From the NCBI GenBank assembly GCA_024281825.1, contig JAMWZY010000001.1, positions 310,001 to 374,000 on the forward strand: a stretch of 64,000 nt of DNA, in the 5' to 3' direction. A program made the translations under genes and the position numbers. How positions within the stretch are numbered: position 1 is the first letter of the stretch; every line of letters starts with the position of its first letter. The notes under the pieces are model-generated. The model saw only the letters and a list, made by a program, of their open reading frames with translations. It searched no databases and had not been told where the DNA came from. Positions 1 to 64,000 of this stretch are shown here, one piece after another. This DNA is from Nitrosomonas sp. GTDB lineage: Bacteria > Pseudomonadota > Gammaproteobacteria > Burkholderiales > Nitrosomonadaceae.

Positions 1-613
1 CTCCCTGATTGGGGGGTGCACATAAAATAAATTCCCCTGTTTCGCCAACTAAACGAATTTCGCCGAACCGCCTGGTTAATTTTGGTAACGCAATCTCTAC
101 TGTTACTCTGGCAATACGGCGTTTTTCTTGATCCAAGATGTCTTTGCTTGTATGCAGAATGAATTGCTCATCCCAAAATAAAAAAGTCTTGTTGCCTTTA
201 TTTAGGGTGAGTGATTGTTCTTTGTTGATCGAAAAATGACCGGCTTGTGTTAATAAAGTATCGTTGGCGCTATGTAAGGTGACACCCAAAAAACCTGATT
301 TAAGTAGCGATTCTGTACTGCGCTGTAAATTTTCCAAGGTCTTAGTATCATTGGGCTCTATATTCAGCTTTTGTAATGCCTGGTTCCAAAAGGGACGAAG
401 CGTCAAAGCACGTGTATCCGTAAGCGCCTTTTCTACCTGGTTTTCAAGCAGTAATGCTTTGCCCTGTAAAGCAACGCTAAGTCCGCGGCCTAGTACTGAT
501 TCAATTTGTTGCCGCATGGTATAGTACACCGCAAGTCCAGTCGTCAGAGTCAATCCTAATAACAGAAAACCACTGATAATGCTGATTCTGCGATCGTCAC
601 GTAATAAAAACAA
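1..613 (-). CDS. Membrane-anchored sensor protein, N-terminal part (runs off window)
   Basis: The reverse strand is open from a TTG at 613 to the window edge, about 204 codons, with no internal stop. The TTG is preceded by GGAG at 621-624, seven bases away, which supports this unusual start. The product begins with a short basic cytoplasmic stretch, then one hydrophobic segment (about residues 13-32, rich in Leu, Thr and Gly). A periplasmic-looking domain follows with a helical LENQVEKALTDTR region and, near the cut, a GETGEFILCAP stretch typical of Cache-like extracellular sensor domains in membrane kinases and diguanylate cyclases. The output domain lies outside the window, so kinase, cyclase or chemoreceptor cannot be told apart. 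The gene heads away from corA and is not obviously part of its operon. Confidence 0.6.
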   Translation of the reverse strand, partial: MFLLRDDRRISIISGFLLLGLTLTTGLAVYYTMRQQIESVLGRGLSVALQGKALLLENQVEKALTDTRALTLRPFWNQALQKLNIEPNDTKTLENLQRSTESLLKSGFLGVTLHSANDTLLTQAGHFSINKEQSLTLNKGNKTFLFWDEQFILHTSKDILDQEKRRIARVTVEIALPKLTRRFGEIRLVGETGEFILCAPPNQG

Positions 614-739
614 TTGTATACTCCGTAATTAGGTGCTTAGATCATAAGCGACAATTGACTTGGCTGGAAGGTTGAAAATTGTATCTAAGCCATTTTGCGA
701 CGAAAAGCCGAAACAATCATGGGTGTAGCCATTACAAAT

Positions 740-1852
740 TTATATCCATCTTTTTTTTCTAAAGAAAATGAGCATGCCGATGCCAAGGAAAATAAAAATT
801 ACCCAAACGGCTGGATAACCCCAACGCCATTTTAATTCCGGCATGTATTCAAAATTCATGCCATACACGCCGGCAACAAAGGTCAATGGTATGAAAATCG
901 ACGTAAAAATGGTCAAAATTTTGATGGTTTCGTTCATTTTGTTACTGATATTGGATAAGTAGATATCATGCATATCAGAAGCCCTGTCGCGAAAAGAATC
1001 CAATGAATCCATAACACGTAGCACATGGTCGTACACATCACCAAAGTAGCGAAAAGTTTTTTCGTGAATCAAATCAGAGCCTGAGCGTTGCACTGTGGCG
1101 AGCAATTCCCGCACAGGCGAGATATTACGGCGCATGAAAATCAAGTTTCGCTTAATTTGCTGAATGGTTTGCAAAAAATTTGTGTCCGAATTAAAGAAAA
1201 CATTGTTTTCTAACGGCCCCAACATTTCATCTAGATATTCTTCGATAGCAAAATATTTATCGACGATGGTATCAATAATGACATAGGCTAAATAGTCGCT
1301 ACCGTATTGCCGGATACGGCTATTCCGGTTTTTTAAATGTCCGTATATGGGGGTAAATGTATCGTCTGTTTTTTCTTTGAAAGTAATGACAAAATTAGCC
1401 AATAAAAGCACGCTAATCTGCTCATATTGCAAGCCAAATTCCTGATCTGAGTCTATTTCGATATCTTTGATAACAAGATATAAGAAATTATCATATTCTT
1501 CTATTTTGGGGCGTTGATGCGTACTTAAAATGTCTTCGAGCACGAGTGGATGAATACTAAGGAATTGTCCGATGCTTTCGATCGTATTTATATCGCTTAA
1601 ACCATCTACATTGAGCCAAGTAATCAATTGGTCATTTTTGAATTGCTCTAATTCTGTAATCGAGCAAATTTCACGCTGTATCAGGGTATCTTTGGAATAT
1701 TGCGTGACAGATATTTTGCAACCTAACTCATGCTCCTTGCCGACATGAACCAGTGCGCCAGGTGGCAATCCGGCTTTTTCTGAGGCACTCCTGAAAATTC
1801 TTTTTTGAACCGACTCATCGGTTGGGGGTACGTTGAGAGGACTATCATTCAT
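740..1852 (-). CDS. corA: Magnesium/cobalt transporter CorA
   Basis: This is a 370-residue CorA family protein, the pentameric inner-membrane channel for Mg2+ (also Co2+ and Ni2+) uptake. The long N-terminal soluble part forms the cytoplasmic funnel. The last 60 residues hold two transmembrane helices (about 312-330 and 347-364), and the family signature Gly-Met-Asn sits at 331-333 just after the first helix, as it should. The C-terminus ends in basic residues (RKKRWI), usual for CorA. Length is slightly above the common 315-350 because of an N-terminal extension of about 40 residues. The ATG at 1852 has no strong ribosome binding site. A 12-base palindrome lies immediately upstream (1859-1870). 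The gene stands alone, about 200 bases downstream of the lipoxygenase gene on the same strand. Confidence 0.95.
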   Translation of the reverse strand: MNDSPLNVPPTDESVQKRIFRSASEKAGLPPGALVHVGKEHELGCKISVTQYSKDTLIQREICSITELEQFKNDQLITWLNVDGLSDINTIESIGQFLSIHPLVLEDILSTHQRPKIEEYDNFLYLVIKDIEIDSDQEFGLQYEQISVLLLANFVITFKEKTDDTFTPIYGHLKNRNSRIRQYGSDYLAYVIIDTIVDKYFAIEEYLDEMLGPLENNVFFNSDTNFLQTIQQIKRNLIFMRRNISPVRELLATVQRSGSDLIHEKTFRYFGDVYDHVLRVMDSLDSFRDRASDMHDIYLSNISNKMNETIKILTIFTSIFIPLTFVAGVYGMNFEYMPELKWRWGYPAVWVIFIFLGIGMLIFFRKKRWI

Positions 1853-1858
1853 AATAAC

Positions 1859-1870
1859 TAACTTAAGTTA
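1859..1870. promoter_or_regulatory. 12-base palindrome upstream of corA
   Basis: TAACTTAAGTTA is a perfect palindrome ending seven bases before the corA start codon. It could be an operator or part of the 5' untranslated region; no regulator can be named from the sequence. Confidence 0.35.
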
Positions 1871-1900
1871 ACGAGCAACGATTATTTTAAACCCAGAAAT

Positions 1901-1950
1901 TTCAGTTAATCGTGCGAGTGAGTATTGTGCATGGTGAACGATTAACTGAA
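1901..1950. repeat. Perfect 13-base inverted repeat between lipoxygenase gene and corA
   Basis: TTCAGTTAATCGT at 1901-1913 is matched by its exact reverse complement at 1938-1950, with a 24-base spacer and A/T-rich flanks that extend the symmetry. It lies about 100 bases after the lipoxygenase stop codon and about 50 before corA. It may be a transcript-end hairpin for the upstream operon or a binding site. No clean run of T follows on either strand, so a simple intrinsic terminator is not clearly supported. Confidence 0.5.
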
Positions 1951-2050
1951 AAATTAAGATCAATCATTCAATCAGCGAAATTTATTTTCAGCTCAGATAA
2001 CTACGCTTATCCCCCGCCAGCTTTTGACTGGCGAAGTATTTGCTCTGGCA

Positions 2051-3715
2051 TCAAACCGTTACGCCATTTGGAATGAGTCTTGGATTCATCCGGTCATAAG
2101 TCACAGAACGATTGCTGTTTCTTTGATCAATTTGTCCTTCTATCTCTTTTAGTTGGTCTCTGAATCGTTCGATTACATCGCGTGCTGCTGGATCAAATCG
2201 CCGTAATGGGTATTGACCGATGCGGTTGACGGTGAAATTTGTCTGAAAGTAGGTCCAGGTTTGCGAATTAGCTGCACGAAATGCTGGTTGAAGTTTGAAT
2301 AATCCAGCGGCATCGATTTTAGTATCTTTCCCCATCGGTGGCGGCGCATAAGCGGAATGCGGCATATTGGGAACAAATCCCGGATATTTGTATTGGTTGA
2401 AGTGAATGCACGAATGAAAAGCCGTGCATAGAAAAATGACATGACCTAGCGTTTCAGCCAGTTCCTGTTTAGATTCGAATCTGCCAGGAAATCCAGGTAT
2501 TTTGCCACGATCCTGCGCGCTGATATCGTTTGCCCATGCTTGGATTTCATAATCTTCGATAACATCTGCATCAGAGCGGTAATAGACATCGATATACTCT
2601 TTTGCAAAACTTTGAATTGCATCCCATAACAACATACCATCATCTCGAAAGGGGTAGAAGAGCGCAGGATTATCGACTTCTCTTTTTGCAATATCATTAG
2701 GAAAAGCTGATGCCTTAAAATTGAAGCTTGTCATTGCATTAGCCATGCATTGAGTCGTTGCATCATAGTCTCCAGCGAATAATTCGCCGTACCGGCCAGG
2801 CTGGCCTTTTTGATTCCGCAAGAAAGTATGCTGATGATTCACATTGAGTGTATGTTGCAGATGTGGATTTAAGAGCACAGAAAGCGGATGGGATTTATAA
2901 AGCTGTCGGCGTGACGCCATAATGATGGCCTCCATGACATAATGAATACGGGTGGCATGGGTATACAGGATGTGGTGATTGCCATCAGCGACTTGGGCGA
3001 ACATTTTTGCTGCCAACCAAAGATTGCCATCCTTTGGCATATAGACTGGATTATCAGACCTGGCATCTTGGTATAACTGTATGGCAAGCGGTTGCAACAA
3101 GCCATCCGATTGCAAAAATAACACCACGATCGGGGTCGTGACATATTGTTTGTGGCCGCCGTCGATAGAGCCGGGGTTTTGCTGTAATATCTCCAAGGCT
3201 GCATAATCCAGGACGTACACGCGCTTTTGTTCAAGGGCAGCCGCATAATCAACCTCGGTAATTTGCTCTGCAAAAATGTGCCGTATCTCAGATTCCGGCA
3301 ATGCTGCCGGTAAGGGATTTTGGCGGGTAACTGCGCGCAACACTACAGGATTGACTCCAATGACACGTTGCAAGCCGAATGTCAGGTCTTGCTGAAAGGT
3401 ATCGACCAGCCTCGGGTTTGGTGGGCTAAACGGGTAAAAAACATAATCTTGGTAATTTTCTAAGGGCTTGCCTAGCAAATAGCGCGAGAAAGTAACCAAT
3501 AGACTCGGCAAGCTGGGAATCAATTGCAACAGATTTAGTCCTCCACGCAACCAATAGCCAATGCCAGGTACTTCACGACAGGGCAATTTTCGGACGACGG
3601 CAATCGTATGGGCATACTCATAGGCGTATTGATATTGAGTCTGCCTATGCAGAAGATAACTTTTCCGGTTTTCTATTGCATGACTATTTTCTTCATGTTG
3701 TGGTAGCTTGTTCAT
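2051..3715 (-). CDS. Lipoxygenase (polyunsaturated fatty acid dioxygenase)
   Basis: This 554-residue protein carries the catalytic core of the lipoxygenase family, non-haem iron enzymes that insert O2 into polyunsaturated fatty acids. The first two iron ligands are H253 and H258 in THATRIH, followed by the family block HPLSVLLNPH (276-285). The next ligands fit H434 and H438 in AFHSCIHFNQY; the second is His, as in animal enzymes, where plants have Asn. A VPNMP motif follows at 448-452. Ala327 matches the position where Ala usually predicts S-stereochemistry. The chain ends in IPNGVTV, so the C-terminal ligand, normally Ile, is Val. There is no N-terminal PLAT domain and no clear signal peptide. 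The start has a GAGGGG site upstream. It lies 95 bases downstream of the cyclooxygenase-like gene on the same strand, which suggests a shared transcript and substrate class. Confidence 0.9.
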   Translation of the reverse strand: MNKLPQHEENSHAIENRKSYLLHRQTQYQYAYEYAHTIAVVRKLPCREVPGIGYWLRGGLNLLQLIPSLPSLLVTFSRYLLGKPLENYQDYVFYPFSPPNPRLVDTFQQDLTFGLQRVIGVNPVVLRAVTRQNPLPAALPESEIRHIFAEQITEVDYAAALEQKRVYVLDYAALEILQQNPGSIDGGHKQYVTTPIVVLFLQSDGLLQPLAIQLYQDARSDNPVYMPKDGNLWLAAKMFAQVADGNHHILYTHATRIHYVMEAIIMASRRQLYKSHPLSVLLNPHLQHTLNVNHQHTFLRNQKGQPGRYGELFAGDYDATTQCMANAMTSFNFKASAFPNDIAKREVDNPALFYPFRDDGMLLWDAIQSFAKEYIDVYYRSDADVIEDYEIQAWANDISAQDRGKIPGFPGRFESKQELAETLGHVIFLCTAFHSCIHFNQYKYPGFVPNMPHSAYAPPPMGKDTKIDAAGLFKLQPAFRAANSQTWTYFQTNFTVNRIGQYPLRRFDPAARDVIERFRDQLKEIEGQIDQRNSNRSVTYDRMNPRLIPNGVTV

Positions 3716-3810
3716 GATGCGGTACCCCTCTACAAAAAATAAAATCCATCGGGTTACTGGGATTATTTCTTCGTTTGCTCGTTAACTTACCTATTTCGGC
3801 CATACGATTC

Positions 3811-5418
3811 TTAGTTAGCCGATGGCCGCGTAGATGTTCTAAAGCTGGCAACGACCTTATCGCTGTCCTTGACATTACGTTGCACGATATCTGCAAGTGC
3901 GTTTGTTTTTTCGATAACCAACTGTCCAATTTTCGAGAATGTCGCTTCGTTGTGTACGTAAGCCGAGACCAATGGGTTGGTCAAGGCATGGGTAAACGCA
4001 TCGTAACCGACCATGCGCACCATCAGGCGGCCAAGGCTAAAACCTTCATCATGATCTTCGGCAAATATGCCAACCTGCCATTCGAGATCGTCGATACGAT
4101 CATGATAGAGCTCCTTGAGTTCTCGCTGCAGTTCAGCATCGCTTGTTAATTCCTCAAAGCTTCCCAAGCGCGGCATGCTGAATGCTTCGCGGTAGTCATT
4201 AAATGAGCGCAGCTTGGCCTGCCGTCCCATCTCAATGGTGCGCGCCATGACGCTTTGACTTTCAGTGCCAAAGGGCAGCGGTTCGAAAAAGAAATCGTGG
4301 GTGTTATACAAGCCAATGCGCCCGGCCTTCTGCGTCGAAGCTGCTGTTATCAATGTCCCAATGCCGTAGTGCATTACCAGGGGTATATTGTTGCGAAATT
4401 CATCGAGCGGGTATGAATTATTTTCGACTAGGTAATGCTCCGGTACCATGGAGTGCCATCGGTAGAGGAGGTTAAATTCTAAGGAAATCCAATTGGTGCG
4501 GTACCAACTCTGCCTTTCCGCCATGCCCGGTGTAGGATCGAGGGTGAAATTAAACTGTGTAAAGCGCGAAACGTAATCCTTTAAGACGACTTTAATCAGC
4601 AATACAATCATGATGTTTCTAGCGGTCTGAAACAAGCGCTCATCATCCCATTGTGAATAGGCCTCTTTCAGTAAATCGCAAATTCGATTGTGCTCGCGCA
4701 GCATAATGGTATTCATGATGGTATAGCCAATCGACGAGTTGCCGTGCTCCAAACCAGTGGCAAACATGCGTTTCAATCGCTCTTCAGGAACGTTGTTAAA
4801 AACGAAATCCAAGGCAAAGCGGGGGTGTAGTTTCTCAAATGCTTCACTTGCGAACACCCAGTTACCCTGAGTCGTTTCTTCAACGTTAAAAAGGAAAGGC
4901 GGATAAATTTCTCCATCAATCATTTGATACTTTAGCTTCCCCTCTTTTTTTAGCCGTAAATGATTGGTGACTTCTTCACGCAAGCCATAGATTTGGCAAA
5001 GATCAATCTCGTGATTTGATGTGTTTTTCCGCCGGTCGCGAAAATCTGTCCTCAGAAAACTATCTGTAAACCATTGAGCAAAGAAAGAAAATAATATGCT
5101 TGTGTCAACTGAAGGTATTTCCTGATGCTCTTTTCTCTTCCACAGATTAACGACTCGCTCCAGATTCGGGAGGTTTTGGTCACCTTCTGCTTCTGGCAAA
5201 TGCCGCCCGGTGAATGTTCTATCCGTCAATGACTGCCATGTGGTATACGGCGAAGCCATCGAGAATGGCCTGGGTCGCGGGTTTGTAGCATAGGCTTGCC
5301 AATTGACAAAAATGTCACTAATCAATCGTCGCAACCATGTAATGCGTGAGGCAATCCTGCCAATCCATGGGAATCTATTGACAAGCCGAAAAACAATCTG
5401 GAAAAAAAAGTCATTCAT
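3811..5418 (-). CDS. Cyclooxygenase-like haem peroxidase/dioxygenase
   Basis: This 535-residue protein aligns along most of its length with animal prostaglandin H synthase, for example FFAQ (112-115), VDL/IDLCQIYG (138-145), REHNRICDLLK (241-251), EFNLLYRWH (314-322) and NPL (481-483). The proximal haem His (cyclooxygenase H388) is H322, the radical-forming Tyr385 is Y319, Tyr355 is Y351 and Gln203 is Q115. The distal peroxidase His207 position holds D119. The EGF and signal regions of animal enzymes are absent; the first 40 residues are amphipathic/hydrophobic and may bind membrane. The expected role is fatty acid oxygenation. GGGAG lies nine bases before the ATG. It is the first gene of a pair with the lipoxygenase. 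Substrate and product cannot be read from sequence; a relative such as a linoleate dioxygenase is possible. Confidence 0.88.
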   Translation of the reverse strand: MNDFFFQIVFRLVNRFPWIGRIASRITWLRRLISDIFVNWQAYATNPRPRPFSMASPYTTWQSLTDRTFTGRHLPEAEGDQNLPNLERVVNLWKRKEHQEIPSVDTSILFSFFAQWFTDSFLRTDFRDRRKNTSNHEIDLCQIYGLREEVTNHLRLKKEGKLKYQMIDGEIYPPFLFNVEETTQGNWVFASEAFEKLHPRFALDFVFNNVPEERLKRMFATGLEHGNSSIGYTIMNTIMLREHNRICDLLKEAYSQWDDERLFQTARNIMIVLLIKVVLKDYVSRFTQFNFTLDPTPGMAERQSWYRTNWISLEFNLLYRWHSMVPEHYLVENNSYPLDEFRNNIPLVMHYGIGTLITAASTQKAGRIGLYNTHDFFFEPLPFGTESQSVMARTIEMGRQAKLRSFNDYREAFSMPRLGSFEELTSDAELQRELKELYHDRIDDLEWQVGIFAEDHDEGFSLGRLMVRMVGYDAFTHALTNPLVSAYVHNEATFSKIGQLVIEKTNALADIVQRNVKDSDKVVASFRTSTRPSAN

Positions 5419-5465
5419 GGTTTCATTCTCCCTTCGTTTATGGAGTGAGTCGATTGATATTTTTC

Positions 5466-5609
5466 TAACAGGCCGCTAAAAAAACGTATTCGAGACAACC
5501 GATGCAAAGCAAGCACAGGAGAAAAAACGCAGTTTATGCACGATATGAGCTTTTGAGCCTGTTTTTAACACCGCAACGGTAACGCAGATAGTTTTTCAGC
5601 GATCTGTTA
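5466..5609. mobile_element. MITE-like element of about 144 bases with terminal inverted repeats
   Basis: The left end (5466-5486, TAACAGGCCGCTAAAAAAAC) and the reverse complement of the right end (5590-5609, TAACAGATCGCTGAAAAAC) match at about 16 of 19 positions. The interior has no open reading frame. Both ends begin with TA, which fits a TA target duplication as made by Tc1/mariner or IS630-type transposases, but no transposase is present here. It lies between the cyclooxygenase-like gene (start 5418) and the rluF-like gene, so it may carry or separate their promoters. A structured regulatory repeat is the alternative. Confidence 0.6.
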
Positions 5610-5871
5610 ACTCCTTAGAATCTTAGCGTTGGCGTATACACAACCCATTTACAACTAACTTTTGCTCAATTTTGAAGCGAAACGCGACCCAAAAACTAGC
5701 AATGGGCAAACAAACTCTGGAATGAATAGTGATTGAGGTTAATTATGGTAGACAAAAAAAGCAAGCGTATCTTAGAAAGATTTTGACTTTCTTTATCCTC
5801 ATTAGTTACTCATGTTTCTCGTCGTTTGGAATACACAAAAATTTTTCTTCACTTCAGCTATGATAATGTAC
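5610..5871. other. Rest of intergenic region between MITE-like element and rluF-like gene
   Basis: Together with the MITE-like element this makes 453 bases without an assigned gene. A 13-codon open frame (5745-5786, MVDKKSKRILERF) has a GAGG seven bases before its ATG and could be a leader peptide or chance. A short GAAAG/CTTTC hairpin overlaps its end (5776-5792). The promoters of the cyclooxygenase-like operon and of the rluF-like gene must lie in this stretch, but no convincing -35/-10 pair stands out. Confidence 0.4.
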
Positions 5872-6603
5872 ATGGAAAAAATACGTTTATCGAAATTGAT
5901 GTCCGAACAAGGATTGTGCTCGCGCCGCGAGGCTGATCGTTTCATTGAATTGGGCTGGGTATTTGTCGATGGGGAGAAAATTTCTGAACTGGGCACAAAA
6001 ATCCATCCTTCTCAAAAAATCACCTTGAATAAGGCTGCACAGTCAGAGCAAACGCAATGGGTGACGATTTTGCTCAATAAGCCGATTGGGTATGTTTCCG
6101 GACAAGCCGAACCAGGATATGAGCCGGCGATCGTACTGGTCAAGCCGGAGAATCAATTTGCCAATCACGCTACTACCAAACGCTTTCAACGGATGCATTT
6201 AAAAAACCTGGTGCCAGCGGGACGATTGGATATCGATTCACAAGGCTTGCTCGTACTGACGCAGGATGGGCGTATCGCGAAACAGTTGATCGGTGATCGT
6301 TCTAAGATCGAAAAAGAATATCTGGTGCGGGTTGAAGGCAGTTTGCCGGCGACAAAACTCGCATTGCTGAATCATGGCTTGAGTTTGGATGGCCAGGCAT
6401 TGAAACCCGCACGGGTAAGTTGGCAAAATCAGGATCAGTTGCGGTTTATTCTGCATGAGGGTAAAAAGCGCCAAATCCGCCGCATGTGTGAGCTCGTCAA
6501 TTTGAGGGTCATGGGGTTAAAACGCGTGCGCATCGGCCAAATCACACTGGGCAACTTGCCGGAAGGGCAATGGCGTTATTTGCAAGAGCATGAAAGATTT
6601 TGA
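5872..6603 (+). CDS. rluF: 23S rRNA pseudouridine synthase, RluF/RsuA family
   Basis: The product belongs to the RsuA/RluB/RluE/RluF family that converts uridine to pseudouridine in rRNA. An N-terminal S4 RNA-binding domain ([20 protein letters not shown]) is followed by the synthase domain with catalytic-Asp motif [17 protein letters not shown] and the C-terminal block [11 protein letters not shown]. The S4 sequence and spacing are closest to RluF, which modifies U2604 of 23S rRNA. The frame stays open upstream to ATG 5812, but those 20 residues are not family-like and S4 begins directly after the ATG at 5872; ATG 5860 and 5866 are also possible. None has a clear ribosome binding site. The protein would be 243 residues, shorter than E. 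coli RluF because its Lys-rich tail is absent. Confidence 0.85.
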
Positions 6604-6630
6604 AACATATTCTTATTCCATCGATAACCT

Positions 6631-6858
6631 ATGCATCAACATGTTCGCGTCGTTTTAAAAATACCGGAATATCAATTGTTGGCCTACTATGAAGGTAATG
6701 TCGATACCGTAGCGGCGAAAACAATCGACGGACGCATCATTCATTTTCCAGCGAATGTTTTACGTTCCGTGGTACAAAGCCACGGTGTTTACGGTACGTT
6801 TGAACTGGTTTTTGACGAGCACCATAAGTTTGTGTCAATTGAGCGCGTGAGTGACTGA
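6631..6858 (+). CDS. DUF2835 family protein
   Basis: This small soluble protein of 75 residues matches the DUF2835 pattern: a strand-rich start (VRVVLKIPEYQLLAYYEG), then GRIIHFPANVLRSVV and a C-terminal YGTFELVFDEHHKFVSIERV. The family is found in gammaproteobacteria and betaproteobacteria, and its function is unknown. The gene begins 27 bases after the pseudouridine synthase stop on the same strand, so the two are probably cotranscribed. No catalytic motif, membrane segment or signal peptide is seen. Length and the absence of gaps against the family pattern suggest an intact gene. Confidence 0.8.
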   Translation: MHQHVRVVLKIPEYQLLAYYEGNVDTVAAKTIDGRIIHFPANVLRSVVQSHGVYGTFELVFDEHHKFVSIERVSD

Positions 6859-6966
6859 AGATGATTCCATGCGTAACAGCTTTCTTTGCACTTTGACGTA
6901 CGCTACACTCTGAACTATCAAGTTTCTTCCTTTTATCTTTTACCCTTTTAAACAACGGTTAAATTC

Positions 6967-8631
6967 ATGGCTCAATATGTAATGTCGATGCTCCGCGTGA
7001 GCAAAATAGTTCCACCCAAGCGTCAGATCATCAAAGATATTTCTTTGAGCTTCTTTCCCGGGGCCAAAATTGGTCTGTTGGGATTGAATGGCTCGGGAAA
7101 ATCCACAGTACTCAAAATCATGGCGGGGGTTGATACTGAAATCGAAGGTGAGGTGCAGCGCTTACCGAACATCCGCATCGGTTATTTGCCGCAAGAGCCG
7201 CAATTGAATCCTGACCATACCGTCCGGCAGGAGGTCGAGGAAGGTCTGGGGGAAGTGATGCAAGCACAGAAAAAACTGGATGAAGTATATGCCGCGTATG
7301 CCGAAGAGGGCGCAGATTTTGATGCCCTGGCAGAAGAGCAGGCGCGCCTGGAAGCGATCATCGCCACTGCGGGTAGCGATAGCTCGCACCAAATGGATAT
7401 TGCCGCGGATGCGCTGCGCTTGCCGTCTTGGGAAGCGGTCATTAAAAACCTATCAGGGGGAGAAAAACGCCGCGTTGCATTGTGTAAGTTATTGCTGGAA
7501 AAACCGGATATGTTGCTGCTGGATGAGCCGACCAACCATTTGGATGCCGAATCCGTCGAATGGCTGGAGCAATTTTTAGTGCGCTTTCCAGGCACCGTCG
7601 TTGCTGTCACGCATGATCGTTATTTTCTCGATAATGCAGCCGAATGGATTTTAGAACTCGATCGCGGTCATGGCATTCCTTGGAAAGGCAATTATTCGAG
7701 CTGGCTGGAGCAGAAAGAAGCGCGACTGGAACAGGAAAACAAGCAAATCGATGCGCATATGAAGGCGATGAAGCAAGAGCTGGAGTGGGTGAGGCAGAAT
7801 CCGAAGGGACGTCAAGCCAAATCCAAGGCGCGTTTGGCTCGTTTTGACGAATTGAATTCGCAGGAATACCAGAAACGCAATGAGACTCAGGAGATTTTCA
7901 TTCCGGTTGGGGAGCGACTCGGTAATGAAGTCATCGAATTTAATGGTGTATCCAAGTCGTATGGCGACCGGCTGTTGATCGATAATCTCAGCTTCAAAGT
8001 GCCACCGGGCGCTATCGTCGGAATCATCGGCCCGAATGGGGCGGGTAAATCAACCTTGTTCAAACTGATTACCGGCAAGGAGCAGGCCGATTCCGGAGAC
8101 GTTAAAATCGGCCCGACGGTGAAAATTGCACATGTCGATCAAACGCGTGACACGCTAGAAAACGATAAAACCGTGTTCGATGCCATATCCGGCGGAAACG
8201 ATAATTTAATCGTTGGCAAATACACCACCCCGGCACGCGCTTACCTGGGGCGATTCAATTTCAAAGGTGGCGATCAACAGAAAATCATCGGACAGCTTTC
8301 GGGTGGGGAACGCGGTCGGCTCCATTTGGCGCAAACCTTGATTGCAGGCGGTAACGTATTGCTACTTGACGAGCCCTCCAACGATCTGGACGTGGAAACG
8401 CTGCGCGCATTGGAAGACGCATTGCTGGAATTCGCCGGTTGCGTGCTGGTGATCTCGCACGACCGCTGGTTCCTCGACCGTATCGCTACGCATATCCTCG
8501 CTGCGGAAGGCGATTCGCAATGGACTTTCTTCAACGGCAACTATCAAGAATACGAAGCGGACAAGAAAAAACGCCTGGGCGAAGAAGGTGCTAAGCCAAA
8601 ACGGATTCGGTATAAACCGATTAGTAGGTAA
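6967..8631 (+). CDS. ettA: Energy-dependent translational throttle protein EttA (ABC-F)
   Basis: At 554 residues the protein has the length of E. coli EttA and nearly the same opening. Two ABC ATPase domains are present: Walker A GLNGSGKST (39-47) and a second GPNGAGKST near 358, each followed by an LSGGE signature and a Walker B (LLLDEPTNHLD and LLLDEPSNDLD). Between them lies the charged linker EQKEARLEQENKQ. The basic C-terminus (KRIRYKPISR) is as expected. EttA binds the ribosomal E site and gates entry of 70S initiation complexes into elongation according to the ATP/ADP ratio. There are no membrane segments, so it is not a transporter. It starts about 110 bases after the DUF2835 gene. 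Confidence 0.96.
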   Translation: MAQYVMSMLRVSKIVPPKRQIIKDISLSFFPGAKIGLLGLNGSGKSTVLKIMAGVDTEIEGEVQRLPNIRIGYLPQEPQLNPDHTVRQEVEEGLGEVMQAQKKLDEVYAAYAEEGADFDALAEEQARLEAIIATAGSDSSHQMDIAADALRLPSWEAVIKNLSGGEKRRVALCKLLLEKPDMLLLDEPTNHLDAESVEWLEQFLVRFPGTVVAVTHDRYFLDNAAEWILELDRGHGIPWKGNYSSWLEQKEARLEQENKQIDAHMKAMKQELEWVRQNPKGRQAKSKARLARFDELNSQEYQKRNETQEIFIPVGERLGNEVIEFNGVSKSYGDRLLIDNLSFKVPPGAIVGIIGPNGAGKSTLFKLITGKEQADSGDVKIGPTVKIAHVDQTRDTLENDKTVFDAISGGNDNLIVGKYTTPARAYLGRFNFKGGDQQKIIGQLSGGERGRLHLAQTLIAGGNVLLLDEPSNDLDVETLRALEDALLEFAGCVLVISHDRWFLDRIATHILAAEGDSQWTFFNGNYQEYEADKKKRLGEEGAKPKRIRYKPISR

Positions 8632-8660
8632 CTATAAACTTTCTTCCGCACAGGAACAGT

Positions 8661-8921
8661 ATGCCGACGATCAGTCAGTTTTTTGGAATCGTGATTCAAA
8701 TGTTCTGGCGCGAACATGCGCCACCCCATTTTCATGCACTGTACGCGGAATATGAAGCTTTAATCGATATCCGGACATTGGAAATCATAAAAGGAAGTTT
8801 GCCGAAACGAGCACTAGCGATGGTGTTGGAATGGGCAGTACAGCATCGCACTGAATTGATGGAGGATTGGAAATTATGTCAACAGAAACAGCTTCCCAAG
8901 AGCATCGCACCATTGGAGTAG
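8661..8921 (+). CDS. DUF4160 family protein
   Basis: This 86-residue protein has the DUF4160 signature MPTISQFFGIVIQMFWREHAPPHFHALY, with an invariant-looking PPHFH and a following strand EALIDIRT. It overlaps the next gene, a DUF2442 protein, by 46 bases. This DUF4160-DUF2442 arrangement is a recurrent two-gene cassette in bacteria that is often listed among possible toxin-antitoxin-like modules; no activity is established for it here. It begins 29 bases after ettA and may be read through from it. The His-rich PPHFH could bind metal, which is speculation. Confidence 0.8.
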   Translation: MPTISQFFGIVIQMFWREHAPPHFHALYAEYEALIDIRTLEIIKGSLPKRALAMVLEWAVQHRTELMEDWKLCQQKQLPKSIAPLE

Positions 8922-9196
8922 CTGCATCAGCCCCGTGGCGAGCACGCACCGTTACTGTACTGCTTGATTATTGCCTTTCAGTGACTTGTAACGATGGTGC
9001 GACCGGTACCATCGATATGTCGCAGCTTATTTTCAGTGAAAAACCCGGTATGTATTCAGCATTGAAAGATACGCAATTATTTAATCAGGTTCGTATAGAA
9101 CTCGGTGCGCTTACATGGCCGAATGGTGCGGATCTTGATCCGGCGTGGGTGCATGAGGAAATTGGGAAAAATAAAACGTGGTGTGTTCCAGGGTAA
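8876..9196 (+). CDS. DUF2442 family protein
   Basis: The product, about 106 residues, has a DUF2442 core: VTVLLDYCLSVTCNDGATGTIDMSQLI, then VRIELGALTWPNGADLDPAWVHEEI. DUF2442 proteins are small DNA-binding-like or antitoxin-like proteins of unproven role. The ATG at 8876 is chosen because GGAGG at 8861-8865 lies ten bases before it; the in-frame TTG at 8867 is too close to that site. It overlaps the DUF4160 gene, so translation is likely coupled. The N-terminal 20 residues (Ser/Thr/Ala rich) look unstructured. Confidence 0.78.
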   Translation: MSTETASQEHRTIGVAASAPWRARTVTVLLDYCLSVTCNDGATGTIDMSQLIFSEKPGMYSALKDTQLFNQVRIELGALTWPNGADLDPAWVHEEIGKNKTWCVPG

Positions 9197-9246
9197 ATGC
9201 TTTATTCTGAGAATCAGAAATTTTGTTTTTGTTGATTTGCCACCAT

Positions 9247-9837
9247 ATGACACTTAACGAGATTATTAAAATTGCTAAAGAGCTCGGGGCATGGATTCAT
9301 GGGCACACCAATGAGAGAGAGTATCCCAATAATCCCGGACTAGCCCTTTTGCAACAATCACAAGATATTTGTGATGCCATAACTATATTAATCGATGAAA
9401 ATTTGCCGGGTCCAGCTTACGCATTGGTCCGACCTATGCTGGATTCGCGTGTTCGCGGATTGTGGTTGCTCAATCATGCGTCGGATATGGAAATTAAAAA
9501 GTTTCTTGAAGGAAAAGAGCCGCCTGGATTTAATAAGCTTCTGAATGCAATTGGTAATGATGAGGAGACGGGTGGAGCATGGATAAACAAAATTTGTGAA
9601 CTTAATCGCGAGGCTTTTCATGGTCCTACCCATGGAGGAATTGAGCATGTACGACGAAGAACGACTTTCAATTCTACCGAACCTAATTATCCAGAAGATG
9701 AGCAAATAAGGTTAATGCAAATTCAAATAGGAATACAGTTCGCTATTGGCTATAAACTCCTCGCTTTGGTGAATAATCAAGCGCTTGAAGAAATGGTGCG
9801 GCAATATGGAACAGCAGTTCGCGATGTTATAAGTTGA
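9247..9837 (+). CDS. DUF6988/DUF5677-like hypothetical protein
   Basis: This is a soluble, mostly helical protein of 196 residues. It reads like the DUF6988/DUF5677 group: a central LVRPMLDSRVRGLWLLNHA helix, a hydrophilic middle and a conserved FHGPTHGGIEHV motif with several His. These proteins turn up in accessory and defence-rich regions, but no activity is known. An in-frame TTG at 9223 would add eight hydrophobic residues; the ATG at 9247 gives a family-like start (MTLNEIIKIAKELGAWIH). Its stop codon lies in the same frame as the toxin remnant that follows directly. Confidence 0.6.
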   Translation: MTLNEIIKIAKELGAWIHGHTNEREYPNNPGLALLQQSQDICDAITILIDENLPGPAYALVRPMLDSRVRGLWLLNHASDMEIKKFLEGKEPPGFNKLLNAIGNDEETGGAWINKICELNREAFHGPTHGGIEHVRRRTTFNSTEPNYPEDEQIRLMQIQIGIQFAIGYKLLALVNNQALEEMVRQYGTAVRDVIS

Positions 9838-10014
9838 CCTCTTAAGTTGATTAAAGCTATCCAACGAAATCTCTTTGAAGGAATTGGAAAGCCAGAGCCA
9901 CTAAAGCATCGCTTGTCGAGTTATGGGTCTAGGCGCATTAATGATGAGCACAGAATTGTTTATAAAATCATTAACGACGATTTGTTCATCGCTCAGCTTC
10001 GCTATCACTATTGA
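9838..10014 (+). pseudogene. yoeB: Remnant of a YoeB/Txe-family toxin gene
   Basis: The frame directly after the preceding stop codon translates to about 58 residues ending in RYHY and a TGA at 10012. It matches the C-terminal two thirds of YoeB: LFEGIGKPEPLKHRLSS, then SRRINDEHRIVYKI and IAQLRYHY, including the Glu, Arg, His and Tyr of the RNase active region. The first 30 or so residues of YoeB, including its start and N-terminal helix, are missing. No YefM-type antitoxin is present upstream. A TTG at 9847 could in principle start a short product, but without the N-terminal helix it is unlikely to fold. Confidence 0.8.
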
Positions 10015-10024
10015 TTTTGCACTA

Positions 10025-11518
10025 TTACGTCCCGCAAAACGTTTGATATATATGTTCCGATGGCGCTGGTGGTGCGCGATAATCGTTAAATTCCGCTAAA
10101 TCATCATAGGGTTTCGCAATTGCTGCCAGTAATTGGTGTGTCAAAGTGTAGTCGCCATGCTCTGAGGCAGCTGATAACGCCGATTCGACGCGATGGTTGC
10201 GCGGAATGATTGCAGGGTTATTCGCCTTCATCAGCTCCAATGACATCGATTGAGGGCGAGTTTGGCGTGTTAGCCGTTCCTGCCAGCGCGCATGCCAGGA
10301 CTTGAATTCTGCATCGCTAAATTGTGCATCGTTGGGGAGGACTTCCTCAGAAAGCGCGCGAAAAGTATTTGTGTAGTCTGCGTAATGATGTTGCATCCAC
10401 GTGAATAGGGCGGTAATGAGTTCAGTATCGGTATTTTCTTCGGTCAACAATCCCAGTTTTTTGCGCATACCGATCATCCAATAGGATTGATATGTCTGGG
10501 GAAAAGCACCGATCGCTTCCTCAGCTAAGGTAAGTGCTTTTTCAGGTACCGGATCGAGCAGTGGTAGCAAGGTTTCAGCCAAGCGTGCCAAATTCCACTG
10601 TGCCATTTGCGGTTGATGGCTATAGCGGTAGCGGCCATGTTGATCGATCGAACTGAACACGGTATTGGGGTCGTACGCATCCATGAATGCACAGGGTCCA
10701 TAGTCTATGGTTTCACCATTGATGCTCATGTTATCTGTGTTCATGACACCGTGAATAAAGCCGATCAATAGCCACCTTACAATTAGTTCAGCCTGGCGGT
10801 CGATGACCTGATTCAGCAGGGATAAATAAGGATTGCCGGCATCGAGTAAATCGGGAAAATGGCGTTGTATCGTGTAATCCGCCAGGATCTTGATGGCATT
10901 CGTATCGCGTTGGCGAGCGGCGTATTCAAAGGTTCCAACACGAATATGACTTGTCGCTATACGGGTAAGAATGGCACCGGGCAGCGAGGTTTCGCGCATG
11001 ACTTGCTCACCAGTTGTGACGACGGCGAGGCTGCGTGTGGAGGGTATGCCTAACGCATGCATCGCTTCGCTGATGATATATTCACGCAACATGGGCGCCA
11101 ATGCGGCGCGACCATCTCCACGGCGTGAAAAAGGCGTTTGACCTGAGCCTTTGAGTTGAATGTCGAATCGATGACCCGTTGCGGTAATATGCTCACCCAA
11201 TAATATCGCTCTGCCGTCACCCAGCATCGTAAAATGACCAAACTGATGTCCAGCATAAGCTTGCGCAATCGGTTGTGAGCCATCCGGCAAAACATTTCCA
11301 GCGAATAAAGAAGCAGCTTCTGGCGTCGACAAAGCATCAACATCCAATCCTAGTGATTTTGCTAAGCTAAGGTTTAGCATGACAACCTGCGGTGACTGCA
11401 CGGGAATGGGAGAGAGTTGCGCAAAAAAATAACCCGGTAAGCGTGCATAGCTATTGTCAAAATGCCACCCGACTGGGTTATTTTTTAGGATATTCAGCGT
11501 CTTTTCATTTGGTTTCAT
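10025..11518 (-). CDS. selO: Protein adenylyltransferase SelO (YdiU family)
   Basis: This 497-residue protein is a SelO/YdiU pseudokinase-fold enzyme that transfers AMP from ATP to Ser, Thr or Tyr of target proteins and is linked to redox homeostasis. Visible family blocks are QPIAQAYAGHQFGHF, LGDGRAILLGE, KGSGQTPFSRRGDGRAAL, REYIISEAMHALGIPSTRSL and the metal/catalytic region HGVMNTDNMSINGETIDYGP. The C-terminus ends in YQTFCGT; this conserved Cys corresponds to the redox-active end of the family. The ATG at 11518 gives a normal N-terminus (LNILKNNPVGWHFDNSYARLP), though no strong ribosome binding site is seen. It is convergent with the toxin remnant and transcribed alone. Confidence 0.95.
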   Translation of the reverse strand: MKPNEKTLNILKNNPVGWHFDNSYARLPGYFFAQLSPIPVQSPQVVMLNLSLAKSLGLDVDALSTPEAASLFAGNVLPDGSQPIAQAYAGHQFGHFTMLGDGRAILLGEHITATGHRFDIQLKGSGQTPFSRRGDGRAALAPMLREYIISEAMHALGIPSTRSLAVVTTGEQVMRETSLPGAILTRIATSHIRVGTFEYAARQRDTNAIKILADYTIQRHFPDLLDAGNPYLSLLNQVIDRQAELIVRWLLIGFIHGVMNTDNMSINGETIDYGPCAFMDAYDPNTVFSSIDQHGRYRYSHQPQMAQWNLARLAETLLPLLDPVPEKALTLAEEAIGAFPQTYQSYWMIGMRKKLGLLTEENTDTELITALFTWMQHHYADYTNTFRALSEEVLPNDAQFSDAEFKSWHARWQERLTRQTRPQSMSLELMKANNPAIIPRNHRVESALSAASEHGDYTLTHQLLAAIAKPYDDLAEFNDYRAPPAPSEHIYQTFCGT

Positions 11519-11633
11519 ATTTTTTTACAGTAAAAAATGGCATATTGCACCACCTGGCTTTGGTTTGTAACAGAAATTCATATCAGGACATCAATTACTT
11601 TATCAGTAAAATCTTGAACGTGCAGAGTTACGG

Positions 11634-12911
11634 TTAAGTAGATTTTTTAGCAGACATTTGGTGCAATTTTTTTAGGTAGGGGTAGTAATGCACCTCTAGC
11701 GAGTGGCGGGGGCGTGCTATGAATTGGCTTGCCCAATATTCTCCCTCTCGCGCAGCTTGCTCGCGCCAATTTGACGGCAACTGAGTTTTGCCTGTCAAGC
11801 ATTGTGCGATGAAGTAGGATTGCGCTTCTGTAAGTGTCCAAATGCAACCTTGGGGTTGTATCAATCCGACGAAAAATAAATTTGGATGTTCGGGATGAAA
11901 GATGCGCAAGTAAAGTGGAATATGTTGGGCTTCTCTCCAATCAATGAAATTCCTATCAAAAAATGGAAAATTGATTGTATAACCTGTCGCTGCAATGATC
12001 ACGTCATATTCCGACGATGTGCCATCTGTAAAATAAACTTTGTGTCCAGCGATACTTTCAATACCAGGACGAGGATGTATTTTTCCGTGGCGGATTTTAT
12101 CCAGGATTTCTGAGTTGACTGTCGGATGTGCTTGTGTTGGCAAGAAATCTGGCTCGGGTAAGCCATAGTCTCGGTAGCGTCCAATCTGGATGCGCAGGGA
12201 AAGTTTTTGCAACCAATTTTGTATGCGTTGTGGAAGCCATTGCAATGAAGCCGCAAACGTATCGGTGGGTTTTCCCATAATCAGTTTGGGAATGATATAT
12301 TGCGGCGAACGCAAACTCAGATCGACCGAATCGGTATTCCGGCTTGCTTCAATTGCGCAATCACATCCGGAATTTCCCGCCCCGACTACAAGTAACCGTT
12401 TATCGTCTAAGTCTTCATTGGTTTTAAATTCATGCGCATGCAAATACTTCCCAGAAAAATCGGTTTTCCAACTTGGATGACGCGGAACTGCATGGTGTCC
12501 GTTGGCAACAATAAGATAATCAAACTCTGTTTGCGTGCCATCGCACAGACTCAAACGCCACCGCTCGTTGGTTGTTTTTTCTACATGCAAGACGGCTGCA
12601 TTGAAATGGATATACTTTTCTAATTGGAAATGACGTGCATAAGCTTGAAAATAAGCAAGAATCTGTTTGTGGCTAGGGTAATCGGGATAGTCTTCTGGCA
12701 TAGCAAAGTCACTGAATTGTGACATAGCCTTACTCGAAATGACGTGCGTTGTTTTACTGATGCTGCTATGGCTTGGGTTTTCGGTGTATACCCAGTTGCC
12801 ACCGATTTGATCGTTCTTTTCGTAGCAAACGATATCTTTCAATCCTGCGGCTGCCAGTTGTTTGATTGCGGAGAGACCGGAGCAACCGGCGCCGATAATA
12901 GCAATGCGCAT
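11634..12911 (-). CDS. Flavin-containing monooxygenase family protein
   Basis: This 425-residue soluble enzyme has an N-terminal FAD-binding GAGCSG at 7-12, an FMO identifying sequence FSGKYLHAHEF (152-162) and an NADPH-binding GAGNSG at 177-182, in the order expected for class B flavin monooxygenases. A YDVIIAATGY motif near 300 is the usual ATG-containing loop of FMO/N-hydroxylating enzymes. Such enzymes use NADPH and O2 to oxygenate soft nucleophiles such as amines and sulfides, or carry out Baeyer-Villiger reactions; the substrate cannot be told. AGAGA lies close before the ATG. It is followed in the same direction by selO, 115 bases on, and preceded by the DsbA-like gene. Confidence 0.88.
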   Translation of the reverse strand: MRIAIIGAGCSGLSAIKQLAAAGLKDIVCYEKNDQIGGNWVYTENPSHSSISKTTHVISSKAMSQFSDFAMPEDYPDYPSHKQILAYFQAYARHFQLEKYIHFNAAVLHVEKTTNERWRLSLCDGTQTEFDYLIVANGHHAVPRHPSWKTDFSGKYLHAHEFKTNEDLDDKRLLVVGAGNSGCDCAIEASRNTDSVDLSLRSPQYIIPKLIMGKPTDTFAASLQWLPQRIQNWLQKLSLRIQIGRYRDYGLPEPDFLPTQAHPTVNSEILDKIRHGKIHPRPGIESIAGHKVYFTDGTSSEYDVIIAATGYTINFPFFDRNFIDWREAQHIPLYLRIFHPEHPNLFFVGLIQPQGCIWTLTEAQSYFIAQCLTGKTQLPSNWREQAAREGEYWASQFIARPRHSLEVHYYPYLKKLHQMSAKKST

Positions 12912-12990
12912 TCTCTAGTTTCGACTTGAGTTTATATTGTTGGATGTTACATTCTTAGCGTGAAGATCGAGAATTTTCAATCTTTCCAGG

Positions 12991-13638
12991 CTATAGTTCT
13001 TGAACGATATGGTTGATTTGCTGCAGCATGGTTCTATGATCACGATAATCTACAGCTATCACGTGCAAGTTACCATTATGCTGTAATCGCAACGAGGGAT
13101 AAGAATTTGCATCCAAACTACGAGCAAACTGAATCTCTTGATGTAACTGACTGTCAATCTCAGCGCTAGTTAAGTCTTGGGCGAATTGGGCCTCATCCAA
13201 ACCGATTTCACGTGCACATTCCTGCAAAGTCTCGGGTAACGATGGATTTTTAGCTTTTTGGTAATACGCGGTTTGAATAGCGTGAATCATTTCCACTTCA
13301 GAGGTTTGCCGTTGTTTCTTGGCCGCAAGTATTGCACGGCAAGCTGGATACGTGGAACGGTAGGGCGTATTGTGCGTCCAAAAATCCCAATTAAAAGATA
13401 CCTCCGGAACAGTTTGTTCAATTCTTTGCCATGCCTGCTGTACCATCTTTTGCGTATGCAACGGCATCGGCTCTGTGGTATCGGATGCCAAACCGCCAAC
13501 TACACTAATAATTGGTATATCTATGGATAACGTTTCCTGCAATTTTGTCCAGCTTTGCGTAAATGCGTAACACCAACTGCACATGGGGTCATGGATATAG
13601 ATAAGACGAACCCTGTGATTGAATAAATAAGCTTTCAT
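12991..13638 (-). CDS. DsbA family thioredoxin-fold protein
   Basis: The product is a cytoplasmic-looking thioredoxin-fold protein of about 215 residues with the redox motif CSWC at 20-23 directly after a first strand (RLIYIHDPM). The helical insert and the C-terminal cis-Pro strand NSYPSLRL fit the DsbA/FrnE-like group (COG3531 type). It has no signal peptide, so it probably acts as a cytosolic disulfide oxidoreductase or glutathione-dependent isomerase. The frame extends upstream to a TTG at 13659, but the ATG at 13638 brings the first strand to the usual distance. Neither has a clear ribosome binding site. It lies about 80 bases upstream of the flavin monooxygenase on the same strand. Confidence 0.82.
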   Translation of the reverse strand: MKAYLFNHRVRLIYIHDPMCSWCYAFTQSWTKLQETLSIDIPIISVVGGLASDTTEPMPLHTQKMVQQAWQRIEQTVPEVSFNWDFWTHNTPYRSTYPACRAILAAKKQRQTSEVEMIHAIQTAYYQKAKNPSLPETLQECAREIGLDEAQFAQDLTSAEIDSQLHQEIQFARSLDANSYPSLRLQHNGNLHVIAVDYRDHRTMLQQINHIVQEL

Positions 13639-14251
13639 TGTATAGATAAAATTTGCCAAACCGGCTTATTTTACTTCCTATGGAGTTCGTGTAGGCAACC
13701 GAATAGATAGCCATTTTAATATTCACGTTTGTGAGAAATCCTCAGAAAATAATAATTTTCCTTTTATCTTTGAGTGCTTGAGTGTTTTTTGAGGTGACTA
13801 ATTATTCTCTTCAACTTAATAGTTTTCAATCCCCAAAAGCTAAAATTTGATAATCGTATTTGACCGATATTCTTATTGGTGGTAAATTTGCCCACAATAT
13901 TTTTTATTTGTGGGAATTTTTTCCAAAATTGTGAAGTATTTGTTCTAAGAAATAGGACCATAATTCTAACAATCCTTCCTGTTTTGTTTTAATAAATCAG
14001 AGATATCCTTAATCCCGTAATTTTGCTGGATATAAATAGTAACGTATCTGTAATAAAAGCAGAATGTAGCATTCCGACAATAGATTATTTCTCAACTTAT
14101 TGAGTTCTGAAATTGTGTTTGTTTCTTGAAGCTATCTCTTCTCCGGCTAAATTCATTTCAACTGAATTTCTTATGAATTTGACTCATTGGTCTTGGATCA
14201 ATTGGGTTTTTTGTTAAATCGTGTCTTAGTTACACCATCTTGGAGGATTTT
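13639..14251. other. AT-rich intergenic region, no supported gene
   Basis: This is about 610 bases of strongly AT-rich sequence between divergent genes. A 65-codon open frame on the minus strand (13764-13961) has no recognisable content and a Lys/Ile/Phe/Asn composition expected of AT-rich noncoding DNA. A small hairpin (CCCACAA 13891-13897 with TTGTGGG 13908-13914) is followed by a T-rich run. The promoter of the beta-helix gene must lie in the right half. The base composition differs from the housekeeping genes around it and may mark transferred DNA. Confidence 0.4.
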
Positions 14252-15736
14252 ATGAAAAAAAAATTACTTATGTTTCTGGCGGGATTAACTGCTGGAACTG
14301 TAATTTGTTTGACAACTGTACAAGCCAAGTCAATTGGTCCAGCGCCAATCGTAAAAACAGATCTCTCTAAAGGTACTATTTTTGCAAAACCAGGGGGCAG
14401 TGGTACGACTTGTTCACTAGCTGCTCCTTGCGATATCTGGAATGCAATTTCTAAAGCAAAAGCAGGAAGCGTTGTGTTTCTGAGAGGAGGTACATACCCA
14501 GTTTCCAAGCACGTAAGATTTGAAGCTAGCGGTACGGCTACCTCCCCAATTATTTTTGAAAGCTATCCTGGTGAGCATGCTGTGTTGGATGGTGGTCAGC
14601 ATGCTAGAGGTACAGATATTCACATAAGAATACTCGGAAAATATATCCATTTACGAGGTATTGAAATTAAAAATATGCCCCGGCAGGGAATTGCCATATT
14701 CGGCAGTAATAACGTACTTGACGGTGTACATACTCACCATAATGTTTTATCTGGGATTCAGATACTTAGTGAGGATGATGGCTTGGTACGTGGGCGTTAT
14801 GGCTCGAACAATACCATTCGAAATTGCATATCGAGTCATAACTCTGCAGTTGGCCTAACAGGTACTACATTTGCAAATGGAGGAAACTCGGATGGAATCG
14901 CGCTATCGAGCGGAACTGACAATCGTGTTGAAAACTGTTTGGTACATAATAATTCTGATGATGGTATTGACACTTGGAGAACGATATATGGCTATGTCGG
15001 ATATAGCATTTCCCACTCAAATGGTAGTACTGATGGCGATGGAAATGGAATCAAAGGGGGCGGCATTTATCCAAGCGCCTACACGATTCTTGAACATAAT
15101 CTGTCGTACTCAAACAAAACCCGGGGTATTACCAGCAATGGTGGCGTAAGTCTAACGATTAGAAACAATACGACATGGAATAATCAAATGGCTGGATATT
15201 CGTTAGATTCTGATGCTATCGTTTCTGATAATATCTCAAAAGATACTATCATTAGGTGGGGGAAAGGGATAGAAAGCGATAATTCATGGCAACGTGCGGG
15301 TACGGTTTCATTTATCAGTACAGATAGCACTTCCACAAATTTTTTAGTCCCTCAAACTAATGGAGGTTTTGTTGATATTGGTGCCTATTCAAATACTGAT
15401 GGGCTTAGCAATACGCTTCTGCCCGATCTTGTCGTTACGCAAGTTTCCTATGCGAATGGTATCTTTACAAGTATAGTAAAGAACCAAGGAAGCGGACCAA
15501 CACCTTCTGGAATACCCGTCAGCGTAGCCTATTTAGTCGATGGCCAATGGCGAACTTGGGGCGGAGTGTGGGGACCATTGGCGGCAGGGGCTTCTGTTAC
15601 TATTGGTACGAAAGGGGGGGCATATAATATTCCTGTCGGTACGCATACGATTGTGGCACACGTTGATGACGGAAGAAAAATCAGCGAATTGGATGATGGC
15701 AATAATAGGCTTTCTCGTTCAATCTCAGCTCCTTAG
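14252..15736 (+). CDS. Secreted right-handed beta-helix protein with C-terminal CARDB domain
   Basis: The product is an exported protein of about 494 residues. A signal peptide (MKKKLLMFLAGLTAGTVICLTTVQA) is followed by a DUF1565/pectate-lyase-like opening (FAKPGGSGTTCS...AAPCDIWNAISKAKAGSVVFLRGGTY). Right-handed parallel beta-helix coils follow, with Asn-rich turns (NNVLDGVHTHHN, NNTIRNCISSHN, DNRVENCLVHNNSDDGID). From about residue 390 there is a CARDB-type Ig-like domain (PDLVVTQVSY...SIVKNQGSGPTPSGIPVSV...DDGNNRLSRSI). Such proteins bind or cleave acidic polysaccharides; the DDGIDTW segment resembles a polysaccharide lyase/NosD-like core. The start is ATG 14252, with GGAGG six bases before it. 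It is monocistronic. The substrate is unknown. Confidence 0.82.
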   Translation: MKKKLLMFLAGLTAGTVICLTTVQAKSIGPAPIVKTDLSKGTIFAKPGGSGTTCSLAAPCDIWNAISKAKAGSVVFLRGGTYPVSKHVRFEASGTATSPIIFESYPGEHAVLDGGQHARGTDIHIRILGKYIHLRGIEIKNMPRQGIAIFGSNNVLDGVHTHHNVLSGIQILSEDDGLVRGRYGSNNTIRNCISSHNSAVGLTGTTFANGGNSDGIALSSGTDNRVENCLVHNNSDDGIDTWRTIYGYVGYSISHSNGSTDGDGNGIKGGGIYPSAYTILEHNLSYSNKTRGITSNGGVSLTIRNNTTWNNQMAGYSLDSDAIVSDNISKDTIIRWGKGIESDNSWQRAGTVSFISTDSTSTNFLVPQTNGGFVDIGAYSNTDGLSNTLLPDLVVTQVSYANGIFTSIVKNQGSGPTPSGIPVSVAYLVDGQWRTWGGVWGPLAAGASVTIGTKGGAYNIPVGTHTIVAHVDDGRKISELDDGNNRLSRSISAP

Positions 15737-15756
15737 TATGATATAGCTGCTAATCT

Positions 15757-15796
15757 GACAATCGCTTTATTCAATGGATGGTGTAAAGTGATTGTC
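15757..15796 (+). terminator. Hairpin 20 bases after the beta-helix gene
   Basis: GACAATCGCTTTA (15757-15769) pairs with TAAAGTGATTGTC (15784-15796) with one G-T pair, giving a 13-base stem with a 14-base loop. A strong T run does not follow, so it may be a transcript-stabilising hairpin and not a full intrinsic terminator. Confidence 0.5.
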
Positions 15797-15937
15797 TAGC
15801 AACATGTTTTGGTAAGCCATCCACTTGGTTTCTTGGAAAGCTAATCTTTTGCGAGCATTGGTGCAGCCAAGTTGATCGTATAACAGGCGCAGAAACAGTT
15901 GTGCCGTGTTTGCGTATAATTCATCGGAAACACGCAT
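15767..15937 (-). CDS. Short hypothetical ORF or gene remnant (56 aa)
   Basis: The minus strand encodes a 56-residue peptide starting at the ATG at 15937 (MRVSDELYANTAQLF, then LLYDQLGC and ETKWMAYQNML). Its amphipathic helical composition looks more like real protein than chance, and the frame stays open for 13 codons upstream before a stop. There is no good ribosome binding site, and its end overlaps the hairpin of the beta-helix gene. It may be the surviving 3' end of a lost gene. No family is recognised. Confidence 0.3.
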   Translation of the reverse strand: MRVSDELYANTAQLFLRLLYDQLGCTNARKRLAFQETKWMAYQNMLLDNHFTPSIE

Positions 15938-16068
15938 TTGACTAAAAGGTAGATTGGCTTCGCGCGTAGTTGACTACCGCCGCTTTTATGGTTTTCTTGT
16001 CTCGATTTGATTCTTGATATTCAGTTTGCTGTGCTGATTGTATTTAATCTCGGTTCTCATGTTTTTAT

Positions 16069-16398
16069 TCAGAACGATCGAAGATTCCTAGACATACAAT
16101 AACTGTAAGTGTTTCTTCCACCATAGACTAATGCTGAGCGTAAGCACGATTGAGAAATAGCATTTTGCCATTCAAGTCTTTTTAGGCAGTTTAAGAATTC
16201 TGGTGAATGATAATTTGAGGTATATGCATAACAGTGATTAACCATCCGCTGTTTTTGATCAGCAATAGTCGAGCAACCCAAAAGTATTGCTATAAATGCC
16301 ATCACTCCAAAAAAATTATGGAGTAAGTGATTTGGGTAGATGTTTTTTACTGACTTCGTTATGACAGAATTCTGCTCATCAAATTTAAACATGATCAA
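16069..16398 (-). CDS. Hypothetical small cysteine-rich lipoprotein
   Basis: This 109-residue frame contains a hydrophobic segment (about 27-41, HNFFGVMAFIAILLGC) ending in a lipobox-like LLGC, with Cys42 as the possible lipidation site. The mature part would be about 68 residues with four more Cys (HCYAY, LNCLK, QSCLR, SYCMS) spaced 13-16 residues apart, which suggests two disulfides in the periplasm. The N-terminal 26 residues are long for a signal peptide, so translation may start later. No family is recognised. It sits alone in an AT-rich, gene-poor stretch. Confidence 0.45.
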   Translation of the reverse strand: MIMFKFDEQNSVITKSVKNIYPNHLLHNFFGVMAFIAILLGCSTIADQKQRMVNHCYAYTSNYHSPEFLNCLKRLEWQNAISQSCLRSALVYGGRNTYSYCMSRNLRSF

Positions 16399-16727
16399 CT
16401 ACACTTTTGTGGTTACTTTTGATAAGGCTAACCCAGTAAGATGAATGGAAGGTGAATACGATTTTTATATCGTGTTGTCGTCGGATATTGCTTTAATCGC
16501 ACAATGGGGTTTTGTAGCATTACCAGAAGGATTCTCTGATGGTTTAAGATTTTGACCTTAATACATTTCATCATTTGCTACTTAATGACCTCATATTCAG
16601 TGCTTGCCTGAAATTTAAATTCTTACTAAAGATAGTTTTCTTCTTGTCCGCTAATTTGAAAAGAATGCCAAGTATTAAATTCATTCTTATTAATTTTAAT
16701 TAGTGATACCACATTGAGGAGAACGGT
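16399..16727. other. AT-rich intergenic region before the CZB gene
   Basis: These 329 bases hold no convincing gene. The right end carries the GAGGAG ribosome binding site of the CZB protein. The left end is the promoter side of the small lipoprotein gene. No repeat or strong hairpin was noticed. Confidence 0.4.
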
Positions 16728-17081
16728 ATGGATCTGAATAGCGCAATTAGTAAACATACAGAGTGGAAAGTAAAATTACGTTCGGCTATCTCAAAACAAG
16801 AAGCACTGGATGCTACAAGCATTGCAAAAGACAATTGTTGTGAACTTGGTAAGTGGCTTTATGGTGAAGCAAAAACAAAGTTTGGAAAATTACCCAGTTA
16901 CTCCGAATGTGTGACTAAACATGCTGCATTTCATATAGAAGCTGGGAAGATTGCAACTACTATCAATGCAAGGAATTTTACTAAAGCGGAAACTATGCTT
17001 GGATCTGGTAGTGCGTATAACACAGCATCTAGTGCGGTCGGTGCGGCCATCATGCACCTCAAGAAAGAAACTGGGCTTTGA
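16728..17081 (+). CDS. Stand-alone CZB (chemoreceptor zinc-binding) domain protein
   Basis: The whole 117-residue protein is one CZB domain, the four-helix zinc-binding module found at the C-terminus of some chemoreceptors and diguanylate cyclases. The metal ligands fit H10, C38 (in CCELGKWL, the characteristic CxLGxWL motif), H65 and H69 (KHAAFH). No receptor, kinase or cyclase domain is attached, so it belongs to the stand-alone CZB group. It could sense zinc or oxidants such as hypochlorous acid and act on a partner in trans. GAGGAG lies seven bases before the ATG. The extra Cys37 next to the zinc Cys is unusual. No chemotaxis gene is nearby. Confidence 0.85.
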   Translation: MDLNSAISKHTEWKVKLRSAISKQEALDATSIAKDNCCELGKWLYGEAKTKFGKLPSYSECVTKHAAFHIEAGKIATTINARNFTKAETMLGSGSAYNTASSAVGAAIMHLKKETGL

Positions 17082-17110
17082 GCAAAATTAATTACCTTTA
17101 TTGAGGAGTT

Positions 17111-17164
17111 ATGGGGGGGGCGGCTTCTGTTGGCATTTTGTTAATTTATAGAGCGAAATGCTAA
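17111..17164 (+). other. Tiny ORF with an 8-G tract after the CZB gene
   Basis: ATG at 17111 has GAGGAG (17103-17108) just upstream and opens a 17-codon frame (MGGAASVGILLIYRAKC) that starts with eight consecutive G (17113-17120). Homopolymer G tracts are slippage-prone. A change of one base would give another short frame ending 15 to 20 codons later, so no long protein is switched on here. It may be a leader peptide, a remnant or chance. Confidence 0.25.
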
Positions 17165-17354
17165 AGGAGCCGATGATTAATAGTATAAAGTGCAGTTAGA
17201 ATCTACGCAGAAAAAATAACTGAGGGTATAAGATTTTTTGTGTAAACGCCTAATCTGGGGGGCACAGTTCATACCTGGGACGATTTATTTACAAATAAAC
17301 TAGGAGTTCATTGAAGTAACGATTCTTCAAGGGTCTCTAGATGTATGTGCAAGT

Positions 17355-18704
17355 CTATTTTCCAATACAAAAATGAGAAAAAATCTCTCCGAGTAAATCA
17401 TCAGCAGTAAATTCACCTGTGATTGAAGACAAGGCAAGTTGTGAAAGTCTGAGTTCTTCTGCTAGAAGCTCCAGTTGTAATTCATGAATGGTAAATGCTT
17501 GAGCACTATTAAGGTGTGCTTGTGCAGTTGTCAGTGCATCGAGATGGCGCTGTCTAGCCGTAAATAAACCTTCAGTATTATGTTGCCAACCGGCAATTGT
17601 CAGGATTTTTTTCCGTAGCAAATCTATGCCCGCACCAGTTTTGGCGGATATATCAATGGTTGTGTTATTGTTGTGTTGTTCGATTCTTGCGGGTTCGTTG
17701 ATTAAGTCAATTTTGTTGCGGACAGTAATTCGTGGAATATCTGCGGATATCGAATGCACTGTTTCTACATCAATAGGAGGCAATCGCCGACTGATATCCA
17801 TTATCCAAATGACCATATGGGCATTTTTTATCGCTGCATGTGTGCGTTCAATCCCTTTTTGTTCTACGATATCGTCGGTTTCTCTTAATCCTGCAGTATC
17901 GATGATGTGGATGGTGATACCTTTGAGAGTGATCGTGCGTTCAATGATGTCTCGAGTGGTTCCGGGGATTTCGGTCACAATGGCAACATCGTCTTCAGCT
18001 AATTGATTGAGTAGGCTAGATTTACCAACGTTTGGCTCGCCTGCTAGAACAATTCGAATGCCTTCCTTGAGTATCTTTCCCTGCTGAGCAGCTTGGAATA
18101 TTTGTTTAAATCGTGCATCAATTTGTCGCAATTTTTCATCGATCGGCGATAACGGCGAATCATCGATATGATCTTCCGGAAAGTTAATGGTCGCCTCAAT
18201 AAACATTCTAAGCTCGGTAAGCATATTAACCAATTCTTCAATTTTTTTTGAGAAATTTCCACGTAAGGAATTTGCAGCGCAACGAGCTGCTTCGTGGGTA
18301 TTGGCTTCAATAAGATCAGCAACACTTTCGGCTTGAATCAAATCAATTTTATTATTCAGATAAGCCCGTAGTGTAAACTCACCTGGTTGGGCTAGGCGTG
18401 CTCCAGATATAAGACATTGATTCAGAAGAATATTCTGTATTGCTGGGCCACCATGCCCTTGTAATTCCAGTATATCTTCTCCTGTATATGAATAAGGTGC
18501 AGGGAAAAAGAGTGCGATGCCTTGATCGATAGCCCGCCCTTCAGTATCCAAAAATGATTTGAACATTGCTTGACGTGGTATTGGTAATTCTCCTAAGAGA
18601 GTTTTGCTGAAGCCCTTTAAATCTGTTCCGGAGATACGGATGACTCCGATACCTCCTCGTCCAGGTGGGGTAGCGATTGCGGCGATGGTATCAGAGCTTG
18701 CCAT
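17355..18704 (-). CDS. mnmE: tRNA modification GTPase MnmE
   Basis: This 449-residue enzyme works with MnmG to install cmnm5 on U34 of certain tRNAs. It opens with the tetrahydrofolate-binding N-terminal domain (DTIAAIATPPGRGGIGVIRISG, then GEFTLRAYLNNKIDLIQAE). The embedded G domain has Walker A GEPNVGKSS (about 218), switch GTTRD, DTAGLRE (G3) and NKID (G4). The chain ends in the canonical HFCIGK, whose Cys is catalytic. It is full length. It lies 64 bases downstream of yidC on the same strand, the classical order of the rpmH-rnpA-yidD-yidC-mnmE cluster. Confidence 0.97.
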   Translation of the reverse strand: MASSDTIAAIATPPGRGGIGVIRISGTDLKGFSKTLLGELPIPRQAMFKSFLDTEGRAIDQGIALFFPAPYSYTGEDILELQGHGGPAIQNILLNQCLISGARLAQPGEFTLRAYLNNKIDLIQAESVADLIEANTHEAARCAANSLRGNFSKKIEELVNMLTELRMFIEATINFPEDHIDDSPLSPIDEKLRQIDARFKQIFQAAQQGKILKEGIRIVLAGEPNVGKSSLLNQLAEDDVAIVTEIPGTTRDIIERTITLKGITIHIIDTAGLRETDDIVEQKGIERTHAAIKNAHMVIWIMDISRRLPPIDVETVHSISADIPRITVRNKIDLINEPARIEQHNNNTTIDISAKTGAGIDLLRKKILTIAGWQHNTEGLFTARQRHLDALTTAQAHLNSAQAFTIHELQLELLAEELRLSQLALSSITGEFTADDLLGEIFSHFCIGK

Positions 18705-18768
18705 AAAGGACTGACTGCCATGTTAAAGTTAACGGTTCTGTAAAATCGAGGGGGGACCCCCGATATTT

Positions 18769-20664
18769 TTATTTTTTCCTTACTCTTTTACCATGTGTGG
18801 GTTTATTTTTGTTGCTGCTTACCACCGTTTTGGGCTTGGGCACGACAGGTTCGGATTGAACTTCATCGTCAGCCGATGCCGTATTAACAAGGTTCTCCTC
18901 GTTCTTGTTAGCGAAATCATTCAATGCGAGTTTCTCAGCTATGAGTGCAGATTCGGCTTTTTTATGTTTTTTATTTTTATCTTTATTGGCGTCTTCTGCT
19001 TTATTTTCATACATTCGCGTGATTTGCCATTGCTGCAAAATAGAAAGAATATTATTACAGAGTGAATACAGCACTAATCCCGATGGGAAGAAGAAAAAGA
19101 ATATACTGAATGCAATCGGCATAATCTGCATGACTTTTGCCTGAATCGGATCAGCTGGGGTGGGACTCAGTTTGGATTGTATCCACATTGATATACCCAT
19201 AATGAGCGGAAGCACATAGTATGGGTCTGGTGTGGATAGATCGGTAATCCATAAAGCGAAAGGTGTGTTACGTAGTTCCACAGCAGACATTAGTGTCCAG
19301 AACAAAGCAATAAATACTGGAATTTGAACCAAAATGGGTAAACAACCGCCCATTGGATTGATTTTCTCCTCTTTGTAGAATTCCATCATGGCTTGATGCA
19401 TGCGTTGACGATCGCTTGCATATTGTTCTCGTATTTTTTGCAATCTAGGTGTGACCACCCTGAGCTTTGCCATTGAACGATAACCAGCAGCAGATAATGG
19501 AAAGAACAATAACTTGACTGTGAGCGTCAATAAAATAATGGCTACCCCCCAATTGTCAACCCAGGAGTGATAAAAGGAGAGTAGTTTGAATAAAGGTTGA
19601 GCAAGTATCGTTAGCCATCCATAATCTACTGTTAAATCTAGGCCAGGCGCGAGTTCGGCTAGTTTTTCTTGTTCTTGTGGGCCGGCATAAAGAGACATAG
19701 AAATTTGTTTTGTTTGACCGGATTCAATTGCGCCAACCGGTGCGATCACACCCGCAGTGTACTGATTAAATGCTAAATGCTTGACATAGTATTCACGTGG
19801 TGCTTGCTGAGTAGGCAACCAAGCTGCGAGGAAATAGTGTTCCAGCATAGCAATCCAGCCATTGTCGGCATTTGCTGGATATTCCGCTTTGTTTTTGTCG
19901 AGATCAGAAAATTTTATTTTGATGAATTTATCTTCGTCGGTATACATTGCTGGGCCAGTATACGAGTGGATCATCGTATTGGAACCACTGGGTTCATTTG
20001 CGTCCCGGAGCATCTGGAAATAAGAAAAGGGAATAATCGTTTCATCACTTTGATTAGTGATCTCAAATGCGACGTCAATTACGTAATTATTACGATGAAA
20101 AGTAAAAATTTTGGCAACTTGAATGCCATTTTCTTCTGGTGCCAGCAACTTTACTACAAGCTTATCTTGCCCCGCTTCTAACTGATAATTGTTGTTTTCT
20201 GCGGTGTATTTGGTTTTATGGCTAGGAAGCTTGTCGCCTATGAGTCCTGACTGTGCGACATGAAACCGTGCTGTTTTGTCTAATAACAGTTCATAAGGCT
20301 TATTTTTATCTTCACTGGAGGGGTGTAGTAGCAAGCCGAGTTGTCGTATATCCCCGCCAGCTGTGTCAATTTCTGCTACAACTGTATCTGTGGTGATTTT
20401 GATTTTCTCGCCTGTAGTAAACAAATTTGGGGTGATTGATGAGCCAACACCTTCAATACCGGAAGCAATCGATGGACTTTCTGTGTTTGATGTTAATCCA
20501 TCGCCGGGAACTGGTAGCGGATCATGACGCTGATTGGATGAGTCTGAGACTGCACCCGGTGTAACTTGTGTTGTCGGGGGATTGAGTTCTCTTTGCCAAG
20601 AATCCCACAAAAATAGCAACGATGTGGAAAAAATGATAATGAGTAAAAGTTTTTTTGTTTCCAT
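18769..20664 (-). CDS. yidC: Membrane protein insertase YidC
   Basis: YidC inserts and folds inner-membrane proteins, alone or with SecYEG. This 631-residue form is the long gram-negative type: an N-terminal membrane anchor (KKLLLIIIFSTSLLFLWDSW), a large periplasmic beta-sandwich (about 80-345) and the conserved five-helix core beginning at YGWLTILAQPLFKLLSFYH, with YRSMAKLRVVTPRLQKIRE in the cytoplasmic loop and MGGCLPILVQIPVFIALFW. The C-terminal tail of about 80 residues is Lys/Glu-rich and longer than in E. coli, which may help bind ribosomes. A 230-base gap separates it from yidD upstream, wider than usual in this cluster and without a recognisable gene. Confidence 0.96.
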   Translation of the reverse strand: METKKLLLIIIFSTSLLFLWDSWQRELNPPTTQVTPGAVSDSSNQRHDPLPVPGDGLTSNTESPSIASGIEGVGSSITPNLFTTGEKIKITTDTVVAEIDTAGGDIRQLGLLLHPSSEDKNKPYELLLDKTARFHVAQSGLIGDKLPSHKTKYTAENNNYQLEAGQDKLVVKLLAPEENGIQVAKIFTFHRNNYVIDVAFEITNQSDETIIPFSYFQMLRDANEPSGSNTMIHSYTGPAMYTDEDKFIKIKFSDLDKNKAEYPANADNGWIAMLEHYFLAAWLPTQQAPREYYVKHLAFNQYTAGVIAPVGAIESGQTKQISMSLYAGPQEQEKLAELAPGLDLTVDYGWLTILAQPLFKLLSFYHSWVDNWGVAIILLTLTVKLLFFPLSAAGYRSMAKLRVVTPRLQKIREQYASDRQRMHQAMMEFYKEEKINPMGGCLPILVQIPVFIALFWTLMSAVELRNTPFALWITDLSTPDPYYVLPLIMGISMWIQSKLSPTPADPIQAKVMQIMPIAFSIFFFFFPSGLVLYSLCNNILSILQQWQITRMYENKAEDANKDKNKKHKKAESALIAEKLALNDFANKNEENLVNTASADDEVQSEPVVPKPKTVVSSNKNKPTHGKRVRKK

Positions 20665-20895
20665 TATTTATTTAATTCAGTGGGTTCTCGACATAACGCA
20701 CATTGCGATTGAAATCCTAATATTCTATATAAACATCGATTTTCAATGACATAAGCAATTAGTCTTATTAAGTTATTATATTTTTAATGGGTTAATGATT
20801 TGATGGTAGTGGAGATCAAGGCATGTGCTAAGTCGTCATTCGATCATCGACTTTTGAATACAATAATTTTCCATGTGACGTTAGCGCAAAGCAGA

Positions 20896-21105
20896 TCAAG
20901 GTACTGGCTCATATCCGCCTTTGCTCCAAGGATTGCATCGCAGTATACGCCAAACACCCAAGCGGGTTCCATGAAAAAAGCCATATTTGGTATAAGCTTC
21001 TATCACATATTGTGAGCAAGATGGAGTAAAGCGACATGAAGGCGCAAGCAGAGGGCTTATAAAATATTGATAAAATTTAATGATCGTAATAATCAATCGT
21101 GACAT
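20896..21105 (-). CDS. yidD: Membrane protein insertion efficiency factor YidD
   Basis: This small amphipathic protein of 69 residues is associated with YidC-dependent membrane protein insertion. It has the family pattern [33 protein letters not shown], with the conserved SCRFxPSCSxY, then [21 protein letters not shown]. The ATG at 21105 is used because it overlaps the 3' end of rnpA by 13 bases, which is typical, and because family members start just before this helix. The open frame upstream is only a shadow of rnpA. Confidence 0.93.
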
Positions 21106-21518
21106 TGCTGTAATTGAGCCATCAATAACCGGATTTCGGTCGTTAGTTGTAAGGATTCCTTCTTTGTAACCGGACGGCGCAAACGTATGACCCAGTCCAT
21201 TCTTACCCAAAAACTTTTTTCACAATAACGGTTATTGCGAAAGGTCTCGCGAAGTAGTCTTTTAATCCAATTACGCTTAACAGCTAGTCGCTCAATCCTT
21301 TTTGAAACTATTAAACCAAGCCGAGAATGTCTTAAGTGATTTGGTTTTGCAAAAACTTGAACCCAATTACCATTAAGCTGATGTTCAGTGCCAATTAACG
21401 CAGTAAAGTCTGCCGATGTATGCAACCTACAATTTCTAGGTAAGGAATTAGTTTTCTGAAATATAGGAAGATTGCCGTTATCTGTCAGTCCCGTAATTTC
21501 TCTTTTGACACTAAACAC
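21093..21518 (-). CDS. rnpA: Ribonuclease P protein component RnpA
   Basis: The product is the basic protein subunit of RNase P, which supports the RNA subunit in maturing the 5' end of tRNAs. Its 141 residues contain the typical [11 protein letters not shown] strand, [29 protein letters not shown] (the RNR motif with conserved Arg/Lys) and a C-terminal helix. It starts with GTG at 21518, inside the last codons of rpmH, giving an 8-base overlap and likely translational coupling. The N-terminal 20 residues before the first conserved strand are longer than average; a later start cannot be excluded. Confidence 0.93.
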
Positions 21519-21645
21519 TTAACTTTGCACGCCCCTTAGCACGGCGAGCACGAATAACGGCAGCACCGGCACGTGTTTTCATTCGAACTAGAAAGCCGTG
21601 AGTGCGTTTTCTTTTGGTGACCGAAGGTTGGTATGTCCGTTTCAT
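21511..21645 (-). CDS. rpmH: 50S ribosomal protein L34
   Basis: The 44-codon gene encodes a typical L34: [20 protein letters not shown] followed by [24 protein letters not shown]. It is a short, very basic protein of the large ribosomal subunit. It is the first gene of the rpmH-rnpA-yidD-yidC-mnmE cluster. The TAG stop at 21511-21513 overlaps the start region of rnpA. The expected neighbour on the other side in many proteobacteria, dnaA with oriC, is not present, and no DnaA-box-like TTATCCACA was seen in the next 340 bases. Confidence 0.97.
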
Positions 21646-21987
21646 TTTTACTCCACGCTTAATAATTTAATCTGATCTATAGAACCGCCTATTACAACCT
21701 GTTTTGGGGGTATATGTCAATACTAGTTGAGTGCTAAGTTATGGAATAAGGAAAGAAATATAAACATACTTGGTTAGTAAAATCCTTATTTTTTATAAAA
21801 AGTGATGATGAAATCTGAGCTAGTTGCCGCCGTCATTGTTTTGTTAGAAAATTTAATTTCTTCCAGGTTTTATCCCTCGCTCCTGGAGCAATTGGTTGAA
21901 AACCAGCAGCGTTAAAGCGTTCTTATACTCTTGCTGTTTGCGGTCAGGTGCTTTAGTGCTTGGGTAATTAAAGAGGGTATAAAATTT
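21646..21987. other. Intergenic region upstream of rpmH with a 36-codon ORF
   Basis: This is the promoter region of rpmH on the minus strand and of the YnfA-like gene on the plus strand. On the plus strand an ATG-ATG at 21805 opens a 36-codon frame ending at 21915 (MMKSELVAAVIVLLENLIS and on to LVENQQR). It has protein-like composition but no clear ribosome binding site or family. It may be a remnant. No DnaA boxes or AT-rich 13-mer repeats were recognised. Confidence 0.35.
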
Positions 21988-22317
21988 ATGAATATGTTAG
22001 CAACAATTGGATTGTTTTTCATTACCGCAATTGCTGAAATTCTAGGATGTTACCTCAGTTATCTTTGGCTAAGGAAAGATGCATCAATTTGGTTGTTGCT
22101 ACCTGCAGGTGTCAGTTTGATGATGTTTGCGTGGCTTTTGACACTTCATCCGTATGAAGCCGGTAAAGTTTATGCAGCCTACGGTGGAGTATATGTTGCT
22201 ACTGCTATGATTTGGTTGTTGGTTGTGGAAAAAGTGATCCCGGATAAATGGGACCTGATCGGTGCAAGTATTTCAATTCTTGGCATGGTCGTGATTTTCT
22301 TTGCGCCGAGAGGTTAA
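21988..22317 (+). CDS. YnfA/UPF0060 family small membrane protein
   Basis: The 109-residue product is a four-helix inner-membrane protein of the UPF0060/YnfA family, related to small multidrug resistance transporters. Family landmarks are [48 protein letters not shown] and a C-terminal helix [11 protein letters not shown]. The ATG at 21988 follows a GAGGG site and matches the usual family start; an upstream in-frame ATG at 21931 would add a non-family extension. An efflux function is only suggested for this family. It reads alone. Confidence 0.88.
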
Positions 22318-22503
22318 ATAGATTATTGGAAATGACCTTCAAAATCGATGGATTTAGGATTTTGGTAGTTTGAACGGATATGGCGCTGTTAGTAGGATTA
22401 TGATTTTAGTTATGAAATTGCTATTTTTTTTAATTGGAGTTAAACTCCGGCGGCAGGGTTAGGTCAGAAGAATTCAAATAACAATAATAAAAAAGGAAAA
22501 ATA

Positions 22504-22968
22504 ATGGCAGAGCAACTTGCAAGGAATGAAGGGTGTAGAGATAGGCAAGATCGTCGAAGCGACATCCCTTTTTTTTGTCCCTTTCATCTAGGAATTAAAT
22601 CTGGAGGTAGGGTTGGCGCGCGGCGTTTAAATAGTAAATGGGATTACGTTGACTACTATCCCAACCATTTGCTGTTTTGTATTGTTGCTATTTTGATGCT
22701 GAGTGTTTTAGATGCTTATTTCACATTAAATATTTTGGCGCGGGGCGGTGAAGAGCTAAATTGGTTTATGCTGGTCGTGATTGAAGAAAGCGTTGAGAAG
22801 TTTATCAGCGTTAAGCTGGCACTAACTGGATTAGCACTTATCTTTTTAACTATTCATCATAACGTGCAGTATCTCCTGAGGCTTCGTGTTCGGCATATTC
22901 TTTATATAGTGCTAGTAAGTTATATGGTTTTGATTGGATACGAAATACTGTTATTGAGCTGGTTTTGA
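22504..22968 (+). CDS. DUF5658 family membrane protein
   Basis: The product has 154 residues: a 50-residue polar, Arg-rich N-terminus and then three hydrophobic helices (about 55-75, 105-122 and 130-150). The LSVLDAYFTLNILARGGEELNWFM segment and the VKLALTGLALIFLTIHH helix are typical of DUF5658 proteins, small membrane proteins of unknown role. AAGGA lies eight bases before the ATG. It is convergent with the TolC-like gene; only 19 bases separate the stop codons, with no obvious terminator between them. Confidence 0.75.
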   Translation: MAEQLARNEGCRDRQDRRSDIPFFCPFHLGIKSGGRVGARRLNSKWDYVDYYPNHLLFCIVAILMLSVLDAYFTLNILARGGEELNWFMLVVIEESVEKFISVKLALTGLALIFLTIHHNVQYLLRLRVRHILYIVLVSYMVLIGYEILLLSWF

Positions 22969-22987
22969 TGCGAGAGTACTTAGCGGT

Positions 22988-24343
22988 CTACCGGGAAGTA
23001 AAATAGCTAGCAACGTTCCGCAGATCATCAAGAACCAAAGTTCCAGCAGCTAATTGTAAGCGGAGATAAGCTAATAAATGATTGTAGCGTGCCTCCGCTA
23101 AATCTTTTCGGGTTTTATGAAGTTGTTGTTGCGCGTCCAATAAATTTAAATTGATTCTAATTCCGCCGCGTATACTCTTCTCTGTTGCGCTTACCAGTAA
23201 TTCGGCTGATTTAACGCCAAGCTGCAACGATTCGATTCTTTTTATACCACTTTGTAAAAGATTATACTGTTTTCGCAGCTCAACCATTACTTTATCTCTC
23301 GCGGCATCTAATTCGGCTTCGGCGCGCGCATGGTTAGCTCTGGCTTGCGTTGTTAACGCATTGACACGCCCTCCTGAATAAAGTGGGATGTTTACTTCAA
23401 TGCCTGCAGCACCCAGTTGGAATTCGCGTCCAGCAATAATGGGTGATCCAGAGAGATTACGTGATAAGCTTGCCACTAAATCGATACGAGGCACATGCCC
23501 AGCTTGGCTTTTGTTGATTTCTTCCTTGCCGGAAGTTACCAAATGGCGCTGCGTGACTAATTCAGCGTTGCGATCCATTGCTAACGCATACCAACTATCA
23601 TAGTCTTGTAACTGAATGGCGCGATAATTAAAAAGATCGGATAATCGATCAAGCTTTGTTATTTTCTGGCCAATTAGTGTTTCAAGTTTTAGTTGAGCTA
23701 CTGCTAAGCTATCCTGAGTCTCGATCAAGTGTGCTTGTGCGATCGCGTGCTTTGATTGTGTTTCAAGCACATCGGTAGTGGTGCCTTCACCTTTTTGTAA
23801 CATTCTCTCATTGATACGTTTGAGTTCTTCTAACGACTCGAGTTGCGTCTCAGCAATCTTGACATGGTCTTGTGCTAGAAGCATTTCTACATAAGCTTCC
23901 ACCAATCGTACTACGAGCTGTTGACTGCGCCCCGTAAATTTGGCGCGGCTTGAATCGGCTTGTGCTTTTCCTTGGCGATAATTAGCTACAGCTTCCAAGT
24001 TGATTAAGGGTTGGCGTAATGTCAGTGTGGTAACCTGGCTTTCAAAATTCATCGAAGTAAATTCGCTGATTCCTGTACGTGGATCGGGATTTTGATAACC
24101 AGCATTTTTGGTCTGTACGTGTGTCATCGATAAGTTGGGTAATAAATTAGCTAAGCCAAGCTTTTCGACTTGCTGTCCAGCCTCATTTTCATGAATAGCC
24201 GAACGAAAAGTGGGGTCATGTTGCAATGCCGCTTCATAAGCTTCGAGCAGGCTCATTGATCGTGCTGCATTACTCATGTAGCATAAAATGAAGATACCGA
24301 TTAAAAATGAATATTTCAGAATTTTTCTGCTAGTCGATACCAT
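22988..24343 (-). CDS. TolC-family outer membrane protein of a type I secretion system
   Basis: The 451-residue product is a TolC-like outer membrane channel. It has a signal peptide (YSFLIGIFILCYMSNAARSM), then two internally repeated helical/strand blocks typical of outer membrane efflux proteins: LEAYEAALQHDPTFRSAIHENEAGQQ and the second QLGAAGIEVNIPLYSGGRVNALTTQARANHARAE. It starts three bases after the membrane fusion protein gene, so the three T1SS genes form an operon. It should connect the inner-membrane ABC transporter and HlyD-like adaptor to the exterior. The probable cargo is the RTX protein at 39341-41668. Confidence 0.92.
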   Translation of the reverse strand: MVSTSRKILKYSFLIGIFILCYMSNAARSMSLLEAYEAALQHDPTFRSAIHENEAGQQVEKLGLANLLPNLSMTHVQTKNAGYQNPDPRTGISEFTSMNFESQVTTLTLRQPLINLEAVANYRQGKAQADSSRAKFTGRSQQLVVRLVEAYVEMLLAQDHVKIAETQLESLEELKRINERMLQKGEGTTTDVLETQSKHAIAQAHLIETQDSLAVAQLKLETLIGQKITKLDRLSDLFNYRAIQLQDYDSWYALAMDRNAELVTQRHLVTSGKEEINKSQAGHVPRIDLVASLSRNLSGSPIIAGREFQLGAAGIEVNIPLYSGGRVNALTTQARANHARAEAELDAARDKVMVELRKQYNLLQSGIKRIESLQLGVKSAELLVSATEKSIRGGIRINLNLLDAQQQLHKTRKDLAEARYNHLLAYLRLQLAAGTLVLDDLRNVASYFTSR

Positions 24344-24346
24344 CGG

Positions 24347-25705
24347 TTATTCTTCACTCATGGCTGAATGCAGTCGATCCAATACCGGTTTAAATAAGTA
24401 GCTCATCAAAGATCGTTCACCCGTTTTAATGAAGACGTCAACCGGCATGCCCGCTCTAATTTGCTGGTCAGAAAGCATTTTTAATCCTTCTGCTGTTACT
24501 TTGGCTTTCATGGTGTAATAGGGTATTCCAGTGCGCTCGTCGGTCAAACGATCGGCGGATACTTGTGTGATAACTCCTGGTATATTCGGCGTTTTTTTCT
24601 GATTTAATGCGGAAAAGATCAAATCGACAACTAAATCGACATGCACTTTGTCGATCAGATGAACCGGAATTTGTCCGGTAATAATCAGCACGTCATCGCT
24701 GGGGACGATATCCATTAATTTGAATCCTGGCCCAACGACACCACTTTTGGTAAATACATTTAAACCAACCACAGTGCCATCAACGGGTGCTTTGACTTCA
24801 ATGTTGGCGAGCTCGAAATCTTGTCCATTGAGTCGGCTATTTAACGCTTCTGCTTCACGTTTTATGTCGGATAATTGTTGTCTGACATCTTTTTGATATT
24901 CTTGCTGACGCTGAATGCGGCGTTGCTCTAATTCGGCTATCTGGCGTTGTGTTCGGCCGATATTACCAATATCGGTAGATATCTCGCCACTTAATTGAAT
25001 AAATGCTCGTTCCAAATCTAAAACGCGATTACGGGGTACAAAACCCTCTTTAGAAAGCTCGCGCATGTTTATTAGCTGTTCTTCCAAGAATTTGGATTGC
25101 TGGTTTTTACTAGCTTTGGAGGCTTCAAGTCCCCGTAATTGCACTTTTAATCCGGAAATTCCTTCATCAAGCGCCGCAATTTCATGTTGTAGAGCCAGTT
25201 TACGCGAAGTAAATAATTGATTCTGTATAAGGATATTGTTGGTAACGCGTGAATCATTTTGTTGTGACTGCAGTTCGTGAGGAAAGAGAATTTCTTTCTT
25301 ATTATCACGCTCTGCTAACAATCGTGCTTCCACAGCAAGTGCTGTATATAATTGGGCGCGAGTTATTTCGGCCTGCGCTTTGGTTTGAACATCATTCATA
25401 CGTATTAGCACTTGACCTACTGAAACATGATCGCCTTCTTTAACCAAAATGTCGTCAATAATGCCGCCAGTTTGATGTTGCACTGCTTGTAGGTGACTGG
25501 CTACAGCAACAGTTCCGGAAATAGGCACGCCTTTTTCCAATGGTGCAAAAGTAGCCCATAATACAAAACCACCAAAGCCTGCTAGTACGATCCACCAACC
25601 CAAGCGTGTGTGTATCGTCTCATTGGTATCTACCCAAGGTGTGCCTTCAATTGGAATATCTTGAGTGGATATTGGTTTATTTTCAGCGATAAGCTTCATG
25701 ATCAT
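24347..25705 (-). CDS. HlyD-family membrane fusion protein of a type I secretion system
   Basis: The 452-residue periplasmic adaptor is of the PrtE/AprE/RsaE kind. One N-terminal membrane helix (LGWWIVLAGFGGFVLWATFAP, about 35-55) is followed by a lipoyl half-motif (GGIIDDILVKEGDHVSVGQVLIRM), a long coiled-coil hairpin (about 115-285, with many Gln, Glu and Leu), the second lipoyl half (VKAPVDGTVVGLNVFTKSGVV) and a beta-barrel. The C-terminal YTMKAKVTAEGLKML region with an AGMPVDVFIKTGERS block is diagnostic for type I secretion adaptors. It lies 50 bases after the ABC transporter gene and 3 before the TolC-like gene. Confidence 0.94.
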   Translation of the reverse strand: MIMKLIAENKPISTQDIPIEGTPWVDTNETIHTRLGWWIVLAGFGGFVLWATFAPLEKGVPISGTVAVASHLQAVQHQTGGIIDDILVKEGDHVSVGQVLIRMNDVQTKAQAEITRAQLYTALAVEARLLAERDNKKEILFPHELQSQQNDSRVTNNILIQNQLFTSRKLALQHEIAALDEGISGLKVQLRGLEASKASKNQQSKFLEEQLINMRELSKEGFVPRNRVLDLERAFIQLSGEISTDIGNIGRTQRQIAELEQRRIQRQQEYQKDVRQQLSDIKREAEALNSRLNGQDFELANIEVKAPVDGTVVGLNVFTKSGVVGPGFKLMDIVPSDDVLIITGQIPVHLIDKVHVDLVVDLIFSALNQKKTPNIPGVITQVSADRLTDERTGIPYYTMKAKVTAEGLKMLSDQQIRAGMPVDVFIKTGERSLMSYLFKPVLDRLHSAMSEE

Positions 25706-25755
25706 ACCCAGTAAACAATGGGATCTTTTTTATCATACCTGGTTGATTTGTAGCC

Positions 25756-27504
25756 TTAATTCTTTTGATTCTGGGTTGTTTGGTCATCGTTTTGTTGTTT
25801 TTCTGCTAAAGCTTGTCTTGCTTGCTGTTGCTTGGTAAGTTCTTCAATGACTTGTTTGGTTGGGCCAAACATTTTCGCCATACCGTCTTGAAGCAGCAGC
25901 AATTTAGTGGTGACTCCTATGATGCTGGTACGATGAGTAATCAAAACGATGGTCTTGCCGCGCTTACGCAAGTCAATTAATGCGTTTAACAATGCTTGCT
26001 CACCTACTTCATCCAAATTGGAGTTGGGCTCATCCAGTACAATCAATGAAGGGTCATCATACATTGCGCGTGCTAATCCAATGCGTTGTTTTTGTCCTCC
26101 AGAAAGCCCAGAACCGCCTTCACCTAGCATCGTATCATAGCCATCTGGCATGTTTAGGATCATTTCATGAACGCCGGCGCGTTGTGCGGCTAAAATAACT
26201 TTATCCGCATTGATTTCACCAAAACGAGCAATATTTTCAGATACGGTTCCAGCGAATAACTCGATATCTTGGGGCAGATATCCAATATAAGGGCCTAGCT
26301 CATCCTTGTTCCATAAATAGACATCTGCGCCATCGAGTCTGATTTTTCCAGAGGCGGCAGGCCAAACACCCACCAATAAACGCGCTAAGGTTGATTTTCC
26401 TGACCCACTAGGACCAATTACGCCCAATACCTCACCGGCATCCAAGGCAAAAGACAGTGATTTGATGACAGGTACTTTACTATTCGGTGGGATCGCAGTC
26501 GCACTTTCAACTGCAATAACACCCCGGGGCTTGGGTAATGGCATGCCTGCTTCACGTGCAGGATTTTGCTCGAATAATTTGCTCAAGCGTTCATAGGCAC
26601 TGCGGGCGCTGCCAATTTGTTTCCAAGTGCTAATCAGTAGTTGCACAGGTGCGATGGCTCGACCTAATAAAATTGATCCAGCAATCATCATGCCCGGTGT
26701 AATTTCGTTTTCTAGTACTAATAGCGCACCAAATCCAAGCATCAGCGACTGCAGTGCTACCGTGAATGACTTTGACAGAGCGGTAACTATCCCGGCTTTT
26801 TCACTGGCTTCTGCTTGTAGATTTAAAAAGCGACTGTGTAATTTAAACCAGCGTGCTTGGATATTCGGCAACATGCCCATTGCCTCAATCACTTCCGCAT
26901 TGCGTAGATTGTTGGATGCAATGTTTGAAGATGCGATCGACATGGTATTGGCGTCAGCCAATGGTTTATGCGATATCTTTTCGTTAATGTAGGCTAGAGT
27001 GATGAGTATGATCGTGCCGCATAGTGCGAAAATGCCTAAAGCAGGATGAAATACAAAAATGACAAATAAATAAATCGGAAACCAAGGTGCGTCGAATAAC
27101 GCAAATAAAGCATTGCCAGTAAGGAATTGGCGCAGACTGGTTAAATCTTTTAAAGCTTGTCCGGCATTGCTATCGCCCATTTTCAAGCTTTGTTCGAAAG
27201 CTGCGTTGTACACGCGTTTATTGAGTTTCATGTCGAGTTGCGCGCCAACTCGTATCAAAACAAAACTGCGCACAAACTCCAGAGCTCCCATAAAGACATA
27301 AGCGCCAAGCATAATGAGCGTTAGCATCAATAAGGTCATCTCATTGCGGCTAGTCAATACACTGTCATAGAGCTGCAACATATAAATCGCCGGCATGAGC
27401 ATGAGCACATTGATTACAGCACTGAAAACACCAATGTTACGGAATGTCTTCTTAAAGCTCGCGAGTACTTGTGCTATTTCGTTTTGGGGTATTTTAAATT
27501 TCAT
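25756..27504 (-). CDS. Type I secretion ABC transporter (permease-ATPase), PrtD/RsaD type
   Basis: The 582-residue protein fuses an ABC transmembrane domain (first helices NIGVFSAVINVLMLMPAIYMLQLYDSVL and MLTLIMLGAYVFMGALEFV) to an ATPase with Walker A GPSGSGKST (about 368), signature LSGGQKQRIGLARAMYD and Walker B SLIVLDEPNSNLD. There is no N-terminal C39 peptidase or C39-like domain, so it belongs with the PrtD/AprD/RsaD transporters of RTX proteases and S-layer proteins, not with the HlyB or bacteriocin types. It is first in the three-gene operon and lies 140 bases downstream of the glycan cluster on the same strand. Confidence 0.95.
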   Translation of the reverse strand: MKFKIPQNEIAQVLASFKKTFRNIGVFSAVINVLMLMPAIYMLQLYDSVLTSRNEMTLLMLTLIMLGAYVFMGALEFVRSFVLIRVGAQLDMKLNKRVYNAAFEQSLKMGDSNAGQALKDLTSLRQFLTGNALFALFDAPWFPIYLFVIFVFHPALGIFALCGTIILITLAYINEKISHKPLADANTMSIASSNIASNNLRNAEVIEAMGMLPNIQARWFKLHSRFLNLQAEASEKAGIVTALSKSFTVALQSLMLGFGALLVLENEITPGMMIAGSILLGRAIAPVQLLISTWKQIGSARSAYERLSKLFEQNPAREAGMPLPKPRGVIAVESATAIPPNSKVPVIKSLSFALDAGEVLGVIGPSGSGKSTLARLLVGVWPAASGKIRLDGADVYLWNKDELGPYIGYLPQDIELFAGTVSENIARFGEINADKVILAAQRAGVHEMILNMPDGYDTMLGEGGSGLSGGQKQRIGLARAMYDDPSLIVLDEPNSNLDEVGEQALLNALIDLRKRGKTIVLITHRTSIIGVTTKLLLLQDGMAKMFGPTKQVIEELTKQQQARQALAEKQQNDDQTTQNQKN

Positions 27505-27644
27505 TGATCAGTTAATATCAAAAATAGAAATTTTCGAAGCCTAATAAATGACCATTATCAGCAAACATTGCTGCACTGATACTTATCCAATTGAAAGATG
27601 AAAGTATGCAGTCTGTAGGAATTGGCGGTCATTATAGTGCTTGT

Positions 27645-28535
27645 TTATAGATTCTGACTAGGTAAATCCTTCATTTCCAACATAAATGGTTTCGGCGAAA
27701 AGTGTAAATCACATTTTGCCTCTGAATGATCAAATACCAGATCCTCATTCATTCTCGTTGCCATGGATGCATTCCAATGCTGAAAGCGCGGCAAGCGCTT
27801 TAACAGCCCTGTCGCGATATGAAAAATCCAAAGCGGCAAGCTGATAATTCTGGGCGTATAGTTTAGTGCGTGAAATATTCGTTCGACCATTTGACGATAG
27901 CTCAACGTTTCATCTCCCCTTATATTATAAGTGAGATTACTCAAATTACGCCTCCATAGTGCTAAAAAACATGCTTTGGCGACATCATCACTATGTATAG
28001 GTTGCCTTAGGCCACTTGCCTTGCCCAATATGGGGAAAAAACCATAGCGATGAATAAAACGCATGATTTCTGCAACATTTTTGTCTTGCCCATAACCGTA
28101 TATTAATGTCGGACGTAATATGATCCATTCTATTTCATGCAAATTTGCCCACGATTCTAATAATGCTTCACTGTTAGCGAGTTTCTGTGCGACTGCCTGC
28201 TCATTCAAGTCAGAAGAATTTTGTTTAGTGAAGCGACTGGTAGAAGATAATACGATCATTCTCTGAGGTTTGAATGTTAATAAAAAATCAAAATACCCCG
28301 GTAATATCCAGATAGGGGCAGCGCATATCCAAAAAAGAATTTTGTTTTTAGCGTGATTTGTTTCTTTTTGTGTTGTTGGTGGAAGTTGTTGCCAAGAGAC
28401 ATAGGGTTGATTTTGATTTGTTAGTAATTGGCGAGAAAAGGCAGTGATGTGATGTTTTTGTGCTATTCCTTGCTGTATTAAGCATTGGCCTACTAAACTG
28501 GTGGCACCTATGATTCCGATTGATTGAATTGTCAT
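27645..28535 (-). CDS. NAD-dependent epimerase/dehydratase family protein
   Basis: The product, about 296 residues, is an extended short-chain dehydrogenase with a Rossmann start MTIQSIGIIGATSLVGQCLI. A catalytic-type YxxxK is not clear; the middle has IVLSSTSRFTKQNSSDLNEQ, and then comes WIILRPTLIYGYGQDKNV, the usual RP-T-IYG motif of sugar-nucleotide epimerases. The open frame extends 91 codons upstream inside the neighbouring glycosyltransferase gene, but the ATG at 28535 overlaps that gene's TGA as ATGA, which is the likely coupled start. It may modify a sugar nucleotide or lipid-linked sugar for the surface glycan. It is the last gene of the glycan cluster. Confidence 0.8.
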   Translation of the reverse strand: MTIQSIGIIGATSLVGQCLIQQGIAQKHHITAFSRQLLTNQNQPYVSWQQLPPTTQKETNHAKNKILFWICAAPIWILPGYFDFLLTFKPQRMIVLSSTSRFTKQNSSDLNEQAVAQKLANSEALLESWANLHEIEWIILRPTLIYGYGQDKNVAEIMRFIHRYGFFPILGKASGLRQPIHSDDVAKACFLALWRRNLSNLTYNIRGDETLSYRQMVERIFHALNYTPRIISLPLWIFHIATGLLKRLPRFQHWNASMATRMNEDLVFDHSEAKCDLHFSPKPFMLEMKDLPSQNL

Positions 28536-29428
28536 GTCCGCGATTTTATGCGTTTGCAGCATTGTTTGACTGTGTGAAAAATCACTGACATACCAAAGCG
28601 AAACCATACGGCGAAGGCGATCAAACCCATCAAAATACCTGCATGCTGATGGCGGAAGAATTTTTGATAAAAATGCAACATGCCTTTGTGCTTGTGCCAA
28701 GCAACAAAAAACGGCCGCGCATGACTGCAAACGCCTTGAAAATGCTTTACCGGAGCATCGGGGACAAAAACAATTTTCCAATGTTTTTGCTGGAAGCGCA
28801 TACACCAATCCAAATCTTCACAATGTAAAAAGTAACTTTCGTCCCAATGGCCAACATCATCGATGGCGTCGCGTCGTACTAACATCAAGGCGCCTGAAAT
28901 CGCTTCCACCTCAATTGGTTTGTTAGGTAAAGGTTGTTTGTTGAGGTGAAAATCAAAAAACAATTTCGGCCAAAATTTTGCTAAATGATGCAATCCAAAT
29001 GCACGAACGAAAGCACGCCAGGGGGTAGGAATGGCCCTGCGCCCACCTCCCTGTTCAGTGCCATCCGGATTCGTCAAGAAGCCACCCACCATACCAATGC
29101 TCGCATCGGATGACATGACTTCCATCATACGATTTAGCGAGTTTCCACCCAGTACGCAATCCGGATTGAGAAAAAGAATATAAGGCTGCGTGGATGCAGA
29201 TAAGCCAGTATTGCAGCCAGCAGCGAAACCAGTATTGCTATTGAGGCGAATAATTTGAAGATGTTTTTCGTTAGGAAATCGAGCTTCAAGCTCCAGCAAA
29301 CTTGAATCGCATGAAGCATTATCGACGACGATGACTTGTTGTACTTGACTGAGTGTGGTCAAAACACAGTTTGTCAAAAATGCGCCGGCATTGTAATTAA
29401 CGATGATAGCGGATATGGGGGCTGGCAT
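28532..29428 (-). CDS. Family 2 glycosyltransferase (rhamnosyltransferase-like)
   Basis: The 298-residue enzyme has a GT-A fold start (ISAIIVNYNAGAFLTNCV), VVDNASCDSS, GFAAGCNTGL and LFLNPDCVL in the DxD position, then VEAISGALMLVRRDAIDDVGHWDESYFLHCEDLDWCMR, the acceptor-side motif of WbbL-type rhamnosyltransferases. The C-terminal 40 residues contain a hydrophobic helix (GILMGLIAFAVWFRFGMSVIF) that may bind the membrane. It should add one sugar during assembly of a surface polysaccharide. Its stop overlaps the start of the epimerase-like gene by four bases. Confidence 0.88.
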   Translation of the reverse strand: MPAPISAIIVNYNAGAFLTNCVLTTLSQVQQVIVVDNASCDSSLLELEARFPNEKHLQIIRLNSNTGFAAGCNTGLSASTQPYILFLNPDCVLGGNSLNRMMEVMSSDASIGMVGGFLTNPDGTEQGGGRRAIPTPWRAFVRAFGLHHLAKFWPKLFFDFHLNKQPLPNKPIEVEAISGALMLVRRDAIDDVGHWDESYFLHCEDLDWCMRFQQKHWKIVFVPDAPVKHFQGVCSHARPFFVAWHKHKGMLHFYQKFFRHQHAGILMGLIAFAVWFRFGMSVIFHTVKQCCKRIKSRT

Positions 29429-29469
29429 TTCTACAGGAAGTTCATGGGTGTATTTTACTGATCAAAGCG

Positions 29470-30441
29470 TTACTCGGATTCTGGTTTTTTGTTGGATTTT
29501 ATTGAGCGTTGAGTAGCTGGGAATTTTCCTTTTATGTTACGTACTCCGTGCCAGAAACCAATAACCATCATTTGGAAGTTCAGGAAGCGTGGTTGGATTA
29601 ATAACGAAAAGACACCAAATTTTAATAGTAACCGATAGGCATCACAAAACGACCAGGTGAGTGGCACATACTTCCTTTTGTAAAGCAAAATGGCATTGCG
29701 AATTAAATAATAATTACGCAGTGGGCTATGTACTGGAATAATGCGATTTTTTTTTGGCAAGGAAACAACGCGATCTCCGAGCGAATGATGCATTTTTGCC
29801 GAACAGATACCAAAGCACAGATATTTCATGCTGTGCGCTCTAAGGCACCACTCTACATCGACATAGTCGATAAACAAATCAGTATCCATTAAGCCAATTA
29901 CCTCCATTGCTGAAAGCTGGATCAGCATACCGGAGGTAATCAAGAAATCTGCCTGATGAAGCTCATTTGCTCCATTTTTGCATCCGATTTGAGTGGATCT
30001 TAATCCTGCAAAACGAATAAAAGGCGCCGGCTCAGTGTGGCGTAAGTCATGATATTGCGGACCTACTGCGGCAATTCGTTCTCCTCGTCGCAATAATTCC
30101 GCTTCACCCAGCAATAATTGTTCAACCATATTGGGAAACGGAATACTGTCTTGATCGAACAGTATGACATGGGTAAATCCATGGCTTTTTGCCCAACGAA
30201 TGCCGTGATTGTGACCTTCTGCAACGCCTACATTTTCAGAAAGAGCCAGGGAAGTTACATTTTTATGTGGGTATTCGTTGATCCAAGTAACACAATTTGT
30301 AGCAGAATTATTGTCAACAATGACGGCCATCGCTACTTGTTGGGTTAATGTGGATAAAAGACGCTCAAGCATAGTGAGGTCGGGATGATAAGTGACAATG
30401 ATGGCACAGACTGATGCAGTCGCCGAGGAATTATAGGTCAT
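29470..30441 (-). CDS. Family 2 glycosyltransferase (dTDP-rhamnosyltransferase-like)
   Basis: This 323-residue GT2 enzyme has VCAIIVTYHPDLTMLERLL, VAMAVIVDNNSATN, NVGVAEGHNHGIRWA, VILFDQDSIP (nucleotide/metal-binding D-Q-D) and FLITSGMLIQLSAMEVIGLMDTDLFIDYVDVEWCLRA. The pattern is that of RfbF/RgpF-type rhamnosyltransferases of O-antigen clusters. The last 60 residues are basic with hydrophobic stretches and probably bind the membrane surface. It lies 41 bases upstream of the next GT2 gene on the same strand. Confidence 0.88.
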   Translation of the reverse strand: MTYNSSATASVCAIIVTYHPDLTMLERLLSTLTQQVAMAVIVDNNSATNCVTWINEYPHKNVTSLALSENVGVAEGHNHGIRWAKSHGFTHVILFDQDSIPFPNMVEQLLLGEAELLRRGERIAAVGPQYHDLRHTEPAPFIRFAGLRSTQIGCKNGANELHQADFLITSGMLIQLSAMEVIGLMDTDLFIDYVDVEWCLRAHSMKYLCFGICSAKMHHSLGDRVVSLPKKNRIIPVHSPLRNYYLIRNAILLYKRKYVPLTWSFCDAYRLLLKFGVFSLLIQPRFLNFQMMVIGFWHGVRNIKGKFPATQRSIKSNKKPESE

Positions 30442-30539
30442 TCAGAGTGCTGTGCTTATTGTGCCAAATAGGGGATGGGTATATTAATATATTTTAAGGG
30501 TGACTTACGGTGATTCTGAAAGAAACTATCGTTAGCGTA

Positions 30540-33110
30540 TCACGAATGCAAGGGCGCGGTTTTGGTATGGATAACGATGTCACCTAGCAGAGCGTTCAAT
30601 TCAGCGGCTTGTTCCGAGAAGTAGCGTAGGTTTTCTGGGTACGGGTTTTGGTAATTCGTTAAATACCCAGGGTTATGCAATAAACGTACAATAGCGGTGC
30701 GAAAAGCATCGATATCCTTCATGGCTATAATCTCGCCGTTCTTGCCGTTAATTAAATCTTCAATGGGGCCACCGCAATCTGTCGCAATGACCCATACATT
30801 GCGTGAAATTGCTTCACGTACCGTCAATCCAAAGCTTTCTTTCCACTGCGAAGGGAAAAGCAATACATCAATATCTTTGAAAAAATGATCGATTTCATTT
30901 TGCTCAAAAGGTGGCACTATTTCTAGTTTGCCGTTAAGTTGCCATGAGTCCGTTTTCATCTTTGAAGCACCCAATTTGCTTTCGATATCGACCAGGCGCA
31001 AAGTGTAATTTTGTTCAGCAATACCTGAAAATACCTCGCGTAGGTAGAAATAGCCTTTATGGGTTGCTCTGCCACCCAAGAAAGCAAAGGTTATATGATC
31101 ATGATTCTTTTGGGGTTGCCTATGAATTGCAGGGAGTATGCCATTTTTATTGACGCGGATGTGATCGGGGGAAATGCCGCTCTGAATATAAAGGTTACGC
31201 TGAAATTCACTAGGGGCAAGTAATAAAGCCGCATTTTCCATAATTTGCCAGAGTTGATGAAAGCGGTGATGCGTAAAAGCAGAGTCGGGAGTGCAAGTAT
31301 TGCATACCGCAAGATCGACTCCTTGCTGAGCACAATAGGTGCCATCTGCACGTACCATAAATTGTCGTTCGCACAGCCACCAAGCGTCATGCAATGTAAT
31401 GACATAGGGTATGCCAGAACGGCGACAAGCATCAGCAAGCGTGGCACTTAAAATCTGGATGGAATGAAAATGTACGATATCAGGACGAACTGCATGCAGT
31501 GTTTCCTCGAAACGCGCCGCCATATCCGGATTGTCATAATCAGCGGTACGTTCCAAATTGGCAGGTAAGCCGATGGCGATGACCGGAATATTTTTCCATT
31601 CATATCTCGCAGTATCGTAGGCTGATAAATCGGGATGCCAACAACCAGTAAAAACACAAACTTCGGTATTGTCCATTGCAGCCAATTCTACGGCCAATTG
31701 TTCTGTGACAATCGTGGCACCACCAAAGCTCATAGGGGCGAATAAAAGATTGACTATCATTACGCGTAGCTTTTTTTCTTGTTTCGGTGGGAGAGCACAA
31801 GATAGAACAGGTTGTAGTTGTTGTTGCGCGATAATAGCGGGTGAGTAGCGCTGCAGTACATTTTGTCTCGCAGTTGTCCCGATACGATGGCGCAAGCCTG
31901 GATCTGCAATTAATTGCGATAGCGCTTTGAACCATTCTTCCGGTGTGTTAGCTAGAAAGCCATTTTCGCCATTGCGAACCACATCCCGAAAAGCCGCTGC
32001 CGGAGAACATACTGAAGGTACACTAAAGAGCGAGGCTTCAAGAAACTTGATGTTACTCTTGGCATCATTGAACACTGATTCTTCCAGTGGTGCCAAATTA
32101 ATCGAGAAGCGTGCGAGTGATAAATAATAATCATCAGGCTCCAAGAATGGAACGCGTACGATGCGGTTTGCATGGGACGAAAAATCATCAGGTAATTGTA
32201 AGTGTCCGTAAATCGCCAACCGCACGTTGGGGTAGGTATCTAAAATTTGCAATAATGCAGGAGCGGCAATCATGAAATCAGCATCGTGTGTTCGTGTGCC
32301 ACTACCGTAGCCTATGACGATTTCTTTACTGGATGGCGGGTATTTGCTTGCGGCCAATTCAAGTAAATGAGAGTCTAGGCAATTTTCTAATGTAAATACT
32401 TGGCCACGGCACAGTGGTTGCATTTTTGCAGCGATTGCAGCGGTACTTGCGATAGCGTGATCCGTTAGTTGCAGCATTTCCCGGTACATTGAAGCGCCAT
32501 CCATGAGGATGGCAAATTCGTGTTTCGGCAATTTCTGAACATTTGCGTTACGCTGATATTCTTCTAAATCAAACACTAGATCATCAATATCAAATAACGA
32601 AACAAGTCCGATGCGCTGTGTCTCGGCGACTAGTTTTTTAACTTCGGGTGTGGCAGGCGTGCGATAGAAAATCACCATGCCATGTGTTTGTAGTGCATTG
32701 CGGCAAGCTAAGTAATCGGTCCAAGGCAGTACGGTGCTTTCATAACCCAGCAGTGAAAACAGTTCCACTTTCTGCATGACTCGATATTTTTTACACTGCA
32801 GCAACGATAGCTCTGCGATGATTAATATACGGTTGCCTAATGTTCTGTGAGATGAAGCACCAAGTGCCGATTTCCATGGGTTACTGGTTGCTGATGTAGA
32901 CGTTGCATCACTTGCGTGTGACTGTTGGTTAAAAGGGAGTTTTCGCGTGCGGATGATGCGTATGCAATGAAACAACCCCCAAAGTGATAGATTGATGATA
33001 CGAGCAGCAGACGAGGAAGGTGTTTGTAATTGATTGACTAATGACCGCATGACAACAGGATTGTAGTGCTGCGCTTGACGCAGCTTGGTAACGAAAAGGC
33101 GGAGATTCAT
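30540..33110 (-). CDS. Large glycosyltransferase with two GT4-like domains
   Basis: The 856-residue protein contains two GT-B units. The first (about 90-425) has LVSLFDIDDLVFDLEE, IVIGYGSGTRTHDADF and NDAKSNIKFLEASLFSVPSV. The second (about 448-850) has the Gly-rich acceptor loop SFGGATIVTEQLAVEL, PDIVHFHSIQILS, PYVITLHDAWWLCERQ, FAFLGGRATHKGYF and the donor-binding LLFPSQWKESFGLTVREAI. The second domain includes a Cys-rich insert (CAQQGVDLAVCNTC) that may bind zinc, as in some WcaL/PimB-like enzymes. Two transfer activities in one chain suggest stepwise addition to a growing glycan. Its start overlaps the stop of the upstream gene as ATGA. Confidence 0.88.
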   Translation of the reverse strand: MNLRLFVTKLRQAQHYNPVVMRSLVNQLQTPSSSAARIINLSLWGLFHCIRIIRTRKLPFNQQSHASDATSTSATSNPWKSALGASSHRTLGNRILIIAELSLLQCKKYRVMQKVELFSLLGYESTVLPWTDYLACRNALQTHGMVIFYRTPATPEVKKLVAETQRIGLVSLFDIDDLVFDLEEYQRNANVQKLPKHEFAILMDGASMYREMLQLTDHAIASTAAIAAKMQPLCRGQVFTLENCLDSHLLELAASKYPPSSKEIVIGYGSGTRTHDADFMIAAPALLQILDTYPNVRLAIYGHLQLPDDFSSHANRIVRVPFLEPDDYYLSLARFSINLAPLEESVFNDAKSNIKFLEASLFSVPSVCSPAAAFRDVVRNGENGFLANTPEEWFKALSQLIADPGLRHRIGTTARQNVLQRYSPAIIAQQQLQPVLSCALPPKQEKKLRVMIVNLLFAPMSFGGATIVTEQLAVELAAMDNTEVCVFTGCWHPDLSAYDTARYEWKNIPVIAIGLPANLERTADYDNPDMAARFEETLHAVRPDIVHFHSIQILSATLADACRRSGIPYVITLHDAWWLCERQFMVRADGTYCAQQGVDLAVCNTCTPDSAFTHHRFHQLWQIMENAALLLAPSEFQRNLYIQSGISPDHIRVNKNGILPAIHRQPQKNHDHITFAFLGGRATHKGYFYLREVFSGIAEQNYTLRLVDIESKLGASKMKTDSWQLNGKLEIVPPFEQNEIDHFFKDIDVLLFPSQWKESFGLTVREAISRNVWVIATDCGGPIEDLINGKNGEIIAMKDIDAFRTAIVRLLHNPGYLTNYQNPYPENLRYFSEQAAELNALLGDIVIHTKTAPLHS

Positions 33111-34870
33111 GAACGGGTTAATAAGTTTCTTATGATCAGATTAATGTTGCGTAAAGGAGCGGTAATACGCCATGAGCGTGAAGTGCTCATGAGATTGAGT
33201 TGATTCTGACTATGAGTGAGTTGTAGTTGAGTGTCGGTGAGTTGTTGTTCGAAACGAGTCAGCTTTGTTTGCATATCCGTTAATTTTGTCTGTGTATCCA
33301 TTAAGTGTGCCTGGTTGTTCGATAGTTGCAAGTGCAGGCTGGATAGTTCTGCTTTGGTGTTGCTCAACTCTTGCTCTAGTCCGGGTAGAGTAATGTGTCG
33401 ATGCCAGTAAGTATTCATCAATTTGGATAAGTGTTCGATCGGCCAGTGATTGCGCCATTTTTCATAGATACGCGCATAAGCAGTTCCGGAAAATACTTTT
33501 TGTTGATGCACGTTTGAGCTTTGGTGTATCCGGTAATAGCCGCTGACACCTGGAGTGAAGAAAAAATCACTCAGCAAACTGAGTTGTAACCAAAAATCCC
33601 AATCTTCGTAGTAATCGAGTGTTTCATCCATCATACAGCCACATTCAATTACCGCTCGGCTAAATAATACTGCATGGATAGGTAAGAAGTTTGAGGCCAT
33701 GAGTAACTCGTGATGAAATGGCTGCTCAAAGGTGTGGGTGGCGACTTGTTTGATTTCATCTATGCAGGCAATGCCAGTGTATGCTACCAAGTAAGATGGG
33801 TGGTGGGTGAGTGCATCATTCAATTTTGCAATGTGGTTAGGTGCAAGCCAATCATCATCATCAAGAAACAACACATAATCACCATTTGCAGCCTTTAGGC
33901 CAACATTGCCTGCACGCGAACGATGTAAGGGGTGATTTTCTTCACCGATCATGTGTTGCGGAAAATTTCCGCACCATTCATCAACAGGCGGGTGTCCTGC
34001 GCCTTTCGCATTGACGATGATGACTTCAATTTTTGCGTAGGTTTGCAAAGCTACCGAATCGAGCGTGTCGGATAAAGTTGCGCGACCCATGCTGCGGATG
34101 ATGATGCTAATCAATGGCATATCCCGATCATCCAAAACCAAGCCCAGTTTCTTTTGGCGTGAATGCTCGGATTGATAAAGTTTCAACGGATCAAGCAGAA
34201 GTTCTTCGGTTGTAAGGCGTATGTAAGCTTCTGCGGCTGTTACTTGAGTTGGTAAGGTATAGGTGCGGTAACGATTAAGTGCTGCAATATGTAAATCATA
34301 CCGTTGCTTGGCATTTTGTGACACAAAGCATGCCATTGCGGCTGCCTTTCGTTCAGCCAGATCGCTGATATCCAATAATTGATTGGGGTGTAGCGGTACG
34401 CCCACTTCGTATAATGCAATTTGCACAGCGTTTCCGAGCCTTCGTATGGCTTCCATAACCGCCATGCCAATGACCCGATGATCTGGATGCATTTCGAAGA
34501 CGGATGGGGCATAAACTAAATCCGCTTGGTTGTTTTGAATTGTTTTTAGAATTTCTTGAACGAATTTTTCGTTGTAACCTACATTGCGGTCAGGATACTG
34601 CCAAAAAATTGGTGTGCCATAACCGAGTATGCTAGCAGCAGTAATGCTTTCCTGTTGTCGCTGCAAAATGTAGTCGGTAGATTCTTCTGTATCTAAACCA
34701 TACGCACCGTCAGAGACAATGATCACGGTAACAGGGATGCCCTGTTCTATGTGACGCATGATGGCGCCACCGCAGCCAAATACTTCATCGTCAGGATGTG
34801 GAGCAAAAACCAGAGCGCGTGTACAAGGAAAATGCGTGGTAGCTTGGTAGGGTATGAGTAAGGTTTCCAA
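33107..34870 (-). CDS. PIG-L deacetylase fused to GT2 glycosyltransferase with coiled-coil tail
   Basis: This 587-residue protein is a fusion. Residues 15-215 form a PIG-L/LmbE zinc deacetylase with APHPDDEVFG (23-31) and MHPDH (127-131), the zinc-binding motifs of N-acetylglucosamine deacetylases. Residues about 250-480 form a GT2 domain (PLISIIIRSMGRATLSDTLDS, then VLFLDDDDWLAPNH at 333-346). Residues about 490-560 are a coiled coil of repeating units (TQTKLTDMQTKLTRFEQQLTDTQ), and the end, SRSWRITAPLR, is a tail common in O-antigen chain enzymes. It probably deacetylates an N-acetyl sugar and adds a further residue. It overlaps the next gene by four bases (ATGA). Confidence 0.88.
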   Translation of the reverse strand: METLLIPYQATTHFPCTRALVFAPHPDDEVFGCGGAIMRHIEQGIPVTVIIVSDGAYGLDTEESTDYILQRQQESITAASILGYGTPIFWQYPDRNVGYNEKFVQEILKTIQNNQADLVYAPSVFEMHPDHRVIGMAVMEAIRRLGNAVQIALYEVGVPLHPNQLLDISDLAERKAAAMACFVSQNAKQRYDLHIAALNRYRTYTLPTQVTAAEAYIRLTTEELLLDPLKLYQSEHSRQKKLGLVLDDRDMPLISIIIRSMGRATLSDTLDSVALQTYAKIEVIIVNAKGAGHPPVDEWCGNFPQHMIGEENHPLHRSRAGNVGLKAANGDYVLFLDDDDWLAPNHIAKLNDALTHHPSYLVAYTGIACIDEIKQVATHTFEQPFHHELLMASNFLPIHAVLFSRAVIECGCMMDETLDYYEDWDFWLQLSLLSDFFFTPGVSGYYRIHQSSNVHQQKVFSGTAYARIYEKWRNHWPIEHLSKLMNTYWHRHITLPGLEQELSNTKAELSSLHLQLSNNQAHLMDTQTKLTDMQTKLTRFEQQLTDTQLQLTHSQNQLNLMSTSRSWRITAPLRNINLIIRNLLTRS

Positions 34871-34993
34871 AAATCTTAGTTAAGAACGCAAGTAAATGAC
34901 ATTGAAAATAAACAACTCAGTTTCGGCTTATGATTTTAACGTAAATAGTTTTTTGTGTTGATGATATCTGTTATGGATGTTGATGATTGATCA

Positions 34994-36808
34994 TTACCTG
35001 AAATCCATATCGCCACCCATCAGCCACCAGTGGTTTTTGAGTAATTCGACAGAAGGGCCATCACACCATACACTGGTCGGTATTTTGATACCCGTTGCTT
35101 GTTGGGTTGGATGGGTGCGATCGAAATACTCAGTGAAGTTTTTAGTGATGCGGCAAAATAATCGAGAAGATTTTCTTAAGGTGGCTAGGCGTTTAGCTTG
35201 AGTAATCAACAGTGGGATTTCAGCTAAAGGTGCAATTAGATCGATAATTTCACATTCATCAGCATCGTATCGTAGTATCAAAACACCTCTTGGATGCTGA
35301 GTTATGCGGTTTCTTACTAGGATGATTTGATAGCGTTGGTTGGGATGATAGAGATAGCGCTGTTGAATATAGGGCCAGTCACGTAAGCCAATCACCGAAG
35401 TTTGCATATTGGCGGCCATATTTTGCCAACATTGATTGACAGCTTTGATGTTGGCTTTGGTCGGAAGGTCGAGGAGTTTTAGATGGGTTCGGATAAGTGG
35501 TCGGCGCGATTGCGGTTTCCATGATAGTTCAACTATTTCGCCGACCTCACTATATAACCCCAGTCGCTCAGCGACTTTCATCGCACGCTGGTTTGGGAAG
35601 CCAAAACCGATGAGATAGTGTTTTCCATAACCGATATAATGTTCGAGGAAGGTTGCCGCCATCATATAGAAAGGGCTTTTGCGGCTTAGGGAACTTCTCT
35701 CTTTGGTTTCAACCATGACGTCGCCAATTTGAACGGCGTTTTCATGTTTACCAAAAAACAAAATGCTGCGGCCGATGCCACCGTAATGTGCGATTAGCCT
35801 ATCTTCTCGCCAGATACCCAATGCGCGGCTATTTTCTACAGCGTATTTCCACTGCCATAATTCAGTTGGCATTTCGTGATGGAAGATTCGCCGAAATAAC
35901 TCTTGCATTTGTGAGCGGTGTTCGTTTTCCAAAAAATGTAGGTGCCACTTCGGCATATCCTTCTTGCGGAAATGTAACAGTGCATAACAGCAGTACCCAT
36001 TGCGATATTTTTCACGATGCAGACGGTTGGAATGATCAAGTTGATCGAGCTGTGCAGCACTCACATCAAGATCTTGAATCAAGTTTTGGCGGTGCGTATG
36101 GGTGACTTGTAACCAATAATCGAGAGTAGGAATAGCCATCTGCGACAAATCGCTATGCTCGAGTAATTCAAATCCTAACCTTGTCGCTAGTGCAATGACA
36201 TTATCAATCGAGTGCAGGCTGCTCGGCTCAGTAGCCTGATGTTCAAGCGCGAATTCATCCAAAATGACTAAATCACCCGCTGGTTGAAGTAGATCGAGCG
36301 CTTTATTAAAAATAACCAACGGATCAATATGCTGGGAGGATTCTTGAAACAGAATCACATTGAAGCTTTCGGATTCAGCATTAAAAGTTTCGAGAGAATG
36401 CCGGCTGACTGGAACTTCCGCTCCCAGTGCTTGGTGAATATAGTCGACTTGTATGGTATCGGGTGTGATTGCAAACACATCGTAGCCTTTTTGCCGGAGC
36501 AGCGAAAAGGTTTTACCAAGGCCTATCCCGACTTCTAGGATACGACATGGGGAAGGAGGTAATTTCGATATGAGTAGATCAGTGGAATATTGTTGCGCCT
36601 CTTTCAGGTTGGTTTGGAGATTCTGGAATAAACCATAGTGCAAGTATCCAGCTTCACCTTCTTGCAGTAACAGAGCTTTCGCATAAACATTCAGCGGGAA
36701 AGTCAGTTTTTTGGGGTCTAATGCGGCTGTTGTCGAGTCAGCAGAGTGATTGGCTTGCAAATCGTGTTGTGTGCTAGGGGATGGACGGATACTAACCGGC
36801 ATGATCAT
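34994..36808 (-). CDS. SAM methyltransferase fused to GNAT-like acyltransferase
   Basis: The 604-residue protein joins two enzyme folds. Residues about 60-210 are a class I methyltransferase with motif I ILEVGIGLGKT (90-100) and a following acidic strand (DVFAITPD). Residues about 285-450 look like a GNAT acyltransferase (LWQWKYAVENSRALGIWREDRLIAHYGGIGRSILFFG, then LIGFGFPNQRAMKVAERLGLY, a coenzyme A-loop-like and conserved helix pattern). A third region to residue 604 is less clear and may be a second acyltransferase lobe. The protein may cap or decorate glycan ends. It lies nine bases before wzt in position and on the same strand. Confidence 0.78.
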   Translation of the reverse strand: MIMPVSIRPSPSTQHDLQANHSADSTTAALDPKKLTFPLNVYAKALLLQEGEAGYLHYGLFQNLQTNLKEAQQYSTDLLISKLPPSPCRILEVGIGLGKTFSLLRQKGYDVFAITPDTIQVDYIHQALGAEVPVSRHSLETFNAESESFNVILFQESSQHIDPLVIFNKALDLLQPAGDLVILDEFALEHQATEPSSLHSIDNVIALATRLGFELLEHSDLSQMAIPTLDYWLQVTHTHRQNLIQDLDVSAAQLDQLDHSNRLHREKYRNGYCCYALLHFRKKDMPKWHLHFLENEHRSQMQELFRRIFHHEMPTELWQWKYAVENSRALGIWREDRLIAHYGGIGRSILFFGKHENAVQIGDVMVETKERSSLSRKSPFYMMAATFLEHYIGYGKHYLIGFGFPNQRAMKVAERLGLYSEVGEIVELSWKPQSRRPLIRTHLKLLDLPTKANIKAVNQCWQNMAANMQTSVIGLRDWPYIQQRYLYHPNQRYQIILVRNRITQHPRGVLILRYDADECEIIDLIAPLAEIPLLITQAKRLATLRKSSRLFCRITKNFTEYFDRTHPTQQATGIKIPTSVWCDGPSVELLKNHWWLMGGDMDFR

Positions 36809-36817
36809 GATGAATTG

Positions 36818-38080
36818 CTATTGGTTGTTTGCCCATTGATGAGGGATTGAGAAATACCCTTGCAAGCGTCCTATCTGGTCGATTTGTAAAATATTTGCAC
36901 CCTCCACCAAATCATAGATATGGATGCCGCGCTCGCATAACAAGTATGCATTGATCAAATACTCGCCTTTGAGTAGCGGCAATTGGTTCAAACTGAGCAA
37001 CACTTCCGCAGAACCTGTAGCTGTACGTTGGATAGTAAATTGGTCTTCCCAGGTTGCCGCACTGGTGATGGTGCGTCCATCTTTGGTTTGGATCGTGACT
37101 CCAATCGTTGGGCAAGGCAATGTAGGGTCTGAGGCGAAACTGATATACAGTGTAATGTTAGATTTTTCATGCGTAATCATTCCCTGTTGCGTGGAAAGCG
37201 GGTCGAGTTGCAAGCTGACTTTTTTCAAGTGTGCGCTGCCGGATGGGGTCCTAACAATGGACTTGGGGATTTTAGCATCGATGGTTGGGGTTTCAGTATT
37301 GGAGGCTTTTTCATCCAGGAAGGTTTGGTAGGCCGATACGACTTTGGCTGAATTGCCGTCCATCATAATTTCGCCCTTATCAATCCAGATTGCGCGAGTG
37401 CAGAGTGATTCCACTTGGAATAATGAGTGCGAGCAGAATAAAATGGTTTTACCAGCATCGCGCATTTCCATGATGCGCATGAACGATTTACGCGCAAAAG
37501 CGCCATCTCCAACCGATAATGCCTCATCGATCACCAAAATATCGGGATTGACGCTAATGGCAACCGAAAAAGCTAACCGTACGTACATTCCACTGGAATA
37601 AGTTTTAACAGGTTGATCGATGAAATCACGTACACCGGAAAAATCGATGATGCTTTCAATTTTCTCGCTGATTTCAGTTTGCGTGAGTCCCAAGATAGCG
37701 GCATTCATGTAGATATTTTCGCGTCCTGTAAATTCTGGATTGAAACCAGCACCCAATTCGAGTAAGGCAGCGACACGGCCATTCACAAAAACGCTACCCT
37801 GTGTCGGCATGAGTGTTCCGCAAATTAATTGCAACAGCGTGGATTTACCTGAGCCATTTTGTCCTACGATACCTATCACTTCACCTTTTTGAACGGATAG
37901 ATTAATGTCACGTAAAGCCCATAATTCACGGTAGTAATGGCGAATGCCAAGCCAGCGGTGCGGCCATAAAAATTGTTTAAGTCGGTCTTTCGGATGATTA
38001 TAGAGCGGATAGCACTTGGAAAGCTGCTTTACCGTGATAGCTTCATGTCCACCGAAAGTATTGCTAGAGGACATCGGCAA
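36818..38080 (-). CDS. wzt: ABC transporter ATP-binding protein Wzt with glycan-binding C-domain
   Basis: The 420-residue ATPase energises export of a lipid-linked polysaccharide. The N-terminal 250 residues have Walker A GIVGQNGSGKST (about 73-84), signature YSSGMYVRLAFSVAI and Walker B ILVIDEALSVGD. Residues about 260-420 form a Wzt C-terminal beta-sandwich (KKVSLQLDPLSTQQG, then LYISFASDPTLPCPTIGVTIQT) that in O9a-type systems recognises the capped end of the glycan, so chain termination chemistry is expected. The upstream methyltransferase fusion could provide such a cap. It overlaps the end of wzm by 17 bases. Confidence 0.94.
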   Translation of the reverse strand: MPMSSSNTFGGHEAITVKQLSKCYPLYNHPKDRLKQFLWPHRWLGIRHYYRELWALRDINLSVQKGEVIGIVGQNGSGKSTLLQLICGTLMPTQGSVFVNGRVAALLELGAGFNPEFTGRENIYMNAAILGLTQTEISEKIESIIDFSGVRDFIDQPVKTYSSGMYVRLAFSVAISVNPDILVIDEALSVGDGAFARKSFMRIMEMRDAGKTILFCSHSLFQVESLCTRAIWIDKGEIMMDGNSAKVVSAYQTFLDEKASNTETPTIDAKIPKSIVRTPSGSAHLKKVSLQLDPLSTQQGMITHEKSNITLYISFASDPTLPCPTIGVTIQTKDGRTITSAATWEDQFTIQRTATGSAEVLLSLNQLPLLKGEYLINAYLLCERGIHIYDLVEGANILQIDQIGRLQGYFSIPHQWANNQ

Positions 38081-38930
38081 AACCTTTGCGTGTTTTTTCG
38101 AACCAAATGAAACCTATTTGTGCGACGGCCAAGGCAATTACCGAGTAGATTGCCAAGCCTTTCCAATCAGGGATTTGGCCCAATAAAGTCACTGCGCGCA
38201 ATTGCTCAATAATAAAGCTCAGTGGATTTAAAAATAAATAATCGCGAAGCGATTCCGGCAAAGCTGCTGCGGGATAAAACACAGGGCTCAGAAAAAGTAG
38301 CATGGTCAAAAGTAAACCTATGAACTGCCCGATATCGCGCACAAAAACCCCTGTTGCTGCCAAAAACCACGAAATACCAATTGTCAAAAATACAAATGGC
38401 AAGAGAATAACCGGTATGAGTAATACTGTCCAATGGATGGAATGGTTGGCCAGTAGTAGAGCAAGCAACAATACCGATAAACTGATGACCGCATGAAAAA
38501 GAGTGGAACCAAGATTGACCCAAGCCAGAATTTCTAACGGAAAGATGATTTTCTTCACGTAATTGATGTTCGCCAAAACCAGACCTGGAGCACGCGAAAG
38601 GCATTCAGAAAAAATGTTGTATACGATTAAGCCAGAAAAAAGTAATAGTGCAAAAGAGAGCTTATCATCTTCAAAGCCACTTCCTTGATCTAGGCGTACT
38701 TTAAATACAAAACCAAATACAAACGTATATACCGCCAACATCAAGATGGGATTGATGACTGTCCACATCAATCCGAGGAACGATCCACGGTAGCGGCCTG
38801 CAATTTCCCGTTTGGTTAATTGCAGGATAAGCGTTTTGTGTTTTTTTAAGCTACGAAAGAAAGTAAAAGGCGAAATAAGGGGCAAAGTCAAAGTAGTATG
38901 TACTTGCACAGTAGCAACAAGAATAGTCAA
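38064..38930 (-). CDS. wzm: ABC-2 polysaccharide export permease Wzm
   Basis: The 288-residue ABC-2 permease has the LTKREIAGRYRGSFLGLMWTVINPILMLAVYTFVFG opening of Wzm/KpsM/TagG proteins. Six hydrophobic helices follow, with SGLIVYNIFSECLSR, VLANINYVKKIIFPLEILAW and LLTMLLFLSPVFYPA. With Wzt it moves a completed undecaprenol-linked glycan across the inner membrane. It is first in the cluster and divergent from the RTX/S-layer-like gene, 410 bases away. The N-terminal 20 residues before the first family motif are poorly conserved, and the start could be slightly internal. Confidence 0.94.
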   Translation of the reverse strand: MTILVATVQVHTTLTLPLISPFTFFRSLKKHKTLILQLTKREIAGRYRGSFLGLMWTVINPILMLAVYTFVFGFVFKVRLDQGSGFEDDKLSFALLLFSGLIVYNIFSECLSRAPGLVLANINYVKKIIFPLEILAWVNLGSTLFHAVISLSVLLLALLLANHSIHWTVLLIPVILLPFVFLTIGISWFLAATGVFVRDIGQFIGLLLTMLLFLSPVFYPAAALPESLRDYLFLNPLSFIIEQLRAVTLLGQIPDWKGLAIYSVIALAVAQIGFIWFEKTRKGFADVL

Positions 38931-39340
38931 AATTTGAAAAAAACGAGTTCTAAATTATAGCCGAGATACAAAAGAAGTACCTACATTTGAACTTGAAATT
39001 ACCGGCAGTTTGCAAAAAGGGATAAAAATTGTGGGTAATCTGAGAATAGAGATAAAAATCCCCTTCAAATCGGCTTTTAAATTAGGCCTGAGCACAGGCA
39101 CAATCCTTTTCGTCATTTGTTGTTGTTTTACGACAACTTATGATGCAAACTTTGTTTCTCTGCTTGCAAAGCTTCTTGCTTTTGTGCAGAATGCCAATTA
39201 GCTTGGCTTTATGGCATTCTCCCGTGACAAGCTCTAGTGTTGCTTGCATTAGGAAGATGGAAGGTTAAAAGGGCAAAGTGAATGTCTTGCAAGTGGTTTG
39301 CTAATTTTTGTTTCTTAATTTTTAAATTGAGGGAGCTCTC
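38931..39340. promoter_or_regulatory. Divergent control region between wzm and the S-layer-like gene
   Basis: These 410 bases must contain the promoters of the glycan cluster (minus) and of the S-layer-like gene (plus). A perfect 9-base hairpin, AGAATGCCA (39188-39196) and TGGCATTCT (39212-39220), lies about 120 bases before the gene start, in what may be a long leader. GAGGGAG at 39328-39334 is a strong ribosome binding site for the ATG at 39341. A 63-codon open frame (39010-39201) begins with a rare codon and has no recognisable content, so it is not called as a gene. Confidence 0.5.
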
Positions 39341-41668
39341 ATGGCAACAAACATTACCCCAGAACAACGTGATGAAATTCTAAAAGTTATCGTAGGTTTA
39401 TTCGATGCAGCACCAGGTGGGATCTACTTGAATCAATTTGCGGCGGATGTTCAGAATGGAACGACAAATCTACAATTGGCAAATGCACTTGCAAATGATC
39501 CCGCATTTCTCAACGGAATTTTAGGTGGAAAAGTTACATCGGCTGATAAAGTTGATGTTTTGATGAAACACTATGGATTGATCGCTGATAGTAATTCGGC
39601 TAGTGCAGGTTCACAAGCTAAAGCATATTTTGAGAGCAAATTGGCGGCTGGGCAAAGCATGGGTCAGATCGTAGTGGATGCTGGTAATTACCTCAGTGGC
39701 ACAGTTGCTTCCGAATTTCAAACCACAAAAAATCTGTTTTTAAACAAAGTAGCGGTTGCGGCAAAATTTTCTCTGAACAGCAATGCTACTGATCTCAGTT
39801 CTTTGCAAAACGCGCTGAGCCAAGTTAAAGGTGATCATGCTTATACCGATGCTGAGGCGCAGAAAATTGCGAATGATGCAAGCGCAAATAACTTAGTGCT
39901 GACTACAGCGGCTACTGATATCATCAAAGGTACGGCTGGCAATGATATCGTGAGTGGTGACCCTGCGACTACTATGCAAACTGGAGATCAAGTCGATGGT
40001 GGTTCTGGTTCCGATACATTGAAAGTGCTAGGCACTTTAACGGGGGCGGCAAGCTTACCAGGGGTCATTACAGGTATTGAAACACTACAAATTGCAAAAT
40101 TAGGCGCTGCTGCGCTTGATCTTTCGGCCTATACGAAAGCGACTACAGGGTTAGCAACCATTGAAGTTTCTGATGCCGCTCTGTTTAACAACACTATTAC
40201 AACCACTGCTGGACAATCTCTGAGTTTGGCTACTGCAAGTGGGGTGGCGACGGCTGGTGCAGTGACCTGGGCAGGTTCGGCTACAGATACCAGTTTGAAC
40301 CTGACACTGAATGGTTATCAAGGCAAAGCAACAGTTCCTGCAAACTTGACTGTGACGGGTGCTGCAGCAACGGCATTGAATATTAATTCAATCGGTGCTG
40401 ATAATAAAATTGGTACATTAACAGGACCTGCGACTGCTACAAGTCATGTTATTACAGGTGACAAGGCATTTTCTTATGCAACTAGCGCACTTACTTTAGA
40501 CGCAATTAATGCCAGTGCTGCAACTGCAGACGTTAATGTCAACACATCAGCTGCGTTGACTAAAGCTGGTTTTGCTTTCACAGGTGGATCAGGCAACGAT
40601 ACTATCAAGTTAATTAATGACGCATTTGGTACTTTAACGGCTGGCACTCAATTGGATGGTGGTGCTGGCACAGATAAGCTCGGTATATTAGATACTGCTT
40701 TAACCGCAGGTGAAGCCGCCAAAATTAATGCAGCTAAAAACTTTGAAAGCTTGAGTTTGAATGCGGGAATTACGGTAGATGCAAGTGCTGTGTCGAATTT
40801 TAAAACATTTGATGTCGATACAACAACAGCATCAACTATCAATAATATGGCAACGGGTACTACGGTTAATGTGGGCGTTGGTGCAACTGCCGCATTTGTC
40901 CAAGCTGGACTGACAGTAGCCGGTGCGGTAGGTATAACGGATGTGACAGTTAATCTGGGTGGTGCAAGCGATACCGTTGCTCACACTATTGCCGATTTGG
41001 GTGTGACTGGTTTGACGAATGTTAAAATTTCTTCGAATGGTACTGTCGCAAACGTAATTACTCTTTTAGACAATAGCGATAATTCAACCATAACGTTGTC
41101 TGGCGCGGCTGATCTAACAATGGCTATTAATGCAGCTGCGGCTACAGGTAGCCAGATTGATGCCAGTGCGATGACAGGTAAGGCAACACTGACGGGTAGT
41201 GATGCTGGAGATATCATCAAAGGAGGCGGTAAAGATGATACCATTACCGGCGGTAAAGGCTCGGATGTTATGACTGGCGGTGCAGGTGCGGACAAATTCA
41301 GTTTTGGTTCTGCAGCAGCGGCAGCAACCAGTGGTACCGTACTGGGAAATTTTGATAAGATCACCGATTTTGTTGCAGGTACCGATAAATTGCAATTTAG
41401 TACTGTTGATGTCGTATCTGGGCAGCAAACAGCCGTGCAATCAGCCGTCACCGCTTTGGCAGCCGGTTCTACCGCAGCGCAAATTGCTACAGCTATGGCA
41501 ACTGCAAATACAACTAACTTGGGTGTTTCATTTGCTGTGTATGAAGGAAATACCTACGTGTATTATGAAACAACAGGTGCGGGTACTGGGGTTCCGGCAG
41601 GTGATGTGTTTATTCAGTTGACCGGTGTCACCACGTTGCCTACATTTGCAGCCGATGTTGTGGCGTAA
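39341..41668 (+). CDS. RTX-containing S-layer-like protein, probable type I secretion cargo
   Basis: The 775-residue protein is rich in Ala, Thr, Gly, Asn and Asp. I see no Cys, and there is no N-terminal signal peptide, as expected for type I cargo. The first 150 residues form a helical domain (ITPEQRDEILKVIVGLFDAAPG onward) that may anchor it. RTX-type calcium motifs occur as GTAGNDIVSGD (about 198), GGSGNDTIK (about 411) and a block near 620-655 (KGGGKDDTITGG, KGSDVMTGG, AGADKFSFG). The C-terminal 50 residues (VYEGNTYVYYETT, then FIQLTGVTTLPTFAADVVA) resemble the end of Caulobacter RsaA and fit a secretion signal. With a T1SS operon and an ABC-dependent glycan cluster beside it, an S-layer role is the best inference. 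The long Thr/Ala beta-repeat middle also fits an adhesin. Confidence 0.82.
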   Translation: MATNITPEQRDEILKVIVGLFDAAPGGIYLNQFAADVQNGTTNLQLANALANDPAFLNGILGGKVTSADKVDVLMKHYGLIADSNSASAGSQAKAYFESKLAAGQSMGQIVVDAGNYLSGTVASEFQTTKNLFLNKVAVAAKFSLNSNATDLSSLQNALSQVKGDHAYTDAEAQKIANDASANNLVLTTAATDIIKGTAGNDIVSGDPATTMQTGDQVDGGSGSDTLKVLGTLTGAASLPGVITGIETLQIAKLGAAALDLSAYTKATTGLATIEVSDAALFNNTITTTAGQSLSLATASGVATAGAVTWAGSATDTSLNLTLNGYQGKATVPANLTVTGAAATALNINSIGADNKIGTLTGPATATSHVITGDKAFSYATSALTLDAINASAATADVNVNTSAALTKAGFAFTGGSGNDTIKLINDAFGTLTAGTQLDGGAGTDKLGILDTALTAGEAAKINAAKNFESLSLNAGITVDASAVSNFKTFDVDTTTASTINNMATGTTVNVGVGATAAFVQAGLTVAGAVGITDVTVNLGGASDTVAHTIADLGVTGLTNVKISSNGTVANVITLLDNSDNSTITLSGAADLTMAINAAAATGSQIDASAMTGKATLTGSDAGDIIKGGGKDDTITGGKGSDVMTGGAGADKFSFGSAAAAATSGTVLGNFDKITDFVAGTDKLQFSTVDVVSGQQTAVQSAVTALAAGSTAAQIATAMATANTTNLGVSFAVYEGNTYVYYETTGAGTGVPAGDVFIQLTGVTTLPTFAADVVA

Positions 41669-42073
41669 TCAGCGTATATATAGGAAAAGAGTATTAAAGT
41701 TTCGTTGGATGGTGTTATCGATTGGTTAGCATAGATAGATATTCTCCATACTAGGAAATTAGAAATTACAACCCCCTCTGTTTATTCAAATAAGCAGAGG
41801 GGGTTTGTTTTTGTAAAGACATTGATACGAAAATAAACTTGATTTTTGAATGTGGCGTGAAAACGGTTAGCAATCGCTATCCACCCCGGGATAACCACTT
41901 AATCTTGTGTAGATGTGAACCTATGCGCAAAACCCTACTATAAACTCTTTTGATATCCTTCTATCTGCGGCATTTTACAGAAAACGCTGGCCTCATCTTT
42001 TTAAACTTATTTTAGTGAAGTGAAGTTCAATGTTACAAGTTTGTTGCTATCAATCGGTACTTATCTTAAAGTG
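41669..42073. other. Intergenic region between S-layer-like gene and pyrF
   Basis: This 405-base stretch between convergent genes contains a strong terminator (41770-41815, listed separately). The remainder, to the pyrF stop at 42074, shows no open frame of note and no repeat. Confidence 0.5.
41770..41815 (+). terminator. Strong intrinsic terminator of the S-layer-like gene
   Basis: AACCCCCTCTG (41770-41780) pairs with CAGAGGGGGTT (41795-41805), and the stem is extended inward by TTATT/AATAA. A T-rich run (TTGTTTTTG) follows. It lies about 100 bases after the stop codon and would release a very abundant transcript. It may also help stop the convergent pyrF operon. Confidence 0.88.
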
Positions 42074-42766
42074 TCAACTAGATTCTAGTGATTGGTGGAT
42101 GTCGTGAAGTGCTTGATAGGGGTTTCTCGCTTGTGTAATGGGTCGACCTATCACTAAATAATGAGCGCCATCTCGGATTGCTTGTTGTGGGGTTGCTGTT
42201 CGTTTTTGATCATGTGATTCACCATCCACCAACCGGATACCGGGAGTCACCAGGCAAAAATCAACGCCTAATTCCCTGCGCAACAAGGCTGTTTCTTGCG
42301 CAGAACAAACCACTCCATTCAATCCACAGCTTTGTGTTAAGCTGGCTAACCGTAATACTATCTCTTGCGGTGGTACTGAATAGCCGATTTCAGCAAGATC
42401 CTGATCGTCCATACTGGTGAGTACGGTCACCGCAATTAACCGGGTAGAAGAATTTGAAACAGCTTCTCGTGCGGCCATCAGCATCCTTCTTCCACCCGAT
42501 GCATGCACGTTGATCATCCAAGCGCCGAGATTGCAAGCAGCCTTGCAGGCTTTTGCAACAGTCGCAGGAATATCGTGGAATTTTAAATCTAGGAAAATCT
42601 CGTACCCATCGTGGGTAAGCTTTTCGATGATCGAAGGACCTGCCGCAGTAAATAATTCCTTGCCGATTTTTAATCGACATAATTGCGGCGATAATTTCTC
42701 TGAAAGGTCAAGGGCGCTTTCCGCATTATCAAAATCTAATGCAACGATAATACGGGATTCGCTCAC
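42074..42766 (-). CDS. pyrF: Orotidine 5'-phosphate decarboxylase
   Basis: PyrF converts OMP to UMP, the last step of de novo pyrimidine synthesis. The 230-residue TIM barrel shows IVALDFDNAESAL, LKIGKELFTAAGP, the catalytic DLKFHDIPATVAKA (Asp-Lys-His-Asp charge network), MINVHASGG, LIAVTVLTSM, VTPGIRL and HYLVIGRPITQA. Full length and intact. It lies 29 bases after lapA on the same strand; in E. coli lapB lies between these genes, but not here. It is the last gene of the aroA-cmk-rpsA-ihfB-lapA-pyrF set. Confidence 0.97.
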   Translation of the reverse strand: MSESRIIVALDFDNAESALDLSEKLSPQLCRLKIGKELFTAAGPSIIEKLTHDGYEIFLDLKFHDIPATVAKACKAACNLGAWMINVHASGGRRMLMAAREAVSNSSTRLIAVTVLTSMDDQDLAEIGYSVPPQEIVLRLASLTQSCGLNGVVCSAQETALLRRELGVDFCLVTPGIRLVDGESHDQKRTATPQQAIRDGAHYLVIGRPITQARNPYQALHDIHQSLESS

Positions 42767-42795
42767 GTCAAAGGTTTAATGGCAAAGATAGCGCG

Positions 42796-43005
42796 CTATT
42801 TTTCTGAACGGAAACGGCAATGCGTAAATATGACGGTGATAAAAATACCCAGTGCGAAAAAAACTAACATGACAGCGCTCAAGGGCAGTTCAATCGATTT
42901 GTCCAGATAATATTGCAGTACAACAGGCTGAAAATTTTGCGAAGCAAAAACAGCCAGTATTGCGAAAACTGAAATTCGTAGAAACCATATAATCATTTTC
43001 ATCAT
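42796..43005 (-). CDS. lapA: LapA domain (DUF1049) inner-membrane protein
   Basis: The 69-residue protein has two hydrophobic helices (IIWFLRISVFAILAVFASQN and LPLSAVMLVFFALGIFITVIF) separated by QPVVLQYYLDKSIELPL, the standard LapA/YciS layout. LapA works with LapB in control of lipopolysaccharide assembly in E. coli. It sits between ihfB and pyrF as in many proteobacteria. The partner lapB is missing at this position. The C-terminal tail after the second helix is only eight residues, shorter than in E. coli LapA. Confidence 0.85.
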   Translation of the reverse strand: MMKMIIWFLRISVFAILAVFASQNFQPVVLQYYLDKSIELPLSAVMLVFFALGIFITVIFTHCRFRSEK

Positions 43006-43159
43006 AACGATATTTATCCATTAATGTAGTAATGTACTCATGCTTTTTATGACTTATTTTCACATGATTTTTAATGTAGCCGTTGATTGGCTGAATCAAT
43101 CTGCATAAACGTCCATCGTTGAGCAATGCTAGCTAAAATAAGTCCTGACCAGGAGCCGA

Positions 43160-43450
43160 CTATTTCTTTTCCTTGTAGTCGACTCGTTCACGCATTTCCT
43201 TCCCGGCTTTAAAATGAGGTACATATTTTTCAGGCACTTTCACTTTATCACCGGATTTCGGGTTTCGCCCAACGCGAGGTGGGCGGTAATTTAAATCAAA
43301 GCTGCCAAATCCCCGAATTTCAATGCGCTGCCCTTTAGCTAGGCTTTTGGACATGGCATCAATAATCGTCTTAACGGAAAGCTCGGCATCTTTTGCGACT
43401 AATTGCGGAAAACGGGCAGCAAGATGCGCAATTAATTCAGATTTCGTCAT
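43160..43450 (-). CDS. ihfB: Integration host factor subunit beta
   Basis: The 96-residue IhfB of the HU/IHF family bends DNA as a heterodimer with IhfA. It has [27 protein letters not shown], the arm-base motif [27 protein letters not shown] (with the intercalating Pro of the beta-arm) and the C-terminal [12 protein letters not shown]. It follows rpsA by 11 bases, the conserved rpsA-ihfB pairing. Length and residues are normal. Confidence 0.96.
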
Positions 43451-43461
43451 GAATTTTTTCC

Positions 43462-45177
43462 TTATTGTTCGGTATTTTTGCTGTCCATCTTAGCTTTAAG
43501 CAATGCGCCTAAGCTTGTGGTTCCAGCATTTGTAGGCGCTGTTTTAATTTTCTGTAAAGCGCTAGTTTCATCCGATTTGTCTTTGGCTTTGATGGAAAGG
43601 TTAATTGTACGATTCTTGCGGTCAATGTTGATGATCATGGTTTCAACTTTGTCGCCTTCTTTCAAGTGCGTGCGGATATCTTCAACGCGATCACGGGTAA
43701 CCTCTGAGGCACGCAAGTAACCATCCACGTCATTATTCAATGCAATGACTGCACCTTTGGCATCAATTGATTTTACTGTACCACTGATGATACTGTTTTT
43801 ATCATATTGCGCGACAAAGGCAGTGAAAGGATCACCTTCCATCTGTTTGATACCTAAGGAGATGCGCTCACGTTCAACGTCGATCGATAAAATGATCGCT
43901 TCGACTTCGTCACCTTTTTTGTAATTTAAAACAGCTTCTTCACCCGATTGATTCCAGGAAAGATCGGATAAGTGCACTAATCCGTCAATATTGCCGGGGA
44001 GTCCGATGAAGACCCCAAAATCGGTAATAGATTTGATCTGACCGCTAACCTTGTCACCTTTTTCATGTTTAGAAGAAAATTCTTCCCAGGGATTGACTTG
44101 GCATTGTTTCATTCCTAACGAAATGCGTCTGCGTTCTTCGTCAATTTCTAGAATCATGATTTCGACTTCATCACCTAACTGAACAATTTTAGATGGATAA
44201 ACATTCTTGTTAGTCCAATCCATTTCAGATACGTGCACTAGTCCTTCAATGCCTTGTTCGATTTCGATGAATGCACCGTAATCGGTCAGATTGGTTACTT
44301 TACCAAACAAGCGAGTATGCGCGGGATAGCGGCGTGATAGGCCTACCCATGGATCTTCGCTCAGTTGCTTCATGCCTAAAGAGACGCGATTTTTTTCTTG
44401 ATCGAATTTAAGTACTTTTGCAGTTACTTCATCACCGATATTGACAACTTCGGATGGATGCTTGACGCGGCGCCATGCCAGATCAGTAATATGCAACAAA
44501 CCATCTATGCCACCCAAATCAACAAAAGCGCCATAATCGGTAATATTTTTGATGACGCCTTGAACAACAGCACCTTCTTGCAGGCTCGATAATAATGACT
44601 CGCGATCAGCACCTTGCGTGGCTTCCAGCACAGCACGGCGTGAAACAACGACGTTGTTGCGTTTGCGATCCAATTTGATGACTTTAAACTCCATCTCCTT
44701 GTTTTCATAAGGCGTGGTATCTTTAACGGGACGAATGTCGACCAGAGAGCCTGGTAAAAATGCGCGGATACCATTAATCATGGCAGTGAGGCCGCCTTTA
44801 ACTTTGCCGTTTACCATGCCGGTGACAATTTTACCGCTCTCCATTGCTTCTTCGAGATCGTGCCAAGCTGTGAGACGTTTCGCTTTATCACGAGACAAAC
44901 GGGTTTCTCCAAAACCATCTTCCAATGATTCAATGGCAACACTAATAAAGTCGCCTGGTTTTACTTCAATTTCACCGCGATCATTTTTGAATTCTTCAAC
45001 AGGAATAAAGCTTTCCGATTTGAGGCCAGCATTGACCACCACGATGTTATAGTCAACACGGACGACTTCGGCCGTAATGACTTCACCTATACGCATTTCC
45101 TGGCGAGAAAGGCTTTCTTCAAAGAGCGCGGCAAAATTTTCTGAGGATGTGGAAGAGGATGAGGAAACTGTAGTCAT
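43462..45177 (-). CDS. rpsA: 30S ribosomal protein S1
   Basis: The 571-residue S1 consists of six OB-fold S1 repeats. The strongly conserved ones begin at [86 protein letters not shown] and [29 protein letters not shown]. The protein binds mRNA upstream of the start codon and is needed for initiation on most messages. A Ser-rich N-terminus (SSSSSTSS) precedes the first repeat. It lies between cmk and ihfB as in most proteobacteria. Confidence 0.98.
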
Positions 45178-45305
45178 TGTTAAAAATACCCGATTGTTTT
45201 CCCTGCAGCAAAATTCGCCAGACAGGTTAAGTGAGTTAATAAAACTTGAATTGAAATTGTTATTTTCGAATCAAATGCGAAAAATGAAAATATACCATGC
45301 CACAT

Positions 45306-45980
45306 TCAAGTGCGATTTTCTATTCGAATCTCATTATACCAAGATAGGATAGCGTTCTGTGCTTCAGATATTGTCAGCGATGAAGTATCAAGTAATTTTG
45401 CATCGATTCCTTGTTTTAAAGGCGCAATACTGCGATTGCTGTCACGCTCATCACGCGCTTTGATATCTTGCAACAGGAGGGCGATATTAGCATCGATTCC
45501 TTTCTCCATCAACTGCTTATGCCGTCTTTGTGCGCGTATCTCAGCACTGGCTGTGAGAAAAACTTTTAATTGGGCATTCGGGAAAATGGTTGAACCCATA
45601 TCGCGTCCATCGGCTACTAATCCGGGTGGCTGGCAAAATCTTCGCTGACGTTCTGTGAGCGCTTCCCGAACTTGCGGATAAGCTGCTATTTGTGAAGCTA
45701 AAATACCGCACTGTTCGGTGCGGATCTCATGCGTGGCAACTTTGCCGTCAAGGTAAATTTCTTGATCCTGGAATGCAATGTCGAGGTGTGCTGCAATGGC
45801 GACTAGTTGATCGTGGTCAGTGCTATTAACGTGCAATTGCATTGCTTTTAGTGCGACTAATCGATACAAAGCGCCACTATCTAAATAGTGAAATCCAAGT
45901 GCTTTTGCGATTAGTTGAGCTACGGTGCCTTTGCCGGATGCGGAGGGCCCATCGATAGCGATCACAGGAATTTGAGGCAT
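45306..45980 (-). CDS. cmk: Cytidylate kinase
   Basis: The 224-residue kinase phosphorylates CMP and dCMP. It has P-loop IDGPSASGKGTVAQ (about 9-22), the HYLDSGALYRLVAL motif, VADGRDMGSTIFPNA for nucleotide binding and the lid RAQRRHKQLMEKG, then RDERDSNRSIAPL. The chain is a normal full-length proteobacterial Cmk. It lies 29 bases after aroA and about 130 bases before rpsA on the same strand. A promoter for rpsA probably lies in that gap, as in E. coli, but none was clearly recognised. Confidence 0.97.
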   Translation of the reverse strand: MPQIPVIAIDGPSASGKGTVAQLIAKALGFHYLDSGALYRLVALKAMQLHVNSTDHDQLVAIAAHLDIAFQDQEIYLDGKVATHEIRTEQCGILASQIAAYPQVREALTERQRRFCQPPGLVADGRDMGSTIFPNAQLKVFLTASAEIRAQRRHKQLMEKGIDANIALLLQDIKARDERDSNRSIAPLKQGIDAKLLDTSSLTISEAQNAILSWYNEIRIENRT

Positions 45981-46009
45981 AGAATAATGAATTGGTGATA
46001 AAGTTAACG

Positions 46010-47326
46010 TTAATGTGTATGAATGATTTTGCTAAGTACTTGGAAATAATCTGGGAATGTTTTTGTAACACAATCAGGATCGTTGATTCGAATGGGCGTG
46101 CCAAAACTGACTAATGAAAAACACATGGCCATGCGGTGATCGTCGTAGGTGTCAATGGATACATTCGGTGATAAACTACTTTGCGGTGGAGTAATGCGCA
46201 GATAACTTGCGCCTTCTTCAATGACTGCACCGAGTTTGCGTAATTCACAGGACATTGCCGCGAGACGATCAGTTTCTTTGAGGCGCCAGCTGGCAATGTT
46301 ACGCAATACGGTTGAACCTTCGGCAAACAGAGCGCAAACTGCTAGGGTCATGGCTGCATCGGGAATATGATTACAATCCAGATCAATTGCACGTAACGGT
46401 TTTTTATTGGGTTTTTGGGCTGGATTGCTGGCTTCGATCCAGTTTTCGCCCATGGTAATTGTTGCTCCCATCATTTCAAGGGCCGCGGCAAAATGGATGT
46501 CACCCTGAGCGCTAGTGCGTCCAACGCCATTAACTCGGACGGCGCCGCATCCAATGGCACCCGCTGCGAGAAAATAGGAAGCAGATGATGCATCGCCTTC
46601 AACGGTGATTGATCCTGGTGAGCGGTAAATTTGCATTGCGGGTATTCTGAAGGATTGCCAATCGTTGTTCTCGACTTGTATACCGAAATGTTGTAACTGT
46701 GCAATCGTGAGATTGATGTAGGGTTTAGAAATGAGTTCTCCAGAAACGTGGATGATCGATTCTCGTTGGGTGAGTGGGAGTGCCATTAACAAGCCCGTAA
46801 GAAACTGACTGGAAGCATTTCCTTTCACCGTGATTTCATTTTTACTCTGATTTGTGTGTGGACTGAAAGGCTCAATTTGTAGTGGCGGGAATCCGGGATT
46901 ACCTAAATAAGACAGCTTTGCACCTAACTGGCGTAGCGCATCCACAAGATCGGCAATGGGGCGCTCATGCATGCGGGGAACACCGGATAATTGATAATGT
47001 CCATTCATGAGAGAAAGTACGGCGACCAATGGGCGGAAAGCGGTGCCGGCATTTCCGAGAAATAGTTTCGCCGAGGTGACGGGAAATTTTCCGCCCTGCC
47101 CAATAATATAGTAATCGTTATGGCCCGTTTGCTTAATTGAAATGCCCAGTTGTTCAAGTGCTTCTAACATTCGTGCCGTATCGTCGGATGCTAATAGGTC
47201 GTGAATGTGTGTTTCGCCGTCTGATAATGCGGATAGTAGCAGAATACGGTTGGAAATACTCTTGGAGCCAGGTAACTGAACATTCCCATGGGCGCATTGG
47301 GCAAACGGAAGATCAAGCCATTTCAT
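46010..47326 (-). CDS. aroA: 5-enolpyruvylshikimate-3-phosphate synthase
   Basis: AroA transfers enolpyruvate from PEP to shikimate 3-phosphate in aromatic amino acid synthesis. Its 438 residues show [22 protein letters not shown] (S3P-binding), [15 protein letters not shown] (the LGNAGTA motif at the glyphosate-binding site), [57 protein letters not shown] and YDDHRMAM. The NAGTA motif is unaltered, so class I behaviour is expected. It is first in the operon with cmk. Confidence 0.97.
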
Positions 47327-47597
47327 GACAATGGAAGAATAAAAATGATTAATGATATCTTATATACTTTAATTGAAGGCAGTTTTTGAATTACTAAGAA
47401 TTTTTTTGGCAATGAATTAGAAATAATGTGCATTTACTCACTCAAAAAAGTATTTTTATTTATTAAAATAAGGTATTAGTCTTGAATGCAATCTTGACCC
47501 TGTTATATAAGGCACTTACCATGCGCATATTAAGATTAGGGTTTGGTTTTTTAAAAGTACAATGAGTAGTGGTGGTTTTTTAAATTTGAGGATAAAT
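47327..47597. promoter_or_regulatory. Divergent control region between aroA and the secretion operon
   Basis: These 271 bases of AT-rich sequence separate the divergent aroA and gspG-like genes and must carry both promoters. GAGGA before the ATG at 47598 is the ribosome binding site of the first pseudopilin. No inverted repeat of note was seen. Confidence 0.4.
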
Positions 47598-48032
47598 ATG
47601 TTACGTTTGAAAAGGCAGCACATCATTACAACTGAGAATGGATTCACTTTGTTGGAATTGCTAGTTGTAATGGTTATTATAGGGTTACTAGCGGCTTATG
47701 TCGGACCCAAATACTTTTCTCAAGTCGGTAAGTCCGAAATCAAAATGGCTCAAGCACAAATCGATGCGCTCGAAAAAGCCTTGCATCAATATCGTTTGGA
47801 TGTGGGGGCTTATCCAGCAACCGAACAGGGGTTGGCTGCGTTGATTAATCGTCCGAGCAACGAATCGAGATGGCAAGGCCCGTACCTTTCTAAAATGCCG
47901 CCTTCTGATCCGTGGGGACGTCCGTATATCTATAAATATCCGGGAGAGCGTGCGGAATTTGATCTGCTGTCCTATGGCAAAGATGGTCAGCCGGGAGGCG
48001 AAGGCGAGGCAGCTGATATTAAGAATTGGTAA
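47598..48032 (+). CDS. gspG: Major pseudopilin GspG of a type II secretion-like system
   Basis: The 144-residue prepilin has a class III signal ending in G15|F16 TLLE20 LLVVMVIIGLLAAYVGPKYFSQ, cleaved and methylated by PilD-type peptidase. The C-terminal half has the GspG pattern: QIDALEKALHQYRLDVGAYPATEQGLAAL, then WQGPYLSKMPPSDPWGRPYIYKYPG and the calcium-site tail DLLSYGKDGQPGGEGEAADI. The ATG at 47598 with GAGGA upstream is preferred over the frame opening at 47562. It is first in a ten-gene operon and 12 bases before gspF. Confidence 0.94.
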   Translation: MLRLKRQHIITTENGFTLLELLVVMVIIGLLAAYVGPKYFSQVGKSEIKMAQAQIDALEKALHQYRLDVGAYPATEQGLAALINRPSNESRWQGPYLSKMPPSDPWGRPYIYKYPGERAEFDLLSYGKDGQPGGEGEAADIKNW

Positions 48033-48044
48033 ATTTTTAAAGTA

Positions 48045-49229
48045 ATGCGCTACGAAGTAAAAGCAGTGTTATCCGGTCAAGGTACCGTATTGCTCCATTT
48101 GGAAGCCAATAGCGAGGAAGAGGCACGCCTTCAAGTAACGGAAAAAGGAGGTATGGTTCTGAGTGTAAAGCGGAATTTTTCTGGCTTTTCGTTGAAATCA
48201 CGGAGTAAATTTCCGCTGGTACATTTCAGTCAAGAATTACTTTCTTTGCAGGTTGCCGGATTAAGTTTGGTGGAAGGTATTGAAACTTTATTAGAGAAAG
48301 AGCAAGATTCGAGTAATCGTAAGGTTATTCAAGATATTTTGGCTAAACTCTATGAAGGCGTGACGTTTTCGCAAGCATTGGAGGGATATCCACAATTCTT
48401 TCCACCATTGTATATTGCGACTGTTCGCGCCAGCGAAAAAACTGGCGATCTTGCCGAGGCATTAACGCGGTTTATTACCTACCAAACACAGATGGATTTT
48501 GTTCGTAAGAAGTTGGTTGGTGCGTCCATTTACCCAATTTTACTACTGTTAGTCGGTTTCTTGGTTTCGATCTTTCTCATGGTATTTGTGGTACCAAAAT
48601 TCAGTGCTATTTATGATGACATGAACAGTGATTTGCCTTGGTTATCGTTATTATTGATCAAATGGGGGCAGTTTGTTCACGAGTATGGATGGGAATTGAC
48701 CATTGTTTCGGCTGCTGCAATGATTCTGGCCATATACACGGTTAGTAGGCCCGCTTTTCGGGCCAGTATATTGCAATTGTTGTGGCGAATACCCGCGATT
48801 GGTGAACATATGCGCGTGTATCAATTGGCGCGTTTCTATAAAACTTTGGGAATGCTGTTGCGAGGTGGTATCCCAATTACGCAAGCGTTGAATATGGTCA
48901 GTGGATTGTTACAGACGCATTTTCGCCCCAAGGTGGAAGCAGCTGCAAAGCATATTCGCGAAGGTAAGACTATTTCAACTGCGATGGAAATGGAAGGACT
49001 GACGACTGCGGTTGGGAACCGTATGTTGCGAGTAGGCGAGAGGACTGGTTTGATGGGTGACATGATGGAACGTATCGGCAATTTTCATGATGAAGAAATA
49101 GCACGTTGGGTGGAATGGACCACTAAACTGATCGAACCGCTATTAATGGCATTTATCGGTATTGTTATTGGCGGAATTATTATTCTGATGTATATGCCGA
49201 TTTTTGAATTGGCGGGTAGTATTAATTGA
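48045..49229 (+). CDS. gspF: Type II secretion inner-membrane platform protein GspF
   Basis: The 394-residue protein has two GspF/PilC domains with three transmembrane helices (KLVGASIYPILLLLVGFLVSIFLMVFVVPKF, LTIVSAAAMILAIYTV and IEPLLMAFIGIVIGGIIILMYMPIF). Conserved FSQELLSLQVAGLSLVEGIETL and FYKTLGMLLRGGIPITQALNM mark the repeated cytoplasmic halves. GspF couples the GspE ATPase to pseudopilus assembly. Its stop overlaps the start of the next gene as TTGA. Confidence 0.94.
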   Translation: MRYEVKAVLSGQGTVLLHLEANSEEEARLQVTEKGGMVLSVKRNFSGFSLKSRSKFPLVHFSQELLSLQVAGLSLVEGIETLLEKEQDSSNRKVIQDILAKLYEGVTFSQALEGYPQFFPPLYIATVRASEKTGDLAEALTRFITYQTQMDFVRKKLVGASIYPILLLLVGFLVSIFLMVFVVPKFSAIYDDMNSDLPWLSLLLIKWGQFVHEYGWELTIVSAAAMILAIYTVSRPAFRASILQLLWRIPAIGEHMRVYQLARFYKTLGMLLRGGIPITQALNMVSGLLQTHFRPKVEAAAKHIREGKTISTAMEMEGLTTAVGNRMLRVGERTGLMGDMMERIGNFHDEEIARWVEWTTKLIEPLLMAFIGIVIGGIIILMYMPIFELAGSIN

Positions 49230-50899
49230 GCGAGCCAGCAGTTACTTTAGATATCAGTCGATTGGCTGATGCGCGCCAAAGAGCCATGAATCAAGGTGTT
49301 TCGGTGATGCAGGTACTGGAGGATGTAGATGGTTATGCACCTGAAGCATTGATTCAGCAGCTCGGTCAATTGCTACACATCGCTGTATTGGATATGAAAG
49401 CCATTCATATGCTAACACCTGCATTTGATGTGTTGCCATTTTCAGAAGCGATCATGCATGAATGCGCGTTGTTTCGTGATGAGCAACATTATTTACTCGC
49501 GATTAGTAATCCATTTTCAAACAGAATAAGGGCGTGGGCGGAAGAGCGTTTTAGTGTGCCAGTTGCATGGCGTTTGGTGCATCCAGCCGATTTGGCAGCT
49601 TTTTTTGCGCAGCAAGAAAAAACCATGCGTGCGATGGATCAAGTATTGCCATCAACCGAGTTGGATAAAATTCAAAGTGGCATTGAAGATTTATCACTAA
49701 AAAGCATTAATGAGGGCACCAGCCAGGTAGTAAGGTTGGTGCATTCAACGCTTTATGATGCCCATAAGTCTCAGGCCAGCGATATTCACCTGGAAATGAC
49801 GACAGGGGCGTTATCAATCAAGTATCGGATTGACGGTGTGCTGACTTCGATTGGTGTGATACAAGGTGCAGATTTGGCGGAACAAGTGATATCTCGTATC
49901 AAAGTGATGTCAGAATTGGATATTGCGGAACGCCGTGTGCCGCAAGATGGTCGTTTTAAAATTTCAATTCAAGGACGTGAAATTGATTTTCGTGTCTCGA
50001 TCATGCCGAGTATCTTTGGTGAAGATGCTGTGCTGCGTATTTTGGATCGACAAGCACTATCCGATCATATTGAAGGTTTGACTTTGAATCAACTGGGTTT
50101 TAGTCAAACGGCGATAGCCAGCATTCGGCGTTTAAGTTCAGAACCATACGGTATGTTACTCGTTACCGGCCCCACAGGAAGTGGCAAGACGACCTCTCTC
50201 TATGCGGCTATTTCTGAGGTCAATAAAGGCAACGATAAAATCATCACCATTGAAGATCCGATCGAGTATCAACTCGCTGGTGTATTGCAAATTCCAGTAA
50301 ACGAGAAAAAGGGATTAACATTTGCACGCGGTTTACGTTCCATATTGCGTCATGACCCGGATAAAATTATGGTGGGCGAGATTCGGGATGCTGAAACTGC
50401 GCAAATTGCCATTCAGGCGGCATTAACAGGACACTTGGTATTTACTACGGTACATGCAAACAATGTATTTGATGTCATCGGGCGATTCTCGCATATGGGT
50501 GTGGATCCTTACAGTTTTGTATCGGCTTTGAATGGTATTGTGGCGCAACGGCTAGTACGGTTGTTGTGTTCGCATTGTTCCAGCGATGAATATCCTGGCG
50601 ATGACCTGATTACTGAATCTGGTATTACGCTTGCAGAAGCAGATCAGTATCGATTTCGTAATGGTAAAGGGTGTGGGCATTGCCGTGGCAGCGGATATCG
50701 AGGCAGAAATGCAATTGCAGAAATTTTATTACTGAACGATGAGATTCGTGAATTGATTGTGGCGCAAGAACCGATTCGACGTATTAAGGAAGCGGCGCGC
50801 AACAATGGCACACACTTTCTCCGTGAAGCGGCTTTGGACATGGTGAAGCAGGGATTGACCAGTTTAGAGGAGGCCAACCGTGTCACAATTGTGGCGTGA
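49226..50899 (+). CDS. gspE: Type II secretion ATPase GspE
   Basis: The 557-residue secretion ATPase has an N-terminal GspE_N domain (about 1-150), then SQASDIHLEMTTGALSIKYRIDGVL, Walker A GPTGSGKTTSLYA, the Asp box IITIEDPIEYQL, Walker B LRSILRHDPDKIMVGEIRDAETAQIA and the His box LTGHLVFTTVHANN. A zinc-binding CSHC...CGHC cluster lies near 460-490, as in true GspE. It starts with TTG, overlapping the gspF stop by four bases. It powers pseudopilus growth. Confidence 0.95.
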   Translation: MSEPAVTLDISRLADARQRAMNQGVSVMQVLEDVDGYAPEALIQQLGQLLHIAVLDMKAIHMLTPAFDVLPFSEAIMHECALFRDEQHYLLAISNPFSNRIRAWAEERFSVPVAWRLVHPADLAAFFAQQEKTMRAMDQVLPSTELDKIQSGIEDLSLKSINEGTSQVVRLVHSTLYDAHKSQASDIHLEMTTGALSIKYRIDGVLTSIGVIQGADLAEQVISRIKVMSELDIAERRVPQDGRFKISIQGREIDFRVSIMPSIFGEDAVLRILDRQALSDHIEGLTLNQLGFSQTAIASIRRLSSEPYGMLLVTGPTGSGKTTSLYAAISEVNKGNDKIITIEDPIEYQLAGVLQIPVNEKKGLTFARGLRSILRHDPDKIMVGEIRDAETAQIAIQAALTGHLVFTTVHANNVFDVIGRFSHMGVDPYSFVSALNGIVAQRLVRLLCSHCSSDEYPGDDLITESGITLAEADQYRFRNGKGCGHCRGSGYRGRNAIAEILLLNDEIRELIVAQEPIRRIKEAARNNGTHFLREAALDMVKQGLTSLEEANRVTIVA

Positions 50900-51725
50900 T
50901 CAAATTTACGTTTTTCTGGCGCCTGAACGACTTGATTGGGTCCATTATCGGCGAGGCTTTAGGCCGGTGCAACTCAATAAAGACACCGTATTTTGTGAGC
51001 AAATGCAAAATGCTCCTCCATGGCAGAATGCGCTGAAATTATTGGAAAGTCATTTGATGGACACTACTAACGCTGATCTCACGGTGATACTATCCAATCA
51101 CTTTGTACGTTTTGTGACCTTGCAACCGCAAGCAGAAATTACGACACCGGAAGAAGTCAAGTCGTATGCCGCATTCCGCATGCGTGAGATTTATGCCGAG
51201 CGTTCCGAATCCTGGGATTTGAGTGTCAGTGACTGGAGCCCGACAACAGGTGCTATTTGTGCCGCCATTAATCGTGATTTGATGGATCAGTTGCAAGCAA
51301 TAACCAAACGATCTGAAGTTAAACTGAAAGCGGTCGAACCTTATTTGGCAGCGGCATATGATCACTGGCAAAAGCAACTCAACAGCCAGAAGAGCTATTT
51401 TGTTGTCGTAGAATCGGGACGGTTTTGTAGTGCGGTAGTGATCAATGGTATTTGGCAAAGTATTCGTAATCAGCGCGTGTTGTCTGGGGATATTCATGAG
51501 CTTGCTGAAGAACTTGTGGCTGCCTTGGATCAAGAAGCAGTATTGCTTGGAAATAAGGAAATGACCGAAACTGTTTATGTCTTTGCGCCAGAATGCCCTC
51601 AATTGGTATTGCCGCCCAATTGTGGTTGGCTGATGGTAATGTTATCGGATGCACAAAATCCAGTACCGAGTCATTTTCCATCATCGCCTGCTGACGTAGA
51701 CGGAATGAAGCAATGTCTCGTCTGA
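50880..51725 (+). CDS. PilM/GspL-N-like actin-fold protein of the secretion operon
   Basis: The 281-residue protein has no clear membrane segment. It starts with GTG at 50880, overlapping gspE by 20 bases. The order of strands and the ADLTVILSNHFVRFVTL, EVKSYAAFRMREIY and LKAVEPYLAAAYDHW segments resemble the actin-like fold of PilM, MshI and the cytoplasmic domain of GspL, although sequence motifs for ATP binding are weak. Its position, directly before PilN- and PilO-like genes, supports that reading. It would link the ATPase to the inner-membrane assembly. Confidence 0.65.
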   Translation: MSQLWRDQIYVFLAPERLDWVHYRRGFRPVQLNKDTVFCEQMQNAPPWQNALKLLESHLMDTTNADLTVILSNHFVRFVTLQPQAEITTPEEVKSYAAFRMREIYAERSESWDLSVSDWSPTTGAICAAINRDLMDQLQAITKRSEVKLKAVEPYLAAAYDHWQKQLNSQKSYFVVVESGRFCSAVVINGIWQSIRNQRVLSGDIHELAEELVAALDQEAVLLGNKEMTETVYVFAPECPQLVLPPNCGWLMVMLSDAQNPVPSHFPSSPADVDGMKQCLV

Positions 51726-52261
51726 AATTAAAGTTTCCTTATCAAGAACAGGCAATTCCGCAGGTTGATATCGCCATTTTATTAATTGGGTTAATACTAC
51801 TCATGGCTGTCATTTTTCAGTATCGCCAGATCACTGAAGAGATTAATTATTGGACTAACCGGGTAGATCGTTTAGAAAAGCAACAACAACAAAAAGCGGT
51901 GCCGCGTACTCGGTCTTCTTCACGAGTAAGGGAATTCAGCCAAGAGATTCGTAAGGAAATCGGCCAAGCTAATGGTGTCCTGGATCAAATTAATCTACCC
52001 TGGGACGTGCTTTTTGATGCTGTCGAGCATGCTTCGACGAAGGACATTGCGTTACTGTCATTGCAGCCCAATGTGGCAAATCGCGTGCTACGTATTAACG
52101 GTGAGGCCAAAGATATGGCAAAATTGTTAGATTTTGTTGAGGCGCTTGAACAAGAAGATATTTTTCAGAATGTACACTTAATTAATTACAAAATTAAGCA
52201 AGATAATCCCAATAAACCCATTATCTTTCTCTTATCCGCAGCATGGATCGTAATCTCTTAA
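51713..52261 (+). CDS. PilN-like inner-membrane assembly protein
   Basis: The 182-residue protein has one N-terminal membrane helix (VDIAILLIGLILLMAVIFQY, about 19-38), a coiled coil (ITEEINYWTNRVDRLEKQQQQ) and a ferredoxin-like periplasmic domain (LDQINLPWDVLFDAVEHAS, then ALLSLQPNVANRVLRINGEAKDMAKLLDFVEALEQ), which is the PilN plan. It overlaps the preceding gene by 13 bases and the next by 19. In T4P-like machines PilN bridges PilM and PilO. Confidence 0.78.
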   Translation: MSRLKLKFPYQEQAIPQVDIAILLIGLILLMAVIFQYRQITEEINYWTNRVDRLEKQQQQKAVPRTRSSSRVREFSQEIRKEIGQANGVLDQINLPWDVLFDAVEHASTKDIALLSLQPNVANRVLRINGEAKDMAKLLDFVEALEQEDIFQNVHLINYKIKQDNPNKPIIFLLSAAWIVIS

Positions 52262-52845
52262 ATTGGAATGTAAGTGCGATTCAAGTACATTTGAATCGCA
52301 TGCTACCGCAGCTTCGGTGGAAGTTCGGTTGTTTAGGCACGATTGGAAAAATTGGCTTGGGGCTGATTGCAGCCACAATCATTTATTTGATTTCAGCAGT
52401 ATTGCCGCATGATTCCGAGTTGGAGAAATTAAAAACGCGCGCGGATGTTTTACAAACACAGCTTGCATCGAATCAACCGGCAGGCACGCCTGAAGCCGGG
52501 GTCAAAATGACAGGGGATCAAGCATTGCAAGTGTTTTATGATTTCTTCCCAAACATTGATTCTTCGCCATTTTGGATCCGTGAATTGACGCGTATTGCCA
52601 AAGAAAAGAATATCGAATTAAGCAGTAGTGAGTATCGTTTGATTAACGAAGCGGATGCGCGTTTAGCCCGCTACGAAATGATTTTGCCGGTGCGTGGCAA
52701 GTATAAACAGGTACGAGCTTTTATCGCTGCGGCATTGGAAGCTGTACCGGCAATGGCGATTTCTGCTATAGCAATCAGGCGTGAAAGCGTTACGTCTGAT
52801 ATGCTTGAAGTGCGACTTGAAGCCAGTCTTTATCTAAATAAATAA
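52243..52845 (+). CDS. PilO/GspM-like inner-membrane assembly protein
   Basis: The 200-residue protein has an N-terminal membrane helix (GLGLIAATIIYLISAVLP, about 43-60), a short coiled coil and a periplasmic ferredoxin-like domain (LARYEMILPVRGKYKQVRAFIAAALEAVPAMAI, a pattern seen in PilO and GspM). It follows the PilN-like gene with a 19-base overlap. It should form a heterodimer with the PilN-like protein in the inner-membrane platform. Confidence 0.75.
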   Translation: MDRNLLNWNVSAIQVHLNRMLPQLRWKFGCLGTIGKIGLGLIAATIIYLISAVLPHDSELEKLKTRADVLQTQLASNQPAGTPEAGVKMTGDQALQVFYDFFPNIDSSPFWIRELTRIAKEKNIELSSSEYRLINEADARLARYEMILPVRGKYKQVRAFIAAALEAVPAMAISAIAIRRESVTSDMLEVRLEASLYLNK

Positions 52846-52847
52846 CT

Positions 52848-53417
52848 ATGGATTCTTCTGAAAAAAAACGCAAACTGTTAATTGGTGCTGCACTCGTCGC
52901 TACCTTACTTGCTGCAGTCATGGTCGAAAAGGAAGAGACGGAAGATGATTCAGTGAAGACCGTAGAGCCGACTCAGATTCCTAGAACATCCAAAGAAAGA
53001 GCCGCCCAAAAACAAGAAAACATCACAGAAACCTTGGACGTGAGCAAATTAGGTCAAAGAAAATTCAACCCTAAAGCGGGCGAGTTGTTTGTTACAACTA
53101 ATTGGATGCCTAAGCCGCCGCCTATTGATCCAGAAGAACAAGCTGCGAGAGAAGAAAAAGCAAAGCAGGCATTTACGCCTCCCCCACCAACCGCGCCTCC
53201 TGTACCTTTTAAGTATGCTGGAAAAGCAGTTTCAGACAAACAAACATGGGTTTTTTTGTCGCAAGCCAAAGAGAATCATATTGCTAAAATCGGTGGCAAA
53301 ATCACCGAGCAATATCGCCTGGACGCTATTACGGATGATAGCGTCAGCTTGACTTATTTGCCGCTCAATATCAAACAAACGCTCACGATCAATAACAAAA
53401 TAGCAGGAAATATGTGA
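52848..53417 (+). CDS. PilP/GspC-like proline-rich periplasmic connector
   Basis: The 189-residue protein has one N-terminal membrane segment (LLIGAALVATLLAAVMV), a long charged and Pro-rich linker (residues about 25-120, with PPPTAPPVP) and a C-terminal small beta domain (FKYAGKAVSDKQTWVFLSQAKENHIAKIGGKITEQYRLDAI, then LTYLPLNIKQTL) resembling the HR domain of GspC and PilP, which docks to the secretin. It fills the connector position just before the secretin gene, which it overlaps (TGATG). Automatic names for such proteins as translation factors are probably wrong. Confidence 0.72.
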   Translation: MDSSEKKRKLLIGAALVATLLAAVMVEKEETEDDSVKTVEPTQIPRTSKERAAQKQENITETLDVSKLGQRKFNPKAGELFVTTNWMPKPPPIDPEEQAAREEKAKQAFTPPPPTAPPVPFKYAGKAVSDKQTWVFLSQAKENHIAKIGGKITEQYRLDAITDDSVSLTYLPLNIKQTLTINNKIAGNM

Positions 53418-55708
53418 TGAAAATTTGGAAATTTATTGTTATCACACTCTTGGTTGCGGTTGTGGCAGGCTGTGCGATTAATAACAAGAGTTTTTTATCC
53501 AGAAATGCAAATTTTTCTGAAGGTCAAAAATTGGTCGAGCAAGGACAATATGAAGTAGGACTGCAGAAAATTGAGCAAGCATTACGTGAGGAACCGGAGA
53601 GTAAGGAAATTCGTGCAGTCATGATTCGCTTGAGCGATGAAATCGCTGCCAAATTGCTATTTCTAGCAGAGAATCACCGGTTTTCGGGTGATATGGCGAA
53701 CTCAGAAAAAGAATATCTGCGGATTCTCAATATGTTTCCGTCTCATGAGCGCGCCAAAGAAGGTCTTGATGCAATCAAATTGGAACGGCGGCATATTGCG
53801 ATTGTGGATTCAGCAAGAACGCATTTGGCTAACAATAAGGTATCCCAGGCAGAAACGATCGTAAGAGCGGTGCTACAAGAAAATCCACAGCAACAACATG
53901 CGCGTCAATTAATCGAGCAAATCAATGACATGATGGCGCGCCCGGAAGTGACAGAATTATTGCTCGAATCTGCTTTCAAAAAGACTGTATCAATGGAGTT
54001 TAAAGATACCGATTTGCGCTCCGTGTTTGAAATCATGTCGCGTACTGCGGGGATTAATTTTGTATTCGATAAAGATGTACGCCAAGAAAGTAAGGTTTCT
54101 ATTTTTGTGCGTAAAAATACCATTGAAGATATTTTAAAATTGTTGCTGACGACTAATCAACTCGCTTATAAAGCACTCAATAATAATTCCCTACTAATCT
54201 ACCCAAATACACCAGCCAAATTAAAAGACTATCAGGAATTAGTGGTGAAAAGTTTCCAAATAGCACATACCGATGTGAAGCAGATGGTGGCGATGGTGCG
54301 CGGTATTGTTAAGGCGAAAGATATCTATGTCAATGAGCAATTGAATCTCTTTATCATGCGCGATACTTTAGAAGCGATTCGCTTAACTGAGCGGTTAGTG
54401 ACTTTAAATGATATTGCGGAACCGGAAGTGATACTGGATGTGGCTATTTTGGAAGTGTCTCGCTCAAATAATTTCTTATTGGGCCCCAAATTTCCGCAGC
54501 AGATTACCTTTGCTGGCACGGGAATAACAGCTGCAACAGCGGGAGCAAGCGCAGCGGCTTCACCTGGACTGGCTCTGCTCAATCAAGTTGGTTTTGATGG
54601 ACTCAAAAGCTTTGCGGTAAACAATACGATGGTGATCGATTTTCTGCAAACTTTGTCGACTGGGGATATATTGGCCAATCCGCGAATTCGGGTATCCAAC
54701 AAGGAAAAAGCAAAGATTCATATTGGCGAGAAGCGACCTTTTTTTACAGCCAACGTACAACCTGGTATTAATTCTATTGTTACGTCAACACCTACATTTG
54801 TTGATTTAGGGGTCAAGCTGGATGTAGAGCCCCGCATTGGATTACATAATGACGTTACCATGAAAGTTACGTTAGAAGTGAGTAGTAGAATTACCGATAT
54901 ACAAGGTCCTAGTAATGCTACAGCACCGTTAATCGGGACACGGAATGCCGAAACAATACTGACCTTAAAAGATGGTGAAACGCAGGTGCTGGCTGGATTG
55001 ATCGATAATAGAGAAACAAGAACAATTGGTGGACTTGCGGGATTGTTTAACATCCCGGGGTTAGATCGATTGACATCAAGTCAGAAAGTCGAACGTACAA
55101 AATCGGAAATCGTTTTGTTGATTACGCCTCGTATCGTTCGTAATCTTCCAAAGCCGACCAATCTTGAAAACGAGTACCATTTTGGCACCGCCAGTGAAGC
55201 TGGTAAATTACCCGTTAAAATTGATAGGACGGCGGCTCAATCGTTAGCGATTGCGCCAGCAGGTACTGGGGCTGGTGGCATGAGGAGTGCCGCAGCGAAT
55301 CCATTTGCGGTGGCGGAACAATCAGCCGATGCAAATCCATTTGCGAATGTCGCATCTATGCCACCAACGCTGACATTGCAAGGACCGACAACGGTAGGAT
55401 TGGATAAAGAGTTTTCGGTGAATGTTCGCATGGTAGGTGCAAAAGCAACCGTCAATTCGGATGTGCAAGTCAGCTATGATTCGAATACACTGGAACTGTT
55501 GGATGGCGGACCCAAATCGGGTTCGCGCGCGCTTAAACTCGGTAAAGATCAAGTGTTGGGCCTAGCGACGCAATTGCGTTTTAAAGTTATTACATCCAGT
55601 CCTGGCACGACAGAAGTCAGCGTGCAGAGTGCTACCGGGGAAGATATCGAAAATGGTGATACGGTTGAAGTGACGCTGCCGACCCCAGTGACAGTGACGA
55701 TTAAATAG
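53417..55708 (+). CDS. gspD: Lipoprotein secretin (GspD-like) with C-terminal cohesin-like domain
   Basis: The 763-residue outer-membrane secretin has a lipoprotein signal ending LLVAVVAGC, so it may reach the outer membrane without a separate pilotin. TPR-like repeats span about 37-180, and a secretin N-terminal short domain about 188-265. The N domains and the secretin core (about 400-575, with VGFDGLKSFAVNNTMVIDFLQTL, ILANPRIRVSNKEKAKIHIGE and ETQVLAGLIDN) follow. After a linker with two NPFA motifs, residues about 650-763 form a cohesin-like beta domain (TLTLQGPTTVGLDKEFSVNVRMVGA, then VQVSYDSNTLELLDGG), which is not part of standard GspD. GTG at 53414 is an alternative start three bases earlier. 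Confidence 0.88.
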   Translation: MKIWKFIVITLLVAVVAGCAINNKSFLSRNANFSEGQKLVEQGQYEVGLQKIEQALREEPESKEIRAVMIRLSDEIAAKLLFLAENHRFSGDMANSEKEYLRILNMFPSHERAKEGLDAIKLERRHIAIVDSARTHLANNKVSQAETIVRAVLQENPQQQHARQLIEQINDMMARPEVTELLLESAFKKTVSMEFKDTDLRSVFEIMSRTAGINFVFDKDVRQESKVSIFVRKNTIEDILKLLLTTNQLAYKALNNNSLLIYPNTPAKLKDYQELVVKSFQIAHTDVKQMVAMVRGIVKAKDIYVNEQLNLFIMRDTLEAIRLTERLVTLNDIAEPEVILDVAILEVSRSNNFLLGPKFPQQITFAGTGITAATAGASAAASPGLALLNQVGFDGLKSFAVNNTMVIDFLQTLSTGDILANPRIRVSNKEKAKIHIGEKRPFFTANVQPGINSIVTSTPTFVDLGVKLDVEPRIGLHNDVTMKVTLEVSSRITDIQGPSNATAPLIGTRNAETILTLKDGETQVLAGLIDNRETRTIGGLAGLFNIPGLDRLTSSQKVERTKSEIVLLITPRIVRNLPKPTNLENEYHFGTASEAGKLPVKIDRTAAQSLAIAPAGTGAGGMRSAAANPFAVAEQSADANPFANVASMPPTLTLQGPTTVGLDKEFSVNVRMVGAKATVNSDVQVSYDSNTLELLDGGPKSGSRALKLGKDQVLGLATQLRFKVITSSPGTTEVSVQSATGEDIENGDTVEVTLPTPVTVTIK

Positions 55709-55718
55709 TCTGGAGTTT

Positions 55719-56240
55719 ATGATATTGTCTCGCATGTTATTGCTTGAACGAAAGCAATATGGCTTTACTTTAATAGAACTTATGATCGTGGTGGCTATCA
55801 TGGCGATATTGGCGACAGCATCGCTGCCATTCCGGGAACTGGTGATACAGCGGGAAAAAGAAATCGAACTGCGCACCGCATTGCGGCAAATACGTAATGC
55901 AATTGATGCTTATAAGCAGGCGAGTGATGATGGGCGTATCACGAAAAAAGCAGATCAATCTGGTTATCCACCGCGCCTGGAGGAATTGGTGATGGGGGTA
56001 CCGGACGCTAAAAGCCCAGAGAAAAAAAATATTTACTTCTTGCGCCGTTTGCCTCGTGATCCGATGTTTGTTGAATTGGATATTGCTGGTACCGGCGTGG
56101 CAACCCCGACGGTTGATACCTGGGGAAAACGTAGCTATGAAAGCCCAGCCGATAGTCCTAAGGAAGGTGATGATGTTTTTGATGTTTACTCACTTTCTGA
56201 AGCTAAGGGATTGAACGGTATTCCTTATAAAGAATGGTGA
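55719..56240 (+). CDS. Pseudopilin (GspG/H-like) of the secretion operon
   Basis: The 173-residue prepilin has a class III signal with G15|F16 TLIE20 LMIVVAIMAILATASLPF and a helical N-terminal stem (IQREKEIELRTALRQIRNAIDAYKQASDDG). The C-terminal part has YPPRLEELVMG and LRRLPRDPMF, a pattern found in DUF-type GspG paralogues, and ends in YKEW. GGAG precedes the ATG. It overlaps the next gene by seven bases. It probably forms a minor pilin at the tip. Confidence 0.85.
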   Translation: MILSRMLLLERKQYGFTLIELMIVVAIMAILATASLPFRELVIQREKEIELRTALRQIRNAIDAYKQASDDGRITKKADQSGYPPRLEELVMGVPDAKSPEKKNIYFLRRLPRDPMFVELDIAGTGVATPTVDTWGKRSYESPADSPKEGDDVFDVYSLSEAKGLNGIPYKEW

Positions 56241-56629
56241 TTAATGTGGAAAAATGCTGTCGACACAATGGATTCACTCTGATCGAATTATTGGTCGTGA
56301 TGGCTATTATCGCTACATTGCTCAGTTTGGTTGCACCGCGTTATTTTAATTCATTGGACAAAGCTAAGGAAGCTGTCTTGCGCCAGGATCTTGTTATGAT
56401 GCGCAATGCCATTGATCAATTTTATTCGGATTTTGGTAAATATCCACTGGATTTAGAAGAAATGGTGGATAAAAGATATTTGCGAAGCATACCGGTAGAT
56501 CCTTTTACCGAGAGTAAAGAAACCTGGATTGTCATGCCGCCGCCTAATCTGATGGATTCGGGTGTATACAATGTTCACAGCGGTTATCGAGAACGAGCTT
56601 TAGATGGTACTTTTTACGAGGAGTGGTAA
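56234..56629 (+). CDS. Pseudopilin of the secretion operon
   Basis: The 131-residue prepilin has signal G13|F14 TLIE18 LLVVMAIIATLLSLVAPRYF. It continues RQDLVMMRNAIDQFYSDFGKYPLDLEEMVDKRYLRSIPVDPFTES and ends in YEEW, the same plan as the two other GspG-like proteins in the operon. The ATG at 56234 lies inside the end of the previous gene. It has no calcium tail, so it is a minor pseudopilin in all likelihood. Confidence 0.85.
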   Translation: MVINVEKCCRHNGFTLIELLVVMAIIATLLSLVAPRYFNSLDKAKEAVLRQDLVMMRNAIDQFYSDFGKYPLDLEEMVDKRYLRSIPVDPFTESKETWIVMPPPNLMDSGVYNVHSGYRERALDGTFYEEW

Positions 56630-56666
56630 AAGATTCTGTTCTTGTGAACTTTTTATAGGCTAGCTT

Positions 56667-57665
56667 ATGATTAAGTCAGCACAGCAAGGATTTGTTTACC
56701 TTTGGGCGCTTTATACCGTTGCGCTTGCCGGCATAGCGATGGCTGCCGCAGCGCATGTTTGGCAAGCAAAATCGCTACGTGAGAAAGAGGCAGAACTGAT
56801 GTTTATTGGCGAACAATTTCGCCTTGCGATTAAGTCGTATCAAAGTACTGGTACAAAGCAGTTTCCCAAAACACTGGAAGATTTAGTGGAAGATAAGCGC
56901 AACCCGAATGTTGTTCGCCATCTACGTAGAATCTATGTGGATCCGATGACCAACACGACCGAATGGGGCATTGTCGAAGAAGCGCCTCCAAATGCTAACC
57001 AAAGTGCTACTGGTAATGCTGCGGCTACCAATAATCCTGCTGCTGCCGGGAATAAAGCGGCAACAGGTAATCAGCAGGCAGGAAGCTCGGGCGGTCTAGG
57101 TAGTGTCGGTGGCTTAGGAAGTTCTTCCTCGTCCACTAATAATCCTGCAGGCTCAAATAATACTTTAACACCGAGTGGAACCGCTGCAACTTCGGGAGGT
57201 ACGACTACCGCTACGGGAAGCACGGCTACTACTACGCCTGGCACGACTTCCACTAATCCCGCATCGAATAATGCTGCAATTGGAAAAAGTGTCGGCTCAA
57301 GTCTTGGAAAGAATTTGGAAAAGAGAGTGACCGGTGTTTATAGCTTATCGGAAAAAAAACCTATCAAAAAAAGTCAATTTCCAGAGCAATACAAAAAATT
57401 TTCTGAAGCACAGACATATCAAGATTGGCAATTTGTTTACAAACCTGGAGATAATAAAGGCTCGACGGGTGGAGCGGCCGCTAACACAGCAAAACCGAAT
57501 ACCGGTGCAGGAGGTACGGGTTCATCATCAGCTTCTCCATTTGCACCTCAAGCAGGTTCTGGATCTGGAACATCCTCTAAATCTTCAGCGTCACCTTTTG
57601 GTCAACCATCCGCAAATAAAGAATCAGATTCGTCGAGCGGGGCTGCTTCGCCATTCGGAAGGTAG
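56667..57665 (+). CDS. Pseudopilin-like protein with long Gly/Ser/Asn/Thr-rich tail
   Basis: The 332-residue protein starts like a prepilin (QQG8|F9 VYLWALYTVALAGIAMAAAAHVWQ) but lacks Glu at position 5 of the mature chain, where it has Trp; among standard pseudopilins this is a feature of GspK. A short pilin-like domain follows (KTLEDLVEDKRNPNVVRHLRRIYVDPMT). From residue about 110 there is a low-complexity stretch of Asn, Ala, Thr, Gly and Ser. After an ordered segment (VTGVYSLSEKKPIKKSQFP...TYQDWQFVYKPGD), a second low-complexity tail holds three SPFA/SPFG motifs. It is the last gene of the operon. Confidence 0.75.
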   Translation: MIKSAQQGFVYLWALYTVALAGIAMAAAAHVWQAKSLREKEAELMFIGEQFRLAIKSYQSTGTKQFPKTLEDLVEDKRNPNVVRHLRRIYVDPMTNTTEWGIVEEAPPNANQSATGNAAATNNPAAAGNKAATGNQQAGSSGGLGSVGGLGSSSSSTNNPAGSNNTLTPSGTAATSGGTTTATGSTATTTPGTTSTNPASNNAAIGKSVGSSLGKNLEKRVTGVYSLSEKKPIKKSQFPEQYKKFSEAQTYQDWQFVYKPGDNKGSTGGAAANTAKPNTGAGGTGSSSASPFAPQAGSGSGTSSKSSASPFGQPSANKESDSSSGAASPFGR

Positions 57666-57839
57666 CTAATCCTGAATAACTTTCTCGTCAGTGCTAACTA
57701 CACAATCTAGGGTAATAATATCTATTCTTTGAAGCTGGTGATCCGAGATGATGATTGATATGGTTTTCCGGAAATGGCCACTTAATTCTTGCCAAATAGG
57801 AGGGAGAGATCGGATCTGTTGGTTTTGAAAGCTAGAAAG

Positions 57840-58898
57840 TTACTGTCTTAACTGCAGATAGTCTGCATCAGTAATTCTAGACCATTCTTTTGCTTTATCC
57901 AAAAAAGTTTTTTGGCTGTTGATAATTTTACCTGCTAAGGGTGATTTTATGGCTATTTCGTTCAATAGTTCGTCGTTGGCTTGCTTAAATACTCGCAAAA
58001 CATCCTCGGGAAAAGTACGAATTTTAATATTATTTTTTTTCTTCATTTCTTGCCAGGTTATTGTATTACGGAAAAATGACTCCGATAGCATGTCGAAAGA
58101 TGCTTCTTTTGCAGCTACCGCGATAATTATCCTGATGTCTTCTGGTAAAGCGTCGAAGCTGTTCTTATTAATAAAAATATGTAATTCTGCACCCGGCTCA
58201 TGCCAGCCAGTATAGTAAAATGGGGCTATTTTATGAAAACCTAGTTTTTCATCATTCGCGGGCCCTGCCCACTCGACTGCATCAATCGTGCCTCTTTCTA
58301 ATGAGGTATACAATTCGCCAGGGGGGATACTGATGGGTTTCATGCCGACCTTGCTAACGACTTCACCAGCAAGGCCTGGAATGCGCATTTTTAGACCTTT
58401 TAAATCTGAAATCGAATGAATTTCTTTTCTGAACCACCCTCCCATTTGTAAATGAGTATTTCCGGCAGGGAACGCTACGATATTGTGGCGTGCATAGACT
58501 TCGGCTAATAGTTCTAAGCCTCCGCCGTAATAATACCAAGCATTCATTTCAGTTGGAGTCATGCCAAATGGCGTGGTGGTAAAGAATGTGGTTGCTGGAT
58601 CTTTACCTTTGTAATAGTACGATGCTGTATGCCCCATTTCGTATGCACCGGAGCGTACCATGTCAAAAATTCCTAACGGTGCTTTGTGTTTGCCGGGTGA
58701 GTCGACAGTGATTCGCATACGTCCTGCGGACATTTTCTCAACATTGTTGGCAAAACGGTGCACATTATTGTGAAACATTGGCATTCCGTCTGGCCATGAC
58801 ATAGCTAGACGCCAATGGAATGTCTGAGCTGATGCAGTTGAAATAAACGCTACACAAAAAAATACAACGGACAAAGGCAAATTTGAGATAAAACTCAT
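57840..58898 (-). CDS. TRAP transporter substrate-binding protein (DctP/TakP type)
   Basis: The 352-residue periplasmic binding protein has a signal peptide (LPLSVVFFCVAFISTASAQ) and the DctP fold: HWRLAMSWPDGMPMFHNN, GAYEMGHTASYYYKGKDP, GWFRKEIHSISDLKGLKMRIPG, the TakP-like GTIDAVEWAGPANDEKLGFHKIAPFYY and GWHEPGAELHIFINK. The Arg of MRIPG normally binds a carboxylate, so an organic acid such as a 2-oxoacid is the likely ligand. No DctQ or DctM membrane subunit is encoded nearby, so its transporter partner lies elsewhere or is missing. Confidence 0.9.
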   Translation of the reverse strand: MSFISNLPLSVVFFCVAFISTASAQTFHWRLAMSWPDGMPMFHNNVHRFANNVEKMSAGRMRITVDSPGKHKAPLGIFDMVRSGAYEMGHTASYYYKGKDPATTFFTTTPFGMTPTEMNAWYYYGGGLELLAEVYARHNIVAFPAGNTHLQMGGWFRKEIHSISDLKGLKMRIPGLAGEVVSKVGMKPISIPPGELYTSLERGTIDAVEWAGPANDEKLGFHKIAPFYYTGWHEPGAELHIFINKNSFDALPEDIRIIIAVAAKEASFDMLSESFFRNTITWQEMKKKNNIKIRTFPEDVLRVFKQANDELLNEIAIKSPLAGKIINSQKTFLDKAKEWSRITDADYLQLRQ

Positions 58899-58965
58899 GA
58901 CATCGACGCCATTTCTACTGCTGACTATGGATTAAGACACAGAACGGTTGAGTAAATTATTATGA

Positions 58966-61221
58966 TCAAATGATTGCATGTTCTTTCTCAAATATCAGCG
59001 CTGCTTTACCATTTTTATCAATGTCTACATTGACTTTTCCGCCATTTGCCAAACGACCGAATAAAAGCTCATCGGCTAATGCGCTGCGAATAACGTCTTG
59101 AATGAGCCTTTCCATCGGGCGCGCACCCATTAGCGGATCAAAGCCATGTTTAGCAAGATATTTGCGCAAAGGTTCACTGAAAGTTGCCTCAACTTTCTTT
59201 TCATGCAGTTGTGTTTCAAGTTGAATCAGAAACTTATCGACTACGCGTAAGATAATTTCTTCGTTTAGAGGGGCAAACGAAACAATTGCATCAAGCCGGT
59301 TACGAAATTCAGGCGTAAAAAGTTTCTTGATATCTATCAGTTCATCGCCAATTGGTTTTGACTGGGTAAATCCAATGGCGGTTTTTGTTAAGGCTTCTGC
59401 ACCGGCATTTGTCGTCATAATAATGATGACATTACGGAAATCCGATTTGCGTCCATTATTATCCGTTAATGTTCCATAATCCATGACCTGCAGTAAAATA
59501 TTAAAGATATCGGTATGTGCCTTTTCAATTTCATCTAAAAGCAACACAGAATGTGGGTGTTTGTTTATAGCTTCGGTTAATAATCCGCCTTGATCGTAGC
59601 CTACATAACCTGGTGGAGCGCCAATTAGCCGTGATACAGCATGTCGCTCCATATACTCTGACATGTCGAAACGATGCAAATGGATGCCTAGGGCATATGA
59701 GAGTTGCCGGGCCACCTCGGTTTTACCGACACCTGTGGGACCTGAAAATAAAAATGAGCCAACTGGTTTTTGTGGATTTCCTAGTCCACTCCTTGACATT
59801 TTGATTGCCGAAGCGAGTGAATTGATCGCGCTATCCTGTCCGAATACAATTGCTTTCATATCACGTTCCAATGTCTTTAATTTATTGCGGTCATTGGTAG
59901 AGATATTTTGTGGTGGAATACGCGCAATTTTGGCAACTACATTCTCAATTTCAGTTTTTCCGATAACGCGGCGTTGTCTAGATTTTGGTAATATTCGTTG
60001 AACTGCACCGGCCTCATCCAATACGTCAATTGCTTTGTCCGGTAAATGTCGGTCATTGATGTAGCGAGCTGAGAGTTCAGCTGCTGATACCAATGCACTG
60101 TATGTGTATTTTATTTTATGATGTTGTTCATATCGCGACTTGAGCCCACGCAGAATGGCTACTGTTTCGTCAACGCTTGGTTCGTGAACTTCAATCTGCT
60201 GGAAGCGTCGCGATAGGGCACGGTCTTTCTCAAAAATTCCGCGATACTCATTATAAGTGGTGGCCCCGATGCAGCGTAATTGCCCTGAATTTAGAATGGG
60301 TTTTAAGAGGTTAGAGGCATCCAATACTCCACCCGATGCCGCTCCTGCACCAATTAAAGTGTGTATTTCATCAATAAATAAAATGGCAAAAGGATTGTCT
60401 GTCAACTGTTTTAACAGTGTTTTTAATCGTTGTTCAAAATCACCACGATATTTTGTGCCAGCGAGTAGGGCTCCCATATCCAGCGCATAAATTTGATGCT
60501 TCATGAGCAAATCTGGAACATTTTCTTCAACAATGCGTTTTGCTAGGCCTTCTGCAATAGCAGTTTTTCCGACCCCTGCTTCTCCAACTAATAATGGATT
60601 ATTTTTGCGACGACGACATAATGTTTGTATGACACGTTCGACTTCTTTTTCTCGTCCAACTAGGGGATCTATTTTATTCAATAGCGCTTGATGATTCAGA
60701 TTTACTGTATAGTTTTCAAGTAATCCGGAAGAATTGGGATCTTGCTCGCTATCCACTTCATTCACCGCTTTTGCATTGTTTTCTTGTGGTACTTTACGGA
60801 TATTATGTGAAATGTAATTGACTACATCCAAGCGTGTTATTCCCCTTTGTTCCAGAAAATAAACAGCATGTGAATCTTTCTCACCGAAAATAGATACTAA
60901 AACATTGGCACCAGTAACCTCTTTTTTGCCGGATGATTGAACATGGAGTATGGCTCTCTGAATAACGCGTTGAAAGCCCAGTGTAGGTTGTGTGTCTACA
61001 TCATCATTACCGCTAATAATCGGGGTGTGGCGTGCAATATGGTCTGTCAATGTAGCACGAAGATCAGAAATTTCTACTAGACAAGCATTCAATACTTCGG
61101 CAGCACTTGTGTTGTCTAACATTGCCAGCAATAGGTGTTCAACAGTAATAAATTCATATCTTTTTTGTCTGGATTCTACAAATGCCATATGTAAGCTAAC
61201 TTCTAAATCAGGGGCGATCAT
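58966..61221 (-). CDS. clpA: ATP-dependent Clp protease ATP-binding subunit ClpA
   Basis: The 751-residue ClpA unfoldase feeds proteins to ClpP. It has an N-terminal Clp-N double repeat (residues about 1-145), a first AAA+ module with Walker [16 protein letters not shown] and [18 protein letters not shown], and a second with [16 protein letters not shown] and [25 protein letters not shown]. The ClpP-binding loop (IGL/VGL type) is represented by [20 protein letters not shown]. There is no middle coiled coil, which separates it from ClpB. It directly follows clpS. Confidence 0.97.
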
Positions 61222-61222
61222 A

Positions 61223-61543
61223 TTAATTTTTCTCCATTACACACTTTAGCGGATGCTGGTTTCTTTTAGCGAAATCAATCACCTGATTGACTTTAGTGCT
61301 TGCAATATCGCTGGTATAAACACCACATACACCGACTCCTTCGGTATGTACTTTTAACATTACATGAGTTGCTTGTTCTTGATTCATTGAAAAGAATAGC
61401 ATTAACACCTCAATAACAAATTCCATCGGAGTATAGTCATCATTTAATAATAATATTTTATATAACGGAGGAATTTTTTCTTTGGATTTTTCTTGCCGTT
61501 GCTTAAGTTTTACTGTGGCAGCTTCCAATTTCTGTTCTGTCAT
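61223..61543 (-). CDS. clpS: ATP-dependent Clp protease adapter ClpS
   Basis: The 106-residue adaptor delivers N-degron substrates to ClpAP. An extended N-terminal arm precedes the fold with [58 protein letters not shown]. The N-degron pocket residues (NDDYTPMEF and the following Met/Val) are present. It is separated from clpA by a single base between stop and start, the usual clpS-clpA order, and divergent from the cold-shock gene. Confidence 0.97.
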
Positions 61544-61825
61544 AAAAATAAGTAGTATTTTTTATTTTTGCTTAATGAGTCAGTATAAAGTACATTGTGA
61601 TCAACATATTTGAAGATTACGATAAAATTTTCAAGCCCCTTGCTAACGATAGATGTAATATTTTCAATAATTACACTGTAATCACTTGACTTTAACGCTG
61701 AATTTGCGTAAAACAGCACGTGGCGTTTGGCTTCAAGTTCTCTGCGGCACCTGCATCAACCGTTAATAGTCTTGAAATTCAAATAGTATTAGGGTTTCCG
61801 GCCCAGTTTTTTATAGGAAGTAGAA
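61544..61825. promoter_or_regulatory. Divergent control region of clpS and the cold-shock gene
   Basis: These 282 bases carry the promoters of both genes and probably a long 5' leader for the cold-shock mRNA, as is common for cspA-type genes. TAGGAAG at 61814-61820 is the ribosome binding site. No cold box or strong hairpin was identified by eye. Confidence 0.45.
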
Positions 61826-62029
61826 ATGGCAACAGGTACAGTAAAATGGTTTAATGATTCTAAAGGTTTTGGTTTTATTACTCCTGATGATGGTAGCGAA
61901 GATTTATTCGCACACTTTTCAGCAATCAATATGTCCGGGTTTAAAACACTTAAAGAAGGCCAGAAAGTTAGTTTTGACGTTACACAAGGGCCAAAAGGAA
62001 AGCAAGCCTCTAACATCCAATCCGTTTAA
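61826..62029 (+). CDS. Cold-shock family (CSD) RNA-binding protein
   Basis: The 67-residue cold-shock protein has the canonical sequence [42 protein letters not shown], with RNP1 KGFGFI and RNP2 LFAHFS, followed by the [21 protein letters not shown] end. It binds single-stranded RNA and DNA and prevents harmful RNA structure. A strong terminator follows. It is monocistronic. Which paralogue of the cspA family it is cannot be decided. Confidence 0.97.
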
Positions 62030-62134
62030 CTGCTTGTTCGAATATGAAAGCTGACGTCGACTGAATTTGAGTTTTTAGAGTTGTTTGATGTGATAAAGTT
62101 AGCGCAGAGATCATAAAGATTTGCAGAAAAACCT

Positions 62135-62171
62135 GCCTCTTGTTCAAGAAAGAACAAGAGGCTTTTTTTTT
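62135..62171 (+). terminator. Intrinsic terminator of the cold-shock gene
   Basis: GCCTCTTGTTC (62135-62145) and GAACAAGAGGC (62152-62162) form a perfect 11-base stem with a six-base loop, directly followed by nine T. It lies about 105 bases after the stop codon. It is a textbook Rho-independent terminator; the A-run on its left side could let it also work for the convergent icd transcript. Confidence 0.95.
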
Positions 62172-62250
62172 GTATGTTGTGTGACTACAGTTAATTTCTG
62201 TAGATCTCTACATTCAATAGATAAAAAACTTCCAAAAACGTACAAATGCC

Positions 62251-63501
62251 TTATCTCATCTGATTAATCATTGCTTCACCAAATGCAGAGCTAGAAACTT
62301 TTTGTGCTCCTTCCATTTGTCTCGCAAAATCATAAGTTACAACTTTACTTTGAATGGTTCTCTCCATTGCTTTGATTAGCGCATCTGCAGCTTCTATCCA
62401 TCCTATATGCCGTAGCATCATTTCTGCAGATAGAATGATTGAGCCTGGATTAACTTGATCTTTACCCGCATATTTAGGAGCCGTTCCGTGAGTTGCTTCA
62501 AACATAGCGACCGAGTCACTCAAATTCGCTCCGGGTGCGATTCCTATTCCCCCTACTTGGGCCGCCAAAGCATCGGAAATATAATCGCCATTTAAATTAG
62601 GTGTGGCGATAACATCATATTCCTCTGGCCTCAGTAAAATCTGTTGCAAGAAGGCGTCAGCAATCACATCTTTAATGATGACTCCATTGTATTTTTTGGA
62701 TAATTTCATCCACGGACCGCCATCCAGTGGTTCTGCACCGAATTCCTTAGTGGCGAGATCATATCCCCATTTTTTAAAGGCACCTTCGGTAAATTTCATA
62801 ATATTCCCTTTGTGAACCAAGGTAACCGATTGTCTATGATTGTCGATAGCATATTGAATCGCTTTGCGAACAAATCGATCTGTGCCTTCTTTTGAAATAG
62901 GTTTGATGCCGATGGCTGAGGTTTTCGGGAATCGTATATTTGTCACCTTCATCTCATTAATCAAGAAATCGATAACTTTATGAACGGATGTTGTTTCGGC
63001 TTCCCATTCAATACCAACATAGATGTCTTCAGAATTTTCTCGAAAAATTACCATATCAGTTTTTTCGGGGTTCTTGAGTGGACTGGGAACACCACTGAAA
63101 TAACGTACTGGTCGCAAGCAAATATATAAATCTAACCGTTGCCGCAGTGCGACATTAATCGAGCGAATACCCCCACCAATAGGGGTTGTTAATGGACCTT
63201 TTATAGAGACCACAAATTCTTTTGCTGCAGTTAAAGTTTCTTCAGGTAACCATGCATCGGATCCGTAGATTTTTGTGGCTTTCTCTCCCGCATAGATTTC
63301 CATCCAAGCGATTTTACGCTGTCCACGATAAGCTTGATCAACAGCTGCATCAACTACTTTCCGCATGACAGGTGTAATATCTATACCAATACCATCGCCT
63401 TCAATAAACAAAATGATAGGATTATTGGGAACGTTGAGCGTATTGTCGGAATTGACTTGAATTTTTTTACCATCAGGCGGTATTTTTATATGTTGATACA
63501 T
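62251..63501 (-). CDS. icd: NADP-dependent isocitrate dehydrogenase
   Basis: The 416-residue enzyme oxidises isocitrate to 2-oxoglutarate in the TCA cycle. It opens with [25 protein letters not shown] and has the substrate loop around the phosphorylatable Ser ([26 protein letters not shown]), then [18 protein letters not shown] and [25 protein letters not shown], ending in the coenzyme region [20 protein letters not shown]. The pattern is the NADP-type of E. coli Icd. It is a full-length gene, transcribed toward the cold-shock terminator. Confidence 0.97.
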
Positions 63502-63695
63502 CTCAAGAGCCTCAGAAATTTATAATAGCAGTAGTTAAATCAATTTTCTTTGATAACTAAAATTAGAAGTGATGGAGCAATTTATTTCATTTGCTCCTTA
63601 TTATATTGTATAAACGAACGATTATTCCATTACCTACCTTAATTGGTTTGAATTTAATCGTTTATTTCTTCGTAAAGATGACGTAAATACTCTTG

Positions 63696-64000
63696 ATGCG
63701 CAACTCAACTGCTACTTTTTCTAATTCAATGAACTTGCAGATTCTTATACCGAATCTTTTTTGGCCGGATAGCTCTCAACCTGAAATCTATAGTGATTTA
63801 TCACTTTCTGGACTGGAGAAAATGCTATCAAAAAGTGAGAGAAAGACTTACCCACCAGAGACACTAGAAACATGGCTTTGTAAATCATTTCACATCGATA
63901 AGCAAAAATGTGATTGGCCTATTGCGCCCATTATGGTGCAAAACGATAGTATGAATTCTATTCTGTCAAATGCGGATTTCTGGATGCGTGCAGATCCTGT
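63696..64000 (+). CDS. Conserved protein of unknown function (RpfE/COG4255-like), N-terminal part
   Basis: The frame from the ATG at 63696 stays open to the window end (about 101 codons). The sequence LQILIPNLFWPDSS, LSGLEKMLSKSERK, LETWLCKSFHI and CDWPIAPIMV, then FWMRADPV, resembles a family of betaproteobacterial and Xanthomonas proteins sometimes called RpfE-like, related to cofactor-independent phosphoglycerate mutases. Function is not established. A later ATG at 63729 (MNLQILIPNLFWP) matches the usual family start better; no ribosome binding site separates the two. Confidence 0.6.
   Translation, partial: MRNSTATFSNSMNLQILIPNLFWPDSSQPEIYSDLSLSGLEKMLSKSERKTYPPETLETWLCKSFHIDKQKCDWPIAPIMVQNDSMNSILSNADFWMRADP

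Follow-up and report, generated by a model that had tools for sequence, protein, structure and literature searches.

A haem dioxygenase and lipoxygenase gene pair as a putative entry to oxylipin synthesis in some ammonia-oxidising bacteria

Few oxylipin pathways have, to our knowledge, been described in bacteria. According to excerpts of the reports, Nostoc punctiforme has a 10S-dioxygenase together with a catalase-related hydroperoxide lyase (PMC13049297, PMC9579011). An FTDSF motif combined with Ala at the Ser530 position is the reported signature of the cyanobacterial oleate/linoleate 10S-dioxygenase, and an Arg at the Val291 position has been called unique and conserved in these dioxygenases (DOXs) (PMC13049297, excerpt). 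Coral AOS-LOX and HPL-LOX fusions (3dy5, 1u5u) join a lipoxygenase (LOX) to a catalase-related haem protein (PMC5617202, in part). In Pseudomonas aeruginosa, the OdsA/OdsB operon serves the oxygenation of monounsaturated fatty acids, although OdsA and OdsB are di-haem c proteins that are unrelated to either gene described below (PMC11941309, PMC4496055, PMC5155153, each in excerpt). According to part of a review, Nitrosomonas europaea is known to possess a lipoxygenase (PMC11941309). Among the matches listed from open-access titles and abstract openings, we found no paper on the gene pair in nitrifiers; one may exist in subscription print.

The window analysed here, 64,000 nucleotides of Nitrosomonas sp., carries such a pair, with the following features:

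3811-5418, minus strand: gene of a predicted bacterial haem dioxygenase of 10S-DOX type (the cyclooxygenase of the earlier note), 535 aa; from PF03098, the PGHS-2 alignment and residues
5062-5064, minus strand: Asp119 codon, at the position of the cyclooxygenase distal His207 (FTDSF vs FTHQF); from alignment and PMC13049297 (excerpt)
4462-4464, minus strand: Tyr319 codon, equivalent to the cyclooxygenase catalytic Tyr385; from alignment
4453-4455, minus strand: His322 codon, equivalent to the proximal haem ligand His388; from alignment
3716-3810, minus strand: intergenic gap of 95 bases, haem gene upstream of LOX
2051-3715, minus strand: LOX gene, 554 aa; from PF00305 and the 5med match
2957-2974, minus strand: His248 (2972-2974) to His253 (2957-2959), the first two metal-ligand positions; from the 5med alignment
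2402-2416, minus strand: His434 (2414-2416) to His438 (2402-2404), the next two ligand positions; from the 5med alignment
2054-2056, minus strand: Val554 codon, the C-terminal residue that provides the last ligand position through its carboxylate; from the orthologue alignment

Both ORFs are intact and lie where the earlier note had placed them. Its description of two unrelated fatty-acid dioxygenase-type genes, 95 bases apart on one strand, is borne out by these coordinates and by the PF03098 and PF00305 matches. Within the gap, GAGGGG stands 9 bases 5′ of the LOX start as a putative ribosome-binding site. A sequence scan of 3716-3810 found no terminator- or promoter-like sites. However, promoter-like sites were about as frequent as in shuffles, and the same scan showed no such site directly ahead of the haem gene on its own (minus) strand; therefore, the empty gap lends weak support to a single transcript. 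Rfam returned nothing above gathering scores in the window. As a unit of two genes, haem and LOX are conserved, and they probably share one transcript.

Their arrangement was surveyed in 125 family genomes, which like our other genome sets are samples. The pair was present in 17 of them. In all 17 genomes with a whole LOX, the genes were adjacent and co-directional with the haem gene first, the gap being 3-184 bases (mechanical starts), and they were found in several unlike neighbourhoods. Therefore, the pairing is not due to chance, and the genes look like the operon that the earlier note proposed. dN/dS was 0.04-0.15 in 13 of 14 comparisons, several of these values being rough because dS exceeded 1, and the remaining comparison was saturated. 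Eight of the 17 pair genomes belong to one genus.

The haem protein matched PF03098 in Pfam (E=8.7e-45), and its nearest solved structure by sequence was PGHS-2 (E=4.9e-65). It is related to PGHS (cyclooxygenase-1/2) over most of its length and retains the positions of Tyr385, Trp387, His388 and Arg120, the last as Arg72. The PGHS-2 alignment starts at residue 11, within what we take to be the PGHS membrane-binding region; only 10 residues precede the aligned part, and thus there is no room for an EGF-like region. Unlike PGHS, the enzyme lacks Ser530 and the distal His207 that serves peroxidase activity, which are replaced by Ala474 and Asp119, and cyclooxygenase identity was rejected on these grounds. 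FTDSF for FTHQF, Ala at the Ser530 position and the catalytic Tyr are instead shared with the Nostoc punctiforme 10S-dioxygenase, and the Tyr348 and Tyr385 positions are both kept, as in the bacterial 10S-dioxygenase. Its predicted active site places the enzyme among the bacterial haem dioxygenases of 10S-DOX type. The cyclooxygenase and eicosanoid framing of the earlier note thus gives way to a 10S-dioxygenase signature, whereas its suggestion of monounsaturated lipids as possible substrates agrees with the report that both oleate and linoleate are oxygenated by the closest characterised relative of the haem enzyme (PMC13049297, excerpt). An AF2 model (pLDDT 49.5, from an alignment of 15 rows) was too poor for use.

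One alternative retains a true prostaglandin-type cyclooxygenase, which, together with the LOX, would feed imported polyunsaturated lipid into an eicosanoid-like pathway. PGHS-2 as the best solved relative and the alignment of Arg72 with Arg120 speak for it, but the distal His and Ser530 are substituted as in 10S-DOX, and we know of no source of C20 polyunsaturated acids, for which the genes examined were desaturases. We give this alternative hardly any credence. The two desaturase-family genes of the window genome, of unproved regiochemistry, provided no proof of polyunsaturated-lipid synthesis. One of them was tested as a possible special partner of the pair, an idea that was rejected because 118 of 125 genomes have a match to it.

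The residues Asp119, Ala474, Tyr319, His322 and Tyr282 recur in all 16 other pair loci, in 8/8 second-type DOXs of the family and in 65/65 DOX loci outside it, the last found with two patterns, one of which demanded the distal-position Asp, and counted without L094 and L104, both from Nitrosomonas. A profile search of 398 phylum genomes, in which Asp was not demanded, gave the same residues in 3/3 other full-length matches. At the Val291 position, by contrast with the Arg of reported DOXs, the window enzyme has His225, as do 16/16 other pair loci; the 65 outside loci have 40 Arg, 23 His and 2 Tyr. A quick-version tree took in 7/17 pair proteins, 6/8 second-type proteins and 59/65 outside proteins.

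These counts bear on another alternative, in which the partners are activator and target, the LOX hydroperoxide oxidising the haem of a DOX that lacks the distal His. The invariant pairing and order speak for such a role, as does the distal Asp shared by all members compared. However, Asp also occurs in the 65/65 DOX loci with no LOX found alongside, which must be activated otherwise; many of these loci stop before 8 kb of flank, and the missing LOX therefore counts weakly. Since unpaired DOXs carry the identical Asp, loss of the distal His as a consequence of LOX pairing was rejected, and we consider the activator model improbable.

The LOX matched PF00305 (E=4.6e-59, 201 bits against a curated cut-off of 23.6), its sole Pfam domain. 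Its nearest solved structure by sequence was the mini-LOX 5med (E=5.8e-72), which we take to be cyanobacterial; both lack a PLAT domain and share the metal-ligand positions. Lipoxygenases bind their metal through His, His, His, His/Asn and a C-terminal Ile/Val. By alignment, this predicted ligand set is complete in the window LOX. The last position is Ile in 7/17 orthologues, and His248 is kept in 16/17, with Gln in genome G108; Gln also stands at a metal-ligand position in the closest LOX homologue outside the family. In contrast to these shared ligands, the 5med substrate-helix sequence (AREQLISAG) was not found in the window LOX, which has an unlike stretch there, similar to that in the outside LOX homologue of locus L194.

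The pair usually lies near a larger oxidising gene set, which suggests a little-studied bacterial pathway for oxidised-lipid products. This set, absent from the earlier note, was mapped in 11/17 pair genomes and in G080, and within stretches of all 17. Three proteins are found in every pair genome: a catalase-related protein (C5), a DyP-like peroxidase and a 434-aa one of no assigned fold. An alpha-dioxygenase-like protein, a large peroxidase whose best solved relatives are alpha-dioxygenases, occurs in 9/17; none of the 8 Nitrosospira-group pair genomes showed its gene, and three genomes without the pair (G009, G043, G074) gave matches of this type. Some pair genomes also have a GMC oxidoreductase, patatins, an aldehyde dehydrogenase and a haem c lipoprotein (889 aa), whose match to a model of di-haem cytochrome c peroxidase fell below the cut-off. 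Sequence searches of PDB with this lipoprotein and the 434-aa protein returned nothing meaningful. In both N. marina genomes, of which one was searched with Pfam, the LOX gene is followed by genes of a patatin, an aldehyde dehydrogenase and an alpha-dioxygenase-type protein. In the window genome, the larger set is on a different contig from the pair. Separate contigs for the two halves were seen in G000, G065 and G076, and G080 keeps the rest of the set but lacks the pair.

A close orthologue of C5 (85% or more) was found in 18/125 genomes, namely the 17 pair genomes and one without the pair (hypergeometric 4.5e-20, with kinship, including the eight pair genomes of one genus, ignored). In 14/17 genomes, no more than about 17 kb separates its gene from the pair, and 29 further genomes that lack the pair carry distant homologues (28-40%). 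Pfam and PDB searches by sequence gave no match relating C5 to catalases. However, in Foldseek its model (pLDDT 75.7) matched best to 1u5u, coral allene oxide synthase (E=1e-12, TM 0.56/0.61). Catalase-type proteins have the proximal motif RxxxY; judged by motif only, Tyr377 of C5 is present in 22/22 rows and Arg373 in 90% or more, and Thr102-His103 of the window genome is lacking from some rows. The coral enzyme has the distal pair T66, H67 and proximal Y353 (PMC5617202, in part). A fold match of moderate confidence, motifs and gene order relate C5 to the catalases. A C5 homologue also occurs in 17 of the 65 outside DOX loci; in 14 of these 17, all in cyanobacteria, it is directly downstream of the DOX on the same strand, which agrees with what is reported of the two partners in Nostoc punctiforme (PMC13049297, PMC9579011, excerpts).

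The nitrifier system thus resembles that of Nostoc punctiforme in its catalase-related protein but differs in that the LOX is the direct partner of the haem dioxygenase, the catalase-related gene lies beside the LOX, kilobases away or on another contig, and further oxidoreductases are added. Like the coral fusions, it combines a LOX with a catalase-related haem protein, although the genes are separate and a haem dioxygenase is added; like OdsA/OdsB, the pair would be a bacterial operon for the oxygenation of monounsaturated fatty acids. The best reading, judged from genes and their order, is a multi-dioxygenase oxylipin pathway that varies the cyanobacterial tandem of dioxygenase and catalase-related protein. 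We put it at slightly better than even that the pair, as a conserved two-gene unit, starts an oxylipin pathway in some ammonia-oxidising bacteria, its substrates and role being those we infer here. Acyl chains freed from the membrane or from scavenged lipid would be converted to hydroperoxides: the haem dioxygenase would attack mono- or di-unsaturated chains at an allylic carbon via a Tyr319 radical, and the LOX would form hydroperoxides on a pentadiene. Lipoxygenase chemistry requires a polyunsaturated substrate. The catalase-related protein would then receive the hydroperoxides and cleave or isomerise them, and the remaining oxidoreductases would process the resulting fragments. Several observations sit awkwardly with such a pathway: the desaturase-family genes give no proof that the organism makes a polyunsaturated substrate, the LOX lacks the 5med helix sequence, Gln replaces a metal ligand in G108 and in the closest outside homologue, His225 stands in for the Arg of DOXs, the alpha-dioxygenase-like gene and distant C5 homologues do not always track the pair, sequence searches did not relate C5 to catalases, the halves are on separate contigs in G000, G065 and G076, and G080 has the rest of the set without the pair.

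The same genes could instead make no signals and serve to degrade or detoxify foreign or oxidised acyl chains, the dioxygenases committing the substrate and the peroxidases, alpha-dioxygenase and aldehyde dehydrogenase shortening it. The three genes that follow LOX in N. marina would suit breakdown, as would the DyP-like and haem c proteins of the set. However, two dedicated hydroperoxide-making dioxygenases would be a costly detoxification, and ammonia-oxidising bacteria are chemolithoautotrophs with little known need of fatty-acid carbon. We regard breakdown as unlikely, though a serious contender.

Returning to the oxylipin pathway, we speculate, tentatively, that 9/17 pair genomes hold a complete prokaryotic version with three mechanistically different dioxygenases (10S-DOX type, lipoxygenase and alpha-dioxygenase type), fed by lipases, drained by C5 as a hydroperoxide-cleaving enzyme and yielding signals or volatiles. 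If so, lipid-derived signals or volatiles would act between cells, competitors or grazers. The loci would also be a second setting, beyond cyanobacteria, for a haem dioxygenase with a catalase-related partner, now joined by a lipoxygenase. A conserved set that some ammonia oxidisers possess and near relatives have lost provides a clean system for the roles of bacterial lipids where no host is involved. In one such near relative, G062, the pair and the rest of the set, which are unlinked halves, are both absent, and a 26-codon LOX remnant marks the site of the pair.

The two reading frames reported in the earlier note were recovered where it had placed them, on one strand, with the haem dioxygenase gene upstream and 95 bases between them:

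5418 to 3811, minus strand, haem dioxygenase gene; reading frame confirmed, Pfam match above cut-off
3715 to 2051, minus strand, lipoxygenase gene; reading frame confirmed, Pfam match above cut-off

By sequence, the closest solved structures are prostaglandin synthase 2 (PGHS-2) and mini-lipoxygenase 5med, respectively; an NCBIfam search returned no match for either protein. The genome containing the window measures 2.57 Mb; its closest relative bearing a name is a Nitrosomonas MAG, with 95% identity in the haem protein.

The pair is a real, conserved unit. Of 125 family genomes searched, 17 encoded the haem protein (identity about 75% or higher), and the identical 17 encoded a whole lipoxygenase; an eighteenth lipoxygenase match, in G062, which is closely related to the window genome, was only a 26-residue piece. 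The adjacency survey proposed in the earlier note gave a uniform answer: in 17 of 17 genomes, the genes were adjacent, on one strand and in the same order, with gaps of 3 to 184 bases (mechanical starts). The pair is kept together although the surrounding genes vary between genomes. Pairwise identities of the two proteins were correlated at 0.93 (136 pairs, 17 genomes), and 13 of 14 comparisons gave a dN/dS of 0.04 to 0.15, the remaining one being saturated and several of the 13 having dS above 1. Distant haem dioxygenases (38-50% identity) occurred without a lipoxygenase in four further family genomes and as second copies in 8 of the 17 pair genomes. Outside the family, no lipoxygenase match lay beside the haem dioxygenase at 65 loci (flanks of at most 8 kb on either side, and often shorter). 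Six of 369 genomes sampled from the class had a lipoxygenase match, the window genome's own counted, and no dioxygenase match lay near the other five, in stretches of 3.4 to 20 kb.

Of 17 loci compared, just two, the window and L049 (its closest relative), have genes for a SelO protein adenylyltransferase (window 10025-11518) and an FMO-like flavin monooxygenase (window 11634-12911) within 9 kb of the pair. A Sel1-repeat and caspase-domain protein is encoded directly 3' of the lipoxygenase in G021 (L050:4956-6794), and a tyrosinase-domain protein with PPC domains directly 5' of the haem dioxygenase in G014 (L056:11460-12977).

The name "cyclooxygenase", which the haem gene had first been given, is wrong, as the residues assigned by alignment with PGHS-2 and comparison across loci indicate.

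Residues of PGHS-2 and their counterparts in the window protein
Tyr385: Tyr319, kept
Trp387: Trp321, kept
His388: His322, kept
Tyr348: Tyr282, kept
Gln203: Gln115, kept
Arg120: Arg72, kept; Leu at 7 of the 65 outside loci
His207 (distal): Asp119, replaced
Ser530: Ala474, replaced

In the relevant passages of a 2026 review (PMC13049297), the Nostoc 10S-dioxygenase has the motif FtdsF, compared with FthqF in cyclooxygenase, carries Ala487 at the Ser530 position, and is reported to oxygenate oleate and linoleate. Asp119 and Ala474, together with the kept Tyr282 and Tyr319, match this signature as described there. Judged by its residues, the protein probably works like these enzymes and belongs with them. 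One position differs: an Arg near the haem, at the Val291 position, is called conserved in dioxygenases in those passages (PMC13049297), whereas the window has His225 and the other 16 pair loci likewise have His. The 65 loci outside the bacterial family have 40 Arg, 23 His and 2 Tyr at this position. In a quick tree of 72 haem proteins, which took in 7 of the 17 pair proteins, these seven formed one group (support 100), separate from the main cyanobacterial group.

The predicted ligand positions of the lipoxygenase are His248, His253, His434, His438 and the C-terminal Val554, the last being Ile in 7 of 17. Gln replaces His248 in G108 (L054:7064-8731) and also in the closest outside homologue found (L194:8925-10535; 43% identical), and these two enzymes may lack activity or work with a different metal. 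Where it aligns with the 5med substrate helix, the window protein has a dissimilar stretch, and the lipoxygenase substrate is the least certain part of our reading.

In other genomes, a recurring core near the pair encodes a DyP-like peroxidase and proteins of 151, 434 and 402 aa, the last of which we call C5; further recurring genes encode a large peroxidase (about 950-1100 aa), a haem c lipoprotein (about 889 aa) and a GMC oxidoreductase. The C5, DyP-like and 434-aa genes were present in all 17 pair genomes, according to the neighbourhood comparison for the eight of the Nitrosospira group and to the set mapping for the others. The GMC and haem c genes were found in 8 of 11 pair genomes in the set mapping, where the mapped stretch was too short on that side in G019, G020 and G098; for G019 and G020, the neighbourhood comparison shows a same-cluster haem c gene 5' of the pair. 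G020 also has a weaker GMC match farther away. Five pair genomes (G010, G012, G019, G020, G021) have patatin genes close to the pair or to C5, and two (G019, G020) have an aldehyde dehydrogenase gene there. The window genome carries the set on a separate contig from the pair, with C5 at G000:C5:21878-23086. The 434-aa gene sits between the 151-aa and DyP-like genes (12 contigs mapped); the C-terminal half of its product (L182:7044-8348 and orthologues, ten genomes aligned) is nearly invariant, with no Pfam match and no meaningful PDB match.

Against Pfam and PDB sequences, C5 showed no detectable relation to a known protein. Its predicted structure (pLDDT 75.7) best matched coral allene oxide synthase (E=1e-12; TM 0.56 and 0.61), followed by other catalase-related proteins and catalases. 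The partner of the Nostoc 10S-dioxygenase is reported, in the passages concerned, to be a catalase-related hydroperoxide lyase (PMC13049297, PMC9579011). C5 homologues lie near the haem dioxygenase at 17 of the 65 outside loci, in 14 of these just downstream on the same strand, all 14 cyanobacterial.

In 14 of 17 genomes, no more than about 17 kb separates C5 from the pair, and in the eight of the Nitrosospira group C5 adjoins the lipoxygenase; it is on a separate contig in G000 (the window genome), G065 and G076. At 85% identity or more it occurs in 18 of 125 genomes, namely the 17 pair genomes and G080, a co-occurrence inflated by kinship; distant homologues (28-40%) occur in 29 others, all without the pair. 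In G062, about 0.8 kb separates corA from the pseudouridine synthase gene at the pair site, compared with about 3.8 kb, and a lipoxygenase remnant persists there; at the second site, the gap between the flanking genes is about 0.4 kb, where the window genome has about 13 kb. That two unlinked loci are jointly missing suggests, in this one genome only, a joint function in which the pair and the C5-bearing set work together. About 4.9 kb separates the pseudouridine synthase and ABC-F genes in G062 (L075:9948-14829), which are close neighbours in the window.

Among the 17 pair genomes, seven have the large peroxidase at 70% identity or more; its best solved relatives are fatty-acid alpha-dioxygenases (E=8.7e-56). 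A different large peroxidase, even nearer alpha-dioxygenases (3.1e-114 for that of G020), is encoded in G019 and G020, the two N. marina genomes. The search gave no match in the eight Nitrosospira-group pair genomes, and the gene is therefore not a fixed part of the set; alpha-dioxygenase-type matches also occurred in three family genomes without the pair. The bolder reading, a possible oxylipin pathway with three types of fatty-acid dioxygenase, would be restricted to the nine pair genomes having such a gene. In G080, the sole genome with the set but without the pair, the alpha-dioxygenase-like gene is in several pieces (L191:15142-17761).

At the level of sequence, the gene identities, the pairing and the co-occurrence are established. 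We propose that the haem dioxygenase and lipoxygenase would oxygenate acyl chains, and that C5 and other oxidoreductases of the set would handle the resulting hydroperoxides. The earlier note had found the substrates puzzling, as bacteria seldom have polyunsaturated fatty acids. For the haem enzyme this puzzle is eased because its characterised relative, as described in the review passages, accepts oleate; for the lipoxygenase it stands. The window genome has two desaturase-family genes above cut-off, neither assignable as diene-forming. A DesA-family desaturase on its contig 3 (L181:7007-8203) has a C-terminal domain common to ISL3 transposases (NF049919).
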